Assembly: GCF_900177795.1 (NCBI RefSeq)
Contig: NZ_FXWJ01000001.1
Location: 930,001 to 994,000, forward strand
Source of the DNA: Plantibacter elymi (nom. nud.)
Lineage (GTDB): Bacteria > Actinomycetota > Actinomycetes > Actinomycetales > Microbacteriaceae
Reading direction: 5' to 3'
Length of the DNA: 64,000 bases
The notes beneath the pieces were generated by a model. It was given only the letters and a program-made list of their open reading frames with translations, had not been told where the DNA came from and made no database searches. Positions 1 through 64,000 of this stretch are shown in pieces. A program made the translations under genes and the position numbers. The stretch's first letter is position 1, and each line of letters opens with the position of its first letter.

Positions 1-68
1 AGCGCTTCAAGGAGCCGATCCCCGAGACCTTCTGGACGGAGCTGCGCACCAGAGGGCTGCTCGGCTGA
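1..68 (+). CDS. C-terminal fragment of a probable aldo/keto reductase (sugar dehydrogenase type)
   Basis: Only the last 21 codons lie in the window, read in the frame starting at base 3 and ending with TGA at 66-68. The tail reads ...IPETFWTELRTRGLLG, which resembles the end of D-threo-aldose 1-dehydrogenase/L-fucose dehydrogenase aldo/keto reductases (a P-x-x-FW-x-x-L pattern). The stop codon overlaps the start of the next gene (ATGA), and the next two genes encode a lactonase-type amidohydrolase and a fucose mutarotase. That context supports a fucose dehydrogenase role, but the visible fragment alone cannot prove it. Confidence 0.5.
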   Translation, partial: RFKEPIPETFWTELRTRGLLG

Positions 69-931
69 TGCGGACGATCGACGCGCACCTCCACCTGTGG
101 AATCGCGCCGACGGGTATCACTGGCTCGCTTCGGCCGACGAAGCGCTTCGCGAGGACTTCACGCCAGAGCGTGCGGCCGCAGAGCTGCAAGCGGCCGGCG
201 TCGATGCGGCGATCCTCGTCCAGGCCGACGACACCGAGCTCGACACGATGTCCATGCTCAGTGCATCGGACGCTTTCAGCTGGGTGGCCGGCGTCGTCGG
301 CTGGGTGCCGATCGACGATGCGAAGCGGGCCGAGGCACTGCTCGACCGTTGGGGCGCGCACCCGCGGTTCCGCGGCGTTCGTCAGTTGCTGCACGACGAT
401 CCCCGGGACGGCCTGCTCCTGGCCGCGCCCGCGCGCCGGTTGGCGGCGGTCCTCGCGGACCGCGGGTTTCCGCTCGATCTCCCGAACGCCTTCCCTCGGC
501 TGCTCCGTGACGCCACGGAACTCGCGCGGCTGGAGGAGGGGCTGACGATCGTCGTCGACCACCTCGCGAAGCCGCCGCGTGACGATGAGGCCTTCGAACG
601 ATGGGCGACCGAGCTGGCCGCGGCGGCGGCGTCACCGAACGTGGTCGCGAAGGTGTCGGGCCTCAACCATGCCGGTCGGCCGTTCGTTGCGGCCGACGTG
701 CGTCGGGCCTGGGACACCGCGCTCGACTGCTTCGGGGCCGAGCGGTTGATGCTCGGCGGCGACTGGCCGATGACGATCAGGAGCGGCGGGTACGGTGCGG
801 TCTGGCACGAGCTGTCCGGTCTCGTCGACGAGTTGTTGCCGGCGGAACGCGATGCACTCCGTGGAGGGACGGCGACGCGCGTCTACCGGCTCGACCCCCG
901 CGGGCCGGTCGGCGTCGACGGACTGACATGA
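68..931 (+). CDS. Amidohydrolase-family lactonase (L-fuconolactonase-like)
   Basis: A 287-residue protein of the amidohydrolase-2 family (TIM-barrel metal hydrolases). The N-terminal metal motif HLHLW is at about residues 7-11. An internal VVDHLAKPP segment sits near residue 160, and LGGDWPM, carrying the conserved late Asp, near 235. This size and layout fit L-fucono-1,5-lactonase or 2-pyrone-4,6-dicarboxylate hydrolase enzymes. The ATG overlaps the stop of the upstream reductase fragment, so translation is probably coupled. With that dehydrogenase and the mutarotase downstream, hydrolysis of fuconolactone in a non-phosphorylated fucose pathway is the most likely role. Substrate is inferred from neighbours only. 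Confidence 0.8.
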   Translation: MRTIDAHLHLWNRADGYHWLASADEALREDFTPERAAAELQAAGVDAAILVQADDTELDTMSMLSASDAFSWVAGVVGWVPIDDAKRAEALLDRWGAHPRFRGVRQLLHDDPRDGLLLAAPARRLAAVLADRGFPLDLPNAFPRLLRDATELARLEEGLTIVVDHLAKPPRDDEAFERWATELAAAAASPNVVAKVSGLNHAGRPFVAADVRRAWDTALDCFGAERLMLGGDWPMTIRSGGYGAVWHELSGLVDELLPAERDALRGGTATRVYRLDPRGPVGVDGLT

Positions 932-974
932 TCGGGCAGACGGATGGATACAGAACCATGACGAGGAGGTCACC

Positions 975-1391
975 ATGCTGACAGGGATCGACCCGGTGCT
1001 GACCGGAGAACTGCTGCTGCACCTGGATGCGATGGGGCATTCGGACACGGTGGTGATCGCCGACGCGCACTTCCCGGCCGCCCGGCTCGGCGAACGCGTC
1101 GTGGTCCTCCCGACGCTCTCGACACCTGAGGTCCTCCGAGCGGTGCGCACGGTCATCCCGCTCGATGACGAACCCGTGCTCGACCTCATGACGAGTGCCG
1201 ACGGCACGGTGCTCGACGTCCAGCAGGAACTCATCGCCGCCGCCGGCACGACCGAGGACGCCGTGCGCTTCGTCGACCGGTTCGCCTACTACGACGAGGC
1301 CGCCACGGCGTTCCTCATCATCCGTACGGGCGAGACCAGGACCTACGGGAACGTCACCCTGCGGAAGGGCCTCGTGACACGCACGGCGTGA
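975..1391 (+). CDS. fucU: RbsD/FucU-family sugar mutarotase (probable L-fucose mutarotase)
   Basis: The 138-residue product matches the RbsD/FucU family in length and motifs. GHSDTVVIADAHFP near residues 21-34 is the family core, including the conserved His and Asp that catalyse alpha/beta anomer exchange. The C-terminal ETRTYGNVTLRKG is also typical. A GAGG ribosome site lies just before the ATG. It follows the lactonase gene by 43 bases on the same strand, so the three genes probably form one operon for fucose, or a related deoxysugar, oxidation. FucU is preferred to RbsD because of the neighbours. Confidence 0.85.
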   Translation: MLTGIDPVLTGELLLHLDAMGHSDTVVIADAHFPAARLGERVVVLPTLSTPEVLRAVRTVIPLDDEPVLDLMTSADGTVLDVQQELIAAAGTTEDAVRFVDRFAYYDEAATAFLIIRTGETRTYGNVTLRKGLVTRTA

Positions 1392-1406
1392 GGCCGTTCG
1401 GCGCGG

Positions 1407-1814
1407 TCACCAGCAGAGCGCGACGATCGCGACACCGACCGCACCGTAGACACCGGCCTGGACCTGCCGCCGGCGGTCCTTCGGTGCGACCGCGGTCTCG
1501 ACGGTCGCCCCGTGTTCGTCGAGTGAGCGCTTCGGTTTGGGCGCGTGCCACGGGAGTGACCGCCAGCGCAGGGCGGCTCCGGCGAGTCCGAAGCCGACGA
1601 TCGCGACGGCGAGGACCCACGCCCAGGACCAGACGCCCACCGGTGCGGCGAGGGCGCGGACGAGCGCGAGGATCACGACGCTGTCGACCGCGTCGACGAC
1701 GAGTCGGTAGCGCTCGGTCGCCGACCAGCGTCCCGTACTCCACGCATGCGCGACCTGGAGGGCGAGGACCCACGCGACGAGGGCGACGACGGTGGGGATC
1801 AGGATCTCGATCAT
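1407..1814 (-). CDS. Small integral membrane protein of unknown function
   Basis: A 135-residue protein with a hydrophobic N-terminal helix (about residues 4-24), further membrane segments near 45-60 and 66-84, and a last one near 117-134. A basic/polar loop (HAPKPKRS and after) separates the third and fourth segments. I do not recognise a named family. Its ATG overlaps the stop of the upstream serine hydrolase gene (ATGA at 1811-1814), so the two are almost certainly co-translated. This suggests a partner role at the membrane for the beta-lactamase-fold protein or its regulator. Convergent to fucU, with 15 bases between the ends. Confidence 0.6.
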   Translation of the reverse strand: MIEILIPTVVALVAWVLALQVAHAWSTGRWSATERYRLVVDAVDSVVILALVRALAAPVGVWSWAWVLAVAIVGFGLAGAALRWRSLPWHAPKPKRSLDEHGATVETAVAPKDRRRQVQAGVYGAVGVAIVALCW

Positions 1815-2908
1815 CGTGCTGCTCCGATCTGCTCGAGGAGGGCGACGCCGGCCGCATCGACCGACTCCTGGGTCGCCGAGACGAGGACCACCGCGGTGCC
1901 GGTCGCTGGAACGACCCCGACGAAGGACGCGAAGCCGCCCGTGGCGCCGTTGTGCCAGACGAGGTCCTCACCGTCGATCGCCTTCCGATCGGTGATCCAG
2001 GCCCAGCCGATCTCGCGATCGCCGAACGCCGTCTGTGGGGCGAGCGCCTCGATGCCCGGCGCGCTGCCGTCGGCCAGTCGTTCCGCAAAACGCGCGAGAT
2101 CCGCCGTGTCCGAGCGAATGCCACCGGCGGGCCCGATCGCCGTGCCGGTCCATGCTGCGGCGGTCCGTCCGCCGGCGGTCTCGCCGAGCAGGTCGCGGTC
2201 GCCGAGGTCGCCCGCATCGCTCACGGGGGCGGTCGCGTCGAGTCCCATCGGACCGGTGATCCGTTCCTCGAGGAGGTCGGCGTAGCTGGTGCCGGCGGCC
2301 GCGCCGAGGGCGGCACCGAGCAGTTCGAAACCGAGGTTGGAGTAGGTGCCCTTCGGGGTGTCGAGGGAGGCGGACCGCGCCTGCTCGCGCAGCTGGTCGA
2401 GGTCCTCACCGTAGGGGTTCGCCGTGGTGAGCGCGAACCACGTCGAGGAGAGGATCGTCGAGAGGTCGATCGGCAGCCGGGGCAGGCCTGAGGTGTGGGT
2501 GGCGAGCTGCTCGAGGGTGACGTCCGCCGCGGGCGCGGCGCCCAGTTCGAGGAGGTCACCGAGCCTGGTGTCCGGGGTGACCTCGCCGCGCTCGATCGCG
2601 TCGGCGAGCAACAGTCCCGTGAATGCCTTGCTCACCGATCCGATCTCGAACCGGGTGTCCGGCTGGGCGCCGATCGTCGCGGTGCGGGTGCCGTCCGGGG
2701 TGACGACGACGGCCAGCAGGGCCTTGCGGTCGGGGCCGGCGAGCTCGCGGACGGTCGCCGCGAGTTCGGCGTCGCCGGTGGCCTCGGGGGGAAGCGTCGA
2801 GGGCCCTGGCCGGAAGGCGAGCCCGATCGCGAGGGCGACAGCGGTGCTGACGGCGGCGATGACCCAGACCCGTCTGGGTCGGGACGTGCTGCGTGGTGTG
2901 GCGGTCAT
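1811..2908 (-). CDS. Serine hydrolase of the beta-lactamase/penicillin-binding-protein C fold
   Basis: The 365-residue protein has an N-terminal signal anchor (VIAAVSTAVALAIGLAF, about residues 16-32), so it acts outside the membrane. The catalytic triad motifs of the beta-lactamase-like family are visible: SVSK (S-x-x-K) near residue 93, YSN (Y-x-N) near 190, and HNGATGG (H-x-G) near 319. Members include class C beta-lactamases, D-alanyl-D-alanine carboxypeptidases and esterases. The exact substrate is not readable here. The gene lies 25 bases after the ArsR-like regulator gene on the same strand, which suggests control by that regulator. It overlaps the small membrane protein gene downstream. 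Confidence 0.85.
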   Translation of the reverse strand: MTATPRSTSRPRRVWVIAAVSTAVALAIGLAFRPGPSTLPPEATGDAELAATVRELAGPDRKALLAVVVTPDGTRTATIGAQPDTRFEIGSVSKAFTGLLLADAIERGEVTPDTRLGDLLELGAAPAADVTLEQLATHTSGLPRLPIDLSTILSSTWFALTTANPYGEDLDQLREQARSASLDTPKGTYSNLGFELLGAALGAAAGTSYADLLEERITGPMGLDATAPVSDAGDLGDRDLLGETAGGRTAAAWTGTAIGPAGGIRSDTADLARFAERLADGSAPGIEALAPQTAFGDREIGWAWITDRKAIDGEDLVWHNGATGGFASFVGVVPATGTAVVLVSATQESVDAAGVALLEQIGAAR

Positions 2909-2933
2909 GCGGGGTCCTTCCTGGGGTCGGTGG

Positions 2934-3515
2934 TCATTCCATGGCGGCGACGGCGACGAGCAGCGGGACGAGTCGCATGGGTGGGACCGCGACCCGACCG
3001 CGGCCGGCTGGTTGCAGCCAGCCGGCGGCCGTCAGGACGCGGACGTGGTGGTAGACCTGGCCGGTCGTCCCGATGCCGTCGAGTTCGCCGAGGTCCGCGA
3101 GTGCGGAGGTGCCGTTGGCGACGGCCAGGAGCAGCTGCAGTCGGACGGGCGAGCCGATGGCCGCGAGTCGCGATGCCGCCGTCGCGAGTGGACCGGAGCC
3201 TGCTGATTCCGCGGCGTCGGGGTCGTCGCCGAGCGCGAGGAGGTCGTCGGTCGCCCTGGCGTACTGCCACTGCACGGGTCCACCGCCGGTGACGACCGAT
3301 CCGGTGAAGAGGACCGCCCCATGCTCGAGCTCGGCCGTGCGCTGTTCGAGCCCGCGGAGCGCCCAGAAGGTGTCGTCGGCATCGCCCGTCGCGGCTGCGG
3401 ACGCGACGTCGTCCGGTCGCTCGGTGGTCGTGTCGTCGCCGGCCGGTCGGGCGAACACGGCGGCTTCGAGACGCGCGAGACGTGCCTCGTGGTCGCCGGG
3501 GTCGATGATCGTCAT
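2934..3515 (-). CDS. ArsR-like winged-helix transcriptional regulator
   Basis: A 193-residue protein whose C-terminal half carries an ArsR-like winged helix. ASRLAAIGSPVRLQLLLAVANG precedes a recognition-helix region GTTGQVYHHVRVLTAAGWL and a short wing (GRGRVAVPP). The N-terminal half (about residues 1-100) is acidic/polar and longer than in minimal ArsR proteins, so it may hold a sensor or oligomerisation part. No metal-binding Cys motif is seen. It is the first gene of a minus-strand unit with the serine hydrolase and the small membrane protein. A perfect 12-base palindrome 18 bases upstream of its start is a good autoregulatory operator candidate. Confidence 0.8.
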   Translation of the reverse strand: MTIIDPGDHEARLARLEAAVFARPAGDDTTTERPDDVASAAATGDADDTFWALRGLEQRTAELEHGAVLFTGSVVTGGGPVQWQYARATDDLLALGDDPDAAESAGSGPLATAASRLAAIGSPVRLQLLLAVANGTSALADLGELDGIGTTGQVYHHVRVLTAAGWLQPAGRGRVAVPPMRLVPLLVAVAAME

Positions 3516-3533
3516 GACCCAAGTGTATAAATA

Positions 3534-3545
3534 TCGTAATTACGA
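3534..3545. promoter_or_regulatory. Perfect 12-bp palindrome, candidate operator of the ArsR-like regulator
   Basis: TCGTAATTACGA is identical to its reverse complement and lies in an AT-rich patch (about 3525-3555) within very GC-rich DNA. It is 18 bases upstream of the regulator start (minus strand), where a promoter would be expected. TAATTACGA-type sites are typical of ArsR/MarR-like dimers. The role is inferred. Confidence 0.55.
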
Positions 3546-3589
3546 AATCAAGCTAGACAGTCCTCTGGCCCGAGCGGTAGTGGCGCGTG

Positions 3590-5056
3590 TCACACCCGCG
3601 AGGCGAGCCGCCCCTGCTTCGCGTGCACCGGGATCAGCAGTCCGAGGCCGATGAGCAGCACGAGCACGATCCCGAGGATCCCCCAGAACTGCGCCCCACC
3701 GAGCGTGACGAACAGCGCGAAGGCGGTCGGCGCGAGGAAGGACACGGCGCGGCCGGTGGTGGCGTAGAGGCCGAAGACCTCACCCTCGCGGCCCTCGGGG
3801 ATGATGCGCGCCAGGAACGAGCGGCTCGCCGACTGGGCAGGGCCGACGAACAGGCACAGCATGAGCCCGAAGATCCAGAAGATCGTCGCGCCGCCTTCGT
3901 GGAGGAAGAACACGGCGCTTCCCGCGATGACGAGGCCGATGAGCGACGCGACGATGACGGGTTTCGGGCCCACCTTGTCGTCGAGCAGGCCGATCGTGAT
4001 CGTCGCGATCCCGGCGACGACGTTGGCGGCGATCGCGAAGATGATCACCTCGCCGGGTGAGAAGCCGAAGGTCCCCGCGGCCAGGACGCCACCGAAGGTG
4101 AAGACACCGGCGAGCCCGTCGCGGAACACCGCGCTCGCGAGCAGGAAGTAGAGCGTCTGTCGGCTGTCGCGCCAGAGTTCCGCGATGCTCTTGGCGAGGA
4201 CGCCGTAGGAGGCGAAGAACCCGACGTGCGGCCGGGCGACGGCCTGGGGTGCGTGGTACTCGGGCACCGCGAACAGCACGGGCAGGGCGAAGATCCCGAA
4301 CCACGCCGCGGAGACGAGCATCGCGACGCGGACGTCCATGCCGTCCTCGCCGGTGACGCCGAAGAGTCCGACCTCGGGGGAGATGAAGCCGAAGTACACG
4401 ATGAGCAGCAGCACGATGCCGCCGATGTACCCCATGCCCCAGCCGAGACCGGAGACCTTGCCGATGGAGGTGGGCGTCGACACCTGGGCGAGCATCGCGT
4501 TGTAGTTGACGCCGGCGAACTCGAACACGATGTTGCCGACCGCGAGGAGGACGAGGCCCAGCCAGAGGAAGTTCGGATCGGGGGCGACGAAGAAGAGGAG
4601 TGCGGTGATCGCGACGACGACGTAGGTGTTGAAGCCGAGCCAGAACTTCCGCCGCCCGGCGGAGTCCGACCGCTGGCCGACGACCGGCGCGAGGATCGCG
4701 ATCAGCAGCCCGGCGGCGGCGAGCGCCCACCCGAGCGACGCCGACACCGCGGCCTCCTCGCCGAAGGAGTCGCTCGTCAGATAGACGGTGAACACGAAGG
4801 TGGTGACGACGGCGTTGAACGACGCCGAGCCCCAGTCCCACAGGCTCCACGCGAAGATGCGGCCCTTACGGCCCGCCTGCGCCTTCACGGCGGCGACCTG
4901 CGAGGTGTCGAGGTCGACGGTGGCCGCTGCGGCGTCGGGGGTGACGAGCGGTGGTGGCGGGAAGTTGCGTGGCCGGGATCCGAGACGCGGGGCCTCGTCG
5001 CCGTGCCCGCCTGTCCGGCCGGTGTCGTCGGTGCCACCTGGGGGAGTCGTGCTCAT
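3590..5056 (-). CDS. UMF1/Atg22-type major facilitator transporter
   Basis: A 488-residue integral membrane protein with about 12 hydrophobic segments. The N-terminal RIFAWSLWDWGSASFNAV motif and the following FVFTVYLTS are characteristic of UMF1-family MFS proteins, related to Atg22 of vacuoles. A polar N-terminal tail of about 65 residues (glycine/proline rich) precedes the first helix. The substrate is unknown; Atg22 relatives export amino acids from vacuoles, but that role cannot be carried over directly. A TAGCCT box on the minus strand (bases 5063-5068) ends 6 bases before the ATG, so the mRNA may be leaderless. It stands alone, divergent from the Clp ATPase gene. Confidence 0.85.
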   Translation of the reverse strand: MSTTPPGGTDDTGRTGGHGDEAPRLGSRPRNFPPPPLVTPDAAAATVDLDTSQVAAVKAQAGRKGRIFAWSLWDWGSASFNAVVTTFVFTVYLTSDSFGEEAAVSASLGWALAAAGLLIAILAPVVGQRSDSAGRRKFWLGFNTYVVVAITALLFFVAPDPNFLWLGLVLLAVGNIVFEFAGVNYNAMLAQVSTPTSIGKVSGLGWGMGYIGGIVLLLIVYFGFISPEVGLFGVTGEDGMDVRVAMLVSAAWFGIFALPVLFAVPEYHAPQAVARPHVGFFASYGVLAKSIAELWRDSRQTLYFLLASAVFRDGLAGVFTFGGVLAAGTFGFSPGEVIIFAIAANVVAGIATITIGLLDDKVGPKPVIVASLIGLVIAGSAVFFLHEGGATIFWIFGLMLCLFVGPAQSASRSFLARIIPEGREGEVFGLYATTGRAVSFLAPTAFALFVTLGGAQFWGILGIVLVLLIGLGLLIPVHAKQGRLASRV

Positions 5057-5175
5057 GCACTGAGGCTAGTGCCGCGTGGTGAACGGGCGGTAGCGCGCGT
5101 CCCGGAGCGCGATGGCTGGGGGTTCGCTGGGACGCGGATCGTTGCCGGGAATAGCTTCGGGCACCCCGCGTTGGA

Positions 5176-5196
5176 CTTGAGCGTACGACACTCAAG
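5176..5196. promoter_or_regulatory. HAIR operator (HspR binding site) upstream of the Clp ATPase gene
   Basis: CTTGAGC-N7-ACTCAAG matches the HspR-associated inverted repeat consensus (CTTGAGT-N7-ACTCAAG) at 13 of 14 positions with exact 7-base spacing. It ends 20 bases before the GTG start of the ATPase gene, and the AGGAGG ribosome site follows at 5206-5211. This places the gene in the HspR regulon. I could not assign convincing -35/-10 hexamers here. Confidence 0.85.
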
Positions 5197-5216
5197 TTTG
5201 AATCCAGGAGGTTCAC

Positions 5217-7799
5217 GTGCCCGAAGACTTCACCCAGGGCGGCGCAGCAGCAGACGGCGGATCGTCGTCGTTCGACGACTTCCTCGCCCGATACCTCGAG
5301 GGCGAGCGGGCGCGTTCGGCGCGGACCATCGACCTCAGCCGCTTCCTCACCGCACGGACGCAGGAGATCCTGCAACGCGCCGGCCGGTTCGCGCTCGAGC
5401 GCGGCCAGAACGAGCTCGACGCGCTGCACATCCTGCGCGTCATCGTGAGCGAGGAGCCCGCGAAGGACGCCGTCGCGCGCCTCGGCGTCGACCCGAAGGT
5501 CATCGCCAAGGCCGCCGAACAGCGTCTGCCGCAGGCATCCTCACCGAGCGTCAAGGACCCGGCCATCACGCCGTCGGCCCAGCGCGCGCTGTTCCACGCC
5601 TACCAGGTGGCCCGCGCCGCCGGATCGACGTACGTCGACCCCGAGCACCTCTTCTTCGCGCTCGTCATCAACCAGGACTCGCCCGCCGGTGAGGTCCTCG
5701 CCCGCGCGGGCGTCACGGCGGAGGCGTTGACCCAGGGCATGCGCCAGACCGTCGGCGACCCCGGCGTCGCCACCGACGACCAGGACGACCGCGATGCCGA
5801 CGACCTCGACTCGGACACCCCGATGCTCGACCGTTTCGGCACCGACCTCACGGCGCTCGCCGCAGGCGGATCGCTCGACCCCGTCATTGGACGCTCGGCG
5901 GAGATCGAGCAGACCATCGAGATCCTCTCCCGCCGCACGAAGAACAACCCCGTGCTCGTCGGCGAAGCCGGCGTCGGCAAGACCGCGGTCGTCGAGGGGC
6001 TCGCCCAGGCCATCGTCGACGGCGGCGTCCCGGAGCAGCTGCGCGGCAAGCGCGTCGTCTCACTCGACCTGCCGGCCATGGTCGCCGGAACCCGGTACCG
6101 CGGTGACTTCGAGGAGCGCCTCACCGGCCTGCTCGACGAGATCGCGGCCAACCGGTCCGAGCTGATCGTCTTCATCGACGAGGTCCACACCGTCGTCGGC
6201 GCCGGAGGCTCCGGCGAGGGTGGCATGGACGCCGGCAACATGCTGAAGCCGCGTCTCGCGCGCGGTGAGCTGCACCTCATCGGTGCGACCACGCTCCGTG
6301 AGTACCGCGGGATCGAGAAGGACCCGGCGCTCGAACGCCGCTTCCAGCCCGTGCGGGTGGGCGAACCGTCGATCGAGGACGCCGTCCTCATCCTCGACGG
6401 TCTCCGTCCGGCGTACGAGGAGCACCACGACGTCCGCTTCACCGACGACGCCCTCCGCGCCGCCGTCGAGCTCTCGGCCCGCTACCTGCCCGACCGTGTC
6501 CTGCCCGACAAGGCCATCGACCTCGTCGACCAGGCCGGAGCCCGGCTGCGGTTGCGGCTCGGGAAGGCGGTCGACGTGAGTGCCCTCGTCGAGGAGCTCG
6601 CGACCCTCGAGGCGTCGAAGAACGCTGCCGTGTCGGCCGAGCACTACGAGGAGGCCTCGCGCATCCGCGACGAGATCACCGCCGTGCAGGCGAAGCTCGA
6701 CGCCGCCTCCAACGGACCCGGTGCCCGCACCGACCGTGACGCGGTCGTCGACGAGGCCCAGATCGCCGGCGTCGTGTCCCGCGCCACCGGCATCCCGGTC
6801 AGTCGGCTCACGGAGGGCGAGCGGGAACGTCTCGCCGGTCTCGAGGACGAGCTGCACGCTCGCGTCATCGGCCAGCACGACGCCGTGACCGCGGTCTCGA
6901 AGGCCGTCCGTCGCAACCGCACGGGCATGGGGGACGCGAACCGACCCGTCGGCAGCTTCCTGTTCCTCGGCCCCACCGGCGTGGGCAAGACGGAGCTCGC
7001 GAAGGCGCTCGCCGGATCCCTCTTCGCGGACGAGCACTCCGTGATCCGCTTCGACATGAGCGAGTTCGGCGAACGCCACACGGTGTCGCGACTCGTCGGC
7101 GCCCCTCCCGGGTACGTCGGGTTCGACGAGGCGGGCCAGCTCACCGAGCGCGTGCGGCGCAACCCGTACTCGATCGTGCTGTTCGACGAGATCGAGAAGG
7201 CGCACCCGGACGTCTTCAACCTGCTCCTGCAGGTGCTCGACGACGGTCGCCTGACCGATGGTCAGGGGCGGACGATCGACTTCCGCAACACGGTCGTGGT
7301 CATGACCTCGAACCTCGGCTCCGAGTTCCTCGCATCCCGTTCCGGTGCGATGGGCTTCGTGGCCGGTGGCGCCGACGACCCCACGGGCTTCGGCTCCGAG
7401 GAGGCGCTGCGGGCGCGGGTCATGGGCAAGCTGCGCGAGGCGATGCGCCCGGAGTTCCTCAACCGCATCGATGAGATCGTCCTCTTCTGCAAGCTCGACC
7501 AGCAGCAGCTGCAAGAGATCGTCGGACTGATGCTCGGCCGCACGACCGAACGGTTGGCCGCGCGCGGTGCGTCACTCGAGACGACTCCGGAAGCGCTCGC
7601 GCTCCTCGCGGAGCTCGGCTACGAGCCGGAGTACGGCGCGCGCCCCCTGCGTCGCCTCATTCAACGTGAGGTCGACGACCGCATCGCCGAGCTCGTCGTG
7701 GGCGGCGGGGTCGGCGACGGCTCGACCGTGCACGTCGACGCGGTCGGCGGGAAGATCGTCGTCACGGAGCGTTCCGTGGTGGTGGCGGAAGCCGCCTAG
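5217..7799 (+). CDS. Clp ATPase, ClpC-type unfoldase with HspR operator
   Basis: An 860-residue AAA+ protein starting at GTG, with AGGAGG five bases before it. The order is: Clp N-domain repeats (about 35-180), first AAA module with Walker A GEAGVGKT (~248), a short middle region containing an [13 protein letters not shown] helix (~475) like the UVR motif of ClpC, and second AAA module with Walker A GPTGVGKT (~585). An MGF tripeptide at ~712 sits where ClpP-binding loops (LGF/IGF) occur in ClpA/ClpC. It lacks the long ClpB coiled-coil M-domain. I therefore read it as a protease-linked unfoldase rather than a disaggregase, although database names may say ClpB or ClpA. The HAIR site upstream indicates heat-shock induction by relief of HspR. 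Confidence 0.85.
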
Positions 7800-7815
7800 G
7801 CGGCGCCCCCCTGCA

Positions 7816-7860
7816 ACGGGCCCAGGACCGGACCTCCGGCCCTGGGCCCGTCGTCGTTTC
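7816..7860 (+). terminator. Intrinsic terminator after the Clp ATPase gene
   Basis: ACGGGCCCAGG at 7816-7826 pairs perfectly with CCTGGGCCCGT at 7841-7851 (11 bp, 14-base loop). A short T-containing tail (GTCGTTTC) follows. It lies 17 bases after the stop codon and separates the ATPase transcript from the dnaK promoter. The rest of the 305-base gap (7800-8104) holds two HAIR sites, a promoter and a ~130-base leader without other visible features. Confidence 0.7.
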
Positions 7861-7900
7861 GGCGGGCCGCCCGCGCGGTCACCCTGGCCATCCGCTGGGA

Positions 7901-7921
7901 GTTGAGCCAGGCGGACTCAAC
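7901..7921. promoter_or_regulatory. HAIR-like operator 1 of the dnaK operon
   Basis: GTTGAGC-N7-ACTCAAC is a symmetric variant of the HspR HAIR consensus, with exact 7-base spacing. It lies directly upstream of the -35 hexamer of the dnaK promoter. Together with the second site at 7953-7973, whose centre is 52 bases away (about five helical turns), it brackets the promoter. Confidence 0.75.
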
Positions 7922-7925
7922 TTTC

Positions 7926-7954
7926 TTGACGTCGAAACCGGGCCTCGGTAGCAT
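7926..7954 (+). promoter_or_regulatory. dnaK operon promoter
   Basis: TTGACG at 7926-7931 and TAGCAT at 7949-7954 are spaced by 17 bases, a near-consensus housekeeping sigma promoter for an actinobacterium. The -10 end overlaps HAIR site 2, and HAIR site 1 abuts the -35. HspR binding should therefore block RNA polymerase. The predicted 5' leader of dnaK is about 140 bases. Confidence 0.75.
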
Positions 7955-7973
7955 TGAGTCTTCGGGGCTCAAG
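7953..7973. promoter_or_regulatory. HAIR operator 2 of the dnaK operon
   Basis: ATTGAGT-N7-GCTCAAG matches the HAIR consensus at 12 of 14 positions with correct spacing. It overlaps the last two bases of the -10 hexamer and covers the expected transcription start, so bound HspR should repress dnaK-grpE-dnaJ-hspR. Confidence 0.8.
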
Positions 7974-8104
7974 TCTCGACGTCACACCAGCATCACCCCA
8001 TCAACCAGCTCGGTGCCGAGCTCGTCGAGTCGACCGGACGCCCACAGCATGCCGCCCGAGTCGACGAGTTCTGAACCGGCAGTCAACACAAGGAGAACCA
8101 ACAC

Positions 8105-9967
<1,863 letters not shown>

Positions 9968-9969
9968 CC

Positions 9970-10644
9970 ATGACTGACGAGAACCAGAACCAGAACCAGG
10001 ACGATCCCATCATTCGTGACAAGCGACGGATCGACCCGGAGACCGGCGAGGTTCGTCAGCCTGGCACCGAGGGGGTTGACGCCGACGCGTCGGCCCCCTC
10101 GGGCGCACCTGCCGAATCCGCCGACGCCGACGCACCGGCCGCCGACGACGAGCTGACCGTCGAGGACATCCTCAACGCGGCTCCCGAGGAGCCCGTGCAG
10201 GGCGGCGACCTCTCCCCGGCCGAGCAGCTCGCTGCAGAACGCCTCGGCGACCTGCAGCGCGTCACGGCCGAGTACGCGAACTACCGGAAGCGCACCGAGG
10301 CCGGCCGCGAGGTGGAGCGCGAGCGCACCACCGGCGAGGTCGCCAAAGTCCTGCTCCCGGTACTCGACGACCTCGACCGCGCTGACAAGCACGGCGACCT
10401 CGAGGGCGACGCCCCCTTCACGCAGATCGCGGCCAAGCTCCGCGGCGCTGCCGAGAAGCTCGGGCTGAAGCCGTTCGGAGCGGTCGGCGAGACCTTCGAC
10501 CCCAACGTGCACGAGGCCATCTTCCAGCAGCCCACGCCGGGCGCCGAGGGCGAGACCGTCCTCGACGTCGTGGAGACCGGGTACCACCTGGGCTCCACCC
10601 TGCTGCGCGCCGCGAAGGTGGTCGTCGCGGTCCCGGCGAGCTAG
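9970..10644 (+). CDS. grpE: Nucleotide exchange factor GrpE
   Basis: A 224-residue protein. The first ~80 residues are acidic and low complexity (repeated ENQNQNQ, then Ala/Asp/Pro rich). A coiled-coil follows (AEQLAAERLGDLQRVTAEYANYRKRTEAGREVERERT), and then the beta-wing head domain containing GETFDPNVHEAIFQQ, the GrpE signature. It releases ADP from DnaK to reset the chaperone cycle. It starts two bases after the dnaK stop and ends two bases before dnaJ, indicating one operon. The long acidic N-terminal tail is common in actinobacterial GrpE. Confidence 0.97.
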   Translation: MTDENQNQNQDDPIIRDKRRIDPETGEVRQPGTEGVDADASAPSGAPAESADADAPAADDELTVEDILNAAPEEPVQGGDLSPAEQLAAERLGDLQRVTAEYANYRKRTEAGREVERERTTGEVAKVLLPVLDDLDRADKHGDLEGDAPFTQIAAKLRGAAEKLGLKPFGAVGETFDPNVHEAIFQQPTPGAEGETVLDVVETGYHLGSTLLRAAKVVVAVPAS

Positions 10645-10646
10645 CC

Positions 10647-11645
10647 ATGGCGAGTCAGGACTGGTTCGACAAGGACTTCTACAAGGTCCTCGGCGTCAAG
10701 AAGGACGTGACGCCGGCGGAGCTGAAGAAGGTCTACCGGAAGCTCGCGCGGCAGTACCATCCGGACTCCAACCCGGGTGATGCGAAGGCCGAGGCGAAGT
10801 TCAAGGAGATCAGCGAGGCCCACTCGGTCCTCGGCGATCCCGAGCAGCGCAAGGAGTACGACGCCGTTCGCGCCATGGGCGGTGGAGCACGCTTCACCGC
10901 GCCGGGTGCAGGCGGCGGCCAGGGCGGCTTCGAGGACGTCTTCGGGACGATGTTCGGTGGAGGCGGTGGTGGCGGTCGTCAGAGCTACAGCTACCAGCAG
11001 GCTCCTCCCGGGTACGAGGACATCCTCGGCGGCATGTTCGGCCAGGGTGGCTTCGGCCAGACCTCGGGCGGCTTCCGCGGCTACGGCGGACCCACGCCGG
11101 GCCGCGACATCACCGCGCACACGACGATCGACTTCATCACGGCCACGCAGGGCGACACCATCTCCCTGCAGACCTCCGAGGGACGCACCATCAAGGTGAA
11201 GATCCCGGCGGGTGTGTCGGATGGACAGAAGATCCGCCTGCGCGGCAAGGGGCAGCCGAGTCCGGACGGCGGCGAACCCGGCGATATCGTGGTCACCGTG
11301 AGTGTCCGCAAGCATCCCGTGTTCGAACGCGACGGCCTGAACCTCCGCGTCACCGTGCCGGTCACCTTCGTGGAGGCCGCGCTCGGCGCCACGATCGAGG
11401 TTCCGACGCTCGGCGGCGACCCCGTCAAGCTGCGGGTCGCCCCCGGTACGCCGAGCGGCCGCGTCCTGCGCGTCAAGGGCCGCGGTGTCGCGACGACGAA
11501 GGGCACCGGCGACCTCCTGGCCGTCGTGCAGATCGTCGTCCCGGCGCATCTCGGCGGCGAGGCCAAGGAAGCGCTCGAACGGTTCCACGAGCTGGAACCG
11601 AAGGACAACCCCCGCGACGAGCTCATCGCCCGGGCGCGGGGCTAG
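10647..11645 (+). CDS. dnaJ: DnaJ co-chaperone without zinc finger (CbpA-like architecture)
   Basis: A 332-residue J-protein. The J domain (about residues 8-76) carries the HPD motif in RQYHPDSNPG. A long Gly/Phe-rich region (about 85-145, with GGGGGGG and GQGGFGQ runs) follows. The C-terminal substrate domains begin at GRDITAHTTIDF, and a second copy contains LRVTVPVTFVEAALGATIEVPT. There is no CxxCxGxG zinc-finger cluster and no cysteine anywhere in the protein. It is therefore a type II/CbpA-like DnaJ, although it sits in the main dnaK operon. It stimulates DnaK ATPase and delivers clients. Two bases after grpE and 30 before hspR. Confidence 0.93.
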   Translation: MASQDWFDKDFYKVLGVKKDVTPAELKKVYRKLARQYHPDSNPGDAKAEAKFKEISEAHSVLGDPEQRKEYDAVRAMGGGARFTAPGAGGGQGGFEDVFGTMFGGGGGGGRQSYSYQQAPPGYEDILGGMFGQGGFGQTSGGFRGYGGPTPGRDITAHTTIDFITATQGDTISLQTSEGRTIKVKIPAGVSDGQKIRLRGKGQPSPDGGEPGDIVVTVSVRKHPVFERDGLNLRVTVPVTFVEAALGATIEVPTLGGDPVKLRVAPGTPSGRVLRVKGRGVATTKGTGDLLAVVQIVVPAHLGGEAKEALERFHELEPKDNPRDELIARARG

Positions 11646-11675
11646 GAACCAGCAGCACACGGAAGGGCAGGGAGC

Positions 11676-12092
11676 ATGGACGAGCATTCGCCGGTCTTCG
11701 CGATCGCGATGGCTGCCGAGCTCGCAGGCATGCACCCGCAGACCCTTCGACAGTACGACCGGCTCGGGCTCGTGTCGCCGACGCGGACCGCCGGGAAGTC
11801 GCGCAGGTACTCGATGCGCGACATCGCCCAGCTCCGTGAGGTGTCGAGGCTCAGCGCCGAGGGCGTCAGCCTCGAGGGCATCTCCCGCATCCTGACCCTG
11901 GAGAACGAGGTCAGCTCGCTTCAGGGTCGGGTGCGGGAGCTCGAGCACGCGCTCGCCAACGCCCTGCTGCGAACCCCGGGCAACCGGGTGTTCGCCGCCG
12001 GCATGGAGGGGAGCGTCGTCCCGATGCGGAGCGGTACCCGCACCCGCCGCCGGACCGAGGTCGTCGTCTGGCGGCCGTCGCTCTCCGAGTAG
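11676..12092 (+). CDS. hspR: HspR, MerR-family heat-shock repressor
   Basis: A 138-residue regulator. The MerR-type winged HTH is clear: FAIAMAAELAGMHPQTLRQYDRLGLVSP (about 9-36), then RRYSMRDIAQLREVSRLSAEGVSLEGI. A coiled-coil (LENEVSSLQGRVRELEHAL, ~87-105) and a basic C-terminal tail follow. HspR represses dnaK, clpB and related genes by binding HAIR sites; four such sites lie in this window. It depends on DnaK as co-repressor in other actinobacteria. GGGAG lies just before the ATG. Being last in its own repressed operon gives negative feedback. A strong hairpin follows the stop. Confidence 0.96.
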   Translation: MDEHSPVFAIAMAAELAGMHPQTLRQYDRLGLVSPTRTAGKSRRYSMRDIAQLREVSRLSAEGVSLEGISRILTLENEVSSLQGRVRELEHALANALLRTPGNRVFAAGMEGSVVPMRSGTRTRRRTEVVVWRPSLSE

Positions 12093-12100
12093 CCGACCAC

Positions 12101-12152
12101 AGCGCACTCGTGGTCGTCATCCCGCGTGGATGACGACAACGAGTGCGCTTTC
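12101..12152 (+). terminator. Terminator of the dnaK operon
   Basis: Bases 12101-12121 (starting AGCGCACTCG) pair with 12129-12149 over 21 positions with one mismatch around a 7-base loop (CCGCGTG). A short TTTC tail follows. It starts 9 bases after the hspR stop and separates the operon from the next gene. Confidence 0.75.
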
Positions 12153-12182
12153 GTGTGGGTGCACGCCGCGTAGGGTTGGGGC

Positions 12183-12827
12183 ATGAGCGCGCAGCCCGTG
12201 GTGACGAAGCCGGACCCGGCGCAGACCGCGCCCGCGACGGCCCGGAGGCGGCGCGGCGCCCGGCTGACCGGACTGACCGCCTACCCCCTCATGTACTTCG
12301 GGCTCATCGCGGGCGTGCTCCCGCTGCTCACGCTCATCGTGATCGGCGCCCCGATCCTCGTCGGCGTCCTGCTCGGTGCGGGCGAGGCCGAATGGGTCGA
12401 GGGCTTCTCGCGCGTGTTCGGCTTCATCCTGCTCTTCCTGTCACCGCCGTTCGGTGCCTGGGTGTGGGGGTACGTCGCGCTCGGGGTCGTCGCCTTCCTC
12501 GGTGGCATCGCCCTCAGCCTGCGGATCCTGCGACGTCACGGCGTGCGTCGCGCGGGAGCCGTCACGCACTGGGGCATGTGGGCCACCGTCCCGCTGCAGC
12601 TCATCTTCGCGGTCATCAGTGTGGTCATCGTGTTCGGCGCGATCGCGAGCATCAGAGCCGAGGACGCCAGTGGACTCGAGACCGTCCGCGCCTTCGGCCA
12701 GGGCGTCGCCATCGCCACGGTCGTCAACCTCTTCGTCTCCGCCGGGCTCGGCGTCCTGCTGTTCCCGGTGGTCCTCCGAGCAGTGAAGGCGGAGAAGCCG
12801 GCTCGACGCGCGCGCCGACGCGGCTGA
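12183..12827 (+). CDS. Multi-pass membrane protein of unknown function
   Basis: A 214-residue protein with a basic, Ala/Pro-rich cytosolic N-terminus (about 1-28). Four to five hydrophobic segments follow: near 35-62, 78-92, 98-117, 133-158 and 172-198. The C-terminus is very basic (KPARRARRRG). I recognise no family. TAGGGT at 12171-12176 ends six bases before the ATG with no ribosome site, so the transcript is probably leaderless and independent of the dnaK operon. The Arg-rich tail points to a cytoplasmic C-terminus. Confidence 0.65.
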   Translation: MSAQPVVTKPDPAQTAPATARRRRGARLTGLTAYPLMYFGLIAGVLPLLTLIVIGAPILVGVLLGAGEAEWVEGFSRVFGFILLFLSPPFGAWVWGYVALGVVAFLGGIALSLRILRRHGVRRAGAVTHWGMWATVPLQLIFAVISVVIVFGAIASIRAEDASGLETVRAFGQGVAIATVVNLFVSAGLGVLLFPVVLRAVKAEKPARRARRRG

Positions 12828-12911
12828 CCACTGGACGGTGTCGGTCCCCGGGAGCAGAATCGCTGCATCAGCCGGTCCAGGCTGTGTCGCCGCTCCAGAA
12901 GGGAAGCAGCC

Positions 12912-13304
12912 ATGACCACGATGCCGATCGCCGTCGATCCTCCCTCCATGTACACGAGCCCCGCCTTCGCGCAGGGCATGATCCTCCCGGCCGGCCCGAC
13001 GCTGTTCATCGGCGGACAGAACGGCGTCGACGCCGAGGGCGCACTCCTCGACGGCCTCGGCCCGCAGACGGAGCAGGCGCTCCGCAACGTCCTCACCGTG
13101 CTCGCCGAAGCCGGTTCCGGGCCCGAGCACGTCGCGAAGCTCACCATCTACCTCGCGCCAGGGATCGATCCGTCCGACGGCTACGCGGCGACCGCGGCGG
13201 TCTGGGGCGGTCGCCGGACCGCAGTCACGGTCGTCTCCGTGGCGCCCGCACGTCCGGGAGCGCTCGTCGAGATCGACGCCGTGGCGGCGGTACCCGCGTC
13301 CTGA
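12912..13304 (+). CDS. RidA/YjgF-family protein (enamine/imine deaminase-like)
   Basis: A 130-residue protein of RidA size. The pattern SPAFAQGMILPAG, then LFIGGQNGVDAEG, and a final RPGALVEIDAVA match the family. The Arg in the last motif corresponds to the substrate-carboxylate-binding Arg of RidA. These trimers hydrolyse reactive enamine/imine intermediates from PLP enzymes. It differs from the archetypal RidA subgroup in the N-terminal half, so a deaminase role for another substrate is possible. Ribosome site AAGGGAAG precedes the ATG. The short gaps to its neighbours do not tell a function. Confidence 0.85.
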   Translation: MTTMPIAVDPPSMYTSPAFAQGMILPAGPTLFIGGQNGVDAEGALLDGLGPQTEQALRNVLTVLAEAGSGPEHVAKLTIYLAPGIDPSDGYAATAAVWGGRRTAVTVVSVAPARPGALVEIDAVAAVPAS

Positions 13305-13346
13305 CCCCGCTAACCCGTGCGGACGACCCGCCGGTACGCTGAGGGG

Positions 13347-14549
13347 ATGCCCGAGTTCTCCTTCGACGCGCTGCGCCGGTTCCCCGATCACGAGGCACCG
13401 AACCTCTTCGCCGTCGACGCGACCGACCGGCTGCTGCTCGACGAAGCGGCCGCTGCCCTGGCCGGGCGGGTACCGACGCCCGGCGAGATCGTCGTCGTCG
13501 GCGACGCCTACGGGGCGCTCACCCTCGGTGCCATCGCACTCCTGGGGGCGGCGGACGTCCGGGTCCACCAGGACGCGGCGGTCGGCGAGCGGGCGCTCGC
13601 GGCGAACGCCGAGCGGCTCGGCGTCGACGGCGGCTTCCGCAACCTGCCGCTCGGCGAGGAGCTGTTCACGGGCGCGTCACTCGTCCTCGTCCAACTCCCG
13701 AAGCACCTCGAAGCACTGCATGAGATCGCCGCTGCAGCCGCCCGCTGGGGCGCTGCGGACGTCCGTCTCCTGGCCGGTGGACGGGTGAAGCACCTGACGC
13801 CCGCGATGAACGACGTCCTTGGCCGGAGCTTCTCGACCGTCACTGCGAGCCTCGCCCGTCAGAAGTCCCGAGTGCTCCGCGCGAGCGAGCCGGTGACCGC
13901 CGCCGCCGTCGAGGGAGAGCGTGACGCGGTCGACGCCACGGCCTCGACCGCGCTGCGCACCGAGCACCATGCCGACATCGGCCTGACCATCGCCGCCGCC
14001 GGGGCGGCGTTCGCCGGCACGAAGCTCGACATCGGTACCCGCTTCCTGCTCGAGGCGCTGCCGGAGATCGCGCCCGACGCCCGGACGGCCATCGACCTCG
14101 GCTGCGGCACCGGCGTCCTCGCGGTGTCGCTCGCCATCGCCCGGCCCGAGCTCGCGGTCATCGCGACCGACCAGTCCGCTGCAGCGGTCGCCTCGACCAC
14201 CGCGACCATCGCCGCCAACGACGACACCGACCGCCGACTGGCCGAGCGCATCACGGTGCTCCGCGACGACGGCCTGTCGATGCAGCCGGACGCGTCAGCC
14301 GACCTCATCGTCCTGAACCCGCCGTTCCACAGCGGGACCACCGTCCACACGGGCGTCGCCCACGACCTGTTCGCCGAGGCCGCGCGCGTCCTGCAGCCGG
14401 GTGGCATCCTCGCCGTCGTGTGGAACTCGCACCTCGGCTACCGGGCCGCCCTCGAGCGGCTCGTCGGTCCGACGAGGCAGCTTGCGCGCAACCAGAAGTT
14501 CACGGTGACGGTCTCGCAGCCCCGCGCCGCCGACGGGCCGCGTCCGTAA
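13347..14549 (+). CDS. Class I SAM-dependent methyltransferase, RsmC/RlmG-like
   Basis: A 400-residue protein in two halves, as in RsmC (16S rRNA m2G1207) and RlmG (23S rRNA m2G1835). The N-terminal half is a degenerate methyltransferase-like domain. The C-terminal half has the SAM site AIDLGCGTGVLAVSLA (near residue 248) and the catalytic VLNPPFHSG motif (near 325), typical of guanine-N2 methyltransferases. Which rRNA base is modified cannot be decided from sequence alone. I chose the ATG at 13347 over an in-frame upstream ATG at 13317 because the TACGCT box at 13335-13340 ends 6 bases before it. It is convergent with the lipoprotein gene downstream. Confidence 0.85.
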   Translation: MPEFSFDALRRFPDHEAPNLFAVDATDRLLLDEAAAALAGRVPTPGEIVVVGDAYGALTLGAIALLGAADVRVHQDAAVGERALAANAERLGVDGGFRNLPLGEELFTGASLVLVQLPKHLEALHEIAAAAARWGAADVRLLAGGRVKHLTPAMNDVLGRSFSTVTASLARQKSRVLRASEPVTAAAVEGERDAVDATASTALRTEHHADIGLTIAAAGAAFAGTKLDIGTRFLLEALPEIAPDARTAIDLGCGTGVLAVSLAIARPELAVIATDQSAAAVASTTATIAANDDTDRRLAERITVLRDDGLSMQPDASADLIVLNPPFHSGTTVHTGVAHDLFAEAARVLQPGGILAVVWNSHLGYRAALERLVGPTRQLARNQKFTVTVSQPRAADGPRP

Positions 14550-14633
14550 CTCCTGCTGCTCGGACCGTCCGGTGGGCACCGGCCGCTCGGACACCGGCGT
14601 CCTCGACCGTCCGGCACGGGCGTTGCAGGAGTT
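14548..14633. terminator. Inverted repeat between convergent genes, possible bidirectional terminator
   Basis: AACTCCTGC at 14548-14556 is repeated as its reverse complement GCAGGAGTT at 14625-14633. Smaller CGGACCGTCCGG/CACCGG palindromes lie between them. The structure occupies nearly the whole gap between the convergent methyltransferase and lipoprotein genes, so a shared terminator is likely. The long spacer makes the fold uncertain. Confidence 0.45.
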
Positions 14634-14640
14634 GTGGACG

Positions 14641-16104
14641 TCAGGCGGCGTTCCAGAGGCGCTCGATGCGCTCGCGGAGCGCGGTCTCCTCCGGGGACTC
14701 GTCGGCGTACTCGGAGGCGTCGATCGTGATGGTGTCGATCGCGTCGAACCACCACGTCCCCCGCTCGCCGTCGACACCGATCCTCGTCCAGGTCCCCGGC
14801 GCGATGCCGGCCTTGACGAGCCCGATCGCCGCCCCGAGTGTCGCGTCGTCCGCCGCGCGGACGTCCACCTGCAGGCGGCCGGCGCTGCCCTCGAACGAAG
14901 CCAGTGAGCCCGATGCGGTCAGCTGCTCGACCAGGGTGAACAGCGATGCGACGTCGAGCCGCGAGCCGGTCACCGAGAACGTGCCGTTTGCGACAGGGCC
15001 GCCGATCCGGAGCGACTCGACGACCGACGCCGCCGGCAGCGCATCGAGGGCGTCGAGGGCGGCGCGCCCCGCCGCCGGATCCGACACGGCGATCCCGAGG
15101 CGGTCACTCGACGCCGCGATCGCGGTCACGCCGGGTACCGCGCTAAGCGCCTGGACAACCGGCAGCATCTCCGCCGACTGGACGCCGTCATCCCAGGTGA
15201 CGATGCCGCCCTGGACCTCCACTGCGACGTCCGCCGGAACCGCGCCTGTCGCCACTGCGGTGGCGGCGGCCACGTCGTCGACGCTCGCGATGCGGAGGTC
15301 GATCGTGTCCGGGGTCAGGGTGGCGCCGATCACCTCGAACTGCTCGGCGACGGCCAGGTAGGCGGCGCGGGTCGGGCCGGGGTCGCCGCTGGCCGTCGCG
15401 TCGTCGTCGGCGCCTGACGAGATGGAGAACCGCGCGGTCGCGTCCCAGTCGGGGAGGCCGGGGGCCGCATCGTCGGCATCGTCCTCGCCGGGTTCGGCCG
15501 GGTCGACACCGTCGTCGCTGCGGCCGGTGACGATCGCGGCGGCGTAGGCGGGTGTCGCGTCGGCGGTCGACCTGGCCAGGTCGTAGGCGGCGAGGAAGTC
15601 CTCACCGGGACGCGCCACGAGGGTGAGCGAGGACGCACGCGCTCCGTCGGTGCCAGCGGAGGCGAGCTGCAGCTCGCCTCCCGGGACGCCCTCGTCCTCG
15701 AGCGAGGCGAGCAGCTCCAGCTGGGTCGCGTTGTCGGCCCGTCGGTCGAGGACGGACAGGGTGAACCCGCGGACGGTGAGGTCGACGCCCTCCCACGTCG
15801 CTCCAGCGCTCCGCTTCGCCTGCTTGTTCAGGAACCCGCCGATGCGGTCCACGATCGCGCTCAGCCGAGCGTCGGAGACGTCGTCGTCCATGAGCACCGA
15901 CGCCGATGCCGTTCCGCTCCACGGCAGGGTGTTGCTCCCGGTCGTGTCGACATCGGCCACCTCCGGGACGCCGTCCAGGAGCTGCTCGAAGTCCCGCCCG
16001 GCGGCGGAAGCCGCGTTCACGTCGCCACAGCCTGAGAGGCAGAGGACGGCTGCCATGGCGAACAGCGCCGTGGCGGCGGTTCGGATCGTGCGGTTCTGCG
16101 GCAT
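14641..16104 (-). CDS. Secreted lipoprotein of unknown function
   Basis: A 487-residue protein with a clear lipoprotein signal: basic start (MPQNRTIR), hydrophobic core, and lipobox LSGC with Cys at about residue 26. The mature part is rich in Ala, Asp, Val and Thr, and looks like repeated alpha/beta units of about 70-90 residues. Acidic insertions occur near residues 195-215 (GVDPAEPGEDDADDAAPG). No catalytic motif is evident. A TAGGGT box on the minus strand (16111-16116) ends six bases before the ATG, suggesting leaderless mRNA. The gene is divergent from the DUF817 gene. Attachment to the outer face of the membrane is predicted. Confidence 0.7.
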   Translation of the reverse strand: MPQNRTIRTAATALFAMAAVLCLSGCGDVNAASAAGRDFEQLLDGVPEVADVDTTGSNTLPWSGTASASVLMDDDVSDARLSAIVDRIGGFLNKQAKRSAGATWEGVDLTVRGFTLSVLDRRADNATQLELLASLEDEGVPGGELQLASAGTDGARASSLTLVARPGEDFLAAYDLARSTADATPAYAAAIVTGRSDDGVDPAEPGEDDADDAAPGLPDWDATARFSISSGADDDATASGDPGPTRAAYLAVAEQFEVIGATLTPDTIDLRIASVDDVAAATAVATGAVPADVAVEVQGGIVTWDDGVQSAEMLPVVQALSAVPGVTAIAASSDRLGIAVSDPAAGRAALDALDALPAASVVESLRIGGPVANGTFSVTGSRLDVASLFTLVEQLTASGSLASFEGSAGRLQVDVRAADDATLGAAIGLVKAGIAPGTWTRIGVDGERGTWWFDAIDTITIDASEYADESPEETALRERIERLWNAA

Positions 16105-16195
16105 GGATCCACCCTAGGAGCCGCACGTCGCAGCCCGCGTCGGGGCGGTCCCGACGTCTCAGGTGCGGCGCCGAGTGTGCCCGTATGCTGGCCCG

Positions 16196-17113
16196 ATGTC
16201 CGAGCCGTCCACCCCCGCAGACGGAGCACCTCGCGGCTCGCGCCGCCGGGATCGGCACGATCTCACCGCGGTCGAGCGCTGGATCGACGACCGGGCCAAC
16301 CGGCTCCTGCGCGACGCCCCCGACGGCGGTGCGCGGGCGAAGCTGGTCGAGTTCCTCGTCTTCGGAGCGAAACAGGCGTGGGCGTGCATCTTCGGCGCAG
16401 CGATGCTCACGGTCATCGTCGCCGCCCGCCTCTGGTACCCGGACGACGTCTGGCTCGCCCGCAACGACGCGCTCGTCATCGCTGCCATCGTGATCCAGGC
16501 GGTCATGATCACCACGCGGCTCGAGACCGGCCGTGAGCTCTGGGTGATCGTCCTGTTCCACGTCGTCGGGACGGGCATGGAACTGTTCAAGACCGGGGTG
16601 GGGTCGTGGGAGTACGACGGCGGCGGGGTCCTGCACCTCGGCGCCGTGCCGTTGTACACCGGGTTCATGTACGCGGCCGTCGGGTCGTACATGGTCCGCG
16701 TGTACCGGCTCTTCGACCTCCGGTTCGACCGCTATCCACCGGTGTGGCTCACGACGATCATCGCGACCGGCATCTACGTGAACTTCTTCAGCCAGCACGT
16801 CATCGTGGATCTGCGATGGGTGCTGCTCGCAGCCGTCCTCGTCGTGTTCGCTCGGACGATGATGCACTTCCGCGTGTTCCGTCGGACGCACCGCATGCCC
16901 GTGCTGGTGGCGTTCCTGCTCGTGGCCTGCTTCATCTGGATCGCCGAGAACATCGGGACGATCACGGGCGCCTGGCTGTACCCGAATCAGGAGGACGGCT
17001 GGCAGCTCGTCCCGCTCACGAAGCTCGTGTCGTGGTTCCTCCTCATGATGATCTCGGTGGTGATGGTCACCTGGGTGTACCCGCCGAAGCGGCCCGATCG
17101 CCTCCCGACCTGA
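16196..17113 (+). CDS. DUF817 family integral membrane protein
   Basis: A 305-residue protein. A charged N-terminus of ~45 residues precedes about eight hydrophobic segments. Motifs such as FGAKQAWACIFG, YDGGGVLHLGAVPLYTGFMYAAVGSY and WIAENIGTITGAWLYPNQ match the DUF817 family as I recall it. Its biochemical role is unknown. I chose ATG 16196 over an in-frame upstream ATG at 16163 because TATGCT at 16184-16189 ends six bases before it and no ribosome site precedes either. The two divergent genes 16104(-) and 16196(+) therefore both appear leaderless with back-to-back promoters in a 91-base gap. Confidence 0.8.
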   Translation: MSEPSTPADGAPRGSRRRDRHDLTAVERWIDDRANRLLRDAPDGGARAKLVEFLVFGAKQAWACIFGAAMLTVIVAARLWYPDDVWLARNDALVIAAIVIQAVMITTRLETGRELWVIVLFHVVGTGMELFKTGVGSWEYDGGGVLHLGAVPLYTGFMYAAVGSYMVRVYRLFDLRFDRYPPVWLTTIIATGIYVNFFSQHVIVDLRWVLLAAVLVVFARTMMHFRVFRRTHRMPVLVAFLLVACFIWIAENIGTITGAWLYPNQEDGWQLVPLTKLVSWFLLMMISVVMVTWVYPPKRPDRLPT

Positions 17114-17218
17114 GCCGCCTGCTGTCAACGGTTGCTGAATGCGGTCCGCGCACCGGGTAGGGTTCGGGAGTGAGCGGCCCGAGCCCGGTGATCGCTCGTC
17201 CCCTTCCGGAGAGCAGCC

Positions 17219-19003
17219 ATGGCCCAGCGTCAGCCCCAGGACCCACGCTTCCGTGATCGTGGCGGCGCTCGGCCGGCTCCCGCCCGGACGGCTCCCGTTC
17301 AGCCGGGCCAGGCTCGGCCCGCCCCCGCGCGACCTGCCGCCGCTCCACGGCCCGCATCGCCGGCCGTGGGCATCTCCGTCCCGGCCGCGGCCGCCGCACC
17401 CCTGCCGCGGACCAACCACCTCTTCGCCGGGGCGCAGTTCGCGTTCATCGCCTCGATCCTGATGCTCGGGCTGTACATCGGCCTGACCTCGACGTGGACC
17501 CTGCTGGAACCCGACTTCCTCATCGGGCTCTCCCTGACGGCCGCGGCGACGTCTCTGCTCTTCGCCGTGCCACCGTCCGGTGCGCTCCGTGGTCTGCTCG
17601 TGCTCGTACCGACCATCGACATCCTCGCCGTCGGGTTCTTCCGCGACACCCTGCCGAACCTGCCGACGTCGGGTCTCCTCATCGTCATCCCGGTGCTCTG
17701 GCTCGCCGGTGGGTTCGGGGTCTCGGCACTGCCCGTCCCGGTGTTCGGAGCGATCTTCGTCTCCCTCATCCCGGTCGCGCGCGCCGGAGCGTGGCCGACG
17801 ACGCCTGGCGGGTGGGGTGCGATCTGCATCCTGCCGGCCCTGGTCCTCATCATGACCGTCACCGTGCACCTGGCCGCGCGCCAGCTCCGCGCCCACGAGG
17901 GACGGGCGCGCATCGCGCTCGCCGCGGCGACGGAGGCGGCAGCCATCGCGACGACGGTCTCGGAATCCGTCGACGCCGCCGTCGCCTTCTTCCGGCCGGA
18001 CGGCACGGCGGCGCTCCGGAACGAGGCCACGTACGAGCAGGCCCGACTGGCGGGGTTCGACCCCAAGACCCGGGCCGGCGTCCACGTCTACGGACCGGAC
18101 CGGAAGACCCGGCTGCCACCCGAGAAGCAGGTCATCAACCGGGCGTTGCGCGGAGAGAGCTTCCGTGGCGATCTGTACTGGGTGGGGCAGCCGGGCGACC
18201 AGCGCGCCATCATCGGGAACGCGCGACAGGTGCATACCGACGAGGGCACGTTCGTGGGCACCATCACCGTCGGTCACGACGTCACCGACCTCGCCGACGC
18301 GGTGGCGCTGCGCGAAGCGTTCCTCATCGACGTCTCCCACGAACTCCGCACCCCGTTGACGTCGATCATCGGCTACCTCGACCTCCTCACCGAAGGACAT
18401 GATCTGCAGCAGCTCGGGCTGGAGCGTGAGGTCTCCACGATCCAGCGCAACGCGGAGCAGCTGTACGCGATCATCGGGGACCTGCTCGCGGCGGGCGACG
18501 CCGAGATGCGCGTGCGGATCGCCCTCACCGACGTCGCCGACATCGCCCGGGAGAGCGCGGCCGCGATCCTCCCGCAGGCGTCGGAGGCCGGCGTGACCGT
18601 CCGAGCCGAGGTCCCCCCGCACGTGGAATTGGAGGGCGACGGTGGCCGGCTCCGCCAGGTCCTCGACAACCTGCTGTCGAATGCGGTGAAGTACACGCCG
18701 CGCGGCGGGCGCGTCGTCGTGACCGTCGGGGTGGACGGGACGACCTGCACCGTCACCATCGCGGACACCGGCATCGGCATCTCGCCGGACGACCAGCGGC
18801 AGCTTTTCGACCGCTTCTTCCGAGCCAGGGAAGTCCGCGACGATGCGCGGCCCGGTGTCGGCCTCGGGCTGTCGATCGTGAAGTCCATCACCGAGGCGCA
18901 TCACGGCTGGATCACCGTGTCCAGCCGCCCGGGCCGCGGCTCCACCTTCACTGTGACCCTGCCGCTCCGCCAGCCGCGCGCCGGCGCACCGTCCGCTTCC
19001 TGA
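17219..19003 (+). CDS. Membrane sensor histidine kinase (orphan)
   Basis: A 594-residue kinase. An unusual N-terminal ~55 residues are a Pro/Ala/Arg low-complexity tail (ARPAPARTAP and similar). About six hydrophobic segments follow (65-225), then a PAS-like region (about 235-355). The HisKA domain has phospho-acceptor His near residue 374 in DVSHELRTP. The HATPase domain shows VLDNLLSNAVKYTPRGG, DTGIGIS and VGLGLSIV. It should autophosphorylate and signal to a response regulator, but none is encoded next to it. A TAGGGT box at about 17158-17163 gives a leader of ~50 bases, and GGAGAG before the ATG is the ribosome site. Confidence 0.9.
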   Translation: MAQRQPQDPRFRDRGGARPAPARTAPVQPGQARPAPARPAAAPRPASPAVGISVPAAAAAPLPRTNHLFAGAQFAFIASILMLGLYIGLTSTWTLLEPDFLIGLSLTAAATSLLFAVPPSGALRGLLVLVPTIDILAVGFFRDTLPNLPTSGLLIVIPVLWLAGGFGVSALPVPVFGAIFVSLIPVARAGAWPTTPGGWGAICILPALVLIMTVTVHLAARQLRAHEGRARIALAAATEAAAIATTVSESVDAAVAFFRPDGTAALRNEATYEQARLAGFDPKTRAGVHVYGPDRKTRLPPEKQVINRALRGESFRGDLYWVGQPGDQRAIIGNARQVHTDEGTFVGTITVGHDVTDLADAVALREAFLIDVSHELRTPLTSIIGYLDLLTEGHDLQQLGLEREVSTIQRNAEQLYAIIGDLLAAGDAEMRVRIALTDVADIARESAAAILPQASEAGVTVRAEVPPHVELEGDGGRLRQVLDNLLSNAVKYTPRGGRVVVTVGVDGTTCTVTIADTGIGISPDDQRQLFDRFFRAREVRDDARPGVGLGLSIVKSITEAHHGWITVSSRPGRGSTFTVTLPLRQPRAGAPSAS

Positions 19004-19055
19004 GTCGGATCCCGGCAGGGAGGCGCTGCGGCACGCATCGTGGGAGGCTTGGAGG

Positions 19056-19340
19056 ATGGCGCAGATCCTCGACCAGCCGATCGTCGACGAGGCGACCCTC
19101 ACCATGCAACCGTGGGTCACCATCGTGTGGAACGACCCGGTCAACCTCATGTCCTACGTCTCGCTCGTGTTCCGCAGCTACTTCGGCTACACCCACGAGG
19201 AGGCGGAGCGACTCATGCTCGCCGTGCACCACGAGGGCCGCGCGGTCGTCGCGACCGGCAACCGCGAGGAGATGGAGCGCCACGTCGAAGCCATGCACGG
19301 GTACGGGCTCTGGGCCTCGCTCGCGAAGGCCGACGCATGA
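19056..19340 (+). CDS. clpS: ClpS, adaptor for Clp protease
   Basis: A 94-residue protein with the ClpS core: WVTIVWNDPVNLMSYV (about 23-38), where the NDP/D and M residues form the N-degron pocket. It is followed by FGYTHEEAERLMLAVHHEGRAVVATG. ClpS delivers proteins with destabilising N-terminal residues to ClpC/ClpA-ClpP. The stop overlaps the ATG of a DUF2017 gene (ATGA at 19337-19340), a pairing common in actinobacteria. GGAGG lies immediately before the start codon. It is functionally linked to the ClpC-type ATPase at 5.2-7.8 kb, although not adjacent. Confidence 0.95.
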   Translation: MAQILDQPIVDEATLTMQPWVTIVWNDPVNLMSYVSLVFRSYFGYTHEEAERLMLAVHHEGRAVVATGNREEMERHVEAMHGYGLWASLAKADA

Positions 19341-19906
19341 GCGCCTTCGTGCGTCCGCCCGTCGGGCCCGTCGTGCTCCGCCTCGACGAGCAGGAGACCT
19401 CGATCCTCGAGCAACTGGCGAGCCAGCTCGTCGACATGCTCGAGGACGCGACGCGCGCCGGGCTGGCGACGGCCGTGGAGCTCGACCCCGCCATGGCGCG
19501 GCTGGTGCCCGAGGGGTACCGCGACGACCCCGAGGCCGCTGCGGAGTTCCGACGCTTCACCGCCGACGACCTCGTCGGCGGCAAGGTGACCGCGGCGCGG
19601 ACCGTCCTGGCGGCGCTCACCGCCGACGCGTCCGACGCGACTCAGCCGACGGACGTCCCGGTCGGGCACGAGGATGGTGCAGCCGTGACCCTCGAGGGTG
19701 AGACGGCCTGGACCTGGCTGCGGTTCCTCAACGACACCAGGCTCACCATCGCGGCTCGACTCGGCATCGAGGAGGACGACGCGGAGCCGTTCGACCCGGC
19801 TCCGACGACCTCGGACGACGAGCAGGATCCGCAGCTCATGATGGCGATCTACGCCTGGCTCGGGTACCTGCAGGAGTCGATCGTCGCCGTCCTCGACGAA
19901 GCCTGA
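19337..19906 (+). CDS. DUF2017 family protein, partner gene of clpS
   Basis: A 189-residue soluble protein beginning SAFVRPPVGPVVLRLDEQETSILEQLASQLVDML. It is followed by a DDPEAAAEFRRFT segment and a C-terminal helix-rich part ending in MMAIYAWLGYLQESIV. These match DUF2017. The function is unknown. The four-base overlap with clpS and the wide co-occurrence of the two families suggest a role in N-degron recognition or Clp regulation, but this is inference. No membrane segment or catalytic motif is visible. Confidence 0.85.
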   Translation: MSAFVRPPVGPVVLRLDEQETSILEQLASQLVDMLEDATRAGLATAVELDPAMARLVPEGYRDDPEAAAEFRRFTADDLVGGKVTAARTVLAALTADASDATQPTDVPVGHEDGAAVTLEGETAWTWLRFLNDTRLTIAARLGIEEDDAEPFDPAPTTSDDEQDPQLMMAIYAWLGYLQESIVAVLDEA

Positions 19907-19958
19907 GCCGCAGCGCCGGACACCTGCGACCCCGGTGCCACGGGTAGCCTTGGTGACC

Positions 19959-21164
19959 ATGCACATCCTCGTCTTCAGCGACCAGCACCCCGAGTCGTCC
20001 GGCGGGGCCCAGGTCTCGATCCGGCTGCAGCGGCGCTTCCTGGAGGCCGCAGGGCACACCGTCACCGTGTGCTCGCCGCGGATGCACCAGGCGCACGACG
20101 ACGACCCGCACTACCTCGACACCCCCTCGATCCCCATCACGCTCGACCGCGAGTACTCGATGACCGTGCCCGGCCGGCTCACCGACCGCTGGCTCGACGC
20201 ACGCCTGGCCGAGCTGCCCCCGGTCGACGTCGTCCACGTGCAGGCCGACTTCTGGCAGGCGCTCACGGCCTACCGCTACGCCGAACGGCACGGGATCCCG
20301 GCCCTCCACACGATGCACAACCGCATGGACGTCGGCATCGAGCAGACCATGCCGGCGCCGGGCCTCGTCGTGGGAGCCCTGTCCTGGTGGCAGCGTCGGG
20401 TGCTCCGGCCGCGGCTCTCGACCCTGCCGACGGGCGTCTGGTCCTACCTGCAGGAGTTCGCCAAGCGTGCGGCCGTCGTCATCGCGCCGTCGCACCACTT
20501 CGCGCGCGTCCTCCGTGAGCAGGGCGTGACCGCCCAAGCCGAGGTCCTGTCGACGGGCGTCGACGACGCGGTGCTCGACGAGATCCTCGACGAACGCGCG
20601 ACCACGCTCCACGTGCCGCACCGGCTGCCGTCCTTCGTGTGGATCGGGCGCTTCAGCCAGGAGAAGCGGCTCATGGAGTTCCTCGAGGCGGTGCGGCTCG
20701 CGGACGTCGACGCCGTGTTCCGCCTGTACGGGGCCGGACTCCTGCTCGCGAAGGCCCAGGCGTTCGTCGCCGAACACGACCTCGCCGACCACGTCGTCTT
20801 CGCCGGACGTGTCTCGTACCCCGACTCGCTGCGCGCGATCGCCGACGCCGACGCCCTCGTGCAGACGTCGATCGGGTTCGAGACGCAGGGCATGACCGTG
20901 TTCGAGGCGGCCGCACTCGGCACACCGTCGATCATCAGCGATCCGAACATCGCGGCGGAGCTCCCGGCCGACTCGATGTGGCAGCCGACGGACGGTGGGG
21001 TCGAGGCGCTCGCCGACGCGATCCGCCGCGCCGCCGCCGACATCGAGGCGGGTACCGCACCGGTAGTCGCACCGGGCCTCGCCCGCACCCTGCGCCAGTC
21101 GACGCAGACCACCCGCCTCATCGCCCTGTACGAGGCTGCCCTGGCGCCGGAGGCCGCGCGCTAG
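19959..21164 (+). CDS. GT4-family glycosyltransferase
   Basis: A 401-residue GT-B fold enzyme. The N-terminal acceptor domain opens with MHILVFSDQHPESSGGAQVSI, the usual GT4 glycine-rich loop. The C-terminal donor domain has FVWIGRFSQEKRLMEFLEAV and the E-x7-E motif in FETQGMTVFEAAALGTPSI. Such enzymes transfer a hexose from a nucleotide sugar to lipids or glycans. The next gene, 9 bases downstream, is a MGDG-synthase-like transferase, so successive steps in a membrane glycolipid are plausible. ATG 19959 was chosen over an in-frame GTG six bases upstream. TAGCCT at 19945-19950 suggests a leaderless start. Confidence 0.85.
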   Translation: MHILVFSDQHPESSGGAQVSIRLQRRFLEAAGHTVTVCSPRMHQAHDDDPHYLDTPSIPITLDREYSMTVPGRLTDRWLDARLAELPPVDVVHVQADFWQALTAYRYAERHGIPALHTMHNRMDVGIEQTMPAPGLVVGALSWWQRRVLRPRLSTLPTGVWSYLQEFAKRAAVVIAPSHHFARVLREQGVTAQAEVLSTGVDDAVLDEILDERATTLHVPHRLPSFVWIGRFSQEKRLMEFLEAVRLADVDAVFRLYGAGLLLAKAQAFVAEHDLADHVVFAGRVSYPDSLRAIADADALVQTSIGFETQGMTVFEAAALGTPSIISDPNIAAELPADSMWQPTDGGVEALADAIRRAAADIEAGTAPVVAPGLARTLRQSTQTTRLIALYEAALAPEAAR

Positions 21165-21173
21165 CATCGGCTC

Positions 21174-22637
21174 ATGCGCAGGACATCGAAGCAGCAGCCC
21201 GGGCCGAACGGCGGCGAGCGCGTCCTGATCCTGTCGGCCGGGGTCGGGTCCGGACACAACAGCGCCGCCGCCGCCGTGGAACAGGCGTGCGCCGGGCGTC
21301 CCCACGTCGCCGAGGTCGAGGTCCTGGACGTCCTCCAGGCGAGCACCTCCCTGTACCGCGACGTCCTCGGCAAGGGGTACTTCGTGCTCGTCGAAGAGAC
21401 GCCGTGGCTCGTGGAGTGGGGCTACGACCTCAGCGACGCACCGTTCCGTCGTCGCGGCCCGCTCGACCCCTGGACGCGGGCGAACGCGATGCCGGTGGTC
21501 AGCGCGATCAAGCGGTTCCGACCGACGGCGATCATCTGCACCCACTTCCTCCCGGCCCAGTTGCTGGCCTCGCTCATCCTCCGAGGCGCCGTCGACGCCA
21601 GGACCGCGATCGTCACCACGGACTACGACTTCCAGGGGCTGTGGTTGACGAGCGCCTTCCATGCGCTCTTCCTCGCCCGGGAGGAGGGACGGGTCCAGCT
21701 GACGGCCCTCGGTCTCCCGCCCGACCGCGTCGTGGCTTCGGGAATCCCCATCGCCGCCCAGCCGAGCGCCCCGGCCGAGCGCGACCAGGCAGCACCGCCC
21801 ATGTTGCTCATCTCGGCCGGTGCGTCCGGCGGTGACTACGCGCTCGCGGTCGTCCGACAGACGCTGCACCTCCGGTCGGCGTTCACCGCGACGATCGTGT
21901 GCGGACGGAACGAGGCCCTGCGGCGGAGCGTCGAGGACCTCATCGCGCCCGGCGACGACCGCTACACCGTGCTCGGCTTCACCGACGAGATGCCGCAGCT
22001 CCTACGTCGAGCCGACCTGTTCATCGGCAAGCCCGGAGGGCTGTCGGCGTCGGAGTGCATGGCCGCCGGTCTGCCGATGGTGCTCGTGAACCCCATCCCG
22101 GGGCAGGAGGTCCGCAACGGCGACTACCTCATGGAGCAGGGTGCCGCCGTCCGGTGCAACACCGCGACGACGATCGGGTGGAAGATCGACGGGATCCTCG
22201 GCGAGCCGGGGCGTCTGGCGCGGATGCAGGCCGCAGCCCGACGGGTTGGTCGCCCCGACGCGGCCCGCGACGTCGTCGACCGGCTGCTCGACGGTCCGAC
22301 GCGACCGTTCGTCGTGACCCGGGCAGCGCAGAAGACGATCTTCGACGCGAGCGCCCGACGGGTGGTCGCGAGCGAGCTCGAGGGCGAGTCGGCCCTCGTG
22401 CGCCTCGTCGACCCGGCGGCGTCCAGCACCGTGGCGCTGCTCCGGGCCGGTGAGCTGGACGACCTGCAGCAGCGCTACACCGGGCCGGACGGCACCCTCG
22501 TGCTGCGACGCGACGACGCGGTGCTCTCGGTCCGGCGCGACACCCAGCGCCTCCTCCGCGCCGTCCTCGGACGGGACGAGGAGCTCGCCGTGCGGGTCGA
22601 GGGCCTCGCCGACCTCGAGTCGGTCGACCCGAGCTGA
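21174..22637 (+). CDS. MGDG-synthase/MurG-like glycosyltransferase
   Basis: A 487-residue protein. The N-terminal RVLILSAGVGSGHNSAAAAVEQA is the signature of monogalactosyldiacylglycerol synthase-type proteins (GT28/MGDG_synth). The donor domain contains VLGFTDEMPQLLRRADLFIGKPGGLSASECMAAGLPMVL, with the GGLSxSE UDP-sugar pocket. The last ~110 residues (from about FVVTRAAQ) lie beyond the catalytic fold and have no recognised domain. It probably glycosylates diacylglycerol or a glycolipid made by the preceding enzyme. The ATG follows the previous stop by 9 bases without a clear ribosome site. A TAGCAT box overlaps the previous stop codon. Confidence 0.8.
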   Translation: MRRTSKQQPGPNGGERVLILSAGVGSGHNSAAAAVEQACAGRPHVAEVEVLDVLQASTSLYRDVLGKGYFVLVEETPWLVEWGYDLSDAPFRRRGPLDPWTRANAMPVVSAIKRFRPTAIICTHFLPAQLLASLILRGAVDARTAIVTTDYDFQGLWLTSAFHALFLAREEGRVQLTALGLPPDRVVASGIPIAAQPSAPAERDQAAPPMLLISAGASGGDYALAVVRQTLHLRSAFTATIVCGRNEALRRSVEDLIAPGDDRYTVLGFTDEMPQLLRRADLFIGKPGGLSASECMAAGLPMVLVNPIPGQEVRNGDYLMEQGAAVRCNTATTIGWKIDGILGEPGRLARMQAAARRVGRPDAARDVVDRLLDGPTRPFVVTRAAQKTIFDASARRVVASELEGESALVRLVDPAASSTVALLRAGELDDLQQRYTGPDGTLVLRRDDAVLSVRRDTQRLLRAVLGRDEELAVRVEGLADLESVDPS

Positions 22638-22647
22638 TCGGGCCGGG

Positions 22648-24915
22648 TCAGCCGGCTGTGTCCGGCAGTCGGGCGGGGTCGTCGTCGAGGTCGCTGTCGC
22701 CGGTCCGCAACGGGACCGCGGTCGCCCAGGTCGACGGGCTGTGCTGGGCGGCCTGCACGGCCCAGTCGCCGCCGCGGGCCGACCAGCGGCGGGTGACCGG
22801 GTCGCGTTCGAGCGTCGGTGTCGGATCGAGGACGACCCGGACGACGCGTTCCTCGCCCGCCTGCAGGGTCACCTTCCGGAACCCGAGGAGCTGGGCGACC
22901 GGTCGCTCGTGTGCGGTGTCGGCGGCGTAGAGCTGGACGACGGTCGACCCCTCGCGGTGACCGGTGTTCGTCACGAGGACCTCGGCGGTCCCTCCGGTGT
23001 CGTCGAACCGGTGCCCGAGCAGGCGGTGGTCGATCGTCGTGTACCCGAGGCCGAAGCCGAACGGGAAGGCCGGCGTGTGACCCTCCTCGTCCAACCGACG
23101 CTGACCCCAGCGGTCGTCGTACACGACGGCCTTCGCCTCGCGGTCGAACGGCGGCAAGTGTGCGGGATCGGTCGGGATCACGAAGGGCAGTCGTCCGCCG
23201 GGCTCGGCCACACCGGTCAGGACGTCGGCGAGCGCTCGACCGCCCTCCATTCCGCCGTACCAGGCGAGGACGAGCGCCGGGACGCGGTCGCGCCAGGCCT
23301 CGGTGAGGATCGCGCTCCCGCCGATGAGGACGACGACCGTGCGCGGGTTGGCTGCCGCGACGGCCAGGATGAGGCGTTCGTCCGACGGCCGGAGGCGGAG
23401 CGAGGTGCGATCGCCGCCACGCACGAACCGCGACGCCAGGTGCGCCACGCCCGTGATGGCACTGCGGAGTCGACCCGAGTCCAGGGCCGCCCCGAGGACG
23501 CCGACGTCGACCCCGCCGGTGACGACCGACTCGCCCTCGTCGTGCTGGTCGAAGCCGACGACGACGATGGCCGTGTCGGCGGCGGCCGCCGCAGCGACCG
23601 CGGCCCGCACGTTCCCGGCCGGGGTGCTCGTGATCTGTGTGTCGGGGAGTGCCTCACGGAGCCCCTGCAGCGGCGAGACGGTGGTCGGCGGACGGACGCG
23701 CGACGAGCCGTGGTCGCCGAGGTTCGCCCGGTCCGCGAGACGGCCGACCACCGCGATCCGACGGGTCGTCGCCGACAGGGGGAGGAGCGGTACGCCGTCG
23801 TCGACCGGGCGGTTGGTGAGGAGCACGATCGACTCCTCGGCGACATGCCGCGCGAGCGCGCGATGGGCCGAGCCGGCGACGACGTCCGCCGAGGGTTGCG
23901 GTTCGGTGCGGGTCGCGGCGTGCAGGAGGGTCGTCCGCAGGATGCGTCGTGCCGAGCGCAGGACGGTGGCGTGGTGGAGGGTGCCGGCTCGCAGGGCGGC
24001 GGGCAACTCGTGCGCCCGTCGCAGGCGGAGCGGCATCTCCACGTCCATGCCGGCCTCCAGGCTGCCGACCGCGTCATGCGTCCCGAAGACCCAGTCGCTC
24101 GTCACGAAGCCCGTGAAGCCCCACTCCTCCCGCAGCACCTCGGTGAGCAGCGGACGGTTGACGTCCATGTACTCGCCCCGCACCCGGTTGTACGCGCTCA
24201 TGACCGAGTCCGCGCCCGCGTCGATCACGGCCTTGAAGTGCGGCAGGTAGACCTCGTGCAGTGCGTGGTCGTCCACCGAGACGTCGACCTCGAACCGCTC
24301 GTCCTCCATGGAGTTGAGCGCGAAGTGCTTCACGCACGCCATCGTGTGGACGCGGACACCGCGGGTCATGGCCGACCCCATCCGGCCTGTCAGCACCGGA
24401 TCCTCGCCGTAACACTCCTGTGCGCGGCCCCACGCGGGATGGCGGAGCAGGTTGACGCAGACGGACGCCGAGTAGTTCGCCCCGCGGATCCGCGTCTCCG
24501 CCCCGATCGCCTCTCCCACCTGCTCCTCGAGCACCGGGTCCCAGGTGGCCGCCCGCGCCATCGTCACGGGGAACGCGGTGGACTCGCCGATGACGACACC
24601 GCGGGCGCCGTCACTGAACCGGATCCCCGGGATCCCGAGCCGTGGGACGGCTCCGGCCACGAACGGACGCCGGTGGAGCAGCACGGGGATCAGCGGGAGG
24701 AGTCGGCGCGGGGAATCGCCGTCGAGCAGCCCCAGGAGCTCCGCGTCGGTCAGCCGCTCGATCAGTCGTTCCGCGCCTGCGTCGGCGTCGAGACGTCCGG
24801 CGCGGATGTCCCGCACGACCTCGTCGTAGGCGTCGCCCTCGGGTGGTCCGCCTGCGCGGCGCTGCTTCGGCGGACGCGCGTGCCGGCGCCCGGTGACGAT
24901 TCCCATGCTCTGCAT
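22648..24915 (-). CDS. Glycoside hydrolase family 3 (beta-glucosidase-like)
   Basis: A 755-residue enzyme without a signal peptide, so probably cytoplasmic. The GH3 N-terminal barrel includes ACVKHFALNS (K-H motif) and the nucleophile motif GFVTSDW, with Asp as nucleophile. The (alpha/beta)6 sandwich domain shows IAVVGRLADRANLGDHGSS. The C-terminal fibronectin-III-like domain follows PFGFGLGYTTIDHRL. GH3 enzymes cleave beta-glucosides, xylosides or N-acetylhexosaminides; the domain order (barrel, sandwich, Fn3) favours beta-glucosidase or beta-xylosidase. I chose ATG 24915 because GAGG lies seven bases upstream; 24906 is possible. It is convergent with the preceding glycosyltransferase, only 10 bases apart. 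Confidence 0.9.
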   Translation of the reverse strand: MQSMGIVTGRRHARPPKQRRAGGPPEGDAYDEVVRDIRAGRLDADAGAERLIERLTDAELLGLLDGDSPRRLLPLIPVLLHRRPFVAGAVPRLGIPGIRFSDGARGVVIGESTAFPVTMARAATWDPVLEEQVGEAIGAETRIRGANYSASVCVNLLRHPAWGRAQECYGEDPVLTGRMGSAMTRGVRVHTMACVKHFALNSMEDERFEVDVSVDDHALHEVYLPHFKAVIDAGADSVMSAYNRVRGEYMDVNRPLLTEVLREEWGFTGFVTSDWVFGTHDAVGSLEAGMDVEMPLRLRRAHELPAALRAGTLHHATVLRSARRILRTTLLHAATRTEPQPSADVVAGSAHRALARHVAEESIVLLTNRPVDDGVPLLPLSATTRRIAVVGRLADRANLGDHGSSRVRPPTTVSPLQGLREALPDTQITSTPAGNVRAAVAAAAAADTAIVVVGFDQHDEGESVVTGGVDVGVLGAALDSGRLRSAITGVAHLASRFVRGGDRTSLRLRPSDERLILAVAAANPRTVVVLIGGSAILTEAWRDRVPALVLAWYGGMEGGRALADVLTGVAEPGGRLPFVIPTDPAHLPPFDREAKAVVYDDRWGQRRLDEEGHTPAFPFGFGLGYTTIDHRLLGHRFDDTGGTAEVLVTNTGHREGSTVVQLYAADTAHERPVAQLLGFRKVTLQAGEERVVRVVLDPTPTLERDPVTRRWSARGGDWAVQAAQHSPSTWATAVPLRTGDSDLDDDPARLPDTAG

Positions 24916-25012
24916 TCTGCACCCTCGACCGACGTGTTGAGCCCCGACGCCCGACCGCGCGATCCGCCGCACGGTGGAGGACACCTCGGCGGACGCCTGC
25001 GAGGATGGGACG

Positions 25013-25681
25013 ATGTCGGGACACGAGGGGGAGTCGGTTGCCGCGATGCAGCCGCTGATCGAGGCGGACGGCGTCGGAGCGGTGATCGACGGGGAGGCCC
25101 TGCTGGCGCCGACGGACATCCGGGTCGAGCGGGGGATGGCGCTCGCCGTCCGGGGCCGGAACGGGTCGGGCAAGACGACCCTGCTGCGGATCCTCAGCGG
25201 ACGGCTGCGCCCGTCGAGCGGGACGGCGACGATCGGCGGCCGGACCATCGACGACCGCGACCGCGCGGTGCGTCGCTCCGTCTCGGCCCTCATCGGCACC
25301 CCGGCCTACGCGCCGGACCTGACGCTGCGCGAACACCTGCGCTACATCTCGACGACGTGGGGCGTGACCGGGCAGGCGGCGGACGACGCCACCGAGGAGC
25401 TGCTCGCGGCCCTGCGCATCGACACGCTCGCGCGCCGCTTCGCCACGGAGCTGTCCTCGGGTCAGTCGCAGCTGTTCGCCCTGGCGACGGCGCTCGTCCG
25501 GCCCTTCGACGTCCTCGTGCTCGACGAACCGGAGCAGCGCCTCGACGCCGAGCGGCGTGGCCTCGTCGCCGACCGCATGCTGCTCGCGAAGGAGCGCGGT
25601 GCGGCGATCGTCTTCGCGAGCCACGACGCCGGGCTCGTCGAACGGGTCGCGGACGAGGCGATCACGGTCGAAGCCCCGTGA
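25013..25681 (+). CDS. ABC transporter ATP-binding protein
   Basis: A 222-residue ATPase with Walker A GRNGSGKTT (about residue 44), signature LSSGQSQLFALATALVRPF, and Walker B VLVLDEP. The signature is LSSGQ rather than the usual LSGGQ. GEGESV and other polar residues precede the domain start. It should energise the 579-residue membrane protein encoded next, whose GTG start overlaps its stop (GTGA at 25678-25681). The substrate is unknown. The absence of a binding protein gene suggests export. The ATG at 25013 has GAGGAT six bases upstream, which could be a weak ribosome site or a -10-like box. Confidence 0.85.
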   Translation: MSGHEGESVAAMQPLIEADGVGAVIDGEALLAPTDIRVERGMALAVRGRNGSGKTTLLRILSGRLRPSSGTATIGGRTIDDRDRAVRRSVSALIGTPAYAPDLTLREHLRYISTTWGVTGQAADDATEELLAALRIDTLARRFATELSSGQSQLFALATALVRPFDVLVLDEPEQRLDAERRGLVADRMLLAKERGAAIVFASHDAGLVERVADEAITVEAP

Positions 25682-27417
25682 GCACCGGCTCCGGGCGCAT
25701 CTCGCGCGACGACCGTCGGGTCCTCCGCGCCGGCCGGGCGGTGCTCGCCGCGCGCGACGGTCGTCCGCGGGTCACCGACGTCGCGTTCGTCGTCTACGCC
25801 GCGCTGCTCGTCGCACTCATCGTGGGCGCTCCGCTCGTGCGGTTCGCTGTCCTCGGACTGATCGAGCCGGATGCCGCGGGCGTCGTGGCGGCCGTCCGGC
25901 CCGGGGCGGTCGCGCTGATCTCGGCGATCGCGACGATCGTCGTCGTGCTCGGTGGTCGGACGAGGGGACCGGTCGTGCCGAGGCCCGCGGCGGTGCAGTT
26001 CCTCGCCGATTCGCCACAGCCGCGTCGACTCACGCTGCGTCGTCCCTTCGTCGCCTCCGCGCTCGCACTCGCGGGGCTCTCGGTCCTCGTGGCCGGGGTG
26101 GTCGGCTTGTCGCGACTCCTGGTGCCGGGGGAGCGAGCCGCCGTCTCGATCGGCGTGGCAGCCGACACGGCCTCGGTGATCGGCATGACCGGACCGACCG
26201 TGCCCGCCGCCGTGGTGGCGTTCGTGATCGGCGCCGTGGGCTTCTCGCTGCTCCTCGCGGTGGCGTGGCTGCTCGGTCAGCACGGTTCGCGTCGGACGGT
26301 CGCCGCCGTCGTCACCGTCGCCGGCGTGGGCGGGGTGTTCGGGCTCCTCGTCCCCGGCATGCTGCTCGTCTCCCCGTGGGGCTGGCTGGGGCTCCTCTGG
26401 TCGCCGGTGGCCGGTGGCATCGAGGCCATGGTGCTCGGCAGCGCACTCGCGACGGGGGACTGGGCGGCGCTCTTCACCTGGGGTGGCGGCGGCTCGTTCG
26501 CGTCGGTGGGGGTGCCGGTGTCGTGGTGGCCGGCGGTCGCGCTCGTCGTGCTCGGGGCTGTCTCCCTCCTGCTGGTCCCGAGGGCGCTGGACGGGCTGCG
26601 GAGCGGACCCCTCCTCGACCAGGCGCTGCGCTGGCAGCGGGTCGGGATGATGCTGCAGAGCGGTGACGCCTCGGGTGCCGTCGGCGGGCTGCGAGCCTCC
26701 CCGACGAGCGGTCGCCGCGTTCCGCTGCGGATGATCGGGCCGTTCTGGCTCGTCGTCCTCCGGCGGTCGATCGTCGGAGCACGGCGGACACCTGGGCGGG
26801 TCGCCCTCGGTTCCCTGGTCCTGGCGGCGTCCGGTGCGGCGGTCGGTCTCTCGTTCGGGCTTCCGGACGGTGTGCGGTGGATGCTCGCCGTCCCCGCGGC
26901 GTTCCTCGCCTACCTCGCGGTGGGTGTCTGGTGCGACGCGGTGCGACACGGCGTCGAGAGCGCCGGGACACCGACGCTCTACGGCCGGAGCCCTCGGCTG
27001 CTCGTGCTCGCTGGAGCCGTTGCCCCGCTGCTGGCCGCGGTCGTGATCGGTGGGATCGGAGCGCTGCTCGGGGCGCTCGCCTCCGCGGCACCGGGTGGGA
27101 TGACCCTCCTCGAGTCGCTCGGGTGGTGGCTGCTGCTCGCGGTGTGGATCGTCGTGCTCCGGACGTTCGACGCCGCGAAGGGACCACTGCCGATCCTGCT
27201 GCTCATGCCCGTCGCGACGCCGTTCGGCGACGCCTCCTCGCTGAACGTCCTGCTCTGGCAGTCGGACGCCATCCTGCTGGCGCTCCTCGTCGGTGGTGGG
27301 TTGACCGCGCTGGTGCCGGTGGCGCCGGGTGCGGCGGTCGTCCTGCTCGTCCTGGTACTCGTGATCGTCGCGGCGTTGGGGTTCGCGCGGTTGCGGAAGC
27401 TGTCCCGGCCGGCCTGA
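25678..27417 (+). CDS. Large ABC-type permease of unknown substrate
   Basis: A 579-residue membrane protein starting at GTG (VSTGSGRISRDDRRVLRAGR...). It has a cytosolic N-terminal ~35 residues and about 12-14 hydrophobic segments. The longest soluble break is near 320-360 (LRWQRVGMMLQSGDASGAVGGL). It resembles actinobacterial ABC permeases of the DUF6297 kind, but I am not certain of that family. Translational overlap with the ATPase gene makes a two-gene exporter likely. A perfect 20-bp hairpin ends the unit. Confidence 0.75.
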   Translation: MSTGSGRISRDDRRVLRAGRAVLAARDGRPRVTDVAFVVYAALLVALIVGAPLVRFAVLGLIEPDAAGVVAAVRPGAVALISAIATIVVVLGGRTRGPVVPRPAAVQFLADSPQPRRLTLRRPFVASALALAGLSVLVAGVVGLSRLLVPGERAAVSIGVAADTASVIGMTGPTVPAAVVAFVIGAVGFSLLLAVAWLLGQHGSRRTVAAVVTVAGVGGVFGLLVPGMLLVSPWGWLGLLWSPVAGGIEAMVLGSALATGDWAALFTWGGGGSFASVGVPVSWWPAVALVVLGAVSLLLVPRALDGLRSGPLLDQALRWQRVGMMLQSGDASGAVGGLRASPTSGRRVPLRMIGPFWLVVLRRSIVGARRTPGRVALGSLVLAASGAAVGLSFGLPDGVRWMLAVPAAFLAYLAVGVWCDAVRHGVESAGTPTLYGRSPRLLVLAGAVAPLLAAVVIGGIGALLGALASAAPGGMTLLESLGWWLLLAVWIVVLRTFDAAKGPLPILLLMPVATPFGDASSLNVLLWQSDAILLALLVGGGLTALVPVAPGAAVVLLVLVLVIVAALGFARLRKLSRPA

Positions 27418-27457
27418 GCCCGAGCGGGACCGGGCAGGGCGCGAGAACAGGAGAACA

Positions 27458-27502
27458 GCGCGAGAGCCGGACGGAATCGCACATTCCGTCCGGCTCTCGC
27501 GC
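27458..27502. terminator. Perfect bidirectional hairpin terminator
   Basis: Bases 27458-27477 (starting GCGCGAGAGC) pair without mismatch to 27483-27502 around a CGCAC loop. This 20-bp stem lies between the convergent permease and siderophore-binding-protein genes. Both strands can form it, so it likely ends both transcripts. Confidence 0.8.
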
Positions 27503-27535
27503 GGATCTCCTCCTGTGGTGCGGGTGGGCTGGACC

Positions 27536-28546
27536 CTACTTCGCGACCTTGGCGGCGGCCTCGGCGAGCTTCGGGACGAGCTGCTCGAGGACGACGGGGA
27601 TGCTGAGCACGGACGCCGCGCTGTAGGCCTGCGTGAGCTCGTCGGCGGGGTCGAGGACGATCGCGCGACCGTCCTGCACCACGGGGAGGCTCGCGAGGAG
27701 CGGGTCGGCGGTGGTGTCCGCTGCGCTGAACCCGATCGGGAGGAGGACAGCGACGTCGGCGTCGAACGCGGACACCTGCTCGGCGGAGACCGCCGCGTAG
27801 AAGCCGGAGGCCTCGAGGTCGAGGACGGCCGGGTTCTGCTGGAAGCCGAGGTCGGCGAGGATGTCGAAGCGACCGTCGCCCTCGAGGTAGGCGCCGTAGG
27901 CGTCGCCGAACTTCGTCGCGGCGACGGTGGTGAGCCCGGCGAACTCCTGGTGGACGTCGGCGGCCTCGTTGATCGACTGCTTCGTGGCGGAGACGAGCGC
28001 GTCGCCCTCCTGGGTCTTCCCGAGCGCGGCGGCGACCTGCTCGAGCTGGACGTCCCACGGGGTCGCGAATGCGGCGGTCCCCTTCGGTGCGAACACGGTC
28101 GGGGCGATCTCCGAGAGCCGCTCGTACTGCTTCTCGTCGCCGGCGGATCGGGTGTTGAGGATGAGGTCGGGTTCGAGCGCCTGGATCTGCTCGTAGTTGA
28201 CGGTGTCGCCGCTGTCCTCGATGATCTCGGGGGTCACGTCGCCGAAGAGGTCGGTGGCCCATGGGCCGACGGCCTTGTTGTCGGCGCCGAAGGACTGCCA
28301 GTCGTACACGCCGACGGGCACCACGCCGAGGGAGAGTGCCATCTCCGCGTCGGACCAGCCGAGGGCGACGACGGTGAGGTCGCCGGCGGGCTCCGGGACG
28401 GTCACCTCGCCGAACATCGTGTCGACGGTGCCGAGCGTGCCGGTGGAGGCGTCGTCGGTGGAGGACCCGGCGGTGCAGCCGGCGAGGGCGAGGCCGGCGA
28501 CCGCAAGGGCGGCGACGGCGGTGAGGGTGCGGGGCATGCGGCGCAT
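27536..28546 (-). CDS. Iron-siderophore ABC transporter substrate-binding lipoprotein
   Basis: A 336-residue class III binding protein (FepB/FhuD/FecB-like). The signal ends with lipobox LAGC near residue 24, so it is a membrane-anchored lipoprotein. The mature part has VVALGWSDAEMALSLGVVPVGVYDW near the N-lobe start and YEQIQALEPDLILNT, the family helix. The C-lobe ends with LTQAYSAASVLSIPVVLEQLV. It captures Fe(III)-siderophore and passes it to the FecCD-type permeases encoded at 31.2-33.3 kb. A DtxR-like box lies 30 bases upstream of the start. It is separated from the rest of the system by a repeat-flanked two-gene insertion. Confidence 0.9.
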   Translation of the reverse strand: MRRMPRTLTAVAALAVAGLALAGCTAGSSTDDASTGTLGTVDTMFGEVTVPEPAGDLTVVALGWSDAEMALSLGVVPVGVYDWQSFGADNKAVGPWATDLFGDVTPEIIEDSGDTVNYEQIQALEPDLILNTRSAGDEKQYERLSEIAPTVFAPKGTAAFATPWDVQLEQVAAALGKTQEGDALVSATKQSINEAADVHQEFAGLTTVAATKFGDAYGAYLEGDGRFDILADLGFQQNPAVLDLEASGFYAAVSAEQVSAFDADVAVLLPIGFSAADTTADPLLASLPVVQDGRAIVLDPADELTQAYSAASVLSIPVVLEQLVPKLAEAAAKVAK

Positions 28547-28575
28547 GTTCTGCTTTCCGTTGAAGACGTGGGGTA

Positions 28576-28594
28576 TGAGGTAAGCCTAAGCTTC
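28576..28594. promoter_or_regulatory. DtxR/IdeR-type iron box upstream of the siderophore-binding protein gene
   Basis: TGAGGTAAGCCTAAGCTTC matches the palindromic DtxR/IdeR consensus TWAGGTWAGSCTWACCTWA at 16 of 19 positions. It lies 30-48 bases upstream of the ATG of the binding-protein gene (minus strand), where repression under iron-replete conditions would act. Confidence 0.75.
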
Positions 28595-28626
28595 CCAAGT
28601 CACGTCCCGATAACGCTTGTGCTTCG

Positions 28627-28735
28627 GCCAGCGCGGTGCGCTGACGTGAGCGCGGGTCACTGACGCGAGCGCGGCCCTCCGGAGACCCGCGCTCACGTCC
28701 GCAGGGGTGCGCTCGCGTCAGCGCACCGCGCTGGC
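28627..28735. repeat. Intergenic nested palindrome, copy A
   Basis: Outer arms GCCAGCGCGGTGCGCTGAC (28627-28645) and its exact reverse complement (28717-28735) enclose inner arms CGTGAGCGCGGGTC (28645-28658) and GACCCGCGCTCACG (28684-28697), with TCCGGA at the centre. Related copies are at 30254-30373 and 36554-36660. It is non-coding and could be a REP-like element or a structured terminator. Copies A and B flank the two-gene cassette at 28.8-30.2 kb. Confidence 0.8.
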
Positions 28736-28827
28736 ACGCGGGCCAGTTGTGCGACATATGTCCGTGTAGGCATATCTGCTCTGTGGATAACCCTGGGCGG
28801 GAGTCTGGGCGCGTTTAGCGTCGAGGG

Positions 28828-29385
28828 ATGCCAAAGACCTCGCGCTCTCGCTCTGTCTCCACGATCGTTCTCGCGGCGGGGCTACTCGCCCTCACCGCGT
28901 GCACCGGGCCTGAACCCGCACCACCTCCAACGACCACGCCTCCGGTCTTCGAGAACGAGGAACAGGCGCTGGCGGCCGTGACCGAGACGTATCAGCGTTT
29001 CCAGGAGCTCTCGTTCCAAATCCTGGCCGAGGGCGGAGCCAATCCGGAACGGATCTCGACGCTGGCATCAGACGACGTCGCTCAGGTGGAGATCGACGGG
29101 TACCGCCGATCGGCAGAGCTGGGGTACGCCGTCACCGGTACGCCGTCGATCCAATCGGTCGACCTCGACCTCTGGCTGCCACACCCGGACTCCCTCCAGA
29201 TCGTGGCTCGTGCAGACGTCTGTGTCGATATCTCGAGCGTCCAGGTACTCGATAGCGCGGGGGCGTCGGTCGTGCCAGCCGATCGCGCGACCCGGTCACT
29301 CTGGTCAGTCGACATCGCGTATCGAGAAGCAGATCGATCGCTCTTCGTGAGTTCCAAGCAGAAGGAGAAGGACCAATGCGACTGA
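28828..29385 (+). CDS. Small secreted lipoprotein of unknown function
   Basis: A 185-residue protein. Its signal peptide ends in lipobox LTAC with Cys at about residue 26. A Pro/Thr spacer (PEPAPPPTTTPP) leads to a globular part of ~140 residues starting ENEEQALAAVTETYQRF. This looks like small NTF2-like or transport-associated lipoprotein domains, but I do not claim a family. Codon and base use are somewhat less GC-rich than in the neighbours (for example TATCGAGAAGCAGATCGATC). The stop region overlaps the start of the next gene by 10 bases, so the two are a unit. It is flanked by repeat copies A and B and splits the siderophore locus. Confidence 0.7.
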   Translation: MPKTSRSRSVSTIVLAAGLLALTACTGPEPAPPPTTTPPVFENEEQALAAVTETYQRFQELSFQILAEGGANPERISTLASDDVAQVEIDGYRRSAELGYAVTGTPSIQSVDLDLWLPHPDSLQIVARADVCVDISSVQVLDSAGASVVPADRATRSLWSVDIAYREADRSLFVSSKQKEKDQCD

Positions 29386-30236
29386 ACGAATCTCACCGTC
29401 CGACGGTGCTTACCGCCTGGGCGCTGGTCCTCGGCCTGGTCCTCGCACTCGGCCCTGGGACTGCGGCGGTCGCTGCGCAGTGCTCGGACTTGGACCACTC
29501 CATCGGCGCTTGCATCGGCAACGGTTCGGTCGACATCGGTGGAAGCGTCGAACGCCCTGGTACTGGCGGTGGTTCTGGCGGCGGGACGGGCGGAGACAGC
29601 GGCGGCGGCTCAGCCGAGCTTCCTCCTGGTGTGACCGACGGGCCCAACGGTGAGCGGACGGTCTGCAGCCTCATGCGGCCGGACGAGTGTTACACCTTCA
29701 CGCCCGGCGACCTCGGCACCGACCTCGGAGCAGCACCTGTCGCCCCGGTCACGATCCGCGACGTCGCCAGCTTCGCCCCCGCCGCACCCACCGTCACCAC
29801 CGAACCCGCCGCCTGGGGTGTCCGCGGGCTCCACACGAACGTCATCGCCGGTGCTTCAGGCCACACCCGCACCGGTACCCTCCTCGGCCAGGTCGCGGAG
29901 GTGAACTTCATCCCCGTCGCCTTCACCTTCGACTACGGCGACGGCGACGGCGACACGACCACCACCCGCACCGGCGGATCCTCGTGGGCCTCCCTCGGGC
30001 TCGCCGAGTTCTCCAAGACCCCGACCAGCCACCGCTACACGACGGTCGGCACGAAGACCATCACCGTCGAGGTCGAGTACGCCGCCGAGTACCGCATCGG
30101 CGACAGCGGCTGGCTTTCCGTCGTCGGAACCCTGTCGATCCCGACCGAAGAACCCCACACAGTCCAGATCGTCCGGAACTCGACCGTCGGCGTCGACAAA
30201 CCCTGCCGCCCCGGCAAACCCGCCATCGGCTGCTGA
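29376..30236 (+). CDS. Secreted PKD-domain protein of unknown function
   Basis: A 286-residue protein with a signal peptide (TAWALVLGLVLALGPGTAAVAAQC, cleavage near residue 34). A Gly/Ser-rich low-complexity stretch follows (GGGSGGGTGGDSGGGS, ~65-85). A PKD-like domain appears in the second half: VAFTFDYGDGDGDTTTT and SHRYTTVGTKTITVEVEYAAEYR. The domain is an immunoglobulin-like fold used for surface contacts. No catalytic or anchoring motif is seen. The 10-base overlap with the lipoprotein gene upstream implies co-translation. The two products may form a cell-surface pair. The C-terminus has a Cys pair (PCRPGKPAIGC) that could form a disulfide. Confidence 0.7.
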   Translation: MRLNESHRPTVLTAWALVLGLVLALGPGTAAVAAQCSDLDHSIGACIGNGSVDIGGSVERPGTGGGSGGGTGGDSGGGSAELPPGVTDGPNGERTVCSLMRPDECYTFTPGDLGTDLGAAPVAPVTIRDVASFAPAAPTVTTEPAAWGVRGLHTNVIAGASGHTRTGTLLGQVAEVNFIPVAFTFDYGDGDGDTTTTRTGGSSWASLGLAEFSKTPTSHRYTTVGTKTITVEVEYAAEYRIGDSGWLSVVGTLSIPTEEPHTVQIVRNSTVGVDKPCRPGKPAIGC

Positions 30237-30253
30237 CACCGGCACGCGTCCAC

Positions 30254-30373
30254 CTCGTGAGCGCGCCCCACCGGCGTGAGCGCACCCATCCGGAGGCCCG
30301 CGCTCACGTCAGCGGGGCGCGCCCACGCCTGCAAACCCGCGCTCACGCCAGCGCACCGCGCTGACGTCGGCCA
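30254..30373. repeat. Intergenic nested palindrome, copy B
   Basis: It contains CGTGAGCGCG (30256-30265) with CGCGCTCACG (30338-30347), a second CGTGAGCGC/GCGCTCACG pair (30275-30283 and 30300-30308) around ATCCGGA, and the word GCGCACCGCGCTG (30351-30363) shared with copy A. The left outer arm is degraded. It lies between the PKD-protein stop and the end of the convergent siderophore ATPase gene. Confidence 0.75.
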
Positions 30374-30383
30374 GAACCACGGG

Positions 30384-31187
30384 TCAGTGCGCGCCCATCA
30401 GCGGGATGACGAGCGGCGTGTGCGACTCGGGGTCATCGATGATCCGGCAGCGGAGCCCGAAGACCTCTTCGACGAGCTCGGCCGTCACGATGTCCGCCGG
30501 CGCACCCTGCGCGACCACGTGTCCGTCCCGCATCGCGATCAGGTGCGTCGCGTACCGCGCCGCCTGGTTGAGGTCGTGGAGGACCGCGACGAGGGTGCGG
30601 CCACTCTCCTGGTTGAGCCGGGTGAAGAGGTCGAGCAGCTCCACCTGATGCGTGATGTCGAGGAAGGTCGTCGGCTCGTCGAGCAGCAGCAACGGCGTCT
30701 CCTGGGCGAGGGCCATCGCCACCCACACCCGTTGGCGCTGGCCGCCGGACAGTTCGTCGACGAGGCGACCGGACAGCTCGGTGACGTTCGTCGCCTCCAT
30801 CGCCGCGAGCACCGCCGCCTCATCGGCCGCCGACCAGCGTCGGAGGATCGACTGGTGCGGGTATCGGCCACGCGACACGAGGTCGATCACCGAGATGCCG
30901 TCGGGCGCGATGGACGTCTGCGGCAGCAGCCCGATGCGCTTCGCGACCTCCTTCGACGGGTAGCGCGTGATCTCCTGGCCGTCGAGCACGACGTGTCCCT
31001 GGGTCGGCTTCAGCAGTCGCGCGAGGGCGCGCAGGAGCGTCGACTTGCCGCAGGCGTTCGGCCCGACGATGACCGTGAACGAGTCGTCGGGGATCGCGAT
31101 GTCCAGCTCGTGGATGATGGTCCGCTGGTCGTAGCCGACGCGGAGGCCGGTTCCGGCGAGTCTCGTGGTGGGGGTATCGGTCTTCAT
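30384..31187 (-). CDS. Siderophore ABC transporter ATP-binding protein (FepC-like)
   Basis: A 267-residue ATPase. Walker A GPNACGKST is at about residue 41, signature LSGGQRQRVWVAMALAQ, and Walker B LLLLDEPTTFLD, followed by the FepC/FhuC-typical DITHQVELLDLF. It hydrolyses ATP to import ferric siderophores through the two permeases encoded just upstream. ATG 31187 lies one base past the upstream permease stop region (31189-31191), so the genes are coupled. An in-frame extension upstream exists but would run into the permease gene and has no support. Last gene of the SIP-permease-permease-ATPase operon. Confidence 0.93.
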   Translation of the reverse strand: MKTDTPTTRLAGTGLRVGYDQRTIIHELDIAIPDDSFTVIVGPNACGKSTLLRALARLLKPTQGHVVLDGQEITRYPSKEVAKRIGLLPQTSIAPDGISVIDLVSRGRYPHQSILRRWSAADEAAVLAAMEATNVTELSGRLVDELSGGQRQRVWVAMALAQETPLLLLDEPTTFLDITHQVELLDLFTRLNQESGRTLVAVLHDLNQAARYATHLIAMRDGHVVAQGAPADIVTAELVEEVFGLRCRIIDDPESHTPLVIPLMGAH

Positions 31188-31188
31188 G

Positions 31189-32232
31189 TCAGCGCTTTCC
31201 CGCCTGCGTGATGAGCAGGGCGATGAGGTAGATGCCACCGAGGGTCACGGTCACCGCACCGACCGGCAGGGCGGCCGGGGCGATGATCCGCTGGGCCACG
31301 ACGTCGCTCACGAGGAGTAACGCCGCGCCCATGGCGGCCGAGGGGACGAGGGTGATGCCGGCGGACCTGGTCAGCCGCCGGGCGAGTTGGGGTGCGGCGA
31401 GGGCGACGAAGATGATGGGGCCGGCGACCGCGGTGACGGTCGCGGTGAGGGCGACGCCGATCACGAGCAGCAGCAGCCGCGTGCGTTCGACCGGGATGCC
31501 GAGGGCGCTCGCGATGTCGTCGCCGAACTCCAGCATGCCGAGTCGGCGGGACATGAGCGCGAGGAGGGGGACGAGGACCGCGACCGCGATCGTCACGGGC
31601 ACGACGTCCTGCCATCCGAGGTCGGCGAGCGAACCCATGCCCCAGCTGGCGGCCGCGATGGCGGCGTTGAGGTCCGCCCGCAGCTGCAGGTAGTCGTTGA
31701 ATGCGTTGAGGACGGCGCTGATCGCGATGCCGATCACGATGAGCCGGAAGCCCTGGACGCCCCGAGACCACGCGAGGAGGTAGACGACGAGGGCCGTCGC
31801 GAGCCCGCCGATCAACGCACCGGACACCATCGCCACGTAGTTTCCGCCGACGACGAGGGTGACGATGAGCGCGCCGGTGAACGCACCGGAGTTGAAGCCG
31901 ATGATGTCGGGACTGCCCAGCGGGTTCCGGGTGATCGACTGGAAGATCGCGCCGGAGAGCCCGAGCGCGACCCCGCCCACGACGGCGATCACGACCCGCG
32001 GCAGACGCCACTCCAACACGATGCGGAGGACGCTCTCCGAGCCCGTGCCGGTGAATGCGGCGAGCAGTTTGTCGAGCGGGATGCGGTACTCGCCCTGGGT
32101 GAGCGCGAAGGCGCCGACCCCCACGACGACGGCGACCAGGGCGCCGACGACGATCAGCTCACGCCGGTGGACCACCCAGCTGACCCGACCGACCCGCACG
32201 GTGCGCCGGCCCGGTTCGGCGACCGCGGTCAC
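31189..32232 (-). CDS. FecCD-family siderophore permease, second subunit
   Basis: A 347-residue membrane protein with about 9-10 helices. FecCD motifs are present: WRLPRVVIAVVGGVALGLSGAIFQSITRNPLGSPDIIGFNSGA near residues 75-118, and GPIIFVALAAPQLARRL near 270. It forms a heterodimer with the permease encoded upstream. The GTG start at 32232 overlaps the upstream stop (GTGA). A basic/polar N-terminal ~25 residues precede the first helix. It imports iron-siderophore complexes delivered by the binding protein. Confidence 0.92.
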   Translation of the reverse strand: MTAVAEPGRRTVRVGRVSWVVHRRELIVVGALVAVVVGVGAFALTQGEYRIPLDKLLAAFTGTGSESVLRIVLEWRLPRVVIAVVGGVALGLSGAIFQSITRNPLGSPDIIGFNSGAFTGALIVTLVVGGNYVAMVSGALIGGLATALVVYLLAWSRGVQGFRLIVIGIAISAVLNAFNDYLQLRADLNAAIAAASWGMGSLADLGWQDVVPVTIAVAVLVPLLALMSRRLGMLEFGDDIASALGIPVERTRLLLLVIGVALTATVTAVAGPIIFVALAAPQLARRLTRSAGITLVPSAAMGAALLLVSDVVAQRIIAPAALPVGAVTVTLGGIYLIALLITQAGKR

Positions 32233-33299
32233 AGCCCCTGCGCCTTCGAACGGCGGATGAGCACGATGAGGAGCGGGGCACCCACGAACGCCGTGACGAT
32301 CCCGACCGGCATCTCGCCGGGGACGGCCACCCGCCCGACGAGGTCGGACAGCAGGAAGATGATCGGCGCGAACACCATCGTGAACGGCAGTACCCAGCGC
32401 TGGTCCGGTCCGACGATGGCCCGGGCGAGGTAGGGCGACATGAGTCCGAGGAAGGCGATCGGTCCGGCCGCCGCGGTGGCAGAACCGCACAACAGGGTGA
32501 TCGCGACGACCGAGAGCACCCGCGTCCGGAGCACCTTCGTGCCGAGTGAGGTCGCGAGGTCGTCTCCGAGGGCGACGGCGTTGAGCGACCGGGAGACGAC
32601 GAGGGCGAGGACGACCCCGACGATGAGGAACGGCAGCACCCCGAGGAACACGTCCATCTGGCGGTTCTGCAGCGAGCCGGCCTGCCAGAAGCGGATCTTG
32701 TCGAAGATGTCGGGGTTGCGGATCGTGATGGCGAAGGTCACCCCCTGGAGCGCGGCGGAGAGCGCGACGCCGGCGAGCACGAGGCGGACCGGGGTCGCCC
32801 CGGCACGGCCCCGGGAGCCGATCACGTACACGATGACGGAGGCGAGACCGGCGCCGGCGAAGGACCACCACACGTAGGAGCTCAGGTCGGCGGTGCCGGC
32901 GATGGCGACGGCGAGCACGACCGCGATGTACGCCCCGGCGTTGACGCCGAGGATGCCGGGGTCGGCGAGCGGGTTCCGCGTGACGGCCTGCATCATCGCT
33001 CCGGCGAGGCCGAGCGCCGCGCCGACGCCGATGGCCAGGAGCATGCGCGGCACTCGGAACCCGGTGACGAGGATCGCGTTGGTGTCGTCGCCGCCCTGTG
33101 ACAGCGCCCGCCAGACCTCGGCGGCACTGATCGTCCCCGAGCCGATGAAGAGGCTGCCGGCGGCGATGGCGGCGAGCACGACGAGCGCGGCGACGAGCAG
33201 CAGCCAGCGCGAGGCGGTCGATCGGGCGATGCCGGTCGACGCCTCTCGTGCGCGGGCGGCTGCGGTCGGGAGCCGCAGGCTGTCGAGGTCGGCGCTCAC
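32229..33299 (-). CDS. FecCD-family siderophore permease, first subunit
   Basis: A 356-residue membrane protein. The conserved core RVPRMLLAIGVGAALGLAGAMMQAVTRNPLADPGILGVNAGA (about 87-128) and AGPIAFLGLMSPYLARAIVG (about 277-296) are FecCD signatures. It starts at GTG (33297-33299), four bases after the SIP stop codon region. It partners with the second permease, whose start overlaps its stop. The order in the minus-strand operon is SIP, permease, permease, ATPase, under the DtxR-like box at 34257-34275. Confidence 0.92.
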   Translation of the reverse strand: MSADLDSLRLPTAAARAREASTGIARSTASRWLLLVAALVVLAAIAAGSLFIGSGTISAAEVWRALSQGGDDTNAILVTGFRVPRMLLAIGVGAALGLAGAMMQAVTRNPLADPGILGVNAGAYIAVVLAVAIAGTADLSSYVWWSFAGAGLASVIVYVIGSRGRAGATPVRLVLAGVALSAALQGVTFAITIRNPDIFDKIRFWQAGSLQNRQMDVFLGVLPFLIVGVVLALVVSRSLNAVALGDDLATSLGTKVLRTRVLSVVAITLLCGSATAAAGPIAFLGLMSPYLARAIVGPDQRWVLPFTMVFAPIIFLLSDLVGRVAVPGEMPVGIVTAFVGAPLLIVLIRRSKAQGL

Positions 33300-33303
33300 C
33301 GGC

Positions 33304-34254
33304 TCATCGGTTGTCTTCGGCCTTGCCGTGTCGCCAGTAGCCCATGAACGCGACCGACTTGCGGTCGACGCCGCACCCGGAGACGAGGTGTCGGCGGAGT
33401 GTCTTGATGGCCGACGCCTCTCCGGCGAGCCACGCGTAGAGCGGTGCGCTCTCGAGGACGGGGCCTCCGGTGGCGTTAACCGGCGCTTCCCAGAGCAGCT
33501 CGGTGTCCACGTCGACGTCCTCGAGTGCCGGCTGCGTGGCGATCGTGGCGGTGTCGACGCTCGGCGCGAGGCGGCTCGCGATGCGCTCGACCTCGGGGAT
33601 GAGCAGGGTGCCCACGGGCTGGTCGCCGCGGGGGAGGACGACGACCTCGACCCCGTCGGGCTTCGTGGACAGGGCGGCGATGTCGTCCTCGTGCGGCAGC
33701 TCGACGACGGCGATCCCGCGCGCGGTGCTCGGCAGGCGCTCGAGGATCCCGGCGATCCCGGGCAGGGCCGTCTCGTCGCCGGCGAGGAGCACCTGGTCGA
33801 CGGTGGCCGGTGCGTGCCAGTCGATGCCGCCGGCCGGGACCGCTGACCGGGCGTTCGGGACGTTGACGACGAGCTCGTCGCCGACCTTCGCGTCCATCGC
33901 CCAGGAGGACGCAGGGCCGACGCGGCCGTGCAGCGCGATGTCGACGTCGAACTCGGCGAGCTCGGGCCGGACTTCGCGGATCGTGTACGTGCGCATCGGG
34001 TGACGCTTGTCGTTCGGCAGCAGTCGCCAGGCCTGGTACCAGTCGTCGTGCATCGGCAGCTCGTCGAAGCCGGTGTCGGGCAATGGGAAGAGCAGCTTGA
34101 TGCGCTGATCGTGACGGTTGTCCGCGATGTGCTGGACCTCGGGGCCCGTGAACGTGAAGCGCCGATAGCTCGGGCTCACCTGCTCGATGCGCCGGACGAC
34201 GGCTGCGAGAAGGATGAAGATCGAGTCGGGGGTCTGTTCACTGAGGCGAGGCAT
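33304..34254 (-). CDS. Siderophore-interacting protein (FAD-dependent ferric reductase)
   Basis: A 316-residue SIP-family flavoprotein. The FAD-binding part starts at [20 protein letters not shown] and includes [19 protein letters not shown] (RxYTxR FAD motif) and [12 protein letters not shown]. The NAD(P)H domain has [21 protein letters not shown], and the protein ends with [17 protein letters not shown]. It releases iron from imported siderophores by reduction. The ATG lies two bases inside a DtxR-like box region, with a TAGGCT -10 nine bases upstream and no ribosome site, so the mRNA should be leaderless. First gene of the uptake operon. Confidence 0.93.
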
Positions 34255-34256
34255 CG

Positions 34257-34275
34257 ATAGGTAAGCCTACCCTTC
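34257..34275. promoter_or_regulatory. DtxR/IdeR-type iron box of the siderophore uptake operon
   Basis: ATAGGTAAGCCTACCCTTC matches the DtxR/IdeR consensus at 16 of 19 positions. It overlaps the minus-strand -10 box TAGGCT (34264-34269) and begins three bases upstream of the SIP start codon. An iron-loaded repressor here would block transcription initiation of the whole operon. Confidence 0.8.
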
Positions 34276-34306
34276 GATGCGCTGGAGGTCACCTGCCGAT
34301 CGCACC

Positions 34307-34335
34307 TTGTCGGCAGGGAGTGGCGGTGGTAAACT
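34307..34335 (+). promoter_or_regulatory. clpB: clpB promoter
   Basis: TTGTCG (34307-34312) and TAAACT (34330-34335) are spaced by 17 bases. The last two bases of the -10 are the first two of the HAIR operator. This layout mirrors the dnaK promoter, where the HAIR site also starts at the -10. Confidence 0.75.
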
Positions 34336-34354
34336 TGAGTCAGATTCACTCAAG
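34334..34354. promoter_or_regulatory. HAIR operator of clpB (perfect consensus)
   Basis: CTTGAGT-N7-ACTCAAG is an exact match to the HspR HAIR consensus with 7-base spacing (CAGATTC). It overlaps the -10 of the clpB promoter and lies 22 bases before the ATG. This predicts tight HspR control. Confidence 0.92.
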
Positions 34355-34376
34355 TTTTGAACAGGAGACCGTACCC

Positions 34377-36539
34377 ATGCCAGCAGGCCAGACGCCTCAG
34401 CAAGAGGATCAGCGCAGCGCGCTCGAGCAGTACGGCGTCAACCTGACCGAGATCGCCGCCTCCGGCAAGCTCGATCCGGTCATCGGCCGCGACGCCGAGA
34501 TCCGTCGCGTGAGCCAGGTCCTCACGCGACGCACCAAGAACAACCCCGTCCTCATCGGCGAGCCCGGCGTCGGCAAGACCGCCGTCGTCGAAGGCCTCGC
34601 CCAGCGCATCGTCGCGGGCGACGTCGCCGAGAGCCTCAAGGGCAAGCAGCTCATCTCCCTCGACCTCTCCGCGCTCGTGGCCGGCGCCATGTACCGCGGG
34701 CAGTTCGAGGAACGCCTCAAGGCGGTGCTCAAGGAGATCGACGAGTCCGACGGACAGGTCATCACTTTCATCGACGAACTCCACGTCCTCATGGGTGCCG
34801 GCGGTGGCGAGGGATCCGTCGCGGCGGCCAACATGCTGAAGCCCATGCTCGCCCGTGGCGAGCTGCGGCTCATCGGTGCGACCACGCTCGACGAGTACCG
34901 CGAGTTCATCGAGAAGGACGCCGCCATGGAGCGTCGCTTCCAGCAGGTGTTCGTGGGGGAGCCGAGCGTCGAGGACACGGTCGCCATCCTCCGTGGACTC
35001 AAGGAACGGTATGAGGCGCACCACAAGGTGGCCATCGCCGACAACGCGCTCGTCGCGGCGGCAGCCCTGTCCAACCGCTACATCACGTCCCGGCAGCTGC
35101 CCGACAAGGCGATCGACCTCATCGACGAGGCGGCCAGCCGACTGCGCATGGAGATCGACTCGGCGCCCGTCGAGATCGACGAGCTCCGACGCAGCGTCGA
35201 TCGCCTGAAGCTCGAGGAACTCGCCCTCAAGAAGGAGAAGGACGACGCCTCCAAGGAGCGCCTCGCCCGCCTCCGGGAGGACCTCGCGACCCGCCAGGCC
35301 GCGCTCGGCGAACTGCAGGCGCGCTGGGAGCGCGAACGTGCGAGCCTCAACCGGGTCGGCGACCTCAAGAAGCAGCTCGACGCCGCCCGGAGCAAGGCCG
35401 AACGCGCCCAGCGCGAGGGCAAGCTCGAACAGGCGTCCAAGCTGCTCTACGCCGACATCCCACAGCTCGAACGCGAACTCGCGCTCGCGGAGTCGGCCGA
35501 GCAGGACACCGACGGCGAACCCCGCATGGTCAACGACCAGGTGACCGCCGAGGACATCGCCGCCGTCATCGCCGCGTGGACCGGCATCCCCGTCGGTCGC
35601 CTGTTGCAGGGCGAGACGGAGAAACTGCTGCACCTCGAGCAGGAGCTGTCCCGCCGACTCATCGGGCAGCACCGTGCGGTCGCCGCCGTGTCCGACGCCG
35701 TCCGGCGCACCCGGGCCGGCATCTCCGACCCCGACCGCCCGACCGGCTCGTTCATGTTCCTCGGCCCCACCGGCGTCGGCAAGACCGAGCTGGCGAAGGC
35801 GCTCGCCGAGTTCCTCTTCGACGACGAGAAGGCCATGGTCCGCATCGACATGTCCGAGTACGGCGAGAAGCACTCGGTCTCCCGCCTCGTCGGTGCACCT
35901 CCGGGGTACGTCGGCTACGAGCAGGGCGGGCAGCTCACCGAGGCCGTTCGTCGACGCCCGTACTCCGTCGTGCTGCTCGACGAGGTCGAGAAGGCGCACC
36001 CCGAGGTGTTCGACATCCTCCTGCAGGTGCTCGACGACGGTCGGCTGACCGACGGCCAGGGGCGCACGGTCGACTTCCGGAACGTCATCCTCGTGCTGAC
36101 CTCCAACCTCGGCTCGCAATACCTCATGGACGCCTCGCTCTCCCTCGAGCAGAAGGAGGAGGCGGTCCAGCAGCTCGTGCGCCAGGCCTTCAAGCCGGAG
36201 TTCATCAACCGTCTCGACGACATCGTCGTGTTCCAGCCGCTCAGCGAGGCGGAGCTCGGCCAGATCGTCGAGCTGTACATCGACCGCCTGCAGCGTCGAC
36301 TGGGTGAGCGTCGGCTCCACCTCGCCGTCACGCCCGACGCCCGTGCCTGGCTCGCGGAGCGCGGATACGACCCCATGTACGGCGCGCGTCCGCTGCGTCG
36401 ACTCATGCAGCGGGAGATCGACGACCGCCTCGCGCGGGCGATCCTCGACGGCTCGATCCGCGACGGCGACACCGTCCACGTCGGGCTCGCGAGCGACGGC
36501 GACGGCCTCACGGTCGAGCGAGCGGTGGTCCCGGCCTAG
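34377..36539 (+). CDS. clpB: ClpB disaggregase lacking the N-terminal domain
   Basis: A 720-residue AAA+ protein. The first AAA module begins almost at once ([20 protein letters not shown]), with Walker A GEPGVGKT near residue 61. The long ClpB middle coiled-coil (about 270-410) includes [20 protein letters not shown] and [15 protein letters not shown]. The second AAA module has Walker A GPTGVGKT near 463. The loop before FKPEFINR lacks an LGF/IGF motif, so it is a disaggregase working with DnaK, not a ClpP partner. The usual ~140-residue N-domain is absent. AGGAG at 34363-34367 fixes the ATG; an in-frame GTG at 34320 would lie inside promoter and operator. Confidence 0.95.
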
Positions 36540-36553
36540 CCCGCCTGCTTGCG

Positions 36554-36660
36554 GCCAGCGCGGTGCGCTGACCCGAGCGCGACCCACCGACGTGAGCGCG
36601 CCCCTCCGGAGGGGGCGCTCACGTGTATGCCCCGCGCTGGCGCGACAGCACCGCGCTGGC
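36554..36660. repeat. Intergenic nested palindrome, copy C
   Basis: GCCAGCGCGGTGCGCTGAC at 36554-36572 is identical to the left outer arm of copy A. The inner arms CGTGAGCGCG and GGGGCGCTCACGTG surround CTCCGGAG, and the right outer arm (AGCACCGCGCTGGC, ends 36660) is partly degraded. It lies 14 bases after the clpB stop, so it may act as its terminator. The remaining ~100 bases before the next gene hold a TAGCGT -10-like box at about 36714. Confidence 0.75.
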
Positions 36661-36761
36661 CGTGACCCCCGAGTGGGGGAGGAAACCCCTGGTGCGCGAC
36701 GGATGCCGCGCACTAGCGTGATCTCGCGGTGGGCCCGGTCGGCGCGCCCTGAGAGGACCCG

Positions 36762-37739
36762 ATGACACACGCAGCCCCGAGCACGACGCCTGAGACCAGC
36801 GACACCGCAGCGCCCCTCTGGCGTCACGCACACGCCCCCGCCTGGTTCTTCTTCGGCGGCCTGGCGCTCTGGCTGTTCCTGCTGCTGGTGCCGCACGTCC
36901 TCCTCGGCAACCCGGCGGTGATCCCCGCGTGGATCCTGCTCGGCTCAGGGCTGGCCGCGTCCACCCTGCTGCTCATCATGGCCCGACGTCTCCAGCCGGG
37001 CGACGGCGTCACGACGGCGACGCTCCTCTGGGCGGTCCTGGTCGGAGGCTTCATCGCCATCACGCTCGGCAGCACCTTCGACTCCCTCATCGGCGTCGCC
37101 GCGACCGATGCCGGTGAGAACCCGCACGACATCGGGCTGTTCTTCGCCGGGGTCGCCGAGGAGCTGGCGAAGATCATCGCCGTCGTGATCGTGGCGTGGC
37201 GGCTGCCGGTGAAGACCGCCCGTGGTGGTCTCTTCGTCGGCGGCGCCGTCGGCGTCGGTTTCGCCGTCCTCGAGAACCTCTGGTACATCGGGCAGGGGTG
37301 GGCGAACGGGGTCGAGGCCTCGCAGAAGCTGGCCGCCGGTTCGCCACCACTCGAAACCATCCTCTCGCACCCGGCGTTCCAAGCGGCCGGGGCCGCGTTC
37401 GCCCGGACCGTCTTCGACCCGGTCGGACACCCACTGTGGACGGCGCTGTTCGCCGCGGCCGTGTTCGCGGCTGCACGCAACGGCCGGTTCCGGATCACCG
37501 TGGGCGTGCTCCTGACCTACCTGCTCGTCGCGGTCATGCACGGCCTCTGGGACGGCAACACCGTGCTCTGGGGGCTGCTGTTCCCGGGCATGCCGGTGCT
37601 CAAGGCGCTCGTGGTGCCGGCCATGGTCGTGCTCGTCGTCGCGTTCGCGCTCATCTGGCGGGCGCGGGTCCGTCGCATCAACCGCGACGCCGGCGTCGTG
37701 TCGCTCCACGTCCCGCGTCGCGAGCGCAAGCAGGCCTGA
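36762..37739 (+). CDS. PrsW-family intramembrane protease
   Basis: A 325-residue protein with about eight membrane helices. PrsW family motifs are visible: FAGVAEELAKI (EE-x-x-K) near residue 130, GFAVLENLWYI (F-x-x-x-E) near 165, HPLWTALFAA near 225 and MHGLWDGN near 265. These Glu and His residues bind zinc in the family. PrsW cleaves anti-sigma factor RsiW in Bacillus; the substrate here is unknown. GAGAGGA precedes the ATG. The protein ends in a basic tail (RRERKQA). Confidence 0.87.
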   Translation: MTHAAPSTTPETSDTAAPLWRHAHAPAWFFFGGLALWLFLLLVPHVLLGNPAVIPAWILLGSGLAASTLLLIMARRLQPGDGVTTATLLWAVLVGGFIAITLGSTFDSLIGVAATDAGENPHDIGLFFAGVAEELAKIIAVVIVAWRLPVKTARGGLFVGGAVGVGFAVLENLWYIGQGWANGVEASQKLAAGSPPLETILSHPAFQAAGAAFARTVFDPVGHPLWTALFAAAVFAAARNGRFRITVGVLLTYLLVAVMHGLWDGNTVLWGLLFPGMPVLKALVVPAMVVLVVAFALIWRARVRRINRDAGVVSLHVPRRERKQA

Positions 37740-37826
37740 CCACTGGACGCGCGAGGCCTGCTGCGATCCGGGCGTGCCGGGGAGTAGCGTGAAGCGCACC
37801 CGATCCGCGACGCCGAGGAGACACCC

Positions 37827-38246
37827 ATGCTGGGACGCAAGACCTTCGAACAGCGAGAGGTCGACCAGGCGAAGACGATGATCGCCGCCCTCGTCGCCGG
37901 CCGCGAGACACTGGCCGAGGCCGGAGCGGACCCCGCGGCACTTGCGGTGGTCGACCCTGAGTTCTTCACCGGTCTGACGCTCGTGCTCGACCGACCCTTC
38001 GTCCACCGGGTGCGGTCCGTGCTCGGGAAGGGGCCCGGGGCCCTCAATGAGCTCGAACTCATCGTCGCGTCGATCCTCGACCACGACCGGGTGTTCACGG
38101 TGGGGACCGTCCTGCAGTACGCCGAGGGGACGTCGTTCACCGGCCTCGTCCCGGGCGAGACGATCCTGCTGAGCCCCGTGCAGTTCGAGCGCCTCGCCGT
38201 CGGCGTCTTCGCCGAGTTGGAGGAGTTGTTCGTCGAAGCGGTGTGA
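37827..38246 (+). CDS. Conserved hypothetical protein, cytoplasmic
   Basis: A 139-residue soluble protein beginning MLGRKTFEQREVDQAKTMIAALVAG. It has no signal peptide, membrane segment or catalytic motif. Predicted helices occur at both ends, and a central segment FFTGLTLVLDRPFVHRVRSVLGKGPGALNELELI links them. I do not recognise the family. GAGGAGA before the ATG is a good ribosome site. A TAGCGT box ~38 bases upstream fits a promoter with a short leader, so it is probably its own transcription unit. Confidence 0.65.
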   Translation: MLGRKTFEQREVDQAKTMIAALVAGRETLAEAGADPAALAVVDPEFFTGLTLVLDRPFVHRVRSVLGKGPGALNELELIVASILDHDRVFTVGTVLQYAEGTSFTGLVPGETILLSPVQFERLAVGVFAELEELFVEAV

Positions 38247-38306
38247 GGTGCGGCGTCGGCCGCGAGTCTGCGTCACGCGATCCGCCGACGGTGCCACGAT
38301 CAGCTC

Positions 38307-38960
38307 GTGAGCTCATCGACGTCCGGAACGATCATGGTGCGGCACGGCGCGAAGCTCCGGTTGACCGTCTCCGCCCTCGTCGGTGTCGCCGTCGGCGTGA
38401 TCGTCGGCCTGAACTGGTTCTGGGCGGGTGCGATCCTCGCCGGTTGGGGGACCACGTGCGTGGTCTTCGTCGGTTCCCTCTGGATCCGCATCTGGCGGAT
38501 GGGCCCGGAGCGCACGCGCGAACACGCGACCTCGGAGGAGCCCGGGCGAACGACCAGCGAGGTGCTCATCGTGCTCGCGAGTGTCGGGAGCCTCGTGGCC
38601 CTGAGTGTCGTCATCCTGCAGGCGAGGGCGTCCTCCGGGGTCGAGCAGGGCGTGCTCGCCGGTTTCGCGGTCGTGAGCGTGGCGCTCTCCTGGGCGCTCA
38701 TCCACACGATCTACACGCTGCGGTACGCGCGCATGTACTTCGCGGCGCCGGAGGGCGGCATCGACTTCAACCAGGAGGAGGCGCCGCAGTACAGCGACTT
38801 CGCCTACCTCTCCTTCGACCTCGGCATGACCTACCAGGTCTCGGACACGACGCTGCGGTCCAGCGAGCTGCGCCGCACCGTCCTCAAGCACACCCTGCTG
38901 TCGTACCTGTTCGGCTCCGTGATCCTGGCGACCGTCATCAACCTCGTCGCGGGGCTGTAG
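38307..38960 (+). CDS. DUF1345 family membrane protein
   Basis: A 217-residue protein with about five helices. The C-terminal DFAYLSFDLGMTYQVSDTTLRSSELRRTVLKHTLLSYLFGSVILA is diagnostic of DUF1345 (F-x-x-D-x-x-Y-x-S-F-x-x-G-M-T-Y-Q-V-S-D). The function is unknown. The start is taken as GTG 38307; an ATG nine codons later (38334) is possible. Neighbouring hairpins after the stop probably end the transcript. Confidence 0.85.
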   Translation: MSSSTSGTIMVRHGAKLRLTVSALVGVAVGVIVGLNWFWAGAILAGWGTTCVVFVGSLWIRIWRMGPERTREHATSEEPGRTTSEVLIVLASVGSLVALSVVILQARASSGVEQGVLAGFAVVSVALSWALIHTIYTLRYARMYFAAPEGGIDFNQEEAPQYSDFAYLSFDLGMTYQVSDTTLRSSELRRTVLKHTLLSYLFGSVILATVINLVAGL

Positions 38961-38975
38961 CGGCGCGACGGACAC

Positions 38976-39012
38976 GCCCTTCGACACGCGGTCCCTGAGC
39001 CTGTCGAAGGGC
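38976..39012. repeat. Hairpin built from the CCCTTCGACARGCTCAGGGACC repeat
   Basis: GCCCTTCGACA (38976-38986) pairs with TGTCGAAGGGC (39002-39012). The right side is a full inverted copy of the repeat unit found at 43007, 43629 and 54972. It follows the DUF1345 stop by 15 bases and could serve as a terminator. Confidence 0.75.
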
Positions 39013-39072
39013 AGGGACTGGCGGAGGTGCTCAGGCACCGGTTACGACGACGGTGAGCCCCCGAAACGACGA

Positions 39073-39102
39073 CTGCGCAGCCCGGCGGACCGGACTGCGC
39101 AG
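39073..39102. terminator. Hairpin between convergent DUF1345 and nitroreductase genes
   Basis: CTGCGCAG at 39073-39080 is repeated at 39095-39102; the word is its own reverse complement, so the two copies pair as an 8-bp stem around a 14-base loop. It lies 26 bases beyond the 3' end of the minus-strand nitroreductase gene and probably ends that transcript. Confidence 0.55.
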
Positions 39103-39127
39103 CGTGGTGGTGTAGGAACCGAGCGGA

Positions 39128-39709
39128 CTACTCCTGGACGATCACGAGGTCGGCGAGGGGACGACGCTCACGCGGAGCGGTCTCGCGGTCGCGGAGCATG
39201 CCCTCGGGCAGGAGCTCGGGGTCGCCGAGCTCGCCGAGCGCGGTGACGGTGAACGGCACCAGGCCGTCCGGCAGCGAGAACGCCTCCCGGATGCCGTCGG
39301 CGGAGAAGCCGGCCATCTGGTGTGCGAAGAGACCGTCGCTGTGGGCCTGGATGCTCAGGTGCGCCATCGCCTGGCCGAGGTCGTAGATGGCCCAGGGACG
39401 CTCGTTGCCCTCGTCGTCGAGGGTCTCGGCGACGGCGACGATGAGCGCGCCGGCCTGCGCTGCCCAACCGCGGTTGAAGGCCACCAGCTGCTCAGCGATC
39501 GTGTCGAACGTGGCGGTGCCCTTTGTGCCGACGATGAACCGCCAGGGCTGCACGTTGTTGGCGCTCGGCGACCAACGCGCGGCTTCGAGGGCCGAGGCCA
39601 TCTTGGCGGCGTCGACGGGCTCACTCACGAAGGCGCGGGGGCTCCAGCGGTCGGCGAGGACGTCGAGGATGGGGGCGTCGGTCTGGGCGGTACGGGTGAC
39701 GATGGACAT
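39128..39709 (-). CDS. Nitroreductase-family FMN oxidoreductase
   Basis: A 193-residue flavoprotein. DRWSPRAFVSEPVD (FMN phosphate-binding R-S/W-x-R) is near residues 21-34, and ALEAARWSPSANNVQPWRFIV (SxxNxQPW) near 42-62. A Gly-containing late motif GMLRDRETAPRERRPLADLV follows. It reduces nitro-compounds, quinones or flavins with NAD(P)H. The ATG was chosen at 39709, with GGAGAC upstream. The much longer in-frame extension runs antisense-like through the next gene and is not credible. It lies 80 bases downstream of acetyl-CoA synthetase on the same strand. Confidence 0.87.
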   Translation of the reverse strand: MSIVTRTAQTDAPILDVLADRWSPRAFVSEPVDAAKMASALEAARWSPSANNVQPWRFIVGTKGTATFDTIAEQLVAFNRGWAAQAGALIVAVAETLDDEGNERPWAIYDLGQAMAHLSIQAHSDGLFAHQMAGFSADGIREAFSLPDGLVPFTVTALGELGDPELLPEGMLRDRETAPRERRPLADLVIVQE

Positions 39710-39789
39710 GCGGTCTCCAAGCGAAACAAGGGAAGTGGACAGAGGTTGCGTCGCCGTTGACGATGGATGCAACTGCATCGATCGGGGCG

Positions 39790-41886
39790 CTATTCCCGGG
39801 CTTGAGGAGTCCGTGCAGCGGTGACGATCTCCGCGATCCGGTGCGGGGCCGCTTCGTCCTGCAGCGACGTCGTGTCGCCGAGGGGCCGCTGGTCGACGAT
39901 GTCGCCGAGCAGACGCCGCATGATCTTCCCCGAGCGGGTCTTCGGGAGGTCTGGGACCACGAAGACGTCGCGAGGCTTCGCGATCGGGCCGATCTCGTTC
40001 GCCACGTGGGACCGCAGCGCCTCGCGGAGTGCCGCGGATCGCTCCAACCAGTACGCCTCGCCGTCCGCCTCGGGCCCGTGGGACCGCGAGGACGGGATGA
40101 CGAACGCAGCGATCGCGCTCCCCGTGATCGGGTCGTGCACGCCGACCACGCCGGCCTCGCCCACGTGGGGATGCGACACGAGGGCCGACTCGATCTCGAT
40201 GGTCGACAGGCGGTGGCCCGAGACGTTGATGACGTCGTCGACGCGCCCGAGGACCCAGATGTCGCCGTCCTCGTCCCACTTCGCGCCGTCGCCGGAGAAG
40301 AAGTAGCCCTGCTTCCAGTACTTCGCCCAGTACGAATCGCGGTAGCGTTCCGGGTTGCCCCAGACGGTGCGCGCGAGCGACGGCCCGAAGCGGCTGACGA
40401 CCAGATACCCGCCGGATCCGTACGGCACCGTCTCGCCGTCCTCGTCGACGACCAGCGCCTCCAGGCCGGGGAGTGCGCGACTGCCGGAACCCGGCTTGAT
40501 CGTGGTCGCGCCGGGGAGCGGTGCGATGACGGCCGACCCCGTCTCCGACTGCCACCAGGTGTCGACGACCGGGGTCTCGCCGCGCCCGATGCGCTCGCGG
40601 AACCACATCCAGGCCTCGGGGTTGATCGCCTCGCCGACGGTGCCGAGGAGCCGGAGGGTCGAGAGGTCGTACTCGGCGGGCGGCCCCTCGGGGAACCAGG
40701 TCATGAGGGTCCGGATGAGCGTGGGCGCCGTGTAGTACGTCGTCACGCCGTAGCGCTCGATGATCTCGAAGTGCCGTGCCTGGTGCGGGGTGTTCGGCGT
40801 GCCCTCGTAGATCACCTGGGTGAGCCCGTTCGAGAGCGGACCGTAGATCTCGTAGGTGTGTGCCGTGACCCAGGCGAGGTCGGCCGTGCACCAGTGGACG
40901 TCGTCGTCCTTGGCGTCGAAGATCGCCCAGTGGGTCCAGGACGCCTGCGTGAGATAGCCGCCTGACGTGTGGACGAGTCCCTTGGGCTTCCCGGTGGTGC
41001 CGCTCGTGTAGATGATGAAGAGCGGGTTCTCCGCATCGAACGCCTCGGCCTCGTGGGTGTCGGCGGCGACACCCACGGTGTCGTGCCACCAGACGTCTCG
41101 ACCGGGGGTCCAGGGCACGTTCGGCGTCTCGTCGCCCGTGCGTGCGACGACGAGCACGTGCTCGATGGACGGCACACCGTCGACGGCGGCGTCGGCGTTC
41201 TGCTTGACCGGCACGGCCGTACCCCGGCGGTACTGGCCGTCGGTGGTGATGAGCAGCTTCGCCTCGGTGTCCTCCACTCGGAAGCGCAGCGCCTCGGCCG
41301 AGAACCCACCGAACACGAGGGAGTGGATGGCGCCGATGCGGGCGACGGCGAGGGTGGCGATGACCGTCTCGGGGATGACCGGCAGGTAGATGACGACGCG
41401 GTCGCCCTGGCCGATGCCGAGTGCCGTCAGGGCGTTGGCCGCCTTCGCGACCTCGCGCTGCAACTCGGCGTAGGTGATGGAGCGGCGGTCGCCCGGCTCT
41501 CCCTCGAAGTGGAGGGCCACTTTGTCGCCTCGTCCGGCGTCGACGTGCCGGTCGACGCAGTTGACCGCCACGTTGAGCCTCCCCCCGGCGAACCAGGTGG
41601 CGGCGGGGACGGTGAGTTCGGGCTCGGAGTCCGACGGGTCGGACCCTGCGACCGGCCGAGCCGGGTCCCAGGTGTGAGCCGTCTCCCACGGGGTGACCCA
41701 GTCGAGGCGTCGGGCCTGCTCCTCCCAGAACGCCACCGGGTCGGCGGCCGCGCGAGCCCACTCCTCCGGGCCGACGTTCGCCGTCTGGGCGAGGTCGGCC
41801 GGCGGGGCGTAGCTGCGCGTCTCGGCGAGGAGGTTCGCGATGGTGGCGGCGGGCGCTGCGGACGTCGATCCATCAGTGGGAGGCAT
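39790..41886 (-). CDS. acsA: Acetyl-CoA synthetase (acetate-CoA ligase)
   Basis: A 698-residue AMP-forming ligase. The ACAS N-terminal segment includes VAFWEEQARRLDWVTPW. The AMP-binding motif is IIYTSGTTGKPKGLVHTSGGY (about 275-295), followed by DTWWQSETGS. The C-terminal acetylation site is LPKTRSGKIMRRLL with catalytic Lys. It converts acetate, CoA and ATP to acetyl-CoA. The length (~650 usual) includes a ~40-residue N-terminal extension. A TAGCGT box on the minus strand (41893-41898) ends six bases before the ATG, indicating leaderless mRNA. Divergent from the oxidoreductase gene. Confidence 0.95.
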   Translation of the reverse strand: MPPTDGSTSAAPAATIANLLAETRSYAPPADLAQTANVGPEEWARAAADPVAFWEEQARRLDWVTPWETAHTWDPARPVAGSDPSDSEPELTVPAATWFAGGRLNVAVNCVDRHVDAGRGDKVALHFEGEPGDRRSITYAELQREVAKAANALTALGIGQGDRVVIYLPVIPETVIATLAVARIGAIHSLVFGGFSAEALRFRVEDTEAKLLITTDGQYRRGTAVPVKQNADAAVDGVPSIEHVLVVARTGDETPNVPWTPGRDVWWHDTVGVAADTHEAEAFDAENPLFIIYTSGTTGKPKGLVHTSGGYLTQASWTHWAIFDAKDDDVHWCTADLAWVTAHTYEIYGPLSNGLTQVIYEGTPNTPHQARHFEIIERYGVTTYYTAPTLIRTLMTWFPEGPPAEYDLSTLRLLGTVGEAINPEAWMWFRERIGRGETPVVDTWWQSETGSAVIAPLPGATTIKPGSGSRALPGLEALVVDEDGETVPYGSGGYLVVSRFGPSLARTVWGNPERYRDSYWAKYWKQGYFFSGDGAKWDEDGDIWVLGRVDDVINVSGHRLSTIEIESALVSHPHVGEAGVVGVHDPITGSAIAAFVIPSSRSHGPEADGEAYWLERSAALREALRSHVANEIGPIAKPRDVFVVPDLPKTRSGKIMRRLLGDIVDQRPLGDTTSLQDEAAPHRIAEIVTAARTPQARE

Positions 41887-42062
41887 GCTGCAACGCTACG
41901 CGGGAGGACGGCGCCGGTGCCATCCGCGGGGTCATGCGGCGTCATGGTCCGGACGTTCCGAGGGGCTGTGGAGGAGCGTCGGGAGTAGCCTCGAAGGGCC
42001 GCCGCGATGCGCGGCGGACGTCGATCAGGAGCGCGCACGGCGCGTCTCGAGAAGGGAACGAC

Positions 42063-43004
42063 ATGGCGACCGTCATCCAGTACCAGGAGCTCGGCTCGGC
42101 CGACGTCCTCGAGCTCGTCGAGGTGCCGACACCTGAGGTGGGCCCCGGCGAACTCGTCGTCGAGGTGCGCGCCGCGGGCGTGAACCCGATCGACTGGAAG
42201 CTCCGCAGCGGTGTCCGCGGCGGCGAGCTGCAGGGCACCCGACGCGTCGGGAGCGACGGCGCCGGCGTCGTCGTCGAGGTCGGCGACGGGGTCGAGGGCT
42301 GGTCGATCGGCGACGAGGTCGTCGTCGTCAACGCCTCCGGGACGTATGCGACCCACGTGGTCGTCACGCCCGACCAGATCATCCGCAAACCGGCGGCCAT
42401 CTCCTTCGAGGAGGCGGCGGCGATCGGCATCCCCGTGAGCACGGCCTACCAGGCGCTGCGTTCGCTCGGCGTGACCGAGGGGACGACCCTCCTGATCCAC
42501 GGCGGATCGGGCTCGGTGGGGCACGCGGCCGTGCAGTTCGCCGTGGCGTGGGGGGCGACCGTCGTCGCCACCGCGAGCGAGGGGAACCACGCACGCCTGC
42601 GGGAACTCGGGGCGATCCCCGTCACCTACGGTCCCGGGCTCGTCGAGCGCGTGCGCGAGGCCGCTCCGCAGGGCGTCGACCGCGTACTCGACGCCGTCGG
42701 CACCGACGAGGCGCTCGAGGCCTCGTTCGAGCTGGTCGAGGACCGGCAGCACATCGGCACGATCGTCGTCGGTGCGAAGGCCGCCGACCTCGGGATCCAG
42801 GCATGGTCCGGCGGCAACCCGCTCCCGCTCACGGCGCAGGAACAGGCCTGGCGGGCGGAGGCGATCCCGGCGGTCGCGTCCCTCGTCGAACAGGGGCGCT
42901 TCAGCTTCGAGCTCGGCACCGTCCGACCTCTCGCCGAGGCCGCCGAGGCGCACCGCGAGAGCGAGTCGGGTCACCCGAGCGGGAAGCTCATCCTCATCCC
43001 CTGA
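42063..43004 (+). CDS. Zinc-independent NADPH:quinone oxidoreductase (MDR family)
   Basis: A 313-residue medium-chain dehydrogenase/reductase. The GroES-like N-domain starts MATVIQYQELGSADVLELVEVPTPEVGPGELVVEVRAAGVNPIDWKLRSG. The Rossmann domain has LLIHGGSGSVGHAAVQFAVAWGATVVA. No catalytic zinc-binding Cys is present, fitting QOR-type enzymes. It probably reduces quinones or alkenals with NADPH. The ATG follows GAAGGGA. TAGCCT about 70 bases upstream (near 41987) suggests its promoter. Repeat cluster 43007 starts two bases after the stop. Confidence 0.87.
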   Translation: MATVIQYQELGSADVLELVEVPTPEVGPGELVVEVRAAGVNPIDWKLRSGVRGGELQGTRRVGSDGAGVVVEVGDGVEGWSIGDEVVVVNASGTYATHVVVTPDQIIRKPAAISFEEAAAIGIPVSTAYQALRSLGVTEGTTLLIHGGSGSVGHAAVQFAVAWGATVVATASEGNHARLRELGAIPVTYGPGLVERVREAAPQGVDRVLDAVGTDEALEASFELVEDRQHIGTIVVGAKAADLGIQAWSGGNPLPLTAQEQAWRAEAIPAVASLVEQGRFSFELGTVRPLAEAAEAHRESESGHPSGKLILIP

Positions 43005-43006
43005 GC

Positions 43007-43167
43007 GCCCTTCGACCGGCTCAGGGACCGGGGGTGGCTCGGGCGGGAGTGCCCTTCGACCGGCTCAGGGACCGGGGGTGGCTCGGGCGGGAGTGCCCTT
43101 CGACAGGCTCAGGGACCGGTGGTCCGGACGGGGTGTCGACCGGGTGCCCTCGACCGGCTCAGGGACC
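43007..43167. repeat. 44-bp tandem array of the CCCTTCGACCGGCTCAGGGACC repeat
   Basis: Unit starts are at 43007, 43051, 43095 and 43146. The first three are exactly 44 bases apart (repeat word plus a GGGGGTGGCTCGGGCGGGAGT spacer). The third unit has the ACA variant and the fourth lacks one T. It fills the gap between the oxidoreductase stop and the end of the convergent acidic small gene. Translating it yields spurious FDRLRDR or LSLSKG peptides. Confidence 0.85.
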
Positions 43168-43173
43168 GGAGCG

Positions 43174-43518
43174 CTACTCCGGGCCCTCGCCGAAGCTGTC
43201 ACCGACGGGAGCGCGGTCCGCGAGGTCGTCCTGGTCGTCGAGGTCCTCGACGGCGTCCTCGGTGTCCGCGTCGTCGTCCAGACCTGCATCGCCGACGACG
43301 TCGTCACCACCGACGCCGTCACCGGCGTTGCTCAGACCGCCATCGCCGGGGGCCGCGTCGTCGGCCGAACGGTCGACCGCACCGCCGTCGGGCACGACAC
43401 CGCCGACCGAGCTGTCGGTCTGGTCCTCACCCGGCACGTGTGCCTGGGCGCCCGGACCGCCGTGGGCGAGGGCGTCGCGTTGGGCGTCTGCTGCTGCTGG
43501 ATCCATGGGAGTGCTCAT
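43174..43518 (-). CDS. Very acidic low-complexity hypothetical protein
   Basis: A 114-residue protein. Its composition is Ala/Gly/Asp dominated (DDDADTEDAVEDLDDQDDL near residues 83-101) with no Cys, no signal peptide and no membrane segment. It is likely disordered. A TACGCT box on the minus strand (43525-43530) ends six bases before the ATG, the same leaderless layout as several firmly recognised genes here, which is the best evidence that it is real. It is bracketed by two repeat clusters. I do not recognise a family. Confidence 0.5.
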   Translation of the reverse strand: MSTPMDPAAADAQRDALAHGGPGAQAHVPGEDQTDSSVGGVVPDGGAVDRSADDAAPGDGGLSNAGDGVGGDDVVGDAGLDDDADTEDAVEDLDDQDDLADRAPVGDSFGEGPE

Positions 43519-43628
43519 GACGGCAGCGTAGAGCGGATGCCGCGTCTCGGCGGGGGCTTGGCTCCAGGACGCAGGGCACCTATCCTCCGCGCTGCCCGCC
43601 GGACCGGACGCGGTGCGGGCAGTGCGGT

Positions 43629-43741
43629 GCCCTTCGACAGGCTCAGGGACCGGGATGGCTCAGGGACCGGGGTGGCTCAGGGACCGGGATGGCTCAGGGA
43701 CCGGGGTGGCTCAGGGGCCGGGGTGGGTCAGCGGCCGGTGT
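43629..43741. repeat. 17-bp tandem array grown from the repeat unit, overlapping the thrC stop
   Basis: A full unit (GCCCTTCGACAGGCTCAGGGACC, 43629-43651) leads into tandem 17-base copies of GGCTCAGGGACCGGGRT starting at 43640, 43657, 43674, 43691 and 43708. A degenerate sixth copy (43725-43741) carries the thrC stop codon (43728-43730) and last codons. Slippage growth of a repeat half-unit is the likely origin. Confidence 0.85.
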
Positions 43742-45173
43742 GCTGCGCGATGATCGCCTTGATCCGGTCGACGTCGGCCGGCACGATCTCGAAGCGCTGC
43801 TCGAGCCCCTCGATGCCCTCGAACGCCTCGGGTCGCTCCGGCTCCTCGCCGAGCGCCTCGCGGACGATCTCGGCGAACTTCGCCGGCAGCGCGGTCTCGA
43901 GGACGAGCATCGGGACACCCTCGCGCAGGTGGCGGCGGGCGACCGTGACGCCGTCGGCGGTGTGCGGGTCGATCGTGACGCCGTAGCGCTCGTGCACGTC
44001 GCGGATGGTGGCGACGCGGTCGGCGTGCGTGCTGCGGCCCGAGACGAAGCCGAACTCGCTGATCCGCTCGAACTCGGGCGTCCCGGAGAGGTCGAACCCG
44101 CCCTCCTCGTCGAGGGACCGGAACAGCTCACCGAGGCGGGTCGCGTCCTGACCGACGAGGTCGTAGAGGAACCGCTCGAAGTTCGACGCCTTCGAGATGT
44201 CCATGCTCGGGCTGGAGGTGTGGTGCGTCTCGGCCGCCGAGCGCGGGCGGTACACGCCCGTGCGGAAGAACTCGTCGAGGACGTCGTTCTCGTTCGTCGC
44301 GACGACGAGCTGGTCGATCGGGAGCCCCATGGAGCGGGCGATGTGCCCGGCGCAGACGTTGCCGAAGTTGCCTGACGGCACCGAGAACGACACCTTCTGG
44401 CCCGGACCGTCGGTCGCGAGCAGCCAGCCGTGCACGTAGTACACGACCTGCGCGACGACGCGGGCCCAGTTGATCGAGTTGACCGTACCGACGGCGTGGA
44501 GTGCCTTGAACGGAGCATCCTTCGAGACGGCCTTCACGATGTCCTGACAGTCGTCGAAGTTGCCCTCCACGGCGAGGTTCACGATGTTGTCGTCCTGGAG
44601 GCTGAACATCTGCGCGCGCTGGAAGCTGCTCATGCGGCCATGCGGACTCAGCATGATGACCCGGATGCCGGTCTTGCCGCGCATGGCGTGCTCGGCCGCG
44701 CTCCCGGTGTCGCCGGACGTCGCGCCGAGGATGTTGAGTTCGTCGCCGCTCTTCGCGAGCGTGTACTCGAAGAGGTTGCCGAGCAGCTGCATCGCCATGT
44801 CCTTGAAGGCGAGCGTCGGGCCGTTCGAGAGGCCGAGGAGCTGCAGCTCGCTGCCGCCCTCCTCGCCGAGGGTGCGCAGCGGGGTGATGAGCGAGGCGTC
44901 GTCGCCGGCGCGGCCGTTCGCGTACACCTCGGCGGTGTAGGTGCGACGGGTGATGTCCTGGAGATCGGCCGCGGGGATGTCGTCGGCGAACTTCGACAGC
45001 ACGGCGAACGCGAGGTCGGCATAGGACAGCTCGCGCCACGACTCGAGTTCGTCAGCGGTCAGCTGCGGGTACTCGGCCGGGAGGTACAGGCCGCCGTCCG
45101 GGGCGAGCCCGCCGAGGAGGATGTCCGAGAAGTGCTGGGGCAGATCGTGGCCCCGCGTCGACTGATAGTGCAT
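43728..45173 (-). CDS. thrC: Threonine synthase
   Basis: A 481-residue PLP enzyme of the long thrC type. It begins MHYQSTRGHDLPQHFSDILLGGLAPDGGLYLP. The PLP lysine is in GPTLAFKDMAMQLLG (about residue 125). The phosphate-binding stretch ILGATSGDTGSAAEHAM and later FSVPSGNFGNVCAGH complete the family pattern. It converts O-phosphohomoserine to threonine. An in-frame ATG five codons upstream (45188) is an alternative start. Its stop and C-terminal codons lie within a degenerate unit of a 17-bp tandem repeat. Confidence 0.95.
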   Translation of the reverse strand: MHYQSTRGHDLPQHFSDILLGGLAPDGGLYLPAEYPQLTADELESWRELSYADLAFAVLSKFADDIPAADLQDITRRTYTAEVYANGRAGDDASLITPLRTLGEEGGSELQLLGLSNGPTLAFKDMAMQLLGNLFEYTLAKSGDELNILGATSGDTGSAAEHAMRGKTGIRVIMLSPHGRMSSFQRAQMFSLQDDNIVNLAVEGNFDDCQDIVKAVSKDAPFKALHAVGTVNSINWARVVAQVVYYVHGWLLATDGPGQKVSFSVPSGNFGNVCAGHIARSMGLPIDQLVVATNENDVLDEFFRTGVYRPRSAAETHHTSSPSMDISKASNFERFLYDLVGQDATRLGELFRSLDEEGGFDLSGTPEFERISEFGFVSGRSTHADRVATIRDVHERYGVTIDPHTADGVTVARRHLREGVPMLVLETALPAKFAEIVREALGEEPERPEAFEGIEGLEQRFEIVPADVDRIKAIIAQHTGR

Positions 45174-45265
45174 GACCGTCTCTCTCATCCGGTTGGAAGC
45201 CCGATCTCCAACCTTGCCATATCGGGGGTCGGCGCGCAGAGGCCCGCCGTCATCGTGACCGGCCG

Positions 45266-46357
45266 CTACGCGCGGGCGAGTTCCTCGCGGATCGCGGCGA
45301 CGAACGCGTCGATGTCGTCCTCCGTGGTGTCGAACGAGCACATCCAGCGGACCTCGCCCTTCGCGGCGTCCCAGTCGTAGAAGCGGAAGCGTTCCCGCAG
45401 GCGGTCGGGGACGCCCGCTGGCAGGGTCGCGAACACCGCGTTGGCCTGGGTCGGCTGGCTGAAGCCGAGTCCCGGTGCCTCGCCGGCGGCGATGAGGGCC
45501 TCGAGGGAGGTGCGGAGGCGCGCGGCCATCGCATTGGCGTGGGTCGCGGAGCGGAGCCAGAGCCCGTCGCCACCGTCGGCCGCCGGCTCGAGCAGGGCGA
45601 TGAGCTGCGCCGCGCCGAAGCGCATCTTCGACGCCAGCTGCATGTTGAGCTTCCGCAGGTAGACGAGGCCCTCCGACGCCGACGGTTCGAGGACGACGAT
45701 GGCCTCGCCGAACATGAGTCCGTTCTTCGTCCCACCGAAGGACAGCACGTCGACGCCGGCATCGGCGGTGAACGCGCGCAGTGGGACGCCGAGGGCTGCG
45801 GCTGCGTTGGCGATGCGGGCGCCGTCGAGGTGCAGTTTCATGCCGTGACCGTGCGCGTGGTCGGCGATCGCGCGGATCTCCTCGGGCGTGTACAGGGTGC
45901 CGAGTTCGGTGGTCTGCGTGATCGAGACGACGAGCGGCTGCGCACGGTGCTCGTCGCCCCAGCCCCACGCCTCGCGGTCGATGAGGTCGGGCGTGAGCTT
46001 GCCGTCGGGGGCGTCGACCGTCAGGAGCTTGATGCCGCCGACCCGCTCGGGCGCGCCGCCCTCGTCGGAGTTGATGTGCGCGGTCGACGCCGAGATGACG
46101 GCACCCCAGCGCGGGAGCATGGACTGCAGACCGACGACGTTCGCGCCGGTGCCGTTGAAGACGGGGAACACGGCGACGTCGCGGCCGAAGTGATCGGCGA
46201 AGACCTCGTGCAGCCGACGGGTGTAGTCGTCCTCGCCGTAGGCGATCTGGTGGCCGCCGTTGGCCGCCGCGAGGGCGTCGAGGATCTCGGGGTGGACGCC
46301 GGAGTAGTTGTCGGAGGCGAAGCCGCGGATGCTGGTGTCATGCAGAGAGTCGGTCAC
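45266..46357 (-). CDS. Threonine-aldolase-like PLP enzyme (beta-eliminating lyase family)
   Basis: A 363-residue fold-type I PLP enzyme. It has GFASDNYSGVHPEILDAL, the N-terminal aldolase pattern, then VFNGTGANVVGLQ and HLDGARIANAAAALG. The PLP lysine lies in LSFGGTKNGLMFGEAIV. Low-specificity L-threonine aldolases cleave threonine to glycine and acetaldehyde. The adjacent thrC gene, 92 bases downstream on the same strand, makes a link to threonine turnover sensible. I chose GTG 46357 because GAGG lies eight bases before it; an ATG six codons further upstream (46375) lacks a ribosome site. Confidence 0.9.
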   Translation of the reverse strand: MTDSLHDTSIRGFASDNYSGVHPEILDALAAANGGHQIAYGEDDYTRRLHEVFADHFGRDVAVFPVFNGTGANVVGLQSMLPRWGAVISASTAHINSDEGGAPERVGGIKLLTVDAPDGKLTPDLIDREAWGWGDEHRAQPLVVSITQTTELGTLYTPEEIRAIADHAHGHGMKLHLDGARIANAAAALGVPLRAFTADAGVDVLSFGGTKNGLMFGEAIVVLEPSASEGLVYLRKLNMQLASKMRFGAAQLIALLEPAADGGDGLWLRSATHANAMAARLRTSLEALIAAGEAPGLGFSQPTQANAVFATLPAGVPDRLRERFRFYDWDAAKGEVRWMCSFDTTEDDIDAFVAAIREELARA

Positions 46358-46440
46358 TGATCCATCCTCGCGCATGCCACACGCAGCTTCCGTGCATCGC
46401 GGGCCGACTTCCTGCGTGCTCGACCCGGTGTCGTCGGTCT

Positions 46441-46524
46441 CCCCAACTCAGGAGTGTCCCGGCGTGGCGGCCGGTGCGCGCGGCCGCCACGCCGCGACAC
46501 GCCGAGACCTTCCTGAGTTAGGGG
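46441..46524. other. Long nested stem-loop between genes
   Basis: Outer arms CCCCAACTCAGGA (46441-46453) and TCCTGAGTTAGGGG (46511-46524, one bulged base) enclose inner arms GGCGTGGCGGCCG (46461-46473) and CGGCCGCCACGCC (46481-46493). It is in the 181-base gap before the aldolase gene and after the acidic small gene, both on the minus strand. It may be a terminator, a repeat element or an RNA structure. Confidence 0.6.
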
Positions 46525-46538
46525 ACTGGGAAACGGGG

Positions 46539-46976
46539 TCAATCAGCGGCGTGACGCGGGCCGTCGGAGGAGGGGACGACCTCCTCGGGCACGGCGTCGA
46601 TCGCGGCGTCGACGTCGGCGTGCGCACCGGGCTCCGGCTCCGCGTCCGGGGTCTCCTGCGCGAGCGCGTGCTCGTAGGCGAGCGCGTGCACGGCGATCGA
46701 GGAGGCGACGGCGGCCTGCTGCTCGTCCTCGGCGGAGGGCTGAGCCGGCTGCTCAGCCGCCAGCGCGGCGGCCTGCTCGGGCGTCAGCCGGGCGTCCTGG
46801 TCTTCCTCGTCCTCGTCCACGAGATCGAGGACGATGGGCTCGTCGCCGTAGATGTCGCCCGCGGGATCGCCCGCGAGCGGGGCCGGTGCGGGGAGGCGCT
46901 GCTCGGCGTCGAGGAACTGCTTGGCCTCGAAGGCACCCGGGTTGAAGACCTCGTCGATCCCGCCGAGCCCGCTCAT
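46539..46976 (-). CDS. Acidic hypothetical protein coupled to an ABC permease gene
   Basis: A 145-residue soluble protein beginning MSGLGGIDEVFNPGAFEAKQ. It has an Ala/Glu/Asp/Gln-rich body and a LAEQ/PEQAAALAAEQ helix-like stretch. There is no signal peptide or membrane segment. The ATG overlaps the permease stop (ATGA at 46973-46976), so it is the third gene of an ABC transporter operon. It may be an accessory subunit or an unrelated co-translated protein. I recognise no family. Confidence 0.6.
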   Translation of the reverse strand: MSGLGGIDEVFNPGAFEAKQFLDAEQRLPAPAPLAGDPAGDIYGDEPIVLDLVDEDEEDQDARLTPEQAAALAAEQPAQPSAEDEQQAAVASSIAVHALAYEHALAQETPDAEPEPGAHADVDAAIDAVPEEVVPSSDGPRHAAD

Positions 46977-48124
46977 GCCTTGAGCGCTTCCGAGAGCTTG
47001 ACCCGGCCACCCATTTTCAGCAGCGAGTTCTCGTAGATCCGCGAGCCGACGAGGATGACGAGCGCCGCGGTGATCGCGAGGATCAGCAGGGACAGGATCG
47101 GCTCCCACCACTGCGCCGAGCCGACGAAGAGACGGACGGGCATGCCCACGGCTGCCGAGAACGGCACGTAGGACATGATCGTCATCACCACCGGGTTGTC
47201 GTTGAAGAAGATGACGGCGAAGTACGGGATCATGATCAGCATCGTAATCGGGGTCGTCGTCGAACCGATGTCCTCTTGACGTGAGACCAGCGATCCGGCA
47301 GCGGCGAACAGCGCGGCCAGCAGGATGAAGCCGAGCACGAAGAACACCACGAACCAGACGACCGGGGTCCCGAGGCCGGCGAGTAGCTCCGTCTGGCCCG
47401 TCACCGTCAGCCCGATCACCGACAGCGCCGCGATCGCCAGGATCTGCCCGAACGCCAGGATGCTGTTGCCGAGCACCTTGCCGGCGAGGAGCGCCTTCAC
47501 GGGGATGGCGGACATGAGGATCTCGACGACGCGGGTCTGCTTCTCCTCGACGACGCTCTGCGCGATCGACGCCCCGAAGGTGGTGGCGGAGACGAAGAAC
47601 ACGAGACCGAACCCGAGCGACACGATGTACAGCAGGAAGCCGGCGGAGCCGTCGGCGTCGGGATCGAGGATGGTGACCTGCGGCTGGGCGCTCAGCTGCA
47701 TGATGAGCGTGTTGGAGGCCTCGGAGTCGAAGATGACCTGAACACCCGTGGGGTTGTCGTCGGTGGCCGGCGCGATCGCCGCCTCCACATCGCCCGACTT
47801 CACCAGTGCTTCAGCTGCGGCGACGTCCGCCGCCTCGGTCACGTCGAAGGTCTTGCCGTCGACGAGTCCCGCACCCGCGTTCCCCACGACCGCGACCTTC
47901 GTGGTCTCCGAGGCCGTGTTCTTCGCGAGGAACCCACCGACGACGATGCCGGCGAGGATCACGAGGAGGAGGATGCCCGTCGAGATGAGGAACGTCTTGC
48001 TGCGCAGACGCATCTTGACCTCGCGCTCGGCGACGAGTCCGATGCTCTGCACGAGGCTGGGGGAGGCCGGGCCGGAGCGACGACGACCGGCGGGCTGGAT
48101 CGGGGACTCGGTTGTCGTGGTCAC
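46973..48124 (-). CDS. ABC-2 type permease (NatB-like exporter)
   Basis: A 383-residue membrane protein. The first helix (TFLISTGILLLVILAGIVVGGFLA) is followed by a ~140-residue external domain and then five helices at the C-terminal half. FVSATTFGASIAQSVVEEKQTRVVEILMSAIPVKALLAGKVLGN is the ABC-2/NatB motif. NatAB-type systems export Na+ or drugs; the real substrate here is not readable. It overlaps the ATPase gene at 48121-48124 and the acidic gene at the other end, giving an operon of three coupled genes. Confidence 0.88.
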   Translation of the reverse strand: MTTTTESPIQPAGRRRSGPASPSLVQSIGLVAEREVKMRLRSKTFLISTGILLLVILAGIVVGGFLAKNTASETTKVAVVGNAGAGLVDGKTFDVTEAADVAAAEALVKSGDVEAAIAPATDDNPTGVQVIFDSEASNTLIMQLSAQPQVTILDPDADGSAGFLLYIVSLGFGLVFFVSATTFGASIAQSVVEEKQTRVVEILMSAIPVKALLAGKVLGNSILAFGQILAIAALSVIGLTVTGQTELLAGLGTPVVWFVVFFVLGFILLAALFAAAGSLVSRQEDIGSTTTPITMLIMIPYFAVIFFNDNPVVMTIMSYVPFSAAVGMPVRLFVGSAQWWEPILSLLILAITAALVILVGSRIYENSLLKMGGRVKLSEALKA

Positions 48125-49005
48125 TGGATGACCTCCTTGAAGATCTGGGCGAGGGTGGGTCGGAGGGGGGCGAAGCTCGTGACGTCGCCCCGGGTCAGCG
48201 CCTCACGGAGCACGGCCTGCGCCGCCTGGGCGTCGTCGGCGTCGAACAGGGCGTAGCCACCGTCGAAGTCGACGACGGAGATCCCCGGACGCTCGCGCAG
48301 CCAGCCGGTGTCGGCCGCGGTGAGCAGCTCGTAGCGGTTGCCGGCGTGGGCTTCGCGGAGGGACTCGCGCGAGCCGGAGGCGCGGATCCTGCCACCGGCG
48401 ATGATCACGAGGTCGTCGCAGAGGCGCTCCACGATGTCGAGCTGGTGACTGGAGAACAGGACGGGGGAGCCGTCTGCGGCGAACTCGCTGAGCACACCGA
48501 CGACCACGTCGACCGCCATCGGGTCGAGGCCCGAGAACGGCTCGTCGAGGACGAGGACGTCGGGGTCGTGGACGAGCGCCGCGGCGATCTGCGCCCGCTG
48601 CTGGTTGCCGAGCGACAGGCTCTCGAGGGCGTCGTTCCGGCGCTCGCCGAGGCCGAGGCGCTCGAGCAGCTCGCCGGCGTTGCGCTTGGCGGCGTGGGTC
48701 GTGAACCCGTGGAGGCGGGCCAGGTAGACGAGCTGTTCCTCGACCCGCATCTTCGGGTAGAGGCCGCGCTCCTCCGGCATGTAGCCGAACCGGCGGCGGT
48801 CCTCCGGGGTGAGCGGGGTGCCGTCGAGGGTGACGGTTCCAGCGTTCGCGGCGAGGACACCGAGCAGGATGCGCATCGTCGTCGTCTTGCCGGCGCCGTT
48901 CCCCCCGACGAACCCGGTCATGCGACCGGGGGCGACCTGGAAGCTGACGTCGTCGAGCACCTTCCGCTCGCCGTATGACTTGTCGATGTGGCTGAGTTCG
49001 AGCAT
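48121..49005 (-). CDS. ABC-2 transporter ATP-binding protein (NatA-like)
   Basis: A 294-residue ATPase. Walker A GGNGAGKTTTMRILLG is near residue 40. The signature SLGNQQRAQIAAALVHDPDVLVLDEPFSGLDPMAV contains LSLGNQQ in place of LSGGQ, common in NatA-like ATPases. The C-terminal ~80 residues (from about RASGSRESLREAHAGN) fit the DUF4162 accessory region. AGGAGG six bases before the ATG at 49005 supports the start over an in-frame extension to 49074. It powers the permease encoded by the overlapping next gene. Confidence 0.9.
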   Translation of the reverse strand: MLELSHIDKSYGERKVLDDVSFQVAPGRMTGFVGGNGAGKTTTMRILLGVLAANAGTVTLDGTPLTPEDRRRFGYMPEERGLYPKMRVEEQLVYLARLHGFTTHAAKRNAGELLERLGLGERRNDALESLSLGNQQRAQIAAALVHDPDVLVLDEPFSGLDPMAVDVVVGVLSEFAADGSPVLFSSHQLDIVERLCDDLVIIAGGRIRASGSRESLREAHAGNRYELLTAADTGWLRERPGISVVDFDGGYALFDADDAQAAQAVLREALTRGDVTSFAPLRPTLAQIFKEVIQ

Positions 49006-49126
49006 CGGCCGCCTCCTGTGATCTGCGTGCTGGACCGAGTGTCCTGCGTCGGGTTCTCCCGGTATGGCGATCACGCTACGCGGCGTGGTGTGCCACCGGC
49101 ATCCGCCGCAGGACGGGTTGACGCGA

Positions 49127-49172
49127 CGACGCCCGGTCCCCTTCTCCGTCGAGTGGGGGATACCGGGCGTCG
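49127..49172. terminator. Hairpin terminator after the aldo/keto reductase gene
   Basis: CGACGCCCGGT (49127-49137) pairs with ACCGGGCGTCG (49162-49172), with CCCC/GGGGG able to extend the stem inward. It lies 20 bases past the 3' end of the minus-strand reductase gene and before the ABC operon start. Confidence 0.65.
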
Positions 49173-49192
49173 TGGACCAGCCGCGCGCTGGA

Positions 49193-50197
49193 TCAGGCGG
49201 GGCGGGACTCCGGGGAGACCGTCTTCGAGGGGTCGGTCTCGGCGACGGAGCCGATGGCCTCGTCGATGCGGGCGATGACCGCGTCGTCGAGCTTCACACC
49301 GGCCGCGGCGGCGTTCGCGGTGACCTGCTCGGGACGCGAGGCACCGACGATCGCACCGGCGATGTTGTCGTTGTGCAGCACCCAGGCGAGCGCCAGCTGC
49401 GCCATGGTGAGGTCGAGCTCGTCGGCGATGGGCTTCAGCTGCTGGACGGCCGTGAGCACCTCGTCGTCGAGGAAGCGCTTGATCGTGTCGGCGCCGCCCT
49501 TCTCGTCGGTCGCCCGGCTGCCCTGCGGGAGCTCCGCGCCCGGCAGGTACTTGCCGCTGAGGACGCCCTGCGCCACCGGCGACCAGACGATCTGGGAGAT
49601 GCCGAGTTCGCGCGAGGTGGGGACGACCTCCTCCTCGATGACCCGCCACAGCATCGAGTACTGCGGCTGGTTCGAGATGAGCTGGAAGCCCAGCTCCTTC
49701 GACAGGGCGTGGCCGGCGCGCAGCTGCTCGGCGTTCCACTCGCTCACGCCGATGTAGAGCGCCTTGCCCGCCCGGATGACGTCGGCGAAGGCCTGCATCG
49801 TCTCCTCGAGGGGCGTCTCGCTGTCGTAGCGGTGGGCCTGGTACAGGTCGACGTAGTCGGTACCGAGACGCGTGAGCGAGCCGTCGATCGACTCCATGAT
49901 GTGCTTGCGCGACAGCCCGACGTCGTTGTGCCCCTTCGGGCCGGTGGGCCAGTAGACCTTCGTGAAGATCTCCAGGCTCGCGCGTCGTTCGTCCTTGAGG
50001 GCGTCGCCGAGCACCTGCTCCGCCGCCGTGTTGGCATAGGCGTCGGCCGTGTCGAAGGTGGTGATGCCGGCGTCGAGGGCGGCGCGAACGCTCGCCGTGG
50101 CGACGTCGTTCTCCACCTGCGAGGCGTGGGTCAGCCAGTTGCCGAAGATGATCTCTGAGATCTTGAGTCCGCTGTTGCCGAGGTATCGAAATTCCAT
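49193..50197 (-). CDS. Aldo/keto reductase, KCNAB-like subgroup
   Basis: A 334-residue NADPH-dependent reductase. It begins MEFRYLGNSGLKISEIIFGNWLTHA. The tetrad residues are visible: Asp and Tyr in FDTADAYANTAAEQVLG, Lys in IFTKVYWPTG, His in YQAHRYDSETPL. SEWNAEQLRAG and GASRPEQVTANA bind cofactor. This subgroup (voltage-gated K-channel beta-like/YghZ) reduces aldehydes such as methylglyoxal. ATG 50197 is chosen: TAGCGT (minus, 50205-50210) ends seven bases before it, suggesting leaderless expression. A GTG three codons upstream overlaps that box. Confidence 0.9.
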   Translation of the reverse strand: MEFRYLGNSGLKISEIIFGNWLTHASQVENDVATASVRAALDAGITTFDTADAYANTAAEQVLGDALKDERRASLEIFTKVYWPTGPKGHNDVGLSRKHIMESIDGSLTRLGTDYVDLYQAHRYDSETPLEETMQAFADVIRAGKALYIGVSEWNAEQLRAGHALSKELGFQLISNQPQYSMLWRVIEEEVVPTSRELGISQIVWSPVAQGVLSGKYLPGAELPQGSRATDEKGGADTIKRFLDDEVLTAVQQLKPIADELDLTMAQLALAWVLHNDNIAGAIVGASRPEQVTANAAAAGVKLDDAVIARIDEAIGSVAETDPSKTVSPESRPA

Positions 50198-50260
50198 GGT
50201 CGTCACGCTACTCCTCGCATCCGACCGACCGACGGGGTTGCGCGGAGACGGAGCGAACCC

Positions 50261-50968
50261 TCAGCTGCGCGGCGACGCCAGGCCGTGCTCGTAGGTGTAG
50301 ATGACCGCCTGGATCCGATCGCGGAGGGCGAGCTTCTGCAGCACCTTCGACACGTGCGACTTCACGGTCGCCTCGCCGACGAAGAGCGTGGTCGCGATCT
50401 CCTGGTTGGACAGCCCCTGGGCGACCAGCTGCAGGACCTCGCGCTCGCGCTCCGTCAGCTGCCCGTATTCGGCGCCGGTCGTCGGCCCGGCCGGGACGGT
50501 GTGATCCTCCACGGTGTCCTCGACGGCGGGGGCCTGCCGGGTGAACCCCTCGATGACCCGGCGGGTGACCGCCGGCGAGAGGAGCGCCTCCCCGCCCGCG
50601 ATCACCGAGACCGCGGCGACGAGTTCCTCCGGCGACGAGTTCTTCAGGAGGAACCCGCTCGCACCGGCCCGGAGCGCCTCGGCCAGGTAGTCGTCGCGGT
50701 CGAAGGTGGTGAGGATGAGGACGGCGGCGTGCACCTCGGGGTCCGCGACGATCCGGCGGGTGGCCTCGAGGCCGTCCATACCCGGCATCTGGACGTCCAT
50801 GCAGATCACGTCCGGCGCGAGCGTCGTCGCCAGCGCGACGGCCTCGGCGCCGTCCGACGCCTCACCGACGATCTCGATCCCGGGCTGCGAGCCCAGGATG
50901 ATGCGGAAGCCGGCGCGCAGCAGCTCCTGGTCGTCGACGAGGAGGATGCGGGTGGGCTGCTCGGTCAT
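50261..50968 (-). CDS. NarL/LuxR-family response regulator
   Basis: A 235-residue regulator. The receiver domain has VDDQELLRAGFRIIL, phospho-acceptor Asp near residue 57 in ICMDVQMPGMDGLEATR, and the late Lys in FLLKNSSPEEL. After a linker of ~25 residues (PAVEDTVEDHTVPAGPTTG), the LuxR-type HTH reads LTEREREVLQLVAQGLSNQEIATTLFVGEATVKSHVSKVLQKL. Its ATG overlaps the kinase stop (50965-50968), so the pair is translationally coupled. The regulon is unknown. Confidence 0.95.
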   Translation of the reverse strand: MTEQPTRILLVDDQELLRAGFRIILGSQPGIEIVGEASDGAEAVALATTLAPDVICMDVQMPGMDGLEATRRIVADPEVHAAVLILTTFDRDDYLAEALRAGASGFLLKNSSPEELVAAVSVIAGGEALLSPAVTRRVIEGFTRQAPAVEDTVEDHTVPAGPTTGAEYGQLTEREREVLQLVAQGLSNQEIATTLFVGEATVKSHVSKVLQKLALRDRIQAVIYTYEHGLASPRS

Positions 50969-52368
50969 GCCTGGTCCTTCGTCGTGGTGGTCTGGGGTCG
51001 TCCTGCGGAGGAGGAAGCGAGGCGGGCGTCGGCGATGGACGCGGCGACGGGCTCCATCGCCTGGTCGCCCGGCCGGCCGAGCGGGATGGCGGCCCGCACG
51101 AGGAAGCCGCCGCGGGCGCGGGCCCCGACCTCGAGGACGCCGCCCGACGACGCCACGCGCTCCCGCATCCCGATGAGTCCGAGCCCACCGCGGCGGGCCA
51201 CCGTCGGGACGGTCCCCGTGTTCGTGACCTCGAGCTCGACCGCGTCGTCCAGATAGCGGAGCCTGAGTTCGGCCGTGGCCGTGGTGCCGCCGTACTTGCG
51301 GGCGTTCGTGAGCGCCTCCTGAGCGATCCGGTACAGGTTGAACGACACGACGGCCGGGATCGCGACCGGTGTGCCCACGAGTTCGAACCTCGTCGGCAGC
51401 CCGTTCGCCGTTGATTCATCGGCGAGCCGGCCCAGCTGGCCGACGCCGACGGTCGACGGGCTGCTCTCCTCGTCGGTCGGTTCGCCGTGGGCGCGAAGGG
51501 TGCCGAGCATCTTGCGCAGCTCGTCGATCGCGCTCCGAGCGCCGAGCTCGACGTTCGTGAGCGCATCCCGCGCGGCGGCCGGGTCCGCATCGAGCACGGT
51601 GCGCGCGGCACCGGCCTGGACCCCCATGACCGAGACGTGGTGGGCGACGACGTCGTGCAGCTCGCGCGCGATCCGCACCCGCTCGAGGGCGACCGCCTGC
51701 CGGGCGGACCGGGCGCGCTCCGCCTCGAGCTCGGCCGTGCGCTGCTCGAGCGCCGCCCGCTCCCGGGAGGACTGGTACACGCGCTCGCCGAAGAAGTACG
51801 CGGCTCCGAAGTAGAGGATGTTCGTCAGGATCTGGATGAGGATGAACGCCACGAGGGGCGAGAAGAGCCCCACCCGGGAGAGGCTGGGCAGCGCGTCGGG
51901 GTCGGTCGCCTGGATGAACATGGAGACGAGCAGCCAGACGAACATGGCGACGATGATGAGCACGCGGACCAGCGCAGCGCGACGTCGGTTCGGAACCCAT
52001 GCCCCGACCGTGTAGATCGCGAGGAACAGGGCGATGTTCGTGAAGAGGACCTCGGGTACGAGCACCGTGCCGCCCACGATGAACATGACGGCGACGACGA
52101 TCGAGACGGAGCACGGGAAGCGGCGACGGAACGCGAGCGGCGCGGTGATGCCGATCGCCCAGAGGACGGACGCCCACATCGGTGCGGGCTCGGGGTAGAA
52201 CCCGGCGATCGTGTACAGCGTCAGGCTGAGGAGGGTGCCGACGCCGAGGGCGACGGCGAGGATGATGTCGGATCGCTGTTCCGACGGCGTCGCGGCCGGA
52301 CGCCGCCACTCGGCGTCGTAGGGGTCGACCGGGCGGTCCTCCTGCTGGTCGACGGCGGGCTCGCTCAT
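50965..52368 (-). CDS. NarL-type sensor histidine kinase
   Basis: A 467-residue membrane kinase. An acidic cytosolic N-terminus (~35 residues) precedes five to six helices (about 40-200). The HisKA_3 domain is RVRIARELHDVVAHHVSVMGVQAG with phospho-His near residue 238. The HATPase region ends in VARRGGLGLIGMRERVASSGG. No extracellular sensor domain is evident between helices, so signal is probably sensed in the membrane. TAGCGT (minus, 52376-52381) ends seven bases before the ATG 52368, suggesting leaderless mRNA. It phosphorylates the regulator encoded by the overlapping gene. Confidence 0.93.
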   Translation of the reverse strand: MSEPAVDQQEDRPVDPYDAEWRRPAATPSEQRSDIILAVALGVGTLLSLTLYTIAGFYPEPAPMWASVLWAIGITAPLAFRRRFPCSVSIVVAVMFIVGGTVLVPEVLFTNIALFLAIYTVGAWVPNRRRAALVRVLIIVAMFVWLLVSMFIQATDPDALPSLSRVGLFSPLVAFILIQILTNILYFGAAYFFGERVYQSSRERAALEQRTAELEAERARSARQAVALERVRIARELHDVVAHHVSVMGVQAGAARTVLDADPAAARDALTNVELGARSAIDELRKMLGTLRAHGEPTDEESSPSTVGVGQLGRLADESTANGLPTRFELVGTPVAIPAVVSFNLYRIAQEALTNARKYGGTTATAELRLRYLDDAVELEVTNTGTVPTVARRGGLGLIGMRERVASSGGVLEVGARARGGFLVRAAIPLGRPGDQAMEPVAASIADARLASSSAGRPQTTTTKDQA

Positions 52369-52445
52369 GCCGTCCACGCTAGCGCGACGCCCCGCCGGGG
52401 ACATCCGTCGAGCGACGGAGCGCGGCGGTCCGGAGCTCGAACAAG

Positions 52446-52483
52446 AGCCCGGAGCGGCACTCAGGAGAGTGCTGCTCCGGGCT
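52446..52483. terminator. Hairpin terminator between DUF6421-like and kinase genes
   Basis: AGCCCGGAGCGGCACT (52446-52461) pairs with AGTGCTGCTCCGGGCT (52468-52483) with one mismatch around a 6-base loop. It lies 20 bases past the 3' end of the DUF6421-like gene (minus strand) and upstream of the kinase promoter. Confidence 0.72.
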
Positions 52484-52502
52484 CCTCCGCGGCACGGTCG
52501 GG

Positions 52503-53936
52503 TCAGGCCGCGGATCGCCCCGTGATCCCGGCGGTCGACGTGATGACGTCCGCCATCTTCTTGCCGAGCGCCTCATAGAACATCGACAGGGGGAACTCGT
52601 CGTCGAGGACCGCGTCGGTGAGTCCGCGCGGCGGTCCGCTCAGGATCTCGTCGGACAGCCCACGCGCCCACTGCGACGCGGGGTGCGGCGTCAGCGTCGT
52701 CCGGACGAGCTCGTACGCGGCGAGCCAGTGCGCGGTCTTCGGACGGTCGATCGATCGCCAGTACAGCTCGTCGATGCTCTCGCCGAGCCGCACGACCACG
52801 TCGGGGACCTCGTCCCAGTCGATCGTGAGCCTGGTGTCGGTCCAGTGCAACACGCCGTGTTGGTGCATCCACGCGAAGAGCAGCTGGCCGCCGACGCCGT
52901 CGTAGTTCCGGACGCGCGAGCCGGTGATGGCGAACCGGAAGATGCGGTCGAAGATGATCGCGTACTGCACGAGCTTCGCGTGCTCGAGGATCGCGGCCTC
53001 CGCCGCATCGAGCGCCTCGGTCTCCGCGCGGGTCGTCAGCGTGCGCTCCAGCCGGACCGACTCGCGGAACGCCGTGAGGTCGCATCGGAGCTCCTCAAGG
53101 GAGTACAGGAAGAACGGCATCCGCTGCTTGATCATGAACGGGTCGAACGGGAGGTCACCGCGCATGTGCGTGCGGTCGTGGATGAGGTCCCACATGACGA
53201 AGGTCTCCTCGGCCAGCTGCTGGTCGTCCAGGAGGGACGCGGCATCGGCCGGGAGCTCGAGCTTGGTGATCTCGGCAGCGGCTCGGACGACCCGACGGTA
53301 CCGGGCAGCCTCGCGGTCCTGGAAGATCGCGCCCCAGGTGAACGCCGGGATCGCGCGCATCGCGACCGTCTCGGGGAAGAGGACCGCGGAGTTCGTGTCG
53401 TACCCCGGCGTGAAGTCGAGGAAGCGGATCGGCACGAAGAGCGCGTTCGTGTAGTCGCCGGCCTCGAGCGCGGCGATGAACTCGGGCCAGATGACCTCGA
53501 CGAGCACGGCCTCGATGTGGCGGTCGGTCGAACCGTTCTGCGTGACCATCGGGAACACGACGAGGTGGCCCAGGCCGTCCACGCGATGCCGCTCGGGGTG
53601 GAAGGCGACGAGCGAGTCGAGGAAGTCCGGGACGCCGAAGCCGTCGCGCTCCCAGCGGTCGAAGTCGGCGACGAGGGCGTCGAGGTACTCGGCGTCGTGC
53701 GGGAAGTTCGGAGCGAGGGTACGGACGCTCGCGACGATCGTGGCGACGTGCCCTGCCGCCGGCCCGTGGTCGCTCGCCTCGGGGATCGAGCCGTCCTTCA
53801 CCTGGACGGCCTGCAGCGCGGTCGCGGCGGCCTTGAGGTCCGTCCAAGCCGGGTGCCCGACGAGTGCGGCGGCGTCTTCGACGACCTCCGGCTCTCCGAC
53901 GATGCTCTTCGTGTGGGTGGTGGCGACGTTCGACAT
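52503..53936 (-). CDS. DUF6421-like protein of unknown function
   Basis: A 477-residue soluble protein with no signal peptide. Notable blocks are FPHDAEYLDALVADFDRWERDGFGVPDFLDSL, VVFPMVTQNGSTDRHIEAVLVEVIWPEF, MWDLIHDRTHMRGDLPFDPFMIKQRMPFFLYSLEELRCDL and WMHQHGVLHWTDTRL. The HDRTHMRGDLPFDPF block, with two His and several acidic residues, may be a metal or active site. I believe this is the DUF6421 family of actinobacteria; its function is unknown. AAGGAGGT lies right before the ATG, predicting strong translation. It is a single-gene unit between a two-component system and a sulfonate-type ABC transporter. Confidence 0.65.
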   Translation of the reverse strand: MSNVATTHTKSIVGEPEVVEDAAALVGHPAWTDLKAAATALQAVQVKDGSIPEASDHGPAAGHVATIVASVRTLAPNFPHDAEYLDALVADFDRWERDGFGVPDFLDSLVAFHPERHRVDGLGHLVVFPMVTQNGSTDRHIEAVLVEVIWPEFIAALEAGDYTNALFVPIRFLDFTPGYDTNSAVLFPETVAMRAIPAFTWGAIFQDREAARYRRVVRAAAEITKLELPADAASLLDDQQLAEETFVMWDLIHDRTHMRGDLPFDPFMIKQRMPFFLYSLEELRCDLTAFRESVRLERTLTTRAETEALDAAEAAILEHAKLVQYAIIFDRIFRFAITGSRVRNYDGVGGQLLFAWMHQHGVLHWTDTRLTIDWDEVPDVVVRLGESIDELYWRSIDRPKTAHWLAAYELVRTTLTPHPASQWARGLSDEILSGPPRGLTDAVLDDEFPLSMFYEALGKKMADVITSTAGITGRSAA

Positions 53937-54096
53937 GGTGAACCTCCTTCCGCGTGCGCAGGCGTCGCCCGGGGTGGGTGACGATTCCTTCGAGCGTAGG
54001 GGCGGAAGGGGTGCGGATTTCTTGCGTCAGGAGCGACTTCGCTGCAACATTCGGCCGTTCGCGCTGGGGAACTGCACGGTCGGCCGCGGCGGGCCC

Positions 54097-54942
54097 CTAC
54101 CCCCAGCGGCGCTTGATCCAGCGGTCGAGGACACCGACGAGCGCATCGGTGATCGCGCCGAGCAGCGCGAGCACGATGATGACGAAGAAGATGCGGTCGA
54201 CCCGGCCGTTGTTCTGCGAGTCCACCAGGCGGAATCCGAGTCCCATGGACGAGGCGATGAGCTCCGCCGCCACGAGGAACAGCCACGACTGCGCCAGCGC
54301 GAGCCGGAGGCCGGAGACGACCGAGGGCGTCACGGCGGGCAGCTGCACCGTCCGGAACAATGCGACACCGTTCAGGCCGAACGCGCGGCCGGCCTCGACC
54401 AGGTGCTTGTCGACGTGGCGGAGCGCGGCGGAGACCGTCGTGTACACCGGGAAGAACGCGCCGATCGCGATGAGCGTGATCTTCGACTCCTCACCGATCT
54501 TCAACCAGAGGATGAGCAGCGGGACCCACGCGAGCGACGGGACGGCCCGGATCGCCGCGAAGGTCGTCGACAGCAGGATGTCGCCGAGGCGTGAGAGCCC
54601 CACGACCGCGCCGAGGACGAGACCGAGCACGGCACCGATGAGGAACCCGATGAGGACGCGCTGCACCGAGATGGCGACGTCCTGCTGCAGCCAGCCGCGC
54701 TGCGCGAGATCCACGCCGGCCGCCCAGACCTCCGCGGGTGCCGGGAGTTGCGAGGCCGGCACGAGGCCGAACGCGGTGACGAGCTGCCAGGCCCCGAGGA
54801 TGACGACGGGGACGAGGAAGCCGCCGAGGACGACGACGATCCTGCGGGACCCGAGGACGGCGCGCGCTTCGCGGCCGGACTGGGTCGCCTGGGCACCCGC
54901 GAGACCTGCGGTCGGGGTGCCGAGTCCGGGTTGGTCGCTCAC
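54097..54942 (-). CDS. Sulfonate/nitrate/taurine-type ABC permease
   Basis: A 281-residue inner membrane protein with six helices. The binding-protein-dependent permease loop (EAA-like) is in EAGRAFGLNGVALFRTVQLPAVTPSVVSGLRLALAQSWLFLVAAELI, typical of SsuC/TauC. ATG-less start GTG 54942 has GAGAGG upstream. It is last of ATPase, binding protein, permease on the minus strand, and is separated from the binding-protein gene by a repeat cluster (54972-55062). Import of aliphatic sulfonates or similar organosulfur compounds is likely, not proven. Confidence 0.9.
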   Translation of the reverse strand: MSDQPGLGTPTAGLAGAQATQSGREARAVLGSRRIVVVLGGFLVPVVILGAWQLVTAFGLVPASQLPAPAEVWAAGVDLAQRGWLQQDVAISVQRVLIGFLIGAVLGLVLGAVVGLSRLGDILLSTTFAAIRAVPSLAWVPLLILWLKIGEESKITLIAIGAFFPVYTTVSAALRHVDKHLVEAGRAFGLNGVALFRTVQLPAVTPSVVSGLRLALAQSWLFLVAAELIASSMGLGFRLVDSQNNGRVDRIFFVIIVLALLGAITDALVGVLDRWIKRRWG

Positions 54943-54971
54943 GGGTTCCTCTCGGGACGGTTCATCGGGTG

Positions 54972-55062
54972 GCCCTTCGACAAGCTCAGGGACCGGGGTT
55001 GGGCTTCAGGGGCCGGGTTGGGCTTCAGGGACCGGGGTTGGGCTTCAGGGACCGGGTGGGAA
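54972..55062. repeat. Repeat cluster between binding-protein and permease genes
   Basis: One full unit GCCCTTCGACAAGCTCAGGGACC (54972-54994) is followed by three degenerate tandem copies of a GGGCTTCAGGGACCGGGGTT-like word up to 55062. It interrupts the sulfonate-type ABC operon and fills the 130-base gap, which is otherwise empty apart from the permease ribosome site. Confidence 0.8.
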
Positions 55063-55072
55063 TGGCGCCGGA

Positions 55073-56134
55073 CTACTTCGCGCCGATGGCGGACGGGTCC
55101 GCGTCGTCCACGAAGCTCGGATTGAAGAGGTCGGCCAGGGCGTCGTCGACCTTGTCCTGCGACGACACGTCGCCGGACTCCACGAAGATCGGGCCGATGA
55201 TCGACAGGACCTGCTCCTGCGCCTTGCCCGGGGCCGGGTCGACGTCGAGGTTCGAGCGCTCCGTGATCACCTTCGTCGCCACGGCGAGGTCGAGGCCCGC
55301 GGCGTCCGCGAGGATCTGCGCCGTCTCGTCGGGGTTCGACGCAGCCCATTCACGAGCGTGCTCGTAGGCGTTCACGACGGTCTGCGCGACGTCAGGACGC
55401 TCGTCGATGAAGGACTCGGTCGCGGCCAGGATGCCGTAGCTGTTGAAGTCGACGTTGCGGTAGATGAGCTTCGCGCCCGCCTCCTCGGCGCCGGCCATGA
55501 TCGGGTCGAGACCGGCCCACGCGTCGACGGAACCGTTCTGCAGGGCCGCCCAGCCGTCGGCGTGCTGGAGGTTCTCGATCGTGACGTCTGAGGCGGACAG
55601 ACCGGCCTCCTCCAGTGCCTGCAGGAGGAAGAAGTAGGGGTCGGTGCCCTTCGTCGCGGCGACCTTCTTGCCCTTGAGCTCGGCGACGTCCGTGATCGTC
55701 GATCCCTGGCCGACGACGATCGCCGACCACTCGGGCTGCGAGAAGACGTCGATCGCCTGGATGGCCGATCCGTTCGCCCGGTTCAGGAGCGCGGCGGACC
55801 CGGCGGTGGACCCGACGTCGATCGCGTCGGCCCGCAGTGCCTCGTTGGCCTTGTTGGAGCCGGCCGACTGGACCCAGTTGACGGTGATGTCCTGGTCGTC
55901 GAGTGCGTCCTCGAGCCAGCCCTGGTCCTTGATGATGAGCGAGAGCGGGTTGTAGGTCGCGAAGTCGATGTTGAGCGTGCCGCCCTCGGTGGTGCCGGCG
56001 GTGCTGTCGCCGCCGGCCGCAGGAGCGTTCTCGCCCGCGACGCAGCCGCTGAGGAGGAGCGCTGCGGCGGCGGTCGCGGCGACGAGGGCCGCGCGCCCGG
56101 CGCGGGAGGTGGTGAAGCGGCGTCGTGAGGTCAT
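55073..56134 (-). CDS. Sulfonate-type ABC transporter substrate-binding lipoprotein
   Basis: A 353-residue lipoprotein. The signal has twin-Arg-like basics (SRRRF), a hydrophobic stretch and lipobox LSGC near residue 31. The mature protein has NIDFATYNPLSLIIKDQGWLEDAL, then VQSAGSNKANEALRADAIDVGSTAGSAALLNRANG, the SsuA/NMT1 pattern. DPYFFLLQALEEAGLSASDVTIENLQHADGWAALQNGSVDAWAGLDP follows. It binds an alkanesulfonate-like substrate. It lies 55 bases after the ATPase gene and before the permease. Confidence 0.9.
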   Translation of the reverse strand: MTSRRRFTTSRAGRAALVAATAAAALLLSGCVAGENAPAAGGDSTAGTTEGGTLNIDFATYNPLSLIIKDQGWLEDALDDQDITVNWVQSAGSNKANEALRADAIDVGSTAGSAALLNRANGSAIQAIDVFSQPEWSAIVVGQGSTITDVAELKGKKVAATKGTDPYFFLLQALEEAGLSASDVTIENLQHADGWAALQNGSVDAWAGLDPIMAGAEEAGAKLIYRNVDFNSYGILAATESFIDERPDVAQTVVNAYEHAREWAASNPDETAQILADAAGLDLAVATKVITERSNLDVDPAPGKAQEQVLSIIGPIFVESGDVSSQDKVDDALADLFNPSFVDDADPSAIGAK

Positions 56135-56188
56135 GCGTTGGTCCTTGCTGTGGATCGGTGCGGGATGACGGCGGAGGTGGTGGGTGGC

Positions 56189-57097
56189 TCAGTACGGGAA
56201 GTGCGGGATGGACGGCAGCCGTTGGTCGCCTCGGGCGAGACCGTGGCGGTCGATGCCGAGTCCGTCGAGGAGACGGCCGCGCAGCTCGGCGAGCTCTGCC
56301 GACCCGCGGTCGCGCGGGCGGTTGCCGGGGACGGTCACGGTCTGGGCGATGGTCGAACCGGGGTGTCCCTCCTCGCGACCCAGGAGGATGACCCGGTCGG
56401 CGAGCTGGAGGGCCTCGTCGACGTCGTGCGTCACGAGCAGGATGGTGGTGGGTGCGGCGAGGTGGATGGCGAGCAGCAGGTCCTGCATCTTCAGCCGGGT
56501 GAGGGCGTCGAGGGCGCCGAACGGCTCGTCGAGGAGCAGGACGCCCGGCCGGCGGGCGAGGGCCCTGGCGAGCGAGGCGCGTTGCGCCATGCCGCCGGAG
56601 ACCTCGCGTGGGCGGTGCTCGGCGAAGTCCGCGAGCCCGACGAGTTCGAGCAGCTCGGCGACGCGGGCACGCCCTTCGGCCGCGGGTGTCCGCTTGGGCA
56701 GACCGAGTGCGACGTTCGCCGCGATCGTGCGCCAGGGGAGGAGTCGAGGCTCCTGGAAGCCGAAGGCCGTGCGCGGGTCGATGCCGGCGACGGGTGTGCC
56801 GTCGATGAGCACGGAGCCGGCGGTCGGGTGGTCGAGACCGGCCGCGATCCGCAGCAGCGTGGACTTGCCGCAGCCGCTCGTACCGAGGATCGCCACGACC
56901 TCGCCGGCCTCGGCGGTGATCGTGACGTCGCGCAGCACGGGCCGCGGGGCGTCGGCGCGTTTGCCGGCGCCGCTCGCGAAGGTGCGGCCGACCCCGGCGA
57001 ACGCGACCGTGGAGGCACGATTCGCCGAGCCGACGGGGACGGCGTCGCGGGTGACCGGCGAGCTCGCGGCGAGCGGGCTTGGGGCAGCGTTCGTCAT
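56189..57097 (-). CDS. Sulfonate/nitrate/taurine-type ABC ATP-binding protein
   Basis: A 302-residue ATPase. Walker A GTSGCGKSTLLRIAAGL is near residue 72, signature VSGGMAQRASLARALARRPGVLLLDEPFGALD. A Q-loop in FGFQEPRLLPWRTIAANV is typical of SsuB/TauB. An N-terminal ~45-residue extension precedes the domain, and the C-terminal tail extends to HFPY. A TAGCAT box ~33 bases upstream of the ATG fits a promoter on the minus strand. It is the first gene of the three-gene operon. The TetR gene 131 bases upstream on the same strand may or may not regulate it. Confidence 0.9.
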   Translation of the reverse strand: MTNAAPSPLAASSPVTRDAVPVGSANRASTVAFAGVGRTFASGAGKRADAPRPVLRDVTITAEAGEVVAILGTSGCGKSTLLRIAAGLDHPTAGSVLIDGTPVAGIDPRTAFGFQEPRLLPWRTIAANVALGLPKRTPAAEGRARVAELLELVGLADFAEHRPREVSGGMAQRASLARALARRPGVLLLDEPFGALDALTRLKMQDLLLAIHLAAPTTILLVTHDVDEALQLADRVILLGREEGHPGSTIAQTVTVPGNRPRDRGSAELAELRGRLLDGLGIDRHGLARGDQRLPSIPHFPY

Positions 57098-57228
57098 GGG
57101 TCTCGGGCTCCAGGGGTGGGGTGCCCGCCATGCTACGCGAGGGTGTCGGACCGCTCTCGGTCGCAGAAACAGAGCGTCACATTGGCGTCCGCCGGTGACA
57201 TCCGGAGGGTTCCGGTGTTATGCGTCCG

Positions 57229-57810
57229 CTACCAGCTGCCGACCTGCGTGAGGGCGACGTCGAGGATGGCGACGGCCTCCTCCCGGTTGACCCGGGCGAG
57301 CAGCAGTGCGCTGACCGACAACGACGTGAGCTGCCGGGCGGCCGCGGCGAGTTCGTCCGCGTCCGCCTCGGGACGGGCGAGGGCGAGGGCGTCCGAGACC
57401 GCGGTCGTGAGCTCGGCACGGTAGCCGTCGACGACCTCGCGCAGTGCATCGTCGTGGGCCGCGAGTCCGGCCGCGCTGTTGAGGAGGAGGCAACCGCGGC
57501 GGGGGGAGTCGTCGGGCAGGGTCGCGATGACCGTCTGCACGCCGGAGAAGTAGGTGGTGAGCCCGGCTCTGCCGTCCGTCGCCCGCGCGAGGACCGAGAG
57601 GCGCGGTCGGATGACGGTGTCGAGGTAGTCCTGCACGGCGGCGTCGAACAGCCCGCGCTTGCTGTCGAAGGCGTGGTAGAGGCTCGACCGCCGCAGACCG
57701 GTGGCCGCTTCGAGGTCGGCGAGCGAGGTCGCCTCGTACCCGCGGTCCCAGAAGACGTCGCGCGCCGCCTGGACGACGGCGACGGTGTCGAACTCCTGCG
57801 TGCGTCCCAT
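57229..57810 (-). CDS. TetR-family transcriptional regulator
   Basis: A 193-residue regulator. The N-terminal HTH reads AARDVFWDRGYEATSLADLEAATGLRRSSLYHAFDSKRGLFDAAV (about 14-58). The C-terminal ligand domain includes RGCLLLNSAAGLA, as in TetR_C_33-type or NemR-like proteins. It is divergent from the DUF1304 gene, and the intergenic region holds a 41-base dyad (57855-57895) that overlaps the + strand -10. It probably represses itself and DUF1304-oxidoreductase. The ligand may be an electrophile or quinone, judged only from the oxidoreductase. Confidence 0.9.
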   Translation of the reverse strand: MGRTQEFDTVAVVQAARDVFWDRGYEATSLADLEAATGLRRSSLYHAFDSKRGLFDAAVQDYLDTVIRPRLSVLARATDGRAGLTTYFSGVQTVIATLPDDSPRRGCLLLNSAAGLAAHDDALREVVDGYRAELTTAVSDALALARPEADADELAAAARQLTSLSVSALLLARVNREEAVAILDVALTQVGSW

Positions 57811-57851
57811 GGGTGCCTCCTCTGGCTCGGCCGGCCCTCCGGACAGGCGGG

Positions 57852-57880
57852 TTGTGTACCGAGCGTTCTACTATTATAGT
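57852..57880 (+). promoter_or_regulatory. Promoter of the DUF1304-oxidoreductase genes
   Basis: TTGTGT (57852-57857) and TATAGT (57875-57880) are spaced by 17 bases. The -10 lies inside the central arm of the 41-base dyad. On the opposite strand TATAAT (57873-57878) could serve the tetR gene, although its -35 is unclear. Confidence 0.65.
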
Positions 57881-57895
57881 AGACCCATCGGTACA
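57855..57895. promoter_or_regulatory. 41-bp double dyad operator between tetR and DUF1304
   Basis: Outer arms TGTACCGA (57855-57862) and TCGGTACA (57888-57895) flank a 17-base palindrome TCTACTATTATAGTAGA (57867-57883), all centred on base 57875. The outer arms match perfectly, with 4-base spacers. It is AT-rich in the middle of GC-rich DNA. This is a strong candidate binding site for the divergent TetR regulator, perhaps two dimers. Confidence 0.8.
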
Positions 57896-57947
57896 GAATG
57901 TCGCTCCGCCCGGACGACTCGACGCCGATCTCCCGGAAGGCCCGCCC

Positions 57948-58334
57948 ATGCTCGTCGTCAGTCTCGTCCTCGTCGGCATCGCCGCCCTCCTGCACGTCTA
58001 CATCTTCGTGCTCGAGTCGCTGCGCTGGACCGAGCCGGCCACCCGCAAGACCTTCGGCACCTCGGAGCTCGAGGCCGAGACCACCCGCGGCCTCGCGTAC
58101 AACCAGGGGTTCTACAACCTGTTCCTCGCGATCGGCACCATCGTCGGCATCGTCTTCCTCATCACCGGCTCGACCGGTATCGGCGCGGCCCTCATCTTCG
58201 CCTCGGCGGGTTCGATGCTCCTCGCCTCGCTCGTCCTCATCACCTCGGACCGCACGAAGGCCCGCGCCGCGATCGTCCAGGGGACCACCCCGTTGCTCGG
58301 ACTCATCGCGCTCGTCATCGCACTGGCCGTCTGA
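57948..58334 (+). CDS. DUF1304 family membrane protein
   Basis: A 128-residue protein with four helices (about 4-24, 52-72, 76-96 and 108-126). The first helix with VYIFVLESLRWTEPATRKTFG and the segment RGLAYNQGFYNLFLAIG are DUF1304 signatures. The function is unknown. The ATG at 57948 is preferred to in-frame upstream codons because these precede or lie within the operator region. It is followed after 100 bases by the oxidoreductase gene, likely in the same TetR-controlled unit. Confidence 0.87.
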   Translation: MLVVSLVLVGIAALLHVYIFVLESLRWTEPATRKTFGTSELEAETTRGLAYNQGFYNLFLAIGTIVGIVFLITGSTGIGAALIFASAGSMLLASLVLITSDRTKARAAIVQGTTPLLGLIALVIALAV

Positions 58335-58434
58335 CCCCTCCGCGACGCCCCAGGCGTCACCCCGTCCGCAACCCGACGACGTGCTGCGCCCACCCACCGA
58401 AGCATCGAATCACCGCACCAAGGAAAGGCACCAC

Positions 58435-59448
58435 ATGAACACCCCCGCGCTCAGCACCCAGATCCAGCTCGTCTCGCGACCGGTCGGCTGGCCGACCGAG
58501 TCCGACTTCCGGACCGTCTCCGTCGAACTCCCGGAGCTCGCGCCGGGTCAGCTCCGGGTCCAGAACCTCTTCCTCTCCGTCGACCCCTACATGCGCGGCC
58601 GCATGAACGACGCCCGCTCCTACGTCGCGCCGTACCAGCTCGGTGAGACCATGACCGGCGGAGCCATCGGCCGGGTCGTCGAGTCGGCCGCCGAGGGCTT
58701 CTCCGTCGGCGACGTCGTCCTGCACCAGTTCGGCTGGCGCGACCTCGTCCAGGAGGACGCCAGCGGGTTCCGCGTCGTCCCTGAGCTCCCCGGCGTCCCG
58801 CTGTCCGCCTACCTCGGCGTCCTCGGCATGACGGCCCTCACCGCGTACGTCGGTCTGCTCGAGGTCGCCAAGTTCCGCGAGGGCGACACGGTGTTCGTCT
58901 CCGGTGCGGCAGGTGCCGTCGGCACGATGGTCGGCCAGATCGCCCGTCTCAAGGGCGCGAAGCGCGTCATCGGTTCGGCCGGATCGGCTGAGAAGGTCGC
59001 CCTGCTGACGGAGAAGTACGGCTACGACGCCGCGTTCAACTACAAGGACGGCCCCGTCACCGAGCAGCTCGCGGCCGCGGCACCCGACGGCATCGACGTC
59101 TACTTCGACAACGTCGGCGGCGAGCACCTCGAAGCGGCGATCGACGCCTTCAACGACGGCGGACGCGCAGCGCTCTGCGGCGTCATCTCGCAGATCAACG
59201 ACACCGAGCGTGCCGAGGGTCCCCGCAACCTGTCGAACATCGTGACCCGGGGGCTCACCCTCACGGGCTTCACCGTCGGCAACTACACGCAGCACTTCCC
59301 GGCGTTCTCGGCTGAGATGGGCGCCTGGTTGCAGAACGGCGACGTCGTCTTCGACGAGACCGTCTACGAGGGCCTCGACCACACGCTCGACGCGTTCCTC
59401 GCCCTCATGCGCGGCGCCAACACCGGGAAGATGGTCGTCAAGCTCTGA
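58435..59448 (+). CDS. NADPH-dependent oxidoreductase of the PTGR/CurA type
   Basis: A 337-residue medium-chain reductase. The N-terminus ALSTQIQLVSRPVGWPTESDFRTVSVELPELAPGQLRVQNLFLSVDPYMRGRMN is typical of leukotriene B4 dehydrogenase/CurA enzymes. The Rossmann domain has VFVSGAAGAVGTMVGQIARLKGAKRVIGSAGS and YFDNVGGEHLEAAID. It reduces activated double bonds of enals or enones with NADPH. AAGGAAAGG lies before the ATG. A 12-bp hairpin follows the stop. It is probably transcribed with DUF1304 and induced by the TetR ligand. Confidence 0.92.
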   Translation: MNTPALSTQIQLVSRPVGWPTESDFRTVSVELPELAPGQLRVQNLFLSVDPYMRGRMNDARSYVAPYQLGETMTGGAIGRVVESAAEGFSVGDVVLHQFGWRDLVQEDASGFRVVPELPGVPLSAYLGVLGMTALTAYVGLLEVAKFREGDTVFVSGAAGAVGTMVGQIARLKGAKRVIGSAGSAEKVALLTEKYGYDAAFNYKDGPVTEQLAAAAPDGIDVYFDNVGGEHLEAAIDAFNDGGRAALCGVISQINDTERAEGPRNLSNIVTRGLTLTGFTVGNYTQHFPAFSAEMGAWLQNGDVVFDETVYEGLDHTLDAFLALMRGANTGKMVVKL

Positions 59449-59486
59449 CGCGATCCCTCGATCTCGCCTGACGCCGGCGATCGACG

Positions 59487-59515
59487 GCCCGTCCACCCAC
59501 TCCGGGTGGACGGGC
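59487..59515. terminator. Bidirectional hairpin terminator
   Basis: GCCCGTCCACCC (59487-59498) pairs perfectly with GGGTGGACGGGC (59504-59515) around a 5-base loop, followed by TGTTC. It lies between the convergent oxidoreductase and amino-acid dehydrogenase genes. Confidence 0.78.
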
Positions 59516-59527
59516 TGTTCGTCGTCG

Positions 59528-60625
59528 TCAGACCGCTGCGAGGACCCCGCCGGCCGCATCGATTCGGGCCATCGCGAGGCGTTCTGCGGCGACGAGCGTC
59601 GTGACGCCCTCCGCTGCGGCGTCCCGGTAGATCGACTGCACGGTGCGCCCGATCGCCGACACCCGCTGCTCGATGGCTGCGGCATCGGCGCCCGGTTCGG
59701 ACGCCATGGCGAGGTAGATCACGCCGCCGGCGTTCGCGACGAAGTCCGGCGCCCACAGGATGCCGCGCTCTTCGAGGGCCACCGCGTCGGCGCGGGAGGC
59801 GAGCTGGTTGTTCGCCGCCCCGACCACGGCGCGACACCGCAGCTGCCCGATCACCCGGGCGTTCAGGGCACCGCCGACACCGCACGGCACGAAGAGGTCC
59901 GTCTCGACGAGATGCTCGTCGCCCGGTTCGATCCAGCTGGCGCCGATCTCCTCGGCGAGGGCGCGCTTCCGCGGGTCGACGTCGGTGACGATGAGGCGGG
60001 CCCCCTCGGCCGCGAGCCGTCGGGCCAGACGGCCGCCGACCTGACCGAGCCCGGAGATCGTCGCCCGGTGGCCCGCGACGAGCGGGGTGCCGAAGACCGT
60101 CTCGAGCGTCGCGGTGATGGCCGCGTGCACACCGGCCGCCGTCGCCTCGCTCGGTTCGCCCACACCACCGCGATCCGTCGGCAGCCCGCTGACGTGGTCG
60201 GTCCGCTCGGCGACGACGGCCATGTCGTCGGCGGTCGTGCCGACGTCCTCCGCGGTGCGGTACGCGCCACCGAGGGCTTCGACCGCGTCGCCGAGGTCGA
60301 GCATCGCGTCGCGGCGCTCCGCGGGGTCGAGGGTCGTGCCGACGGGCAGGTGGATGACGGACTTGCCGCCGCCGTGCGCGAGACCGGCGGCCGCGTTCTT
60401 CATCGTCATCCCCGCCGCGAGGCGGAGGGAGTCGTCGACGGCCTCGAGCCAGGACCCGTACCGCCAGAGTCGCGCTCCGCCGAGGGCCGGTCCCAGGGCG
60501 GTGGAGTGCAGGGCGACGCTGATGGTCAGCCCGGAGCGCGGTCCGCGGCTGATGGAGAGGCGTTCGTGGGGGAGGGTGGTGCTGTGCATCGCGTCGCTGG
60601 ACGCGACCGGGTCGAATGACGTCAT
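59528..60625 (-). CDS. Glu/Leu/Phe/Val dehydrogenase (leucine/valine-type)
   Basis: A 365-residue amino-acid dehydrogenase. The dimerisation/substrate domain includes GPALGGARLWRYGSWLEAVDDSLRLAAGMTMKNAAAGLAHGGGKSVI, with two conserved Lys residues. The NAD domain has ISGLGQVGGRLARRLAAEGARLIVTDVD. The final part contains the LAMASEPGADAAAIEQRV segment. It deaminates branched or aromatic amino acids to oxo acids with NAD+. The chosen ATG is 60625; a longer in-frame reading would pass through the intergenic region. A transporter gene is divergent. Exact substrate preference is not decided. Confidence 0.9.
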   Translation of the reverse strand: MTSFDPVASSDAMHSTTLPHERLSISRGPRSGLTISVALHSTALGPALGGARLWRYGSWLEAVDDSLRLAAGMTMKNAAAGLAHGGGKSVIHLPVGTTLDPAERRDAMLDLGDAVEALGGAYRTAEDVGTTADDMAVVAERTDHVSGLPTDRGGVGEPSEATAAGVHAAITATLETVFGTPLVAGHRATISGLGQVGGRLARRLAAEGARLIVTDVDPRKRALAEEIGASWIEPGDEHLVETDLFVPCGVGGALNARVIGQLRCRAVVGAANNQLASRADAVALEERGILWAPDFVANAGGVIYLAMASEPGADAAAIEQRVSAIGRTVQSIYRDAAAEGVTTLVAAERLAMARIDAAGGVLAAV

Positions 60626-60789
60626 CGTCGGATCTCCTCGTGGGTGATTGGTGCGGGCTCCTGGTGGGAGCGGATCGCGGGGCGATGGTGGTGCCCGGCT
60701 CTCCTCCCCAGATTCTCCACGCCGACCGCCCGCTCCACAACCGTCGGCTCGACCGGGCCGCCGGACGGGCTGCACCTAGGCTGGACGGC

Positions 60790-61710
60790 ATGGGTGGAGT
60801 GCTGACGGGGTTCGCGATCATCGGCACCGTCATCCTCGTCGGCTACCTCGCCGGGCGTCTCGAGGTCGGGGGCCCGACGACCGGGCATGTGCTCAACCGG
60901 GTGGCGTTCTTCGTCACCAACCCGGCGCTGCTGTTCACCGTGCTCGCCACGGCCGACCTGCACGAGGTGTTCAGCAGTTTCATCTGGGTCGCCCTCGCGA
61001 GTGCCCTGTCGGCCGCCGCACTCTTCGTGCTGCTGAACGCCGTGTGGCTGCGCAAGGACCTCTCCGTCGCGACGATCGGTGCGCTCGGCTCGGGCTATGT
61101 CAACGCCAACAACATCGGCATCCCGGTGGCGGTCTACGTCCTCGGTGAGGCCGGCTACGTCGCCCCGGTCATCCTGCTGCAGCTGCTCGTCTTCGCTCCG
61201 ATCGCGCTCACCATCCTCGATGTCAGACAGCGCGGTTCCGTCTCCTTCCTCGGCATCGTGACGCAACCCTTCCGCAACCCGATGATCGTCGCGTCGATCA
61301 TCGGCGTCGTGCTCAACCTGTTCGGCGTCCGGCTCCCCGAGCCCGTCATGGCTCCGTTCGAGCTCCTCGGCGGCGCAGCCGTGCCGCTCATCCTCATGGC
61401 GTTCGGGATGTCGCTGCACGGCATGCGGCCGTTGCAGGCCGGCAGCGGACGTCGGGAGATCTTCGTGGCGACGGCGATCAAATCGGTCGTGATGCCCGTG
61501 TTCGCGTACCTCATCGCCCACTTCGGGTTCGGGCTGAGCGGCACGCCGTTGTTCGCCTCGGTCGTCCTCGCGGCCCTCCCGGCGGCCCAGAACGTCTACA
61601 ACTTCGCCAGCCGATACGAGCAGGGTGTCACGCTCGCCCGCGACACGGTCCTGCTGACGACGATCCTCTCCGTGCCGGTCCTCGTCGTCGTCGCCGCCCT
61701 GCTCGCCTGA
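60790..61710 (+). CDS. AEC-family transporter (auxin efflux carrier type)
   Basis: A 306-residue membrane protein with about ten helices. [18 protein letters not shown] and [19 protein letters not shown] (N-P motif) belong to the AEC/BART superfamily, and [19 protein letters not shown] is its broken-helix motif. Substrates may be malate, lactate or amino acids; the neighbour encodes a dehydrogenase of amino acids. TAGGCT at 60777-60782 ends seven bases before the ATG with no ribosome site, so leaderless. It is divergent from the dehydrogenase gene. Confidence 0.9.
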
Positions 61711-61870
61711 CCCCCGGAGCCGGTCCGTCCCGAGCGCCGCTGTCCTCCGAAGTATGGACAGCGATGGCCGGAAAAGCCGAACGATCGCGACTACTCTTGG
61801 GCGGGCACGACTGAGATATACCACCGTCCAGTCCGGCGGAGCGCCGTCGGACCCGACCCGATGGGACGAC

Positions 61871-63463
61871 ATGACCGAAGGCACGACCCCACGACACGAA
61901 CGTTCCGGAGACTGGGCCGCATCCCGCGAGACCGTCGGTGACGAGATGCTCGCGGTGCAGGACTTCTCCGGCGAGGAGGAGGGGTACCACAAGACCCTCA
62001 AGCCGCGACAGATCCAGATGATCGCGATCGGCGGCGCGATCGGCACCGGGCTCTTCCTGGGTGCGGGCGGCCGCCTGAACAGCTCCGGCCCGGCGCTCAT
62101 CCTCGTGTACGCGCTCTGCGGGTTCTTCGCCTTCCTCATCCTGCGGGCCCTCGGCGAACTCGTCCTGCACCGTCCGTCCTCCGGCTCGTTCATCTCCTAC
62201 GCGCGTGAGTTCTACGGCGAGAAGATGGCGTTCGGCGCGGGCTGGTTGTACTTCCTCAACTGGGCGATGACGTCGATCGTCGACGTCACGGCCGCAGCGC
62301 TCTACATCAAGACCTTCGGCAAGCTGTTCGGTTGGAAGGAGCTCGAGGACTTCCCGCAGTGGGTCTTCGCGCTCGCCGCCCTGGTGGTCGTGCTGGCGCT
62401 CAACCTCGTCTCCGTCAAGCTGTTCGGGGAGATGGAGTTCTGGTTCGCGCTCATCAAGGTGTCGGCGCTCGTGATCTTCCTCATCGTCGGCGTCTGCTTC
62501 ATCATCTTCGGTGGCCGGACCGACATCGGCGCCGTCGGATTCTCGGTCATCGGCGACAACGGCGGGCTGTTCCCGGTCGGCGCCTTCGCCCCGATGATCG
62601 CGATCTCCGGTGTGGTCTTCGCCTACGCGGCCATCGAGCTCGTGGGTACGGCGGCCGGTGAGACGGCCGAACCGAAGAAGATCATGCCGAAGGCCGTCAA
62701 CACGGTCATCTTCCGCATCGCGATCTTCTACGTCGGCTCGGTGCTGCTCCTCTCGCTCCTGCTGCCCTATACGGCCTACCAGGCCGGCGAGAGCCCGTTC
62801 GTCACCTTCTTCTCGCACATCGGGTCGGAGCAGGCCGGGGCGATCTCGGCGTCCGTCATGAACTTCGTGGTCCTGACCGCGGCGCTGTCGAGCCTCAACG
62901 CGGGCCTCTACTCGACCGGTCGCATCCTCCGCTCGATGGCCGTCAACGGTTCGGCCCCCGCGTTCACCGGCAAGATGAGCAAGAACGGCGTCCCCTTCGG
63001 CGGCATCCTGCTCACCGCAGCGCTCACCCTGCTCGGCGTCCTGCTGAACGCGCTCTACCCGTCGAAGGCGTTCGAGCTCGTGCTCGAGATCTCGGCCATC
63101 GGCATCATCGGCGGCTGGGCGACGATCATCCTCTGCCAGATCCAACTGCAGCGCTGGGCGAAGCAGGGCAAGGTCGAGCGGCCGGCGTTCCGCCTGTTCG
63201 GAGCACCGTTCACGTCGTATCTGACGCTCGCGTTCCTCCTGTTCGTCCTCGTGACCATGGGCTTCTCGGAGACCGGGCGCTGGGTCCTCGCCTCCCTCAT
63301 CGTCCTCATCCCGATGCTCATCGTCGGATGGTTCGCCGCCAAGCCGCGGATCATGGCCGCCGCAGCCGCACGCGAGGGGCACACGGGCACCTGGCCGGTG
63401 GTGGCCGAGCGTCCCGCCATCGATGCGAACAAGCGGAAGCGCGGGGGCGCACCGCGGTCCTAG
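61871..63463 (+). CDS. APC-superfamily amino acid permease
   Basis: A 530-residue permease with 12 helices. The N-terminal cytosolic ~50 residues are followed by [27 protein letters not shown], the amino acid transporter signature, and [38 protein letters not shown]. This resembles AnsP/CycA/RocE-type proton symporters. Its C-terminal tail is basic ([10 protein letters not shown]). The ATG 61871 follows GACGAC; the 39-codon in-frame extension is non-coding-like. Proximity to the amino-acid dehydrogenase (60.6 kb) suggests uptake of branched-chain or related amino acids. Confidence 0.9.
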
Positions 63464-63502
63464 CGCGGGAACGGACGACGCCGGGTCGGCGGTCCGCGGC
63501 GA

Positions 63503-63525
63503 ATCGCTAAGCGATAGTGATCACT
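63503..63525. promoter_or_regulatory. Adjacent small palindromes upstream of a secreted-protein gene
   Basis: ATCGCT-A-AGCGAT (63503-63515) and AGTGATCACT (63516-63525) are two perfect palindromes side by side in the 159-base gap between the permease stop and the next start (63623). They could be an operator for the downstream gene or a short terminator of the permease. No clear promoter was found. Confidence 0.4.
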
Positions 63526-63622
63526 TCGGGCCGGTTTCGAGCATTCCCTTGCACCTCGGGTGTCGGTTCAGCAGGATGTGGGCAACCTCTTCCGTGCACC
63601 ACCGGACCCCGCTGGAGTTCCC

Positions 63623-64000
63623 GTGAACCGTCGTCTCCGTCTCGTCGCCGTGCTCGCCGCGTGCGGCATCGTCGTCGCCACACCGCTGAGCGCTGCGGCG
63701 CAAGCACCCGCCCCGACCTCGGCCGACACGGTCGCCTACGAGCCGAGCAACGCGATCATCGCGAATCCCGAGCGCGGCTTCGACCACACGAACAACACCC
63801 ACTACTACCCCGAGGGGACCGAGGGTGGGACGGGGTACACGCCGCTCGACGTCGCCACCCTGGCGTCCTACCGCGAGGAGGGCATCACCGAACTCGTCCG
63901 CGTCTTCTATATGGAACGGTTCGTGGCCGAGCCGACCCTCGACCCGGCCTGGCTCGCGCTCGTCCAGGCGGACTTCGACGCGGCTCGCACCGCCGGCATC
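63623..64000 (+). CDS. N-terminal part of a secreted DUF4874/DUF4832-like protein
   Basis: An open frame starting at GTG 63623 (GGAG upstream at 63613-63616) runs 126 codons to the window end, so it is truncated. It has a signal peptide (RRLRLVAVLAACGIVVATPLSAAAQA, cleavage near residue 27). Then come VAYEPSNAIIANPERGFDHTNNTHYYP and LASYREEGITELVRVFYMERFV. NPERGF and the following strand pattern are characteristic of DUF4874 proteins, which have a C-terminal DUF4832 and a glycoside-hydrolase-like barrel. Sugar-polymer binding or hydrolysis outside the cell is the best guess. Confidence 0.7.
   Translation, partial: MNRRLRLVAVLAACGIVVATPLSAAAQAPAPTSADTVAYEPSNAIIANPERGFDHTNNTHYYPEGTEGGTGYTPLDVATLASYREEGITELVRVFYMERFVAEPTLDPAWLALVQADFDAARTAGI

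Follow-up and report, generated by a model that had tools for sequence, protein, structure and literature searches.

Within the window, by which we mean the whole 64,000-nucleotide stretch of Plantibacter elymi DNA that was analyzed, a TetR-family gene and a DUF1304 gene diverge from an intergenic gap of 137 bp, and a gene for a CurA/PTGR-like reductase lies 3' of the DUF1304 gene and is likewise divergent from tetR. The three genes are as they had been described in a sequence-only reading of the same DNA. The gap contains a dyad, and the features of the locus are as follows.

57229-57810, - strand: TetR-family regulator, 193 aa (TetR_N PF00440, E 2.7e-13, 49.9 bits against a cut-off of 24)
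57852-57857, + strand: -35-like TTGTGT in the DUF1304/CurA direction, overlapping the outer edge of operator 1
57855-57870, + strand: putative operator 1, TGTACCGAGCGTTCTA (TAGAACGCTCGGTACA on the - strand), 16.4 bits, 2 mismatches to the 16-mer pattern TGNAMCGATCGKTNCA
57870-57878, - strand: candidate tetR -10 region, either TATAAT (57878-57873) or, by the rule seen in relatives, AATAGT (57875-57870)
57875-57880, + strand: -10-like TATAGT in the DUF1304/CurA direction, its last T being the first base of operator 2
57880-57895, + strand: putative operator 2, TAGACCCATCGGTACA, 13.8 bits, 2 mismatches to the 16-mer pattern
57898-57893, - strand: -35-like TTCTGT in the tetR direction, read from the sequence
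57948-58334, + strand: DUF1304 protein, 128 aa (PF06993, 113.2 bits against a cut-off of 26.9)
58435-59448, + strand: CurA/PTGR-like NADPH-dependent double-bond reductase, 337 aa (ADH_N_2 PF16884, E 1.2e-38)

A row of probable ABC transporter genes occupies 54097-57097 on the - strand, with an ATPase recognized by Pfam and a permease and a lipoprotein-like binding protein recognized by eye. Between the permease-like and binding-protein-like frames of this probable transporter locus sits a tandem array (54986-55056) of a 20-bp GC-rich unit, TCAGGGACCGGGGTTGGGCT, present in 3.6 copies with 92% matches.

The dyad had been described as a single element symmetric over 41 bases about position 57875. 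This symmetry is real: TGTACCGA-N4-TCTACTATTATAGTAGA-N4-TCGGTACA spans 57855-57895 on the + strand, is centered at 57875 and has 17 of 20 base pairs complementary; the start given for it earlier, 57852, is the first base of the proposed -35 and lies outside the dyad. First-order Markov resamplings of the window (n = 20) reached at most 15 or 16 of 20 pairs. The raw symmetry is nevertheless only mildly unusual, since four other places in the window (27480, 52464, 12125, and 7833), all GC-rich and hairpin-like, score 17-18 of 20 pairs; these four are perhaps terminators. The 16-mer pattern was found in the window without enrichment, with 8 matches at up to three mismatches against 7.6 expected. 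It is conservation across genera that takes the dyad beyond chance, helped by its composition (44% GC against 70% for the window) and by its place between divergent genes. Absence of the dyad upstream of orthologous gene pairs, which the sequence-only reading had named as a refutation, was checked for, and the dyad was kept in all six same-genus genomes of the family search, with 16-17 of 20 pairs.

Relatives were drawn from two overlapping sets which share some genomes. A family search of 299 genomes found the TetR protein in 49 at E ≤ 1e-25, and 48 of these loci were analyzed after one truncated match (G176) had been left out. From a scan of named genomes the best 80 of 527 relatives were kept, so that this set represents the closest relatives and not a random draw; its top three members are Plantibacter, and one member is a metagenome bin titled Proteobacteria. 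A phylum search at E 1e-35 found the protein in at least 4 of 396 genomes, the window's own included. Because few candidates per genome were scored (8, up to 11), the figures of 49 of 299 and 4 of 396 are lower bounds. The cysteine-bearing TetR subfamily that these sequences define is present in several actinobacterial families.

Comparison of these loci led us to revise the predicted functional unit to a 16-bp TetR-type dyad present twice, rather than one 41-bp operator. The two putative operators lie 25 bp apart center to center with 9 bp between them. Refinement over the family loci gave a palindromic motif with the consensus TGAAACGATCGTTTCA (18.9 bits). A site was present in 48 of 48 family loci (best site per locus at least 14.5 bits) and two sites in 27 of the 48 at a 7-bit threshold, although the count of 48 is partly circular because the motif was trained on 44 of these loci with the window's own sites among the seeds. 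At a threshold of 9.4 bits, the 99th percentile of shuffled regions, all 80 named loci (the 80 best of 527 relatives) had a site and 64 had two or more. The non-circular test of the motif is provided by 34 held-out loci that by record title lie outside the Microbacteriaceae, which represent Rhodococcus, Prescottella, Gordonia, Oerskovia, Sanguibacter, Cellulomonas, and others, and include three metagenome bins of uncertain placement (two Actinomycetes/Actinomycetota, one Proteobacteria). All 34 carried a site, the weakest best score being 16.7 bits and the median 20.9, and at least two sites were present in 24; control stretches inside tetR reached at most 9.4 bits with a median of -0.7.

The window's two sites, at 13.8 and 16.4 bits, are among the weaker ones. 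When regions of about 3 kb surrounding 14 further TetR-like places in the same genome were scored (16 loci, two places having been fetched twice), the best values ran from 0.4 to 14.3 bits, so that a single site with the low score of operator 2 would be unconvincing on its own. Across the genome the 16-mer occurred at 32 places with up to two mismatches, compared with 9 for a reversed-pattern control. Two of the 32 are in this locus and no other two are close together; of the remaining 30 places, 10 were inspected, of which 7 fell within long high-GC3 reading frames and 3 outside. A regulon beyond the locus was considered and not adopted, the paired arrangement occurring once only among the genome's pattern matches, which falls short of proving a single-target regulator. 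About 100 bp before the matched stretch of another TetR-like gene in the same genome (L007 position 1396, the same place as L138 position 1399) stands a sequence weakly related to the motif, TATACCGATCTGTTTA (11.6 bits).

Spacing between sites was measured in 115 distinct upstream regions out of 128, identical ones alone having been removed. Two sites were present in 79 regions, three in 2 and one in 34; thus at least two sites occurred in 81 of 115, and a pair is dispensable, given the 34 regions with a single site. Among the 83 neighboring pairs a spacing of 24 bp was observed in 48, 25 bp in 8 and 26 bp in 4, giving 24-26 bp in 60 of 83, and six of the eight 25-bp pairs came from the window's genus. 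The other spacings were 40 bp (10 pairs), 35 bp (4), 39 bp (2), and 32 bp (2), with 22, 27, 29, 31, and 33 bp seen once each. Three motif sites spaced 24 and 32 bp apart stand upstream of tetR in two loci, L073 and L082.

These spacings bear on whether the 41-bp dyad could itself be the functional unit, a single operator on which two dimers bind cooperatively in a rigid mirror-symmetric arrangement, with distinct roles for outer and inner half-sites. Its retention in six genomes of the genus speaks for such a unit, as does a comparison of half-sites in 23 family pairs (four near-identical same-genus loci having been left out of 27), in which the mirror pairing of outer with outer and inner with inner half-sites agreed at 285 of 368 positions, against 242 for the within-site and 240 for the direct pairing. 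None of 20,000 permutations reached this mirror excess, and for positions 4-8 alone the fraction was 0.00125. When the named set was averaged over 14 genus labels (one of them a metagenome bin), however, mirror, within-site, and direct pairings agreed at 11.3, 10.2, and 11.1 of 16 positions, and the 26 pairs from outside the Microbacteriaceae gave 11.6, 10.5, and 11.5. A rigid unit also sits poorly with spacings of 24, 25, 26, 35, and 40 bp, which alter the helical face, and with the 34 of 115 loci in which one site stands alone. As a general description the 41-bp unit was therefore dropped after the genus-collapsed test, even though the family set had favored it, and we regard it as unlikely. 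Mirror symmetry is strong in some lineages, the window's included, and the genus-collapsed test lends its generality no support. Of the 41-bp operator for TetR that had been proposed, the comparison thus retains a TetR operator region serving both directions, and replaces the unit with a 16-bp dyad that occurs twice at varying spacing.

The promoter elements described in the sequence-only reading, TTGTGT-17-TATAGT on the + strand and an overlapping TATAAT on the other, are present as stated. The two -10 hexamers overlap on opposite strands (TATAGT at 57875-57880 and TATAAT at 57878-57873). The + strand combination matches the consensus at 8 of 12 positions (3 + 5), and a strict sigma-70 scan found a promoter in neither direction here. 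The predicted promoter in the tetR direction is poor, combining the -35 TTCTGT with a -10 AATAGT (4 of 6) or having TATAAT without a -35, and would be weaker than the one on the + strand. In relatives with the 24-bp spacing, agreement with TATAAT was scored for the hexamer whose last base is also the first base of the downstream operator; it was 4.77 of 6 positions in the tetR direction and 4.79 in the opposite one, compared with a background of 1.16, the position tested having been picked after the alignments had been viewed. The corresponding matches were 4.50 and 4.70 in the 40-bp class, 3.25 and 5.00 in the 25-bp class to which the window belongs, and uneven (1.0 to 5.0) in the classes from 27 to 35 bp. 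In many relatives a TTG directly adjoins the outer edge of the operator. While the operator-to-operator distance changes the helical face between spacing classes, it is the registration of promoter to operator, rather than this distance, that appears to be kept. If a distance of 7 bp from -10 to start is assumed, the two starts would lie 23 bp apart in the 24-bp class and 21 or 24 bp apart in the window; the extracts of PMC12825309 give 18, 10, and 23 bp as common distances between start sites at bidirectional promoters.

With respect to the genes facing tetR, the reductase scored 345 bits against the CurA model NF058644, below its cut-off of 440, and it is for this reason called CurA-like only. 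Solved structures related to it are double-bond and prostaglandin reductases. In the DNA fetched for the 128 loci, a CurA-like gene was found in at least 108 and a DUF1304 gene in at least 66; both occurred in 49 and CurA without DUF1304 in 59, while 17 loci had DUF1304 but no CurA-like gene and 3 lacked both. These partner counts are lower bounds because the flanks differ in length (1.5 kb at most for 30 loci). Ten of the 20 CurA-less loci were read, and seven had another reductase of the same superfamily while none was found among the listed reading frames of the other three; for two of these substitutes, which were scanned, the closest models were quinone-reductase models, with scores below the cut-offs. 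The distribution suggests that the TetR protein usually targets a reductase and that DUF1304 is a companion present in some loci only. The earlier pairing of DUF1304 with the reductase stands to the extent that both face tetR here, and does not extend to the 59 of 128 loci in which CurA was found without DUF1304 in the fetched DNA.

In the AlphaFold model of the DUF1304 protein (mean pLDDT 96.7) four long, hydrophobic helices are packed into a bundle; the protein is the only match in the genome at E 0.001. The electrophile response with a membrane component that had been suggested is plausible by comparison, the membrane component consisting of predicted helices placed in the membrane by their hydrophobic sequence. 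When the DUF1304 model was compared with known folds, Foldseek found nothing below E 0.001. VIA-align, applied to Foldseek's candidates only, ranked NACHO/TMEM35A first (Z 10.1, 108 aligned, rmsd 3.3), but such scores are within reach of unrelated helical bundles, and the comparison is too uninformative to suggest a function. The passages naming DUF1304 in the literature extracts covered are lines in expression tables; a response to cinnamon oil was set aside, the DUF1304 line in that extract belonging to an imipenem comparison (log2 0.62).

The TetR protein was modeled with a mean pLDDT of 91.8 (AlphaFold) as an all-helical two-domain fold, and its Foldseek matches are TetR proteins. The recognition-helix residues R41, S42, S43, and Y45 were kept in at least 127 of 128 loci, as expected if all of these proteins bind one motif. 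Cys107 is the sole cysteine of the window's protein and was kept in 128 of 128 loci. It aligns with the GCL cysteine of CifR, which PDB titles also number Cys107 and which is a serine (C107S) in one deposited construct. An invariant, sole cysteine aligned with Cys107 of CifR favors a thiol-reactive inducer, and we consider a cysteine-sensing step reasonably likely. A GC-L cysteine is also found in other TetR proteins, e.g., NemR, so that a conserved cysteine does not name the inducer.

We propose that the element controls both arms of a divergent TetR/(DUF1304-)CurA-like reductase locus, and hold the operator and promoter part of this proposal to be probable. The proposal draws on what the sequence shows, namely both sites and how widely they are conserved, the arrangement of the -10 hexamers, the invariant Cys107, and the partner genes; we infer the binding, the repression, the inducer chemistry, the enzyme substrate, and the polymerase competition. 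Two TetR dimers, one on each 16-bp operator, would flank the overlapping -10 hexamers and screen them from either side, and each operator would overlie one promoter at its -35 edge and spacer and the opposite promoter at its start-site region. With the operators covering both promoters, occupied sites would shut both directions, giving auto-repression as well as repression of the target. A thiol-reactive or electrophilic compound may then modify Cys107 and cause TetR to leave the DNA, upon which the reductase (with DUF1304) would be made and would reduce the activated double bond of the compound. The shared -10 would be held by RNA polymerase in one orientation at a time. Control of both directions by the same TetR, as suggested earlier, is supported by the comparison in the form of a predicted operator region serving both.

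Two other explanations were weighed against this proposal. One keeps the TetR-bound sites and differs in the sensing step alone, with a non-covalent inducer (e.g., a lipid, terpenoid, or phenolic) and a structural role for Cys107. Most TetR proteins do use reversible ligands, many enones could be substrates of the partner reductase, and the place of CurA is taken in some loci by a different reductase from its superfamily, all of which would fit such an inducer; the retention of Cys107 in 128 of 128 loci as the sole cysteine, at a position that is kept or mutated in CifR constructs, and the precedent of CurR for thiol reagents (taken from a paper title) count against it, and we view it as possible though short of probable. 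The other explanation makes the adjacency to tetR incidental, the dyad serving another regulator or being a transcribed hairpin or terminator. A TetR protein does not have to bind upstream of its own gene, and the other strong dyads of the window do look like hairpins. Yet the motif accompanies the TetR orthologue throughout both sets (48 of 48 and 80 of 80 loci) while the downstream partners vary, no terminator-like site was found in 57700-58500, and most of the dyad would escape transcription because it overlaps the -10 hexamers; we consider an incidental dyad highly improbable.

Within the proposed TetR control region, a further and more tentative suggestion is that this TetR subfamily may have evolved an operator grammar on the bidirectional promoter itself, in which the edges of the operators also serve as promoter parts, namely the -35 edge for one direction and the final T of the -10 for the other. 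If true, two 16-bp sites separated by 24-26 bp would lock both polymerase orientations at the shared -10, release by inducer would open a promoter whose two directions compete, and the 40-bp and single-site variants would be natural uncoupled versions in which the directions could be compared. What the analysis provides is a concrete 16-bp candidate motif for a cysteine-bearing TetR subfamily tied to a CurA-like reductase, and, from the relatives, a naturally occurring series in which the site spacing around shared -10 promoters varies. Overall, the observation made in the sequence-only reading was confirmed and its interpretation found partial support, with the predicted anatomy revised to two 16-bp operators around a shared -10. 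The two-operator region would be a tidy, conserved example of an ordinary bacterial switch, probably one triggered by reactive chemicals. No description of the operator pair was found among the literature matches listed, most subscription papers lying outside their coverage, and we make no claim that it is unpublished.

Several known systems resemble the one proposed here. The TetR-family protein CurR of Pseudomonas aeruginosa reportedly regulates curA via sensing of NaOCl and N-ethylmaleimide, according to the title of a 2024 paper in Gene. As in the window, CurR (PA2196) and curA (PA2197) pair a TetR-family repressor with the gene of a CurA-type reductase. The window's protein matches the fold of PA2196 on operator DNA (4l62, TM 0.77) with 19-20% identity; it scored 26.1 bits against the CurR model NF058643, below the cut-off of 300, and is thus not a CurR equivalog. 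NemR of Escherichia coli, which senses electrophiles and hypochlorite through cysteine and lies upstream of a gene for a reductase, shares the TetR fold and is equally distant (4yze, TM 0.77, 19-20% identity). The closest solved structure is that of CifR, also from P. aeruginosa (profile 86.7 bits, TM 0.82, 32% identity), which carries a 26-bp operator DNA and the GCL-motif cysteine that aligns with Cys107. CifR controls an epoxide hydrolase locus, whereas the two genes facing the window's TetR belong to other families.

With regard to operator layout, the Tn10 tet target is an efflux pump and its operators and promoters are laid out differently from those of the window. The feature shared with Tn10 tet is the presence of two separate operators, here predicted by motif score, in a divergent region. 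In the extracts of PMC3037858, the two operators over the divergent tetR/tetA promoters each bind one dimer, both genes are repressed and there is no indication of cooperativity. DarR, according to the extracts of PMC10636190, places two dimers on one short DNA region in which one half-site is poorer than the rest. In DarR and QacR, as far as the extracts describe them, the two dimers occupy overlapping palindromes, while in the window a gap of 9 bp keeps the two 16-bp sites apart.

Bidirectional promoters in which overlapping -10 hexamers are used both ways are described in the extracts of PMC12825309, which in 2026 calls their control unknown and hardly studied; the series of spacing variants found here could therefore be useful test material. 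The same extracts report that in E. coli the TetR protein AcrR represses both directions of the bidirectional acrA/acrR promoter. Unlike acrA/acrR, the region in the window has two matched putative operators which flank the shared -10 and abut both hexamers.
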